IMG/VR virus record: IMGVR_UViG_3300024433_000075
Location: 1 to 20,989 of that record
DNA from: a virus
Reading direction: 5' to 3' (one strand)
Length of the DNA stretch: 20,989 nt
Below the pieces are notes generated by a model. That model worked only from the letters and a program-made list of their open reading frames with translations, had not been told where the DNA came from and searched no databases. Every line of letters begins with the position of its first letter. Within the stretch, counting starts at the first letter, position 1. Shown here piece by piece: positions 1 through 20,989 of this stretch. The position numbers and the translations under genes are program-made.

Positions 1-54
1 CTCGCGCGTTTTCGGGCGCGAAATTAGAGGGGGGGGTCGCCGGCAGGGCTGGGT

Positions 55-171
55 GACTGCGGCACCACGATGATGGCCGCCGAACAGTTAGGCCGGGTCT
101 GACCGAAATACGTGGCAGTGGCTTTGCAGCGGATGAAGGACATGGGATTGAAACCGGAGATAGTGAAGTGA
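55..171 (+). pseudogene. Decayed 3' end of a DNA methyltransferase gene
   Basis: Reading the frame that ends at the TGA at 169-171 gives GTTMMAAEQLGRV, an in-frame TGA at 100-102, then PKYVAVALQRMKDMGLKPEI. In DNA N6-adenine/N4-cytosine methyltransferases of the ParB-linked phage type the C-terminus reads roughly GSGTT-hIAAEQLGR-hCYGhELDPKYVdVAlqR. The fragment matches this on both sides of the stop but lacks the CYGIELD-like segment, so a short deletion seems to have created the TGA. The upstream part of SAM-binding motif I is not recognisable, and a TAG lies in frame at 25-27 beside a run of eight G. The terminal TGA overlaps the start of the small terminase gene (TGATG), as in an intact methylase-terminase operon. 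A sequencing or assembly error could produce the same picture. The family call is from remembered motifs only. Confidence 0.5.
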
Positions 172-653
172 TGGTCATGCGGGGACGCAAACCCAAACCC
201 ACCGCCGCCAAGCGGCTGGCCGGCAATCCCGGCCGGCGGCGACTGAACGAAAACGAACCGCAGATCAAATCCAAGAAGCTGCCGAGCTGCCCGCGGCACC
301 TGGACAAAGAAGCCCGCAAGGAATGGCGGCGGCTGGCCAAACAGCTCGCCGAGGCGGGGATCCTCACCGAGATCGACCGGGCCGTGTTCGCCGCCTACTG
401 CCGGGCCTGGAGCCTGTACGTCAAAGCGGACCAGGCGGTGCAACAGTACGGATCGATATTCATTTCCAAAAACAAACAACCCTATCAAAGCCCCTATCTG
501 AACCAAATGACCGCGGCCATGAAGGACATGGTTCGCTTCGCCGCGGAGTTGGGGATGACCCCCAGTTCCCGCTCCCGGGTCAAGGCGGCAAAGACCACAA
601 CCGGCTCTGCACTTCTGGATTTTCTCAATGGCCAAACGAGCAACCCCAACTAA
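171..653 (+). CDS. terS: Phage terminase small subunit, P27 family
   Basis: This is the DNA-recognition subunit of the packaging motor, which brings concatemeric phage DNA to the large subunit. The N-terminus RGRKPKPTAAKRLAGNPGRR followed by LNENEP is the hallmark of P27-family small terminases. The rest is a helical domain of normal length (about 160 residues). The start is uncertain: ATG 171 overlaps the stop of the methylase remnant (TGATG), GTG 168 lies 8 nt after a GGAG at 156-159, and ATG 177 would begin exactly at RGRKPKP. The 3' end overlaps the large terminase gene by 26 bp, so the two are probably translationally coupled. The family call is firm. Confidence 0.9.
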   Translation: MVMRGRKPKPTAAKRLAGNPGRRRLNENEPQIKSKKLPSCPRHLDKEARKEWRRLAKQLAEAGILTEIDRAVFAAYCRAWSLYVKADQAVQQYGSIFISKNKQPYQSPYLNQMTAAMKDMVRFAAELGMTPSSRSRVKAAKTTTGSALLDFLNGQTSNPN

Positions 654-2322
654 GAAAATCGTCGAGGCCTACGTCCGCGGCGTGCGGACCGGCGAGATCG
701 TCACCGGCAAGCTCGCGCGCCGCGCCGTCCGCCGCCACGTCCGCGACCTGAAACAGGCCGGCAAGCGGGGACTGTATTTCGACGAAACCGCCGCCGGCCG
801 GGCGGTAGAGTTTTTTGGGTTCCTCAAGCACAGCAAGGGGGAATGGGCGGGAAAACCCTTTGTGCTGGCGGCCTGGCAGACGTTCATCGTCTGGGTGTTA
901 TTTGGCTGGAAACGATCCAGTGACGGCATGCGACGTTTCCGCACCGCGTATATCGAGGTGGCCCGCAAAAACGGTAAGAGCACGTTCGCGGCCGCCCTTG
1001 GCTTGTATCTGCTGGTCGCCGACGGCGAGCCGGGTGCGGAGATCTACACCGCCGCTACCAAGCGGGAGCAAGCCCGGATTATTCACGGCGAGGCCACGCG
1101 GATGGTCAACAAGTCGCCCGACCTGCAGGAGCTGATCGAAATCTATAAGGACAATCTGAACGTTCCGGCGGCGGACTGCAAATATGAGCCCCTCGGCGGC
1201 GAATCGATGGGCGAATGGGGGCTAAATCCGCACGGCGTGTTGGTCGATGAACTTCACGCGCATCCCAACGGGGAACTTTGGGACGCCCTGGACACCGCGA
1301 TGGGGGCCCGCCGCCAACCGCTGCTGCTGGCAATCTCCACCGCCGGCTACGACAAGACCACTATTTGCTGGGAGATTCACGATCGCTGCCTAAAGGCACT
1401 CGAGGCCGCGTCTGAGAGCGACGCCGGTTTCGACGATACGCTCTTTGCACTCATCGCCGCGCTGGACGAAGGCGACGACTGGTCGGACGAGGCCAATTGG
1501 ATCAAGGCCAATCCCAACCTTGGCCTTTCGGTCAAACTCGACAACCTGCGGGTCCAGTGCAATAAGGCCCAAACTTCACCCCGGTTCCAAAACACTTTTC
1601 GGCGCTTGCACCTGAACGAGTGGACCGAGCGGGAAAGCCGCTGGCTGGACATGGAGGTCTGGCGGCGATCGCCGGGGGTGATCGTCCGGAGTGAGCTCTA
1701 CCGCTGCGAATGCTGCGGCGGCCTGGACCTGGCCAGCCGTTTGGATCTCACGGCGTTGGTGCTGGCCTTTCGAATCGACGGGGCAATCAAACTCAAACCT
1801 AAATTCTGGATCCCCGAGGAGACCGCCGCCCAGCGGGAACGGGAAGACAGAGTGCCCTATCGCCACTGGGTCCAGCAGGGTCTTGTCGAAATGACACCCG
1901 GGAACGTGGTCGATTACAACTACATCGAGCAGGCGATCCAACGGGACGACGAGGAATTTCTGATCCGCCAGATTGCCTTCGATCCCTGGAACGCTCAGCA
2001 GACGGCCACCAATCTGAAAAACTACGGAATCGAGATGCTTGAATTCCCCCAGACAATTCGGCACTACAACGAGCCGACCCTGGAGTTTGAACGCCTGCTC
2101 CAACTCGGCCGGCTGCACCACGGCAACCATCCCGTGCTCAACTGGAACGCCGCCAACGTCACGGTGATCACCGACAGCTCGGGCAACGTGCGTCCGGTCA
2201 AGCCGAAGCACCAGGACCCCAAGAGAGTCGACGGGATCCAGGCCGCCATCATGGCCCTCTGGGGTTGGCTGGGCGAGGACCAGGAAAGCGTTTATGACGC
2301 GGGAGAGCTTTTTGTATTATGA
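628..2322 (+). CDS. terL: Phage terminase large subunit (ATPase-nuclease)
   Basis: The packaging motor pumps DNA into the prohead and cuts it. Residues 112-119 (ARKNGKST) are the variant Walker A typical of HK97/P27-type large terminases. VLVDE at 204-208 is Walker B with D207 and catalytic E208, and LLAISTAGYD around 233-241 is the coupling motif. The C-terminal RNase H-like nuclease shows three acidic positions in expected surroundings: D367 (GGLDLAS), D452 (AFDPWNAQQ) and D535 (RVDGIQAAIMAL). The length of 564 residues is normal. The gene starts inside terS and its stop overlaps the portal start (ATGA). It appears intact with all motor motifs present. Confidence 0.96.
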   Translation: MAKRATPTKKIVEAYVRGVRTGEIVTGKLARRAVRRHVRDLKQAGKRGLYFDETAAGRAVEFFGFLKHSKGEWAGKPFVLAAWQTFIVWVLFGWKRSSDGMRRFRTAYIEVARKNGKSTFAAALGLYLLVADGEPGAEIYTAATKREQARIIHGEATRMVNKSPDLQELIEIYKDNLNVPAADCKYEPLGGESMGEWGLNPHGVLVDELHAHPNGELWDALDTAMGARRQPLLLAISTAGYDKTTICWEIHDRCLKALEAASESDAGFDDTLFALIAALDEGDDWSDEANWIKANPNLGLSVKLDNLRVQCNKAQTSPRFQNTFRRLHLNEWTERESRWLDMEVWRRSPGVIVRSELYRCECCGGLDLASRLDLTALVLAFRIDGAIKLKPKFWIPEETAAQREREDRVPYRHWVQQGLVEMTPGNVVDYNYIEQAIQRDDEEFLIRQIAFDPWNAQQTATNLKNYGIEMLEFPQTIRHYNEPTLEFERLLQLGRLHHGNHPVLNWNAANVTVITDSSGNVRPVKPKHQDPKRVDGIQAAIMALWGWLGEDQESVYDAGELFVL

Positions 2323-3986
2323 GCATGTGGAATCGAATCAAGGGAATGTTTATTGCCGCCGGACGCAGCCTGCCCGGTCCGGCCGACGACTACTGGTACG
2401 GGCCGCTGGGAACACCCTCGGCCAGCGGGATCGAGGTCACGCCCGATTCGGCCCTGCAGGTGCCGACCGTGCTGGCCTGCGTGCGGGTCCTGGCCGAGAC
2501 CGTGGCCTCGCTGCCGCTGCACGTTTACCGCCGCCTCCCGAACGGCGGCAAGCAGCGGGAGCCGAACCATCCGCTCTACGACCTGCTGCACTCTGCACCC
2601 AATGCATGGCAGACCAGCTTCGAGTGGCGGGAGATGATGATCGGTCACCTCTGCCTGCGGGGGAACGCCTACAGCCGAATCGTTCCGGGCCGGCGCGGCT
2701 GGGTCGACCAGTTGATCCCCCTGCACCCCGACCGGATCAAGATCTACCTGGTCGAAGATGCCCGGCTCCGCTACGAGCACCGGCCGCAGCAGGGGCCGCC
2801 CGTTTCGTACACCCAAGACGAGATCCTGCACATCCGTGGCCTCTCCAGCGATGGCTACGTGGGGCTCTCGCCGATCGCCCTGGCCCGCGAGACGATCGGC
2901 CTGGCGGTGGCCCAGGAGCGTCACGGGGCCAGGTTTTTCAAGAACAACGCCCGGCCGGGCGTGGTATTGGAACATCCGGGCAAGATGAAACCCGAAAGCA
3001 AGATCGAGCTTCGCAAGCAATGGGAACACATGCACGCCGGCTCGGACAACGCTCATCGAACGGCCGTATTGGAAGAGGGGATGAAGGCGAACCAACTCGG
3101 ACTAACCAACGAGGATTCGCAATGGCTGGAGTCGCGAGGATTCCAAGATAAGGAAATCGCCCGCATTTTCCGAGTGCCGCCGCACATGGTCGGAATTCTC
3201 GACCGGGCCACGTTCTCGAACATCGAACATCAGGGATTGGATTTCACCAAGCATACGATCCGGCCGTGGCTGGTACGGATCGAGCAGCGTCTGCGGGGGT
3301 TGTTGATAGCACCGCGCACTTTCTTTGCGGAATTCCTCATCGACGGCCTGCTGCGGGGCGACAGCAAGGCCCGCAGCGCGTTTTACCAATTGGCAATCCT
3401 CAGCGGCTGGATGACCAGAAACGAGGTTCGCGTGCTGGAAAATCTCAACCCGGCACCGCCGGGCTCCGGGCTGGACGACTTTCTCACGCCGCTGAACATG
3501 AAGGAGGGCCAGGAACAAGAAAGCTCCGAAGGCAAAGGGCGAGCGGCGGAGCAGCACGAGCTGGCCTTCCAGATCCTGGCCGCCGACGCCGCCGGGCGGA
3601 TCGCCCGCGCCGAATACGGCGAGGCCGGCAAGCGGCTGAAGCACGCCGCCGAGGACCCCGAGCGGTTCGTGGAGTGGCTGGAATCGTTTTACAAAGATCA
3701 CCACGGCTACGTCACCCGCAGCCTCGATCCGCTTGTCCGCGCTTGGAAGAGTTTTCATAGCACTCCTAACTTACCGATCGATCCCCAGGCGATCGCCGAT
3801 GGGGTGATCGAACAGAGCCGCAGTGCTTGGAACGTCCGCGTAAAACGTCTCGGCCGGCCCGGCTGCAATCCGCTGCGAGCGGTGCGACCGCAGGTTCTGC
3901 TAGCCGGGTGGCAGCAGGACGCCGCGGCAGAAATCGCGGCCCTCATAGAGTACGAATTGAAACAGTCAAATGGATCACAACCGTAA
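2319..3986 (+). CDS. HK97-type phage portal protein
   Basis: The portal forms the dodecameric ring at one vertex of the head, through which DNA passes and to which the neck attaches. Family landmarks are VLACVRVLAETVASLPLHVY at 51-70, LRGNAYSRI at 113-121, LHIRGLS near 170-175, IFRVPPHMVGIL at 283-294 and NIEHQGLDF at 301-309. The portal fold ends near residue 390. The remaining 165 residues are a charged, helix-prone C-terminal extension (EGQEQESSEGKG, then a helical stretch) that makes the protein longer than the usual 400-450. The ATG overlaps the terL stop as ATGA, which implies translational coupling. The stop is followed at once by the strong ribosome binding site of the protease gene. 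Confidence 0.95.
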   Translation: MSMWNRIKGMFIAAGRSLPGPADDYWYGPLGTPSASGIEVTPDSALQVPTVLACVRVLAETVASLPLHVYRRLPNGGKQREPNHPLYDLLHSAPNAWQTSFEWREMMIGHLCLRGNAYSRIVPGRRGWVDQLIPLHPDRIKIYLVEDARLRYEHRPQQGPPVSYTQDEILHIRGLSSDGYVGLSPIALARETIGLAVAQERHGARFFKNNARPGVVLEHPGKMKPESKIELRKQWEHMHAGSDNAHRTAVLEEGMKANQLGLTNEDSQWLESRGFQDKEIARIFRVPPHMVGILDRATFSNIEHQGLDFTKHTIRPWLVRIEQRLRGLLIAPRTFFAEFLIDGLLRGDSKARSAFYQLAILSGWMTRNEVRVLENLNPAPPGSGLDDFLTPLNMKEGQEQESSEGKGRAAEQHELAFQILAADAAGRIARAEYGEAGKRLKHAAEDPERFVEWLESFYKDHHGYVTRSLDPLVRAWKSFHSTPNLPIDPQAIADGVIEQSRSAWNVRVKRLGRPGCNPLRAVRPQVLLAGWQQDAAAEIAALIEYELKQSNGSQP

Positions 3987-3997
3987 GGGAGGATTCG

Positions 3998-4906
3998 GTG
4001 CCAATCAATCGCGAAATCAACGAGCGGCAGCTGTACGCCAGAATGGCCGCCCACGCGCGAATCTGGAGCCTGGACCTGAAAAGGTTCCGGGAGCGATTTC
4101 AGAGCATCGTCGTGGAAACCGAGTCGGACAGCAATGAATTCACGGGGGCCGAATCCCGGCTCAATGGCCCCGAGAAGCTGGTCGGCAGCATCGCTGTATT
4201 GCCCCTGCGGGGCCTGATCGCCCAGCACGATGATTGGTGGGGGATCTCGACCGACAGCTACGCCAAGGCGTTTGATGAACTTATCCAAAAGGAAAATGTG
4301 CGGGCGATCGTGCTGGACATCGACAGCCCGGGAGGCGTGGTCTACGGCGTGGCTGAACTGGCCCGGCACATCCGCCGGGCCCGCGGCAAGAAGCCGATCG
4401 TGGCGGTCGCCAACAGCCTGGCGGCCTCGGCCGCCTATTGGATCGCCTCGGCCGCCGACCGCCTGGTGGTCACCCCGGGCGGCGAGGTCGGATCGATCGG
4501 CGTGTTCATGCTGCACATGGACGTCTCGGAAGCGCTTAAGTCCGAAGGGATCAAAATGACCTTCATAGAGGCCGGCCGTTACAAGACGGAAGGCAATCCC
4601 TTCGAGCCGCTGGGCGACGAGGCCAAAACCGCCTGGCAGGAGGACGTCGACCGGTACTACGAGATGTTCGTGGCCGACGTGGCCAAGGGCCGCAACGTCA
4701 CGGCCAAGATCGTCAAGGCGGATTTCGGCGAGGGCCGATTGATTGGGCCAAAGGAGGCGATCTCGCTGGGCATGGCCGACCGGGTGGCCAGCCTGGAAGA
4801 GGTGTTGGACGACCTCAGCCGCGACGGCCGCCGCCAAAGGGCGGCTGCAATGCGGGCCGCAAAACTGCGGAACCGGGAGCTGGGATTGCGCGGCCTAACT
4901 CGTTGA
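3998..4906 (+). CDS. S49/SppA-like prohead protease
   Basis: This is a ClpP-fold serine protease of the SppA (S49) type, as used by many HK97-like phages to process capsid and scaffold during head maturation. In the 302-residue form, LDIDSPGG lies near 106-113, the nucleophile Ser about 144 is in NSLAASAAYW, and the general-base Lys about 196 is in GRYKTEGNP. The Ser-Lys dyad is therefore present. VGSIGVFMLHMD follows as in the family. I chose GTG 3998 because a strong AGGGAGG at 3986-3992 sits 5 nt upstream. The frame is also open further back inside portal, but that part is arginine-rich shadow sequence. The capsid protein has a long N-terminal coiled-coil arm, so a separate scaffold gene is not needed. 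Confidence 0.93.
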   Translation: MPINREINERQLYARMAAHARIWSLDLKRFRERFQSIVVETESDSNEFTGAESRLNGPEKLVGSIAVLPLRGLIAQHDDWWGISTDSYAKAFDELIQKENVRAIVLDIDSPGGVVYGVAELARHIRRARGKKPIVAVANSLAASAAYWIASAADRLVVTPGGEVGSIGVFMLHMDVSEALKSEGIKMTFIEAGRYKTEGNPFEPLGDEAKTAWQEDVDRYYEMFVADVAKGRNVTAKIVKADFGEGRLIGPKEAISLGMADRVASLEEVLDDLSRDGRRQRAAAMRAAKLRNRELGLRGLTR

Positions 4907-4976
4907 GAGGCCGTCAGTTAGAGCAATCCGCGGTCGAGCTCTGCTCGCCAAGTCTCGCGGTGGTCAAAAATCTCCC

Positions 4977-5006
4977 TTGAATAGCGCTTTTCCCATCCGC
5001 TAGACT
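4977..5006 (+). promoter_or_regulatory. Possible sigma70-type promoter for the capsid gene
   Basis: TTGAAT at 4977-4982 and TAGACT at 5001-5006 are separated by 18 bp, each matching 4 of 6 consensus positions. The gap sits upstream of the most heavily expressed structural gene, where an internal promoter would make sense. The match is modest and such pairs occur by chance. Confidence 0.3.
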
Positions 5007-5029
5007 GAACGATCACTTTGGCAAGCCGT

Positions 5030-5100
5030 CACGCGGCAGCGGGCGGCGGCCGAAATCCAAGTTGAAATCGAACGTGCTCTTGCCTCCACGCGGCAGCGGG
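5030..5100 (+). repeat. 14-bp direct repeat, two copies upstream of the capsid gene
   Basis: CACGCGGCAGCGGG occurs at 5030-5043 and again at 5087-5100, 57 bp apart. Both copies lie between the possible promoter and the capsid ribosome binding site. They could be operator or RNA-level sites, or a small duplication. Nothing in the sequence decides between these. Confidence 0.6.
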
Positions 5101-5144
5101 TCGCGAGCATTGCTCAGCGATACCCTCTTTGGAGGCTCTTTGAA

Positions 5145-6479
5145 ATGCCCACCCAACTGATGAAGCTGCAGGATCGGGCCGCGGAGATCGTCCGCACGAT
5201 GCAGGCCCAAAACGATACCCTGGCCGAAGAAGATCGGCTGGAACTGACCGAAGAGGAGCAGGCCCAGTACGACGTCCTGGAGAAGGAGCTGGACCAGGTC
5301 GAGGCCGGCCTGGCCCGGGAACGAAAGCTCCAAGAACGCGAACGCAACCTCACGCCGGTCCGCGAAATCCCCACCGATGGCAGCTCGCAGGCCTCGCAGC
5401 TATTGAGCGGCTCGGCGGCTGAAGGATCGGGCCAGCCGGGTTTCGAGAGTTTTGGCCAGATGCTCCAGGCCGTGGCCCGGGCCGGGATGCAGGACGGCAG
5501 CCTCGATCCGCGGCTGCTGGCACCCCAAGCGGCGACGGGACTTTCCGAGGGCGTTCCCTCGGAGGGCGGCTTTCTGGTGGGCAGCGAAACCACCAACGAG
5601 CTGCTCAAGGCGATCTACGACACGGGCATCCTGGCCTCACGCTGTTCCCGCACCCCGATCGGCGCCGGCAAGAACAGCCTGGAAATCAACGGCATCGACG
5701 AGACCAGCCGCGCCGACGGCTCGCAGTGGGGTGGAGTTGTCGCGTACTGGGAATCGGAAGCAGCGGAGAAGACCGCGAGCAAACCGAAGTTCAGAAGGGT
5801 CAAGCTGAAGCTGCAGAAGCTGATTGGGCTGTGCTACGCCACGGACGAATTGATCGAGGACGCGGTTGCCCTGGAGGCAATCATCCGCGAGGCCTTCCCC
5901 AATGTTTTTGGTTTCAAGATCGACGACGGCATCATCCGCGGAACGGGCGCCGGACAGCTTAAGGGGATTCTGAGCACCGGGCCCAAGGTGCAGGTTTCGA
6001 AGGAAACCGGCCAGGCGGCCAAAACCATCGTGGCCGAGAACGTCGAGAAGATGTATGCGCGGATGTGGGCCAAAGGGATGGCCAACGCCGTGTGGACCAT
6101 CAACCAGGACTGCTGGCCGCAGATCTTTCAGCTCCACCACGTAATCGGCACCGGCGGGGTGCCGATGTTCATTCCCGCCGGCGGTATCAACCAAACTCCC
6201 TTCGGAACCCTGCTGGGCCGGCCGATCCTGCCCATCGAACAGGCCGCCACCCTCGGCACCGAGGGCGATATCATGCTCTGCGACTTCTCGCAGTACAAGC
6301 TGATCGACAAGGGGGGGATCAAATCCGCCGTGAGCATTCACGTTCGTTTCGTTAATGATGAGTCCGTCTACCGCTTCGTGCTACGCGTGGATGGCCAACC
6401 CACCTGGGCCTCGCCGCTCACGCCGGCCCAAGGGACCAACACGGTCTCGCCCTTCGTGACCTTAAAGGTCCGGGCGTAG
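5145..6479 (+). CDS. HK97-family major capsid protein
   Basis: This is the main shell protein of the head. Residues 1-70 form a charged coiled-coil (LAEEDRLELTEEEQAQYDVL then LEKELDQVEAGLARERK), the delta/scaffold arm normally removed by the prohead protease. A Ser/Gly/Gln-rich linker at about 77-130 leads into the HK97 fold, which starts near GGFLVGSETTNELLKAIYDT. Typical elements are FRRVKLKLQKLIGLCYATDE around 216-235 and DDGIIRGTGAGQLKGIL at 260-276. The length of 444 residues is normal for an arm-plus-shell protein. GGAGG at 5131-5135 lies 9 nt before ATG 5145. The stop is followed at once by AAGGAG and a heptamer repeat array. Confidence 0.95.
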   Translation: MPTQLMKLQDRAAEIVRTMQAQNDTLAEEDRLELTEEEQAQYDVLEKELDQVEAGLARERKLQERERNLTPVREIPTDGSSQASQLLSGSAAEGSGQPGFESFGQMLQAVARAGMQDGSLDPRLLAPQAATGLSEGVPSEGGFLVGSETTNELLKAIYDTGILASRCSRTPIGAGKNSLEINGIDETSRADGSQWGGVVAYWESEAAEKTASKPKFRRVKLKLQKLIGLCYATDELIEDAVALEAIIREAFPNVFGFKIDDGIIRGTGAGQLKGILSTGPKVQVSKETGQAAKTIVAENVEKMYARMWAKGMANAVWTINQDCWPQIFQLHHVIGTGGVPMFIPAGGINQTPFGTLLGRPILPIEQAATLGTEGDIMLCDFSQYKLIDKGGIKSAVSIHVRFVNDESVYRFVLRVDGQPTWASPLTPAQGTNTVSPFVTLKVRA

Positions 6480-6485
6480 AAGGAG

Positions 6486-6548
6486 TGCAGAATGCAGAGT
6501 GCAGAAGAGAATGCAGAATGCAGAGTGCAGAATGATGAATTCTGCACT
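6486..6548 (+). repeat. Heptamer repeat array (TGCAGAA type) after the capsid gene
   Basis: About seven imperfect copies of TGCAGAA/TGCAGAG are followed by a single inverted copy, TTCTGCACT. The array begins directly after AAGGAG (6480-6485). Reading from ATG 6492, 6 nt after that AAGGAG, gives a 21-codon open frame. It ends at TAA 6555-6557, which overlaps the ribosome binding site of the next gene. Confidence 0.9.
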
Positions 6549-6572
6549 TTGACCTAAAGGAGAACAAAAGAC

Positions 6573-7052
6573 ATGCTTTGTTTGCCGGAAAATCTCAAGA
6601 TCGTCCAGTTGGCGTCACCCGAGACCACCAACGGCGGCAAGACCAGCGACTGCATCTCGCTGCGGGACGCCTTGAGATGCTGGATCGTGGTCGAGCTGAC
6701 CCAGGCCGTGGGCCACGCCACGCTGCTGACGCCCCAGCAGTGCACGGGCATCTTGCCCGCCGGGGCCAAGGCGCTGTCGCAAAATACGCCCATCTGGGCC
6801 AACGAGGATTGCGGCGCCTCCGACACCTTAGTGGCCCAGACGGCCGCCAAGAATTTCACGGTGGCGGCTACCATCAAGGACAAGCAGGTGGTTTTTCAGA
6901 TCGATCCCGCGGCCCTGGACCAGGCGGGCGGCTTCGACTGCGTGCAGATTGTGGCGGCCGACTCCAGCCAGGCCACCAACTTCTGGAGCGTCACCGCTTA
7001 TCTGCAGAACCGCTACCCGCAGGCCACGCCGCCCACGGCGATCACCGACTAG
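6573..7052 (+). CDS. Unknown phage head-region protein
   Basis: I do not recognise this 159-residue protein. It has no signal peptide or membrane segment. It is rich in Ala, Thr and Val with alternating hydrophobic stretches such as FTVAATIKDKQVVFQID (about 98-114), which suggests a beta-sandwich. ATG 6573 is preceded by AAAGGAG at 6556-6562, a good ribosome binding site. Its place directly after the capsid gene, where phages often keep decoration or head-stabilising proteins, makes such a role plausible but unproven. Composition is like its neighbours, and it lies between two repeat arrays. Confidence 0.8.
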   Translation: MLCLPENLKIVQLASPETTNGGKTSDCISLRDALRCWIVVELTQAVGHATLLTPQQCTGILPAGAKALSQNTPIWANEDCGASDTLVAQTAAKNFTVAATIKDKQVVFQIDPAALDQAGGFDCVQIVAADSSQATNFWSVTAYLQNRYPQATPPTAITD

Positions 7053-7061
7053 GAGCAAAAA

Positions 7062-7192
7062 GTGACGGGGTGACAGGGTGACGGGGTGACGGGGTGAAAA
7101 GATGACGATCGCTCACCCCGTCACCCCCTCACCCCGTCACCCTGTCACCCCCTCACCCCGTCACCCCTTCACCCCATCACCCCTTCACCCTT
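7062..7192 (+). repeat. Octamer repeat array, inverted arms (GTGACGGG / TCACCCCN)
   Basis: The left arm (7062-7097) has four to five GTGACGGG-like units. After the short spacer GATGACGATCG come about ten TCACCCCN units (7112-7192), the complement of the left arm. The arms can pair into a long G/C-rich hairpin in RNA or single-stranded DNA. AGGAG at 7051-7055, overlapping the previous stop codon, lies just upstream of the array. Confidence 0.92.
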
Positions 7193-7234
7193 CCATCACA
7201 CAGGTCAACTCAGAACTAGAGAGGGAACCCTGAA

Positions 7235-8143
7235 ATGGACACCAAGCTCTTCGTCCGCCGGCAGGCCGGCGGGATGTTCGCCATCATCGACCGGGAGTTT
7301 TTTCCCTCGGGCACGATCTGGTGGGTCGATTCGGGCCACGCCGCGGCCAGCGACTCGGCCGGTTTCGGCGGCAACCCGGACAAGCCGCTGGCGACGATCG
7401 ATTACGCCATCGGGAAATGCACCGCCAACGCCGGCGACGTGATCATGGTGATGCCTGGCCACGCCGAGACGCTCTCGGCCGCCGGGGCGATCGCCTGCGA
7501 CGTGGCCGGGGTGACGATCCGCGGTCTGGGCGGCTACGCCACGATGCCCAAGCTGACGCTGGATACGGCGGTCACTACCGACATCGATATCTCGGCCGCC
7601 GAAGTCACGATCGAGAACATTTGGTTCGAGGCGCACTTCGCGGACATCACAGCGTGCTTGGATATCACCGGCAAAGGGTGTACCCTCCGGGGCTGCCGGT
7701 TCGTGGAATCCACCGGCAACATGAACTTCCTGATCGTTATCGACACGGGCACCGCCAACCAATGTGACGGGCTGCTGGTCGAGGATTGCTGGTTCCAGTG
7801 TCCGGACGCCGCCAACACCAATGCGATCAGTTTCGACGCCGCCCAGGACGCCTGCATCATCCGCAACAACGTCTTCTGCGGCGATTGGGGCACCGCGGCC
7901 ATCGCCACGGTTGGAGTGGTCACGAATGTGGTGATCGAGAACAACCTGATCTACAACGCGGCCGCCGCCGCGGATTCTTGCATCAACCTGGCCGTCGGCT
8001 CGACGGGGGTTGTGGTCCGCAATCTGGTCGGCAACGCCCACGCCACCGACAAGATCACCTCGGGAGCAAGCACGGTCGCTGAAAACTACGGCTCCGTGAT
8101 CGCCGAGGATCTGCAAGGCATTTTGGAACCGATTGCCACGTAA
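7235..8143 (+). CDS. Right-handed parallel beta-helix phage structural protein
   Basis: The 302-residue protein shows the ladder of a pectate-lyase-like beta-helix. Short beta strands recur every 25-30 residues: VTIRGLGG (93-100), VTIENIWFE (124-132), CTLRGCRF (149-156), LLVEDCWF (180-187), CIIRNNVF (207-214), VVIENNLIY (232-240) and VVVRNLVG (259-266). The Asn and Cys positions repeat in register as in stacked rungs. I see no lyase catalytic signature. The N-terminal 60 residues (MDTKLFVRRQAGGMF and IWWVDSGHAA) look like a separate attachment part. Beta-helices in phages usually serve as tailspikes, but this gene is in the head module, which suggests a head fibre or decoration. ATG 7235 follows GAGGGA at a spacing of about 10. 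Confidence 0.8.
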   Translation: MDTKLFVRRQAGGMFAIIDREFFPSGTIWWVDSGHAAASDSAGFGGNPDKPLATIDYAIGKCTANAGDVIMVMPGHAETLSAAGAIACDVAGVTIRGLGGYATMPKLTLDTAVTTDIDISAAEVTIENIWFEAHFADITACLDITGKGCTLRGCRFVESTGNMNFLIVIDTGTANQCDGLLVEDCWFQCPDAANTNAISFDAAQDACIIRNNVFCGDWGTAAIATVGVVTNVVIENNLIYNAAAAADSCINLAVGSTGVVVRNLVGNAHATDKITSGASTVAENYGSVIAEDLQGILEPIAT

Positions 8144-8147
8144 ACAC

Positions 8148-8254
8148 GAGGGGGTGACGGATGAATGCAGAATGCAGAATGCAGAATGCAGAATGAAAGA
8201 CTTTTGATTCTGCATTCTGCATTCTGCATTCCTTTCACCCCCTCACCCCCTCAC
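8148..8254 (+). repeat. Nested repeat: heptamer hairpin inside octamer arms
   Basis: The outer left arm GGGGGTGACGG (8149-8160) is complementary to outer right TCACCCCCTCACCCCC units (8235-8254). Inside it are four to five TGCAGAA-type units (from 8163), a loop AAAGACTTTTGA and about three TTCTGCA units (8208-8231). The pairing is nearly perfect. The loop AAAGASTTTTGA recurs in the array at 12691-12770 and, degenerate, at 11604-11721, so these arrays belong to one dispersed family. Confidence 0.92.
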
Positions 8255-8269
8255 TTTTAAGAGGGATCG

Positions 8270-8698
8270 ATGGAAGCCAAGAAGAGCCACGACGCCGCCT
8301 GCCTGTTGGCGTCCGCCGCCAGAACCGCGGCGGGCACGGTCAACGAGGCCGCGATCCGGCTGCCCCGGCCGCTGGCTGCCTTGTGCCTGATCCTGGACGT
8401 TACCGCCGCGGCCACCGACGTCGGCGACACCCTGGACGTGAAGGTCCAGACCAAGCTCGACGGCACCAACTGGCTGGACGTGGCCGCCTTCACCAAGGTG
8501 CTGGGCAACGGCGGGGCCAAGCGGCACGTGGCAAAAATCGCCTGCGGGGCCGCGGAGGCGATGTTCGCCGATACGGTTTTGGCCGCCGGCAGCGTGCGGA
8601 ACCTGCTGGGCGACGAGTGGCGGGTGGTGCACGCCATCGTGGACAGCGGCGACGCCAACCAGTCATTTACCTTCGCAGTCACCGCGATTCCCATGTAG
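8270..8698 (+). CDS. Unknown small phage structural protein
   Basis: I do not recognise this 142-residue protein with certainty. It contains PLAALCLILDVTAAATDVGD then TLDVKVQTKLDGTNWLDV (about 32-71), a pattern of beta strands with D-G-T-N-W turns. I associate this with small beta-sandwich proteins encoded between capsid and neck genes. There is no signal peptide. GAGGG at 8261-8265 lies 4 nt before ATG 8270. A 19-bp gap without repeats separates it from the next gene, so the two are probably co-translated. A minor capsid or decoration role is inference from position only. Confidence 0.78.
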   Translation: MEAKKSHDAACLLASAARTAAGTVNEAAIRLPRPLAALCLILDVTAAATDVGDTLDVKVQTKLDGTNWLDVAAFTKVLGNGGAKRHVAKIACGAAEAMFADTVLAAGSVRNLLGDEWRVVHAIVDSGDANQSFTFAVTAIPM

Positions 8699-8717
8699 AG
8701 AAAAAAGGAAACCAATT

Positions 8718-9515
8718 GTGCACATTGTGATCCAAGAGACCGGCGAGATCGTGGAGGTGCTGCACGCCGAGGGCCGATTGCGGATTGCCGCCGGCGAGGC
8801 CGAGTATATCGGGCCGACTGAGGCCTTCGAGGTGTTGGCCGCCAAATCCGGCAATGGCCAAAGGGCCAAACCCCCGGCTGCCACTGCTCGCCCGGTGGGC
8901 GCCGGGCGCCGCAAACCGTTCCTCCGGGACGTCCCGGATCCCGAGCCGATCGACGCAATGCCGCAGGATCTCAAAGACGAGCTCCAGCGGCAGCCGGCCG
9001 AACAGCCCGAACCCATCGAAGAGCCGGAACCGATCGAAGAACCCGAGGCGATCGAAGAGCCGAAACTGTTCGAAGAGCCGGAGCCGGTGGAAGAGCCCGA
9101 GCCGGACGAAGAGCCCGAGCCGGACGAAGAGCCCGAGCCGGACGAAGAGCCCGAGCCGATCGAAGAGTCGGAACCGGACGAAGAGCCGGAACCGGACGAA
9201 GAGCCGGAGCCGGACGAAGAGCCCGAGCCGGACGAAGAGCCCGAGGCGATCGAAGAGCCCGAGGCGATCGAAGAGTCGGAACCGGATGAAGAGCCCGAGC
9301 CGGACGAACCCGCGGCTGCCGATCACGATCCCACGCTGGAGGAACTGGGCATCACGGGCCACCTGGCCGAGATGCTCGAGGACGAGGACCTGCTGACCTA
9401 CTCGGCACTCCGCGGATTCGGCGATCTGAGATTGATCGACGGGATCGGCGAGGCCTATGAGGCGGAAGTGGAGAACGCACTAAACGCCTGGGACGACCGG
9501 GAAACAACCGAGTAA
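8718..9515 (+). CDS. Acidic hexapeptide-repeat protein with C-terminal helix-hairpin-helix-like domain
   Basis: The 265-residue protein starts at GTG 8718, seven nt after AAAGGAA. Residues 1-45 are a small beta region (MHIVIQETGEIVEVLHAEGR). Residues 50-94 are a basic, disordered linker. Residues 95-196 are exactly 17 hexapeptide units of the type EEPEPD/EEPEPI, a strongly acidic proline-rich rod. Residues 205-258 form a compact helical domain (TLEELGITGHLAEMLEDE, then DLRLIDGIGEAYEAEVENAL) whose LIDGIGEAYEAEV matches a helix-hairpin-helix. The domain as a whole resembles the RNA polymerase alpha C-terminal domain. Such domains often bind DNA. I do not know the family. It could be a head-attached spacer protein, an internal DNA-binding protein or a host-directed factor. 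Confidence 0.82.
   Translation: MHIVIQETGEIVEVLHAEGRLRIAAGEAEYIGPTEAFEVLAAKSGNGQRAKPPAATARPVGAGRRKPFLRDVPDPEPIDAMPQDLKDELQRQPAEQPEPIEEPEPIEEPEAIEEPKLFEEPEPVEEPEPDEEPEPDEEPEPDEEPEPIEESEPDEEPEPDEEPEPDEEPEPDEEPEAIEEPEAIEESEPDEEPEPDEPAAADHDPTLEELGITGHLAEMLEDEDLLTYSALRGFGDLRLIDGIGEAYEAEVENALNAWDDRETTE
9000..9305 (+). repeat. In-frame 18-bp repeats coding EEPEPD/EEPEPI
   Basis: There are 17 tandem 18-bp units, typically GAAGAGCCCGAGCCGGAC, inside the acidic protein gene. The units differ mainly at third codon positions and at the sixth residue (D, I, V or F). This suggests expansion by slippage or unequal recombination followed by selection on the protein. It is distinct from the intergenic heptamers and octamers. 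Confidence 0.93.
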
Positions 9516-9527
9516 CCAAAGAAGGAG

Positions 9528-9599
9528 TGCAGAGTGCAGAATGCAGAATGCAGAATCAAAAGTCTTTTATTCTGCATTCTGCATTCTGCATTCTGCACT
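9528..9599 (+). repeat. Heptamer hairpin array before the connector gene
   Basis: TGCAGAG and TGCAGAA units, a loop ATCAAAAGTCTTTT and four inverted TTCTGCA units form a near-perfect hairpin. The array starts directly after AAGGAG (9522-9527). It ends 9 nt before ATG 9609, leaving no ribosome binding site at the expected place for that ATG. Confidence 0.92.
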
Positions 9600-9608
9600 C
9601 ACCGCCTC

Positions 9609-10184
9609 ATGTCGCTCACCCAAACCGTACCGCCCAGTGGAGAACCGGTCTCGCGGGAAGAGGCCAAAACGGCGCTGCGGGTCGACGGCAGCCACGAGGA
9701 CGCTTACATCGACGCGCTGATTGTCAGCGCCCGTACCTACGCCGAGATCGCCACCGCCCGGCAGTTGATGACGGCCACCTGGCAGTTGAAGCTGGACGCC
9801 TTTCCGGCGGCGGTGATCGAGCTGCCCCGGCCGCCCCTGCAGGCAGTGAATTGGATCAAGTACATCGACGCGGCCGGGGTGGAACAAACGCTCGCCAGCG
9901 GCCGCTACCTGGTAGATACCCACGGCGAGCCGGGCCGGATCACGCCGGCCTACGGCCGGAGCTGGCCGGTTTGCCGGAAGCAGCTCGACGCGGTAGAGAT
10001 CAATTATGTGGCTGGCTACGGCGGCTCCCACCAGGTGCCGCAGACGATCAAGACGGCCATCGAGCAGCTCGCCGGCCACTGGTTCAAGCTGCGGGAGCCG
10101 GTCGTGACCGGCACGACCGCCGCCAAAATCCCGCTGAGTGCCGAATCGCTGCTGCTGGCCGAGGGTTGGGGCGGCTACAGTTGA
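9609..10184 (+). CDS. Head-tail connector protein (phiE125 gp8 / gp6-like)
   Basis: This adaptor sits under the portal ring and connects head to tail. The 191-residue form carries PVSREEAKTALRVDGSHEDA (13-32), LIVSARTYAEIATARQLMTA (37-56), a beta region VIELPRPPLQAVNWIKYIDA near 69-88, and INYVAGYG (131-138) followed by VPQTIKTAIEQLAGHW (143-158). This order is typical of the phiE125 gp8 family. The start is ambiguous. ATG 9609 gives the family-like N-terminus but has no ribosome binding site, because the repeat array ends just before it. GTG 9534, in frame, lies 6 nt after AAGGAG and would add 25 residues coded by the repeat (VQNAECRIKS and onward). Gene identity is firm, the start is not. 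Confidence 0.88.
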   Translation: MSLTQTVPPSGEPVSREEAKTALRVDGSHEDAYIDALIVSARTYAEIATARQLMTATWQLKLDAFPAAVIELPRPPLQAVNWIKYIDAAGVEQTLASGRYLVDTHGEPGRITPAYGRSWPVCRKQLDAVEINYVAGYGGSHQVPQTIKTAIEQLAGHWFKLREPVVTGTTAAKIPLSAESLLLAEGWGGYS

Positions 10185-10192
10185 AGGAAGAC

Positions 10193-10254
10193 AGAATGCA
10201 GAATGCAGAATGCAGAATGAGGATTCAGCCTTCTGCATTCTGCATTCTGCATTC
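10193..10254 (+). repeat. Heptamer hairpin array before the head-closure gene
   Basis: About three to four GCAGAAT units, a loop around GAGGATTCAGCC, and about three inverted TTCTGCA units are present. AGGAAG (10185-10190), directly after the connector stop, precedes the array. The following ATG 10263 has only a weak GAAAG upstream. Confidence 0.92.
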
Positions 10255-10262
10255 CTGAAAGC

Positions 10263-10589
10263 ATGCTGAACGCCGGGGACCTAAATAAGCGGGTTACGAT
10301 TCAAAGGCTGGCCGAGAGCCACGCCGACGGCGAGGTGACCTACTCGCCGGTGGACCTGGCCACCGTGTGGGCGGAGGTCAAGCCGCTCACCGGCCGGGAA
10401 TACTACCAAGCGGCCCAGGTACACGCCGAGATCACGCACCGGGTGCGGATCCGCTGGCGGAGCGGGATCAGCGGCAAGTTGCAGATCAAGCTGGGCAATC
10501 GCCTGCTGGAGGTTTTGGGCCCGCCGCGGAACATCGGCGAGGGCAACGTGGAACTGGAGATGCTCTGCAAGGAAAAGGACCCGCAATAG
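10263..10589 (+). CDS. Phage head closure protein (SPP1 gp16-like)
   Basis: This 108-residue protein matches the head-tail joining/closure family. It opens with LNAGDLNKRVTIQRLAE, continues with TVWAEVKPLTGREYYQAAQV in the middle, then THRVRIRWRSGI, and ends in the family-typical ILGPP-like segment (VLGPPRNIGEGNVELEMLC). Its length is exactly that of the family. It binds below the connector and seals the filled head. The ribosome binding site is weak because a repeat array ends 8 nt upstream. Its stop TAG is followed at 3 nt by the next start, so the next gene is likely translationally coupled. Confidence 0.92.
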   Translation: MLNAGDLNKRVTIQRLAESHADGEVTYSPVDLATVWAEVKPLTGREYYQAAQVHAEITHRVRIRWRSGISGKLQIKLGNRLLEVLGPPRNIGEGNVELEMLCKEKDPQ

Positions 10590-10591
10590 TG

Positions 10592-11092
10592 ATGGCAAAC
10601 ACGGGCATCATCACCGCGGGTTTTAAGGAGCTCGAGCGGGCCTTGAAGCTGCTTCCCGATCGGATCCAGCGGCGGGTGATGCGGACTGCGTCCACGAAGG
10701 CGGCCCGGCCGATCGTCAAGGCGGCCAAGGCCAACGCCCGGCGGACCAAGACGGGCCGGAAGCTGCTGGCCAAGAGTATCGGCCAGAGGAGCAAGAGCTA
10801 TACGGCGACGCAGACGATTGTCACCGTGATCGGCCCGCGCTGGGGTTTTAAGCAGGAGGTGGGCAGGACCGGCGCTGGCAAGGCGATTTACGAGGACCCG
10901 GCCAAGATCGCCCACCTGGTTGAGCACGGCCACGTGCTGGCGATCGGCGGCAATGTAGTCGGGCACGTGCCGGCGCACCCGTTTCTGCGGCCGGCATTCG
11001 AGTCGCAGAAGGGCCCCGCCCTGGCGATCTACAAACGGGAGTTGGCCGCGGGAATCGAACGCGAGGCCCGCAAACTGGCCGGGAAAAGGTGA
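10592..11092 (+). CDS. HK97 gp10-like neck/tail completion protein
   Basis: The 166-residue protein begins GIITAGFKELERALKLLPDR, followed by a basic helical part (AARPIVKAAKANARRTKTGR). It ends in the family-typical HLVEHGHV and VPAHPFLRPAFES. This matches the HK97 gp10 family, which acts at the neck or tail end during completion. ATG 10592 lies 2 nt after the stop of the closure gene (GTG 10589 is the only alternative nearby). The TGA stop lies inside the first unit of the following octamer array. The gene appears intact and of normal length. Confidence 0.9.
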   Translation: MANTGIITAGFKELERALKLLPDRIQRRVMRTASTKAARPIVKAAKANARRTKTGRKLLAKSIGQRSKSYTATQTIVTVIGPRWGFKQEVGRTGAGKAIYEDPAKIAHLVEHGHVLAIGGNVVGHVPAHPFLRPAFESQKGPALAIYKRELAAGIEREARKLAGKR

Positions 11093-11165
11093 CGGGGTGA
11101 TCGGGTGACGGGGTGATCGGGTGACGGGGTGATCGGGTGACGGGGTGATCGGGTGACGGGGTGAC
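11089..11165 (+). repeat. Octamer array in 16-bp higher-order units
   Basis: Four perfect copies of GTGACGGGGTGATCGG (11089-11152) are followed by GTGACGGGGTGAC. It is unlike the other arrays in two ways: it has no inverted arm, and its copies are identical, which suggests recent tandem amplification. It contains the stop codon of the upstream gene and ends 6 nt before the next ATG. Confidence 0.95.
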
Positions 11166-11171
11166 AATATT

Positions 11172-11603
11172 ATGAGCATCAAAATCGCGCTGGTGCACTA
11201 CCTGCTCAGCCAAGCCGCCGTCAAGCGTCACGTGGGCACGCGGATCTTTTGGGGGCAGCTGCCGCAGGGGCAGGCCTCGCCGGCGATCACCTGCGAGAAG
11301 GTGGGCGGGACGCCCACCGCGCACCAGGGTGGGGCGGCCAGCGCGGCCTCGAGCCGGATACAGGTCTCCTGCTGGTCCAAAAGCCCCAAGGAGGCAGAGG
11401 CCGTCAAGGAGGCGGTGCGGCTCTCGCTGGTCGGCTTCCAGGGAAATCTCGGGCCGCCGGGCGGCCAGGTGGCCGTGCTGATGATCGAACACGCCGGCGA
11501 CTACGACGGTTTCGAGGCCGACCGCAGCGGCGGACCGGGAGGGATCAACGAGGTGGCCATCGATCTGAATATCTGGCACCGCCAGCCGGTGCCCAGTTTT
11601 TGA
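11172..11603 (+). CDS. Tail completion/terminator protein (DUF3168-like)
   Basis: This 143-residue protein fits the DUF3168 family of siphophage tail completion proteins, which cap the tail tube at the head-proximal end. Recognisable parts are the N-terminal helix IALVHYLLSQAAVKRHVGTR, a strand PAITCEKVGG, SSRIQVSCWSKSPKEAEAVK, a helix and the C-terminal strand EVAIDLNIWHRQP. Length and place, after gp10 and before the tail tube, are both as expected. An octamer array ends 6 nt before ATG 11172, so a conventional ribosome binding site is missing. The GGGGTGA of the array is the only G-rich stretch that could serve. Confidence 0.87.
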   Translation: MSIKIALVHYLLSQAAVKRHVGTRIFWGQLPQGQASPAITCEKVGGTPTAHQGGAASAASSRIQVSCWSKSPKEAEAVKEAVRLSLVGFQGNLGPPGGQVAVLMIEHAGDYDGFEADRSGGPGGINEVAIDLNIWHRQPVPSF

Positions 11604-11721
11604 AAGAAATGCAGAATGCAGAATGAAGAATGTAGAATGAAGAATGCAGAATGAAGAATGCAGACTTAAGAGTTTTTGATTCTGCATTCTGCACTCTGCA
11701 TTCTGCATTCCTTTCACCCCC
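11604..11721 (+). repeat. Degenerate heptamer hairpin array
   Basis: The left arm has about nine units, several changed (GAAGAAT, GTAGAAT). Then come the loop CTTAAGAGTTTTTGA, an inverted right arm of about five TTCTGCA/CTCTGCA units, and CCTTTCACCCCC. The left arm has drifted more than the right. The next gene has its own ribosome binding site (GAGGAG at 11729-11734). Confidence 0.9.
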
Positions 11722-11738
11722 CTACACGAGGAGAAATC

Positions 11739-12233
11739 ATGTCAGTCGAAGTGACTCTAAAGAGCCTGGCCACCGTGGTTGAGACGCCCGAGACCAACAT
11801 GCCGGCCGTCTCCGACGCCGACAAGACGGTGACCCACGATGGTTTTAATACCAGCAAGACCTTGAACGCATCCTCCACGCCGGCGGTGCACAAGGTGGCC
11901 TGCTTCGAGCAGGCACTGACGGCCGGTTCGGCCACCATCGATCTGACCGCCTTGACCGGCACCAACGGGGCCACCGTCGACGGCACCGGCCAGAAGGTGC
12001 AGGTTTTTAAGGCCAAGGCGCCGGCGACCAACGCCAACCCGATCACCATCGGCGAGGGGGCGGCCAACGGCTACGAGCTGGCCGGCAACGCCTGGAAGAT
12101 GATCCTCCAGCCCGGCCAGGAGTTCCTGTTCTACGGGGACGGCGATACGCCGGCGATCGGCGCCGCCGCCAAGGATATCGACCTGGCCGGCACGGGGGCC
12201 CAAAAGTTGGAGATCGAGATCGTCACTGGCTAG
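11739..12233 (+). CDS. Unknown phage protein between tail terminator and tail tube
   Basis: I do not recognise this 164-residue protein. It is Ala/Thr/Gly-rich and looks all-beta (VHKVACFEQALTAGSATIDL and QKVQVFKAKAPATN, then WKMILQPGQEFLFYGDGD). I see no signal peptide or membrane segment. ATG 11739 is chosen because GAGGAG lies at 11729-11734; the frame is open upstream into the repeat, but that part reads as repeat peptide. Lying between the terminator and the tube gene, it may be a small tail or decoration protein. Its closest relative in style is the head-region protein at 6573-7052, but I cannot establish homology. Confidence 0.8.
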   Translation: MSVEVTLKSLATVVETPETNMPAVSDADKTVTHDGFNTSKTLNASSTPAVHKVACFEQALTAGSATIDLTALTGTNGATVDGTGQKVQVFKAKAPATNANPITIGEGAANGYELAGNAWKMILQPGQEFLFYGDGDTPAIGAAAKDIDLAGTGAQKLEIEIVTG

Positions 12234-12238
12234 TGACG

Positions 12239-12276
12239 CAGTGCAGAGTGCAAAATGCTGCACTGATCATTTTTTT
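12239..12276 (+). terminator. Hairpin plus T-run before the tail tube gene
   Basis: CAGTGCAG (12239-12246) pairs perfectly with CTGCACTG (12258-12265) across an 11-nt loop. It is followed at 5 nt by seven T (12270-12276). The stem is made of TGCAG-type sequence, so this looks like a worn heptamer array that now has the shape of an intrinsic terminator. The next gene's ribosome binding site (AGGGAG) follows directly, so partial termination or processing is possible. Confidence 0.45.
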
Positions 12277-12290
12277 AGGGAGAATCAATC

Positions 12291-12674
12291 ATGGTTGCAC
12301 CTTACGTGAGCACCGGGATCGCGGTGACCTTCAGCACGCTCAGCGGGGAACTGCTGGACGTCAATCCCGGCGGCGAGGAGGCCGAACAAATCGACGTCAC
12401 CCACCAGGGTTCGAGCAACGACTGGCGGGAATTCATCTCCGCGCTAAAGGACGCCGGCGAGGTGAGCCTCTTGCTGCACTTCGACCCCGACGCCGTGGTG
12501 CCGAACGTGGGAACCAACGGCACGCTGGGGATCACCTGGCCGGCCGGGGCCACCAAGGGTTTTTCTTGTTCGGCCAACCTGCAGAAGCGCCGCGAGGTCT
12601 CCGCCGGTCTGGGCGAGAAGATGACCGAGTCCCTCACGTTCAAACTCACCGGTGAGCCCAATTGGGCGGCCTGA
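12291..12674 (+). CDS. Phage tail tube (major tail) protein
   Basis: This 127-residue protein resembles the short tail tube proteins of lambda-like siphophages. Supporting parts are IDVTHQGSSNDWREFISALK followed by DAGEVSLLLHFDPDA, a combination typical of the family (conserved Gly-Ser turn, then LKDAGE and a strand). The C-terminal part (LTFKLTGEPNW) also fits. It polymerises as hexameric rings around the tape measure. ATG 12291 has the ribosome binding site AGGGAG about 9 nt upstream. The next gene is the tail assembly chaperone, which supports the call. Confidence 0.88.
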   Translation: MVAPYVSTGIAVTFSTLSGELLDVNPGGEEAEQIDVTHQGSSNDWREFISALKDAGEVSLLLHFDPDAVVPNVGTNGTLGITWPAGATKGFSCSANLQKRREVSAGLGEKMTESLTFKLTGEPNWAA

Positions 12675-12690
12675 TGAAAGCAGAAGAAAA

Positions 12691-12770
12691 TGCAGAATGC
12701 AGAATGCAGAATGCAGAATGAAAGAGTTTTGATTCTGCATTCTGCATTCTGCATTCTGCATTCCTTTCAC
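12691..12770 (+). repeat. Heptamer hairpin array before the tail chaperone
   Basis: Four TGCAGAA units, the loop AAAGAGTTTTGA and four inverted TTCTGCA units form a near-perfect hairpin, followed by CCTTTCACCCC. It is almost identical to the inner part of the array at 8148-8254. The next gene has its own GGGAGG ribosome binding site downstream of the array. Confidence 0.93.
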
Positions 12771-12791
12771 CCCTAACGGGAGGAAACCAAC

Positions 12792-13289
12792 ATGGCTGTC
12801 AACCAGGTTCCACCGGAGCCGCCGGACGTCCTCGAGGAGCAGGATCTCGAGCAGCCGGCCGCTGGCAGCGCTCGCACCGCAGTAGAGATCCAGCCCGTAG
12901 AGCTCGACCGCCAGGCGATCCTCAATGCCGAGGACCTGCCCATGGAGCGGATGGACGTGCCGGAGTGGGGCGGTTTCGTTTACGTCCGCACGCTCACCGG
13001 CGCGGAGCGGGACGCCTTTGAGGACGCCAGCATCAAGGGCCGCGGCCGCAACCGCCGGTTCTCGCTGCGAAACGTCTGCGCCCGGCTGGTGGTGATGGCC
13101 GTCTGCGATGAGCGGGGCCGGCGAGTGTTTCGGGACGGTGACGCCGAGAGGCTGGGCGAAAAGTCGGCCGCCGCGTTGAACCGCGTGTATCGGGTGGCCG
13201 CCCGGCTAAGCGCCATCAGCGAGGAAGACATTGAGGACCTGGCGGGAAACTCAGAGGGCGGACCGAGCGGCGGTTCTGGCACTTCCTAG
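12792..13289 (+). CDS. Tail assembly chaperone, short form (lambda gpG-like)
   Basis: Such chaperones coat the tape measure protein before the tube polymerises and are not in the mature tail. The 165-residue protein has a disordered acidic N-terminus (PPEPPDVLEEQDLEQPAAGS). A core follows with VYVRTLTGAERDAFEDASIK (about 63-82) and SLRNVCARLVVMAVCDERG (about 93-111), and a Gly/Ser tail. The tail lies in the region where the -1 frame opens. GGGAGG lies upstream of ATG 12792. The place (tube gene before, tape measure after) and the slippery heptamer near the end (13244-13250) both match the lambda G/GT arrangement. Confidence 0.87.
   Translation: MAVNQVPPEPPDVLEEQDLEQPAAGSARTAVEIQPVELDRQAILNAEDLPMERMDVPEWGGFVYVRTLTGAERDAFEDASIKGRGRNRRFSLRNVCARLVVMAVCDERGRRVFRDGDAERLGEKSAAALNRVYRVAARLSAISEEDIEDLAGNSEGGPSGGSGTS
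13244..13250 (+). promoter_or_regulatory. Programmed -1 frameshift site GGGAAAC
   Basis: In the chaperone frame the heptamer reads G GGA AAC, the canonical X XXY YYZ pattern; phage lambda uses GGGAAAG at the same place. A -1 slip gives GGG AAA and enters an open frame running to 13603. GAGG at 13233-13236, about 7 nt upstream, could be the stimulating internal Shine-Dalgarno sequence. The -1 frame has a stop (TGA 13232-13234) just upstream, so it opens only shortly before the slip site. Confidence 0.88.
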
Positions 13290-13603
13290 CCCGCACCGTT
13301 TTGCACTGCTCGGTTCGCGAGGCGATGCAGCGGATCGACAGCCGAGAGTTCTCGGCCTGGCAGGCGGAATACTCCCTGGCGCCCTGGGGCGAAGAGCGCC
13401 TGGAAATGGCCGTCCACGAGCTCACCTGCCTGGTGGCCAATTCGCTGCGGGGTAAAGGCGATCCGCACTGCGAGCCGCCGAGCTGTCTGCTCTGGTTTGA
13501 CGCCGGCAACGATCAGGCGGAACCGCCGGACGAGGAAGAGGTGCAAGAACGGGCCGCCGCAGTCTGGAAAAAGCTCGAAACAGCCCTGACCCCTGACCCC
13601 TGA
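13250..13603 (+). CDS. Tail assembly chaperone frameshift extension (lambda gpT-like)
   Basis: This is the part translated after the -1 slip, giving a fusion of about 270 residues with the upstream gene. Directly after the slip it reads LRGRTERRFWHFLARTVLHC and then SVREAMQRIDSREFSAWQAE, YSLAPWGEERLEMAV. That resembles the T-domain/DUF4035 proteins: a motif like 'SREhxxWxAxYxLxPhGxER'. There is no ATG or ribosome binding site at a sensible place; TTG 13301 would cut off part of the domain, which supports synthesis by frameshift. The C-terminus LTPDP and the stop are coded by a TGACCCC heptamer repeat. The T part normally recruits the tube protein to the tape measure. Confidence 0.85.
   Translation, partial: LRGRTERRFWHFLARTVLHCSVREAMQRIDSREFSAWQAEYSLAPWGEERLEMAVHELTCLVANSLRGKGDPHCEPPSCLLWFDAGNDQAEPPDEEEVQERAAAVWKKLETALTPDP
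13584..13603 (+). repeat. Short TGACCCC heptamer repeat at a gene end
   Basis: TGACCCC is repeated two and a half times. It provides the last codons and the stop of the frameshift product, 6 nt before the tape measure start. It is a third short-period family, again of 7 bp, at a gene border. Confidence 0.8.
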
Positions 13604-13609
13604 AATCCC

Positions 13610-15007
13610 ATGGCCAGCCCCGTCGGCAATCTGTATGCGATGCTGACCGCGAAGACGAAAGGTTTTGACGCGAAGATGCGGATGTCGGGTCGGCACGTGG
13701 CGAGCTTGCGCGCCAAACTGGCGTTGGCCGGCGGCGGGCTGATGCGTTTCGGCCGGCGGCTGTTGGCGATTGCCGGCATAGCCGGTTTCGGTTACATGAT
13801 CAAGCGGCAAATGGAGGCCATTGACCAGACCGCCAAGCTGGCCGACCAAATGGGGGTGACCACGCAAGGGCTGATCAAGCTGCGCCACGCGGCCAATCTG
13901 ACCGGGGCGGGTGCAAAGAGTCTCGATGCGGGATTGGCCACGATGGCCAAACGCTTAGGAGAGGCCGCCCGGGGAAGCGGTGCCGCCGCGCCCGCACTCG
14001 AGGAACTCGGCCTGCGGGCCAAAGACCTGATCAAATTGGCGCCCGACGAAGCGTTTTACGAGATTGCCGGGGCGATGGAGAAGATCGAGCTGGCCGCCCA
14101 GCGGAACGCCATCGCGGCCAACCTTTTCAGCAAGGCCAACATGGGGCTGTTGAACACCCTCAGCCAGGGAAAGGCCGGGTTGAAAAACATGGGCAGGGAG
14201 GCCGAGCAGTTGGGGATGACCTTTTCCCGGTCACACGCGGCCATGGTCGAGGCCGCCAACGACGCCTGGCTGAGGGTGAAAATGGGTATGCAGAGCTTTT
14301 TCACCTGGGCCGCCATAGAGGCCTCGGTGTACGTGAAGATCTTCTCGGAGGACCTGGTGAACGGAATCAAGAGCGCCGATCGGCAGATGGGCTGGTTCGG
14401 CACGACCATCGGTAAGATTGCCGATGTGGTACAAACCATAAAAATCGCCTTCTTATACCTTCGCACCGTGGTAACTGGAGTCATCGGTGGATTGGTCAAA
14501 GGAGTAGCCTACGTATTCAGGCTGATCGGAAAGCTTCCTCATCAGATCGGCGGCGGCACCGCCCGTTTCCCGGGCGGCATAAACATCAAGATGCCTTCGA
14601 TTCGGACGGGCGCCGGTGCCTTTACCGAGGCTGCGGAATTCGCGGACGCCTGGGCCGATGAAATCTGGGCCGCAGCGGACGAAGATCTGATGAAGGCGCA
14701 GAAAAAATTGCTCGGCAAAACACCCAGCGAACGGGCGGCCATGGAATGGGAGCGGGTACAACAAAAATTTCGGCCCCGCGCGGTGCCGGCCGTGCCGGGC
14801 GGTGAGCCGGCTGCCGGCGGGCGGCCCCAGTTGGCCGCGGCCATGGCTTATCAATCCCAGGCCGCCGCCTCGGCGATCGCCCGGGCCACCAGCCCGCAAA
14901 TGCGGATCGCCCGGGACCAGCTCAAGGAGGCCCGCGAGCAGACCGACGTTTTGGAGGAAATCCGCGATAAGCAAGAAGGCCAGATAGCGGAGATTGTGGG
15001 GATATGA
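13610..15007 (+). CDS. Phage tail tape measure protein
   Basis: The tape measure sets tail length and may pass into the cell during injection. The 465-residue protein is mainly helical and Ala-rich. It has a basic amphipathic start (KMRMSGRHVASLRAKLA), a hydrophobic segment LLAIAGIAGFGYMI at 51-64, a middle part with IDQTAKLADQMGVTTQGLIK, and a second hydrophobic region at about 278-303 (IAFLYLRTVVTGVIGGLVKG). The C-terminal third is a charged helix. The motif 'A.LADQMGVT...L..L..AA...G' is common in tape measures. At the usual 0.15 nm per residue, the tail would be about 70 nm long, short for a siphovirus. The ATG lies 6 nt after the chaperone stop with no clear ribosome binding site, so it is probably coupled. 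The stop overlaps the next start (ATGA). Confidence 0.9.
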   Translation: MASPVGNLYAMLTAKTKGFDAKMRMSGRHVASLRAKLALAGGGLMRFGRRLLAIAGIAGFGYMIKRQMEAIDQTAKLADQMGVTTQGLIKLRHAANLTGAGAKSLDAGLATMAKRLGEAARGSGAAAPALEELGLRAKDLIKLAPDEAFYEIAGAMEKIELAAQRNAIAANLFSKANMGLLNTLSQGKAGLKNMGREAEQLGMTFSRSHAAMVEAANDAWLRVKMGMQSFFTWAAIEASVYVKIFSEDLVNGIKSADRQMGWFGTTIGKIADVVQTIKIAFLYLRTVVTGVIGGLVKGVAYVFRLIGKLPHQIGGGTARFPGGINIKMPSIRTGAGAFTEAAEFADAWADEIWAAADEDLMKAQKKLLGKTPSERAAMEWERVQQKFRPRAVPAVPGGEPAAGGRPQLAAAMAYQSQAAASAIARATSPQMRIARDQLKEAREQTDVLEEIRDKQEGQIAEIVGI

Positions 15008-15852
15008 GCGTCGTTCGCGTTTGGGAAATCGTGGGGCAGCGGGAGGCCGATTTCGCCGACGATCAGACGCGGCGGTACCGGCGGCTCTTCGGTGTAGAGT
15101 GTGACGATCCCCAGGACGACGCCCGGCTGGTCCGCCTGGCCACGGGAGTTCCGCGGATTGGGACGCCTTATAGTCTGGGCGATTCCCAGGATTCCGGGTC
15201 GCTGTGCACAAAGCTCCGGCCCAAGCAGACCAGCAAGTACGTTTGGGAGGTGAACTGCTCCTATGAGAGCAAGAAGAGCACTGATCCCCAGCAGCAGAAG
15301 CCGCCCCTGGAACGGCCGCCGGTAATCGTCTGGAACATGGAACACCGGCAGGTCTTTCCCACCCACGACGCCGCCGGCGATCCGCTGAGAAACACGGCCG
15401 GGGATGTTTTCGATCCGCCCCCGGCGATGGACCGCACGATCCTGATCTGCACGATCACCCGCAACGAAGCGAGCTATAATGCTCAACTAGCACTGCAATA
15501 CGCCAACAAGGTCAACAAGGCCCCCTGGTACGTGTTTCCCAAGCACGTGGGGAAGATCGCCAATATCGGCGGCCGCAGCATGTTTGAGGACGGGGCAAAC
15601 TTCTGGGAGGTGACCTATGAAATCCAGCTCGACGACGAACTCTGGATACCGACTCTGATCCTCAGCGTGGGGCCCCGCTATCGGGACGCCGCGGACAAGC
15701 TGATCGTGGCCAAAGACGATCACGACGTGGCCCACGGCGGCCACGTGCTGCTGGACGTCGCCGGCGGCAAGCTTCCCAAAGGCGGGGCCCCACACTGGAT
15801 CCACTTCACGATGTATAAAGAGGCCGATTTCAATCTGCTGAATCTGCCCTGA
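15004..15852 (+). CDS. Unknown tail-tip region protein
   Basis: I do not recognise this 282-residue protein. The position directly after the tape measure is where siphophages encode the distal tail protein. The sequence is polar with alternating beta segments: SKYVWEVNCSYES, RTILICTITRNEASYNAQLA, FWEVTYEIQLDDELW and WIHFTMYKEADFNLLNLP. No enzyme motif, signal peptide or membrane segment is visible. ATG 15004 overlaps the tape measure stop (ATGA), so the genes are coupled and the protein is very likely part of the tail. A distal tail or baseplate hub role is inference from position. Confidence 0.82.
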   Translation: MSVVRVWEIVGQREADFADDQTRRYRRLFGVECDDPQDDARLVRLATGVPRIGTPYSLGDSQDSGSLCTKLRPKQTSKYVWEVNCSYESKKSTDPQQQKPPLERPPVIVWNMEHRQVFPTHDAAGDPLRNTAGDVFDPPPAMDRTILICTITRNEASYNAQLALQYANKVNKAPWYVFPKHVGKIANIGGRSMFEDGANFWEVTYEIQLDDELWIPTLILSVGPRYRDAADKLIVAKDDHDVAHGGHVLLDVAGGKLPKGGAPHWIHFTMYKEADFNLLNLP

Positions 15853-15880
15853 GCCCAATCCATCCTAAAGAGAGACCCCC

Positions 15881-17137
15881 ATGGCCACCAAGATCTGGCA
15901 AGGCGACCTGGCAGCGATCGGCCAGGTGGACAAGTTCACGCCCGCAACCGTGGAAGTGGACGACATCTTCACGCTCACCATGAATGGCAAGAGCGTCAAT
16001 TTTACGGCCACCGCCATTACGGTGGAGAACGTCACGGCCGGATTGACGGCCGCCTGGAACGCCTCTGCCGAACCGGAACATCAGACGCTTACCGCAGAGG
16101 ATCAGACCAGCTACATGACCCTGAGCGCCAAAACGGCCGGGGAGCCCTTTACGGTCACGCCTTCCACCACCGATGGCGGCGGCCTGGACACGCAGACCCT
16201 GACCAGGGTTTCGGTGATCGCCAACCAGTCGCCCCACGACTGGAACGCCGCCGGCAACTGGGACAGCGACACGATTCCGGCCAACGGCGACGACGTGATC
16301 CTGGAAAACAGCGGCGTCAATATCCTCTGCGGTCTGGATCAGAACGCGGTCACACTCAACAGCCTGATGATCAAGGGCAGTTTCACCGGGTCGCTGGGGC
16401 GGCCGCGGACGAATGCCAAGGGTTTTGTGGAATACCTGGATCAGTACCTGAAGATCGGCGCCACCAGCATTGCCATCGGTCAAGGCGAGGGTGCGGGCAG
16501 CGGGCGGATCAAGATCGATACGCACACGGTGCAGACCGCCATCGATGTCTACAAGTCGGCCAGCCGGGCCGAAACCGGCGTCCCCGCGATCCTCTGGAAA
16601 GGCACCCACGTAGATAATGTGATCAATATCAATCGGGGCGATCTGGCAGTCGCCTTCTTCGGCGGTGAGTCGGCCAATTTCCAGACCGTGCGGATCGGCT
16701 ATATCAGCAGCCCGCTCTCCGATTCGCAGATCCTGATCGGTTCCGGCGTCACGCATAAGGCGGGCGGCGCGATCCTGCAAAACGGCGGAAAACTGAACTC
16801 CCGCAGCAACCTCATCAACCTCACGCAAACCGCGGGTGAATTCACGTTGAGCGAGGACGCCACGATCACTGCGCTGAACCTTCGCGGCGGCACCTGTTAT
16901 TACAGCTCCAGCGGCACGGCCACCACGATCGACGCCGACGGGGGCACGATCCTCGATTTCCGCCGGGACGCCCGCTCGCGAACCGTGACCAATCTCAACG
17001 CCTACGAAGGGGCGGCCATCTATGATCCGGCGGCGACCGTGACCTGGACCAACGGGCTCGACCTGCACTACTGCGGCCTGGAAGATGTCACTGTGGAGCT
17101 CGGCCAACACCGGACCTGGACGCCGTCGGCGATCTAG
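15881..17137 (+). CDS. Beta-rich tail tip or receptor-binding candidate
   Basis: The 418-residue protein starts with a small beta domain of about 105 residues (VDDIFTLTMNGKSVNFTATA, then ITVENVTAGLTAAWNA and YMTLSAKTAGEPFTVTPSTT). A second part opens with SPHDWNAAGNWDSDTIPANG and DDVILENSGVNILCGLDQN, the 'W...NW....P..GDDVhh' pattern seen at the start of many beta-helical adhesins. It continues with short strands in register (LNLRGGTCYYSSSGTATTID, NLNAYEGAAIYD). I infer a beta-helix that could contact the host surface. No enzyme motif is visible. AAAGAGAG lies about 8 nt before ATG 15881, and the gap to the upstream gene is only 28 bp. Confidence 0.78.
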   Translation: MATKIWQGDLAAIGQVDKFTPATVEVDDIFTLTMNGKSVNFTATAITVENVTAGLTAAWNASAEPEHQTLTAEDQTSYMTLSAKTAGEPFTVTPSTTDGGGLDTQTLTRVSVIANQSPHDWNAAGNWDSDTIPANGDDVILENSGVNILCGLDQNAVTLNSLMIKGSFTGSLGRPRTNAKGFVEYLDQYLKIGATSIAIGQGEGAGSGRIKIDTHTVQTAIDVYKSASRAETGVPAILWKGTHVDNVININRGDLAVAFFGGESANFQTVRIGYISSPLSDSQILIGSGVTHKAGGAILQNGGKLNSRSNLINLTQTAGEFTLSEDATITALNLRGGTCYYSSSGTATTIDADGGTILDFRRDARSRTVTNLNAYEGAAIYDPAATVTWTNGLDLHYCGLEDVTVELGQHRTWTPSAI

Positions 17138-17171
17138 ATCAACAGCCAGAACTGAAAATCAGGCGGGCGAA

Positions 17172-17924
17172 ATGGCCGAATTCTACGACGGCATCGAAAA
17201 ACACTCCATGAAGCGGATCGCCCGCTCGGTGATCTTTACGGAGCGTCTTCGACGCGGTCCAGACTGCGGCGCCCAGCAGCCGTTCGAGCCGATCCCCTTT
17301 CAGTTCCGGCGGTTCGAGATGCTCTCGGCCCTGGCAATGGGTTATGCGCCGAACGTCGAGAGCGCCATCGTTTCGCGGATCCGCTGGGACGGGGATGTGT
17401 CGCGTTACGACGACGACCCCTGGCTGGAATTCACCGCCTATGACTTTCAGCACCGCTTCAGCAAGATGGCCACGCCCGGCGACGATGAAGGCGCCATGGG
17501 TTTTGCCATCAAGCCGCACGACAAGCCGGATTGGGAAATCCTTACGATGGAGACCCCGGCCGATTTTTTCGGCACCCTCAACGCCCCTCTCACCCAGGAG
17601 ATGGCCTCGGTGAGCGTGGCGGCCGTGACCGTGCTGGGCCATTATAACGTCTTTGGAAACGATCACGGACTGAACATCACCGCGTTCAACCCGGTCGGCG
17701 GCGGCAACTTCGCCAGCTACTGGCACGCCGGCTTCTCCGGCGATGCCGTGTTCTGCCGCTGGGACATGACCAACAGCAAGTATTGGATCCTGGCCGTCGA
17801 GCCCAACAACAAGGATTTTCAAAACCAGACCGTGGTCACGGACGTGACCTTCGACGGCGGCGGCCACGTGACCGGGCTGACCAAGAAGACGATCCAGCTG
17901 CCGCCGTGGACCTCGATCACCTGA
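17172..17924 (+). CDS. Unknown tail protein, probable last gene of the tail operon
   Basis: I do not recognise this 250-residue protein. It begins MAEFYDGIEKHSMKRIARSV. The middle is compact and aromatic-rich (YDDDPWLEFTAYDFQHRFSK), and the C-terminus reads VVTDVTFDGGGHVTGLTKKT and IQLPPW. That ending resembles the terminal part of other tail proteins that carry a 'VVTDV' strand followed by a short hairpin. I chose ATG 17172 because AGGCGG lies just upstream and the codons further back overlap the previous gene. The last gene before the repeat array and cargo region may be a tail fibre or host-contact protein; this is inference from position. Confidence 0.76.
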   Translation: MAEFYDGIEKHSMKRIARSVIFTERLRRGPDCGAQQPFEPIPFQFRRFEMLSALAMGYAPNVESAIVSRIRWDGDVSRYDDDPWLEFTAYDFQHRFSKMATPGDDEGAMGFAIKPHDKPDWEILTMETPADFFGTLNAPLTQEMASVSVAAVTVLGHYNVFGNDHGLNITAFNPVGGGNFASYWHAGFSGDAVFCRWDMTNSKYWILAVEPNNKDFQNQTVVTDVTFDGGGHVTGLTKKTIQLPPWTSIT

Positions 17925-17926
17925 GC

Positions 17927-18034
17927 AGAGTGCAGAAGAAAGTGCAGAGTGCAGAGTGCAGAATGGAGAGTGCAGAATGGAGAGTGCAGAAACTCAGCCC
18001 GTCACCCCGTCACCCCTTCACCCGCTCACCCCAT
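17927..18034 (+). repeat. Mixed heptamer and octamer array after the tail genes
   Basis: About nine GCAGAGT/GCAGAAT/GGAGAGT heptamers (17927-17990) are followed by four to five TCACCCCN octamers (18000-18034). Neither has an inverted partner. The frame of the following thermonuclease-like gene is open through the array back to ATG 17956. Confidence 0.9.
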
Positions 18035-18036
18035 CA

Positions 18037-18195
18037 TTGGGCTGGACCACCCGGGCCTCGATCGAGCGGGTGATCGACGGGGACACGCTCGATGTGACCA
18101 TCTGCCGGCGGGTCCGCGTCCGGCTGCTGGACTGCTGGGCCCCGGAGCTCCGCACCCGGGACCTGCTCCGCGGCCCCGGCCAGCCCATCAACGGA
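18037..18195 (+). pseudogene. Truncated thermonuclease (SNase-like) gene
   Basis: From TTG 18037 the frame reads ASIERVIDGDTLDV then RRVRVRLLDCWAPELRTRD, the N-terminal part of the staphylococcal nuclease fold: the DGDT strand and the RhRLhxxxAPE motif. After about 50 residues the similarity ends, and the frame stays open to 18459 only as antisense of the peptidase fragment. The rest of the nuclease domain is missing. Compared with RLLLVDTPE of the Staphylococcus enzyme, the Arg and Glu are kept and the calcium-binding Asp position appears to be Trp (CWAPE). The start is unclear: ATG 17956 would read through the repeat array. It is most likely a phage gene cut by a rearrangement. Confidence 0.6.
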
Positions 18196-18414
18196 GGTCC
18201 CTATCGTCTCCAAGACAATCACCTGTTCCGGTTCCACGCCCTCGGTGGTTGTTTGCAGGCTCTGGAAGCTCTGGGCGATGCTCCGGAACTTAGCGTCCAG
18301 CCGTTTCCGCTGCTGGGCTGCCGAAGGCTTGAACAAGGGACCGCCCCCGCCAGGAGGTCGTCGGCGGTCCTCCACTGTGGGTTCGGGAAAGATCAGGAGG
18401 GGGCGTTCGGGCAT
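18196..18414 (-). pseudogene. ietS: N-terminal fragment of an S8 (subtilisin-like) peptidase, ietS-like
   Basis: On the - strand, 24 nt after the ATPase gene, a frame starts MPERPLLIFPEPTVEDRRRP. It continues with AAQQRKRLDAKFRSIAQSFQ and EGVEPEQVIVLETIGT. I recognise this as the N-terminus of the large S8-family peptidases (usually 600-800 residues) that are encoded next to an AAA+ ATPase. The similarity stops at about residue 72. The frame goes on only as antisense of the thermonuclease fragment, so the prodomain remains and the whole Asp-His-Ser catalytic domain is lost. In the ietAS system of an Agrobacterium Ti plasmid the peptidase is the toxin. This copy cannot be an active protease. 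Confidence 0.62.
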
Positions 18415-18438
18415 GACGGACTCAGAGATAGTGACGGC

Positions 18439-19416
18439 CTACTGGCCGTGCTTGAGTGAAAACTGGGTTTGCCACTCTCGGAAGGCTCCTTGGACGATCT
18501 GTTTGGGGTCGGCGTCAGGGAGTGAAAGCACATACCGCCGAGCAATGTGGGCTATGAAATCCTCCAGCTCTGAGTAGCTAAGGCCTGCCAACTTGGCTGC
18601 AAGCGTTTGGGGCTTGAGGCTCAGCGAGACATCAAGTGTTTTCGCCGCGCTTTCGAAGAATTGCTGGGCTTGTGACGGCGTAGGTGGCGGCAGTTCAAGT
18701 CGAAGTTGAAACCGTCGCCACACTGCCCGATCCAGCAACTCGGGGTGGTTGGTGGCCGTGACGACAACCACGTACGGCGGAAGATCATCGACCTGGAGCA
18801 ACAGAGAACTGACCACGCGCTTGATTTCGCCGGTTTCGTGAATGTCGCCGCGTTCCTTCCCGATCGTGTCGAATTCGTCAAAGAATAGCACGCACTGTCG
18901 AGTATGGACATAGTCGAAGAGTTTTCGCAGGCGTGATGCAGTCTCTCCGAGGTAGCTTGCGATCAGGCCGTCATAGCGGACCACGATGAAAGGAACCATC
19001 AGGGCGTTGGCCAAAGCCTCGGCGAGGGACGTTTTTCCGTTGCCGGGAGCCCCTGCAAGGAGCACACGATTGCGCGGCACAAGGTTGTGGGACCGCAGGA
19101 GGTCCGCGCGGCTGTGCTCCTCGACAAGATCGTGGCACGCGTCACGAACGTTCTTAGGCAATATCAAGTCGTCAAAGCTACGCTTAGGCACGAGTTCGTA
19201 AACGAGGTCGTCAACCGAGGCGTCCGTCGTCACCTTAGGCTCAGAGAGGCGTGGGGAGCCGTCCCGATCCAGTTGGTCAGCCAGACGGTTGGCCAAGATT
19301 TCGTGCCGTTTGGCTCGCTTCTCTGCAATCAATGACTCCACCGTCTTGCGGAACGCCGTTTGATCGCCGGATACACCGGCCTTCACCAGGGATATGAGCA
19401 AGTCAGAGCGAGCCAT
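18439..19416 (-). CDS. ietA: AAA+ ATPase, partner of S8 peptidase (ietA-like)
   Basis: The 325-residue protein has a helical N-terminal part (MARSDLLISLVKAGVSGDQT to about 55) and a classical AAA+ core. Walker A is GAPGNGKTS at 122-130, Walker B is CVLFFDEFD at 175-183 with D180 and E181, sensor 1 is N223 in TATNHPELLD, and the Arg-finger region DRAVWRRF is at 229-236. The motor is intact. With the adjacent peptidase fragment it matches the ATPase-subtilase pair known as ietAS, reported as a plasmid-stabilising toxin-antitoxin system in which the ATPase is the antitoxin; similar pairs are listed among candidate defence systems. It is convergent to the phage operon. TAGAAT 36-41 nt upstream of the ORF could be a -10 box, without a good -35. 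No Shine-Dalgarno sequence is evident. Confidence 0.85.
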   Translation of the reverse strand: MARSDLLISLVKAGVSGDQTAFRKTVESLIAEKRAKRHEILANRLADQLDRDGSPRLSEPKVTTDASVDDLVYELVPKRSFDDLILPKNVRDACHDLVEEHSRADLLRSHNLVPRNRVLLAGAPGNGKTSLAEALANALMVPFIVVRYDGLIASYLGETASRLRKLFDYVHTRQCVLFFDEFDTIGKERGDIHETGEIKRVVSSLLLQVDDLPPYVVVVTATNHPELLDRAVWRRFQLRLELPPPTPSQAQQFFESAAKTLDVSLSLKPQTLAAKLAGLSYSELEDFIAHIARRYVLSLPDADPKQIVQGAFREWQTQFSLKHGQ

Positions 19417-19632
19417 TGCATCGTACCCACAAGAGAAAAGGGGGCCGTCTTTCTTCTGAACCCATTCTACCGGAGAGGGTTATCAAGGGAAGCATATCAC
19501 GATCCCCACTAGCCTAACCAAAATCCCCCGATTCTGCAACCAGGGCGGCCCGCATCAGTCTGATCCAAAGTGATGCAAAGTGATGCAGTCTGAGGTTCGG
19601 CGTTTCTCACAGAGGAAGCTGTTTTAACTAGG
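19417..19632 (+). other. Gap upstream of the ATPase gene, no gene seen
   Basis: I see no credible ORF in this 216-bp gap. It contains a small cluster of direct repeats near 19556-19600: CAGTCTGA twice, flanking CAAAGTGATG twice. It ends where the tRNA 3' fragment begins, so it may be the flank of an integration site. Confidence 0.5.
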
Positions 19633-19677
19633 GGACTGTCGATCCGGTGGTTGAGGGTTCGAGTCCCTTCGCCCTCG
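19633..19677 (+). other. 3' half of a tRNA-Asp (attachment-site-like)
   Basis: The fragment reads as a canonical tRNA from the anticodon stem to the discriminator base. It has GGA, the anticodon loop CTGTCGA (anticodon GTC, Asp), TCCGG, the 5-nt variable loop TGGTT, T-arm GAGGG-TTCGAGT-CCCTT, acceptor CGCCCTC and G. The expected 5' acceptor GAGGGCG, D-arm and the first two bases of the anticodon stem are absent upstream, and no CCA is encoded. Such 3' halves typically mark attP or attR of elements that integrate into tRNA genes with a tyrosine recombinase. A decayed tRNA gene is the alternative. Confidence 0.72.
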
Positions 19678-19705
19678 CTGAAGTTGTGGAAAACCACAAA
19701 ACGAA

Positions 19706-19726
19706 CACCGGACTGTTAGTCCGGTG
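19706..19726 (+). other. Perfect hairpin CACCGGACT-gtt-AGTCCGGTG
   Basis: Two 9-nt arms pair perfectly around a 3-nt loop. The inner part resembles a tRNA anticodon arm with anticodon GTT (Asn), but no other tRNA part surrounds it. It lies 29 bp after the tRNA-Asp fragment. A second small hairpin (GTGG-AAAA-CCAC) precedes it at 19686-19697. Confidence 0.6.
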
Positions 19727-19827
19727 GCGGAAATCGGCGTCAAGACAAGGGAAACAGCGGGTCCGGGAAACTTCTGACGATCGGTTCGCCGTTTGTTCTC
19801 AAGTTGTTCCAATCCCGGGTCCGCGCG

Positions 19828-19859
19828 AAAGGCCCGTCGCTTCGGCGGCGGGCCTTTCT
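19828..19859 (+). terminator. Strong intrinsic terminator, probably bidirectional
   Basis: AAAGGCCCGTCGC pairs with GCGGCGGGCCTTT around a TTCG tetraloop, with one G-T wobble. The A-run on one side and the T-run on the other allow termination in both directions. The hairpin does not follow any ORF I can identify, and it insulates the arm-site cluster from the left. Confidence 0.75.
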
Positions 19860-19910
19860 ACCGGGTCGGCACCCTTTGCCTTGGAGAAGGCGGAATTTTT
19901 TTACCACAAA

Positions 19911-20020
19911 ATGTAGGGCTTGACAAGCCTTGTCAACCACTACATGTCGTGCTGTCCATTCGTTCACGCTCTATCTAGTGGTTGACAACCAGTGCGACCA
20001 CAACATCTAGTACTTGACAA
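19911..20020 (+). repeat. Four copies of a 16-bp motif in both orientations (arm-site-like)
   Basis: The consensus is ATSTAGTGSTTGACAA. Copies are ATGTAGGGCTTGACAA (+, 19911-19926), ATGTAGTGGTTGACAA (-, 19930-19945), ATCTAGTGGTTGACAA (+, 19973-19988) and ATCTAGTACTTGACAA (+, 20005-20020). The first pair is head-to-head 3 bp apart; the last two are direct with 32-bp start spacing. Several short sites in both orientations between a tRNA fragment and an integrase-like gene are what arm-type binding sites of a tyrosine recombinase or its excisionase look like. Replication iterons or repressor operators are alternatives; the shared TTGACA resembles a -35 box. Confidence 0.8.
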
Positions 20021-20443
20021 ACGGCCGCTGGTCACCCGGTTTTCGCCGCTGCTGGATTCGGCTTGACGGATTCTGAAAACCTGCTCTATTTGCCGCTGGA
20101 ACAACTGGCCGCCGTGTGCGGCCTCAGAACAAAGCGGCGAGTGACCGATTCACTTCGGCCTCTTCGGCACGCTCTGACCTGCCTACTTGGGTTCCGGCCT
20201 TAGCGCGTCGGCCTTCTCGTCGGCGCGGCCGTTTTTGTCGCCGCATTGTCGGTTTGGCCGCGAACCCGATTTGATGCCCGTGCGGAACTCCCTCACCAGG
20301 TGGCCGACCGCACAAGGCACCCCCAGGGCCCCGGTCGCCAGCGACGAGCGAAGGCCGTGCTGGCGGCCGGCGGCCGGGGTTTTGTTCAACGAAAGGCTGT
20401 TAGGGTTTTAGGGCGTTAGGCCGTTCGCCGAGGAGATCGCAGG
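20021..20443 (+). other. Region without a recognised gene
   Basis: Several short frames cross this 423-bp stretch on both strands, but none has a good ribosome binding site together with a recognisable protein. A - strand frame (20183-20389) contains HLVREFRTGIKSG, faintly like a TatA amphipathic helix, but lacks the membrane segment. The 3' end supplies GAGGAGA, the ribosome binding site of the next ORF. Confidence 0.4.
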
Positions 20444-20674
20444 ATGCAACAATGCTGCCTGGTACTGCACACCGGCTTGGTCGTTACTCATCCCGAGGCC
20501 AACACCTTGGGACACGCCGGCTTGATGGCCCTCTTAAACGAGCACGGGCTGGGCCTTTCGGACCTCAGCAGCAGCGGTTTCTTAAACGAGCAGCACCAAG
20601 TCGTGGATCAACTTTACCACCTCGCCAACTCGGCCGAGGTGGAGCGGTATGTCGACGATATAGAGGCGGGGTGA
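20444..20674 (+). CDS. Unknown 76-residue protein
   Basis: I do not recognise this protein. It has two Cys near the start (MQQCCLVLHTGLVV). A middle part follows, PEANTLGHAGLMALLNEHGL, and an acidic end, LANSAEVERYVDDIEAG. It has no signal peptide or membrane span. GAGGAGA lies about 9 nt before ATG 20444, which is the best reason to believe it is translated. It lies between the arm-like sites and the integrase candidate, where excisionases or small regulators are often encoded, but I see no clear helix-turn-helix. A regulatory role would be guesswork. Confidence 0.55.
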   Translation: MQQCCLVLHTGLVVTHPEANTLGHAGLMALLNEHGLGLSDLSSSGFLNEQHQVVDQLYHLANSAEVERYVDDIEAG

Positions 20675-20824
20675 CGACTGCTGGTCACCCCGGGGCTGAC
20701 ATGTTCTATTGCACTGGCAGCACGGAATCGCTTAGAAAAAACACCTGCGGGCCGCCGGTCCGCACGGAGGCCGTCATCGTTTGGCAGTTTGGATTGGGCC
20801 CCGCCAACCGCGAGGAGCCATTCG
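20675..20824 (+). other. Short gap before the integrase candidate
   Basis: No gene is seen in these 150 bp. They end with GAGGAG at 20810-20815, the ribosome binding site of the last frame in the window. Confidence 0.4.
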
Positions 20825-20989
20825 ATGCACTCTCCAGTCTCCACTCTCCATTCTCCACTCAGACTGCGGTTGTTCCGTCCCGAAGAAGCCTCACCCCCTC
20901 ACCCCCTCACCCCCTCACCCCCTCATCTCTCCCCGGAGATGACGCTTTGCGATCTCTTCCGGCAATACTTCCTCCCCGTGCGATTGCTG
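20825..20989 (+). CDS. N-terminus of a probable tyrosine recombinase (cut by window end)
   Basis: A frame opens at ATG 20825, about 9 nt after GAGGAG, and runs off the window after 55 codons. The first part is coded by short repeats: HSPVSTLHSPL comes from a 7-bp repeat, and SPPHPLTPSPPH comes from an 8-bp repeat. The sequence MTLCDLFRQYFLPVRLL follows. It resembles the start of the core-binding domain of phage integrases ('MTLxxFhxxYFxPxRL'), which I remember from planctomycete recombinases. The inner ATG 20939 would give the family-like N-terminus, but GGAG there directly touches the ATG, too close to act as a ribosome binding site. So either the repeat-coded leader is translated or initiation is atypical. 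The catalytic domain is outside the window. Confidence 0.5.
   Translation, partial: MHSPVSTLHSPLRLRLFRPEEASPPHPLTPSPPHLSPEMTLCDLFRQYFLPVRLL
20831..20860 (+). repeat. TCTCCAC-type heptamer repeat inside a coding frame
   Basis: Four TCTCCAN units lie in frame just after ATG 20825. The complementary GGAGAGT units occur in the array at 17927-17990, so this belongs to the same heptamer family. Confidence 0.85.
20891..20925 (+). repeat. TCACCCCC octamer array inside a coding frame
   Basis: Four perfect TCACCCCC units are followed by TCAT. They are read in frame between ATG 20825 and ATG 20939. Confidence 0.92.

What the first reader, a model, noticed from the sequence alone, without database searches (positions are those of the whole stretch)
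8718..9515. Acidic 17 x 6-residue rod tipped by an alpha-CTD/helix-hairpin-helix-like domain
A disordered basic linker, exactly 17 EEPEPD-type units and a compact domain ending in LIDGIGEAYEAEV are an odd combination for a head gene. The terminal domain resembles the C-terminal domain of RNA polymerase alpha, which binds DNA and regulators. Possible roles are an internal head protein that organises DNA, a host-transcription factor delivered with DNA, or an anti-restriction DNA-mimic rod. None can be chosen from the sequence.
Basis: partly seen in the sequence, partly recalled or inferred. Interest (0 to 1): 0.65.

Follow-up and report, generated by a model that had tools for sequence, protein, structure and literature searches.

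The report
Acidic-stalk protein in phage head operon
A metagenomic phage carries, between its capsid and neck genes, a one-off gene for a protein with a long Glu/Pro stalk and a small, strongly acidic helix-hairpin-helix-like tip; it looks like an unusual version of a common accessory head gene, more likely a tethered protein-binding tip than a DNA binder.

Summary
In detail: one GTG-started ORF (8718-9515, 265 aa) lies in a siphophage head operon, with exactly 17 hexads (PEPxEE; residues 97-198) and a 67-aa C-terminal domain. That domain weakly but consistently resembles (HhH)2 domains: its only PDB sequence hits are RNAP alpha subunits (best E 0.017), and its score against HhH and alpha-CTD profiles is reached by 1/3000 and 13/3000 shuffles. 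No family model matches, and no homologue was found. The DNA-binding reading is disfavoured: the tip has no lysine and net charge -16, in the range of the acidic NusA C-terminal repeats and outside sampled alpha-CTD/HhH domains; alpha-CTD's conserved R, N, K and S positions are not kept. The gene occupies a variable slot between capsid genes and head-tail connector. The closest phages have nothing there; others carry small proteins with a FluMu_N/DUF7302-like domain, a charged linker and sometimes a SAP/HeH or HhH tip, including one acidic-linker + HhH protein (L020). JBD30 gp39, from the same interval, is a capsid decoration protein and matches FluMu_N, but the target's N-domain does not match that family. 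Best reading: a dispensable head-associated protein holding an acidic protein-binding tip on a ~30 nm stalk. Function is inferred.

The parts
8705..8709 (+). Shine-Dalgarno-like AAGGA, 8 nt before the GTG start
   Evidence: read directly from sequence
8718..9515 (+). the gene: 265-aa acidic-stalk protein (pI 4.05, net charge -77)
8718..8846 (+). N-terminal domain, residues 1-43: hydropathy of a folded segment; three strands in a low-confidence model; no family assigned
8847..9005 (+). linker: residues 44-69 basic (net +6), 70-96 acidic (net -5)
9006..9311 (+). stalk: exactly 17 hexads (PEPxEE type), residues 97-198, net -57, predicted disordered or extended
9312..9512 (+). C-terminal tip, residues 199-265: acidic (HhH)2-like helical domain, net -16, 0 Lys
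8270..8698 (+). upstream neighbour: 142-aa conserved head-region protein; in close relatives followed directly by the connector gene
9609..10184 (+). downstream neighbour: gp6-like head-tail connector (Ad1)
   Evidence: PF05135 E 1.8e-8, phrog_442 E 4e-22
5145..6479 (+). major capsid protein (HK97 fold family), used to find related phages
   Evidence: PF05065 E 4.5e-42

Best explanation
The gene encodes a dispensable accessory protein of the phage head, in a variable slot between the capsid genes and the head-tail connector. A small N-terminal domain, perhaps with the basic patch after it, would dock the protein on the capsid or neck. The 17-hexad Glu/Pro stalk (102 residues, up to about 32 nm if a fully extended polyproline-II chain) holds an acidic (HhH)2-like tip away from the particle, where it contacts a protein partner rather than DNA. 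Shown: gene, position, repeat, charge, absence from the closest relatives, similar N-domain + charged-linker + mini-domain proteins in the same slot elsewhere. Inferred: virion association, N-terminal docking, extended stalk, protein-binding tip.
For: Position: between the 142-aa gene and the connector. Dispensability: in nearest relatives (MCP 59-66% identical, L002-L005; also L096, L097, L104, L105, L112) the 142-aa gene runs straight into the connector with at most about 14 bp between. Slot class: same interval in other phages holds N-domain + charged linker +/- mini-domain proteins (L093 SAP-like, L076 acidic repeats, L020 acidic/Pro linker + HHH_5 E 0.0093, L190, L051, L125; NIIg3.2 gp07 with acidic linker; 80alpha gp48), and most of the N-domains tested form a real family (11 of 13 leave-one-out tests reached by at most 8 of 2000 shuffles). 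Decoration precedent: JBD30 gp39, between MCP and adaptor, sits as trimers on the capsid with an unresolved N-terminus (PMC11445458) and matches FluMu_N, E 9e-5. Tip: (HhH)2-like; charge matches NusA acidic repeats, not alpha-CTD/HHH_5. Stalk: predicted disordered; Glu/Pro repeats forming an extended spacer is the known role in TonB (own knowledge).
Against: The target's own N-domain does not match the slot N-domain family (2242/5000 shuffles score as well) or the GGGWYE mini-domain, so homology to JBD30 gp39-type decoration proteins is not shown and the link is positional only. No virion proteomics was found for this phage. The slot protein of NIIg3.2 was not detected in virions, but portal and connector were not detected either (PMC10530707). 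PHROGs labels some slot proteins 'Arc-like repressor', i.e. possibly regulatory.
Confidence: 0.4

Rival explanations
1. Non-structural assembly factor or chaperone: a soluble acidic protein made with head proteins that shields basic surfaces of capsid, portal or connector before DNA packaging and is absent from mature particles.
For: Extreme acidity (net -77); position next to connector; several slot proteins have opposite-charge basic tails, so electrostatic partners are plausible.
Against: Closest relatives with 59-66% identical MCPs lack it at this place; the (HhH)2-like tip is unexplained.
Confidence: 0.17
2. Host-takeover factor: the tip is an acidic (HhH)2 mimic of NusA's acidic repeat or of alpha-CTD that binds host RNA polymerase or NusA, made late or delivered with the genome.
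For: Sequence hits to RNAP alpha subunits only; only VIA rows are NusA acidic-repeat domains, one in complex with lambda N (Z 4.0, 3.5); charge within the NusA acidic-repeat range; slot relatives labelled transcription regulation in PHROGs.
Against: The NusA-repeat profile is not significant (72/3000 shuffles) and the Z scores are weak; placement in the head operon is late and structural; no homologue.
Confidence: 0.12
3. One reading: internal head protein that binds and organises packaged DNA through an alpha-CTD/HhH domain.
For: HhH-like tip; SAP/HeH domains, often DNA-binding, occur in the same slot elsewhere.
Against: Tip net -16 with no Lys, stalk net -57; alpha-CTD DNA-contact-type residues missing; such a protein should be repelled by packaged DNA.
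Confidence: 0.08
4. Anti-restriction / anti-defence DNA mimic: the acidic rod and tip imitate DNA phosphates.
For: Charge density: net about -57 over 102 residues.
Against: Known DNA mimics (Ocr, ArdA, Gam; own knowledge) are compact folded proteins, mostly made early; a Pro-rich disordered array in a late head operon is unlike them. Negative charge alone is no evidence of mimicry.
Confidence: 0.08
5. Passenger gene: a recently acquired or drifting ORF with a slippage-expanded repeat and no important role.
For: No homologue in IMG/VR, INPHARED or about 400 genomes of a class rich in related prophages; absent from nearest relatives; the 17 units (12 distinct in DNA) show repeated duplication.
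Against: Open frame, good ribosome-binding site, GC3 like neighbours (0.78-0.90), hexad Glu positions kept through synonymous change (14 synonymous among 33 neighbour codon differences; GAA invariant at position 5).
Confidence: 0.15

Closest known systems
Small slot proteins between MCP and gp6/gp15-type connector (phage 80alpha gp48, Parageobacillus phage NIIg3.2 gp07, S. agalactiae phage vB_Sags-UPM1 gene 12 'HeH/LEM domain', FluMu_N/DUF7302-like proteins)
   Same: Gene position; three-part plan of N-terminal domain, charged linker and optional C-terminal mini-domain; acidic linker in NIIg3.2 gp07, L076 and L020; HHH_5-like tip in L020
   Different: Target N-domain not detectably homologous; linker is a 17-copy hexad array; tip is (HhH)2-like and very acidic instead of SAP/HeH or basic tail
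JBD30 gp39 minor capsid (decoration) protein (PMC11445458)
   Same: Encoded between MCP and adaptor; has a folded beta domain plus a long unresolved tail rich in Asp/Glu/Pro/Thr
   Different: Order reversed (tail N-terminal); FluMu_N match not shared by the target
RNA polymerase alpha-CTD (1doq etc.)
   Same: Sequence similarity over most of the tip, including the GIGE hairpin (E 0.017)
   Different: Strongly acidic; conserved DNA-contact residues absent; not part of a polymerase subunit
NusA C-terminal acidic repeats (1u9l, 6gov)
   Same: Helical (HhH)2-type fold by VIA-align (weak); same range of net charge
   Different: Profile match not significant (72/3000 shuffles); no S1/KH domains
TonB Glu-Pro/Lys-Pro spacer
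   Same: Pro/Glu repeat acting as extended spacer (works like; own knowledge)
   Different: No homology shown; no membrane anchor, no TonB domain

Membership tests
RNA polymerase alpha-CTD (PF03118) | match to the family model above cut-off | tested here: not met
   No PF03118 hit with whole protein, domain, or in the window's own six frames at E<=10; phmmer to PDB alpha-CTD E 0.017 and locally built profile 13/3000 shuffles
RNA polymerase alpha-CTD (PF03118) | conserved DNA/UP-element contact residues (VRxxNCL Arg and Asn; G-K-K-S) | tested here: not met
   Target reads GITGHLAEML and GIGEAYEAEV at these places (alignment read by eye; functional role of residues from own knowledge)
(HhH)2 / HHH_5 fold (PF14520) | sequence or fold match | tested here: inconclusive
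   No Pfam hit; local HHH_5 profile 1/3000 shuffles; AF2 pLDDT 75.6 helical domain; Foldseek PDB no match E<=10; VIA Z 4.0 to NusA acidic repeat
NusA C-terminal acidic repeat (TIGR01954) | match to the model | tested here: not met
   No hit in the window at E<=10; local profile 72/3000 shuffles
NusA C-terminal acidic repeat (TIGR01954) | strongly acidic (HhH)2 domain | tested here: inconclusive
   Charge range met (-14 vs -16.6 to -9.7 per 60 aa); fold only weakly supported
MCP-connector slot proteins (FluMu_N/DUF7302-like) | gene position between MCP genes and head-tail connector | tested here: met
MCP-connector slot proteins (FluMu_N/DUF7302-like) | N-terminal FluMu_N/DUF7302-like domain | tested here: not met
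   2242/5000 shuffles score as well as the target, while 11 of 13 members pass leave-one-out; no Pfam hit
MCP-connector slot proteins (FluMu_N/DUF7302-like) | presence in the virion / capsid decoration | not testable with these tools
   needs virion proteomics or cryo-EM; found here only for JBD30 gp39 (PMC11445458)
DNA-mimic anti-restriction proteins | compact fold whose carboxylates are spaced like DNA phosphates, and inhibition of DNA-binding enzymes | not testable with these tools
   only overall negative charge seen

The most novel reading that the evidence does not exclude
A capsid-borne or co-delivered acidic (HhH)2 module on a Glu/Pro stalk that imitates NusA's acidic repeat or alpha-CTD and captures host RNA polymerase at the start of infection.
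Probability: 0.05. Interest if true: 0.8.

Novelty: new variant of a known kind. Interest (0 to 1): 0.36.

Why it matters
Tailed phages often carry a small, poorly understood gene between capsid and connector. This window and its relatives show that the slot is modular, with charged linkers and interchangeable SAP/HeH/HhH/basic tips. One protein of the interval (JBD30 gp39) is a known decoration protein. If others are too, many unassigned or 'Arc-like repressor' proteins would be candidates for head decoration, and the acidic-stalk version would be an extreme, testable case of a domain displayed on the capsid.

Tried and rejected
Homologue searches with tip, N-domain or whole protein: none in IMG/VR, INPHARED, about 390 genomes of the L020-host phylum or about 400 of its class; the weak hits (best E 0.0016 and 0.0019) gave no convincing homologue (tip hits inspected; N-domain hits not inspected one by one). 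N-domain as FluMu_N/DUF7302-like: looked plausible by eye but rejected by shuffles. N-domain as GGGWYE mini-domain: rejected. Full-length AF2 model: pLDDT 55.6, Foldseek hits meaningless. Foldseek of the tip model: no PDB match at E<=10, only poor viral matches. The connector as bait (its identity to close relatives is only 33-36%, so a co-transferred module was suspected): two loci, each with a small FluMu-like gene upstream but no target homologue. Literature on the 80alpha slot protein gp48: no mention in the 80alpha papers searched.

Full report
Observation. The window is an IMG/VR virus record of 20,989 bases holding a siphophage packaging/head/tail module: TerS, TerL, portal, S49 protease, HK97-type MCP, connector, head closure, tail genes and tape measure. 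The reported gene is real: 8718-9515, 265 aa, GTG start with AAGGA 8 nt upstream, on the same strand and with similar third-position GC to its neighbours. Tandem Repeats Finder scores the 18-bp array at 347. In protein register there are exactly 17 hexads, residues 97-198, net charge -57; 12 of the 17 DNA units are distinct, with GAA invariant at the fifth codon and 14 synonymous against 19 non-synonymous neighbour differences. The linker is basic only at residues 44-69. The C-terminal domain is residues 199-265, net -16 with no lysine.

What the tip is. With the domain alone, phmmer against all PDB chains returns seven sequences, all RNA polymerase alpha subunits, best E 0.017. Profiles built here from alpha-CTDs, HHH_5 domains and NusA acidic repeats of bacterial genomes reached through L020 and related loci give the target scores reached by 13, 1 and 72 of 3000 shuffles respectively. 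No Pfam or PHROGs model, and neither NCBIfam's NusA-repeat model, matches the target. AF2 on the domain alone gives helices at 7-10, 15-23, 28-41 and 45-64 of the fragment with pLDDT 75.6. Foldseek finds nothing at E<=10 in the PDB, and the VIA second look lists only NusA acidic-repeat structures at Z 4.0 and 3.5, which is weak. I take the tip to be an (HhH)2-like domain with moderate confidence and do not call it a member of alpha-CTD or NusA-AR.

Does it bind DNA? Net charge per 60 residues is -1 (median; range -3 to +2.9) for alpha-CTDs, +2.9 (-1 to +5.5) for HHH_5 domains, -12.9 (-16.6 to -9.7) for NusA acidic repeats and -14.1 for the target. The conserved alpha-CTD motifs LSVRxxNCL and NxGKKS read GITGHLAEML and GIGEAYEA in the target. 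With a -57 stalk attached, DNA binding is unlikely. The domain looks more like a protein-interaction module.

Context. I used the MCP and the 142-aa neighbour to collect related loci. In the closest phages the 142-aa gene is followed directly by the connector (gaps of at most about 14 bp), so the target gene is an accessory insertion. In more distant phages the slot just upstream of, or close to, the connector holds small genes: N-domain + basic tail (L081, L116, L118, L095, L125), N-domain + SAP-like tip (L093; SAP E 0.0018), N-domain + acidic repeats (L076), N-domain + acidic/Pro linker + basic tail (L190, L051), and in L020 a 225-aa protein with an acidic/Pro linker and an HHH_5-like tip (E 0.0093; 0/3000 shuffles). 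Isolated phages show the same: NIIg3.2 gp07, 80alpha gp48, and a HeH/LEM protein in vB_Sags-UPM1 (PMC10221047). Most of these N-domains are mutually related. The target's N-domain is not detectably related to them (2242/5000 shuffles), an important negative.

A structural precedent. JBD30 gp39 lies between MCP and adaptor, is seen by cryo-EM as trimers on the capsid with residues 1-52 unresolved (PMC11445458), and matches FluMu_N (E 9e-5, just under the curated cut-off). This suggests that FluMu_N-like slot proteins can be decoration proteins. For the target the link is positional only. NIIg3.2 gp07 was not seen in virion proteomics, but neither were portal and connector (PMC10530707), so that is uninformative.

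Mechanism. The best-supported reading is a dispensable head-associated protein in which a small N-terminal domain docks on the capsid or neck, a Glu/Pro stalk of up to about 32 nm (102 residues at 3.1 A) keeps the tip away from the particle, and the acidic tip binds a protein. Docking, stalk extension and partner are inferred.

Novelty. No homologue was found in the collections searched, so the protein is an orphan as far as tested; but its position and plan follow a widespread, little-described class, hence 'new variant of a known kind'.

Noticed in passing
window 6478-6534, 7062-7190, 8163-8231, 9525-9600, 10185-10256, 11088-11165, 11601-11716, 12675-12769, 17925-18036, 20828-20925: Tandem 7-8 bp repeats (GAATGCA, GTGACGGG), in the head region mostly as inverted pairs able to form long hairpins, sit between many structural genes of the phage, one right after the target gene; they look like host-type intergenic elements that have spread into a provirus.
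   Followed up: partly
L268:1591-1932 (JBD30 gp39): The cryo-EM-defined capsid decoration protein of JBD30 matches Pfam FluMu_N (PF17891), which suggests a role for this family and perhaps for DUF7302-like slot proteins.
   Followed up: partly
L128:1642-1929 and L127:3372-3680: PHROGs labels the MCP-connector slot proteins of 80alpha (gp48) and NIIg3.2 (gp07) 'Arc-like repressor', a label that fits poorly with their place in the head operon.
   Followed up: no
L020:4279-4956: 225-aa protein directly upstream of the putative connector gene in a bacterial MAG contig, with an acidic/Pro-rich linker and an HHH_5-like C-terminal domain: an independent case of the target's plan.
   Followed up: yes
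genome G001 (host of L020), contigs C330, C556, C676: Several alpha-CTD-like domains outside the best-scoring (rpoA-like) open frame, two of them in one 452-aa frame.
   Followed up: no
window 18439-19416 (-): AAA+ ATPase gene on the opposite strand downstream of the tail module; its role was not followed.
   Followed up: no
window 9609-10184: The connector is only 33-36% identical to those of the close relatives although MCP is 59-68% and the 142-aa protein 56-58% identical, suggesting a recombination breakpoint near the target gene.
   Followed up: partly
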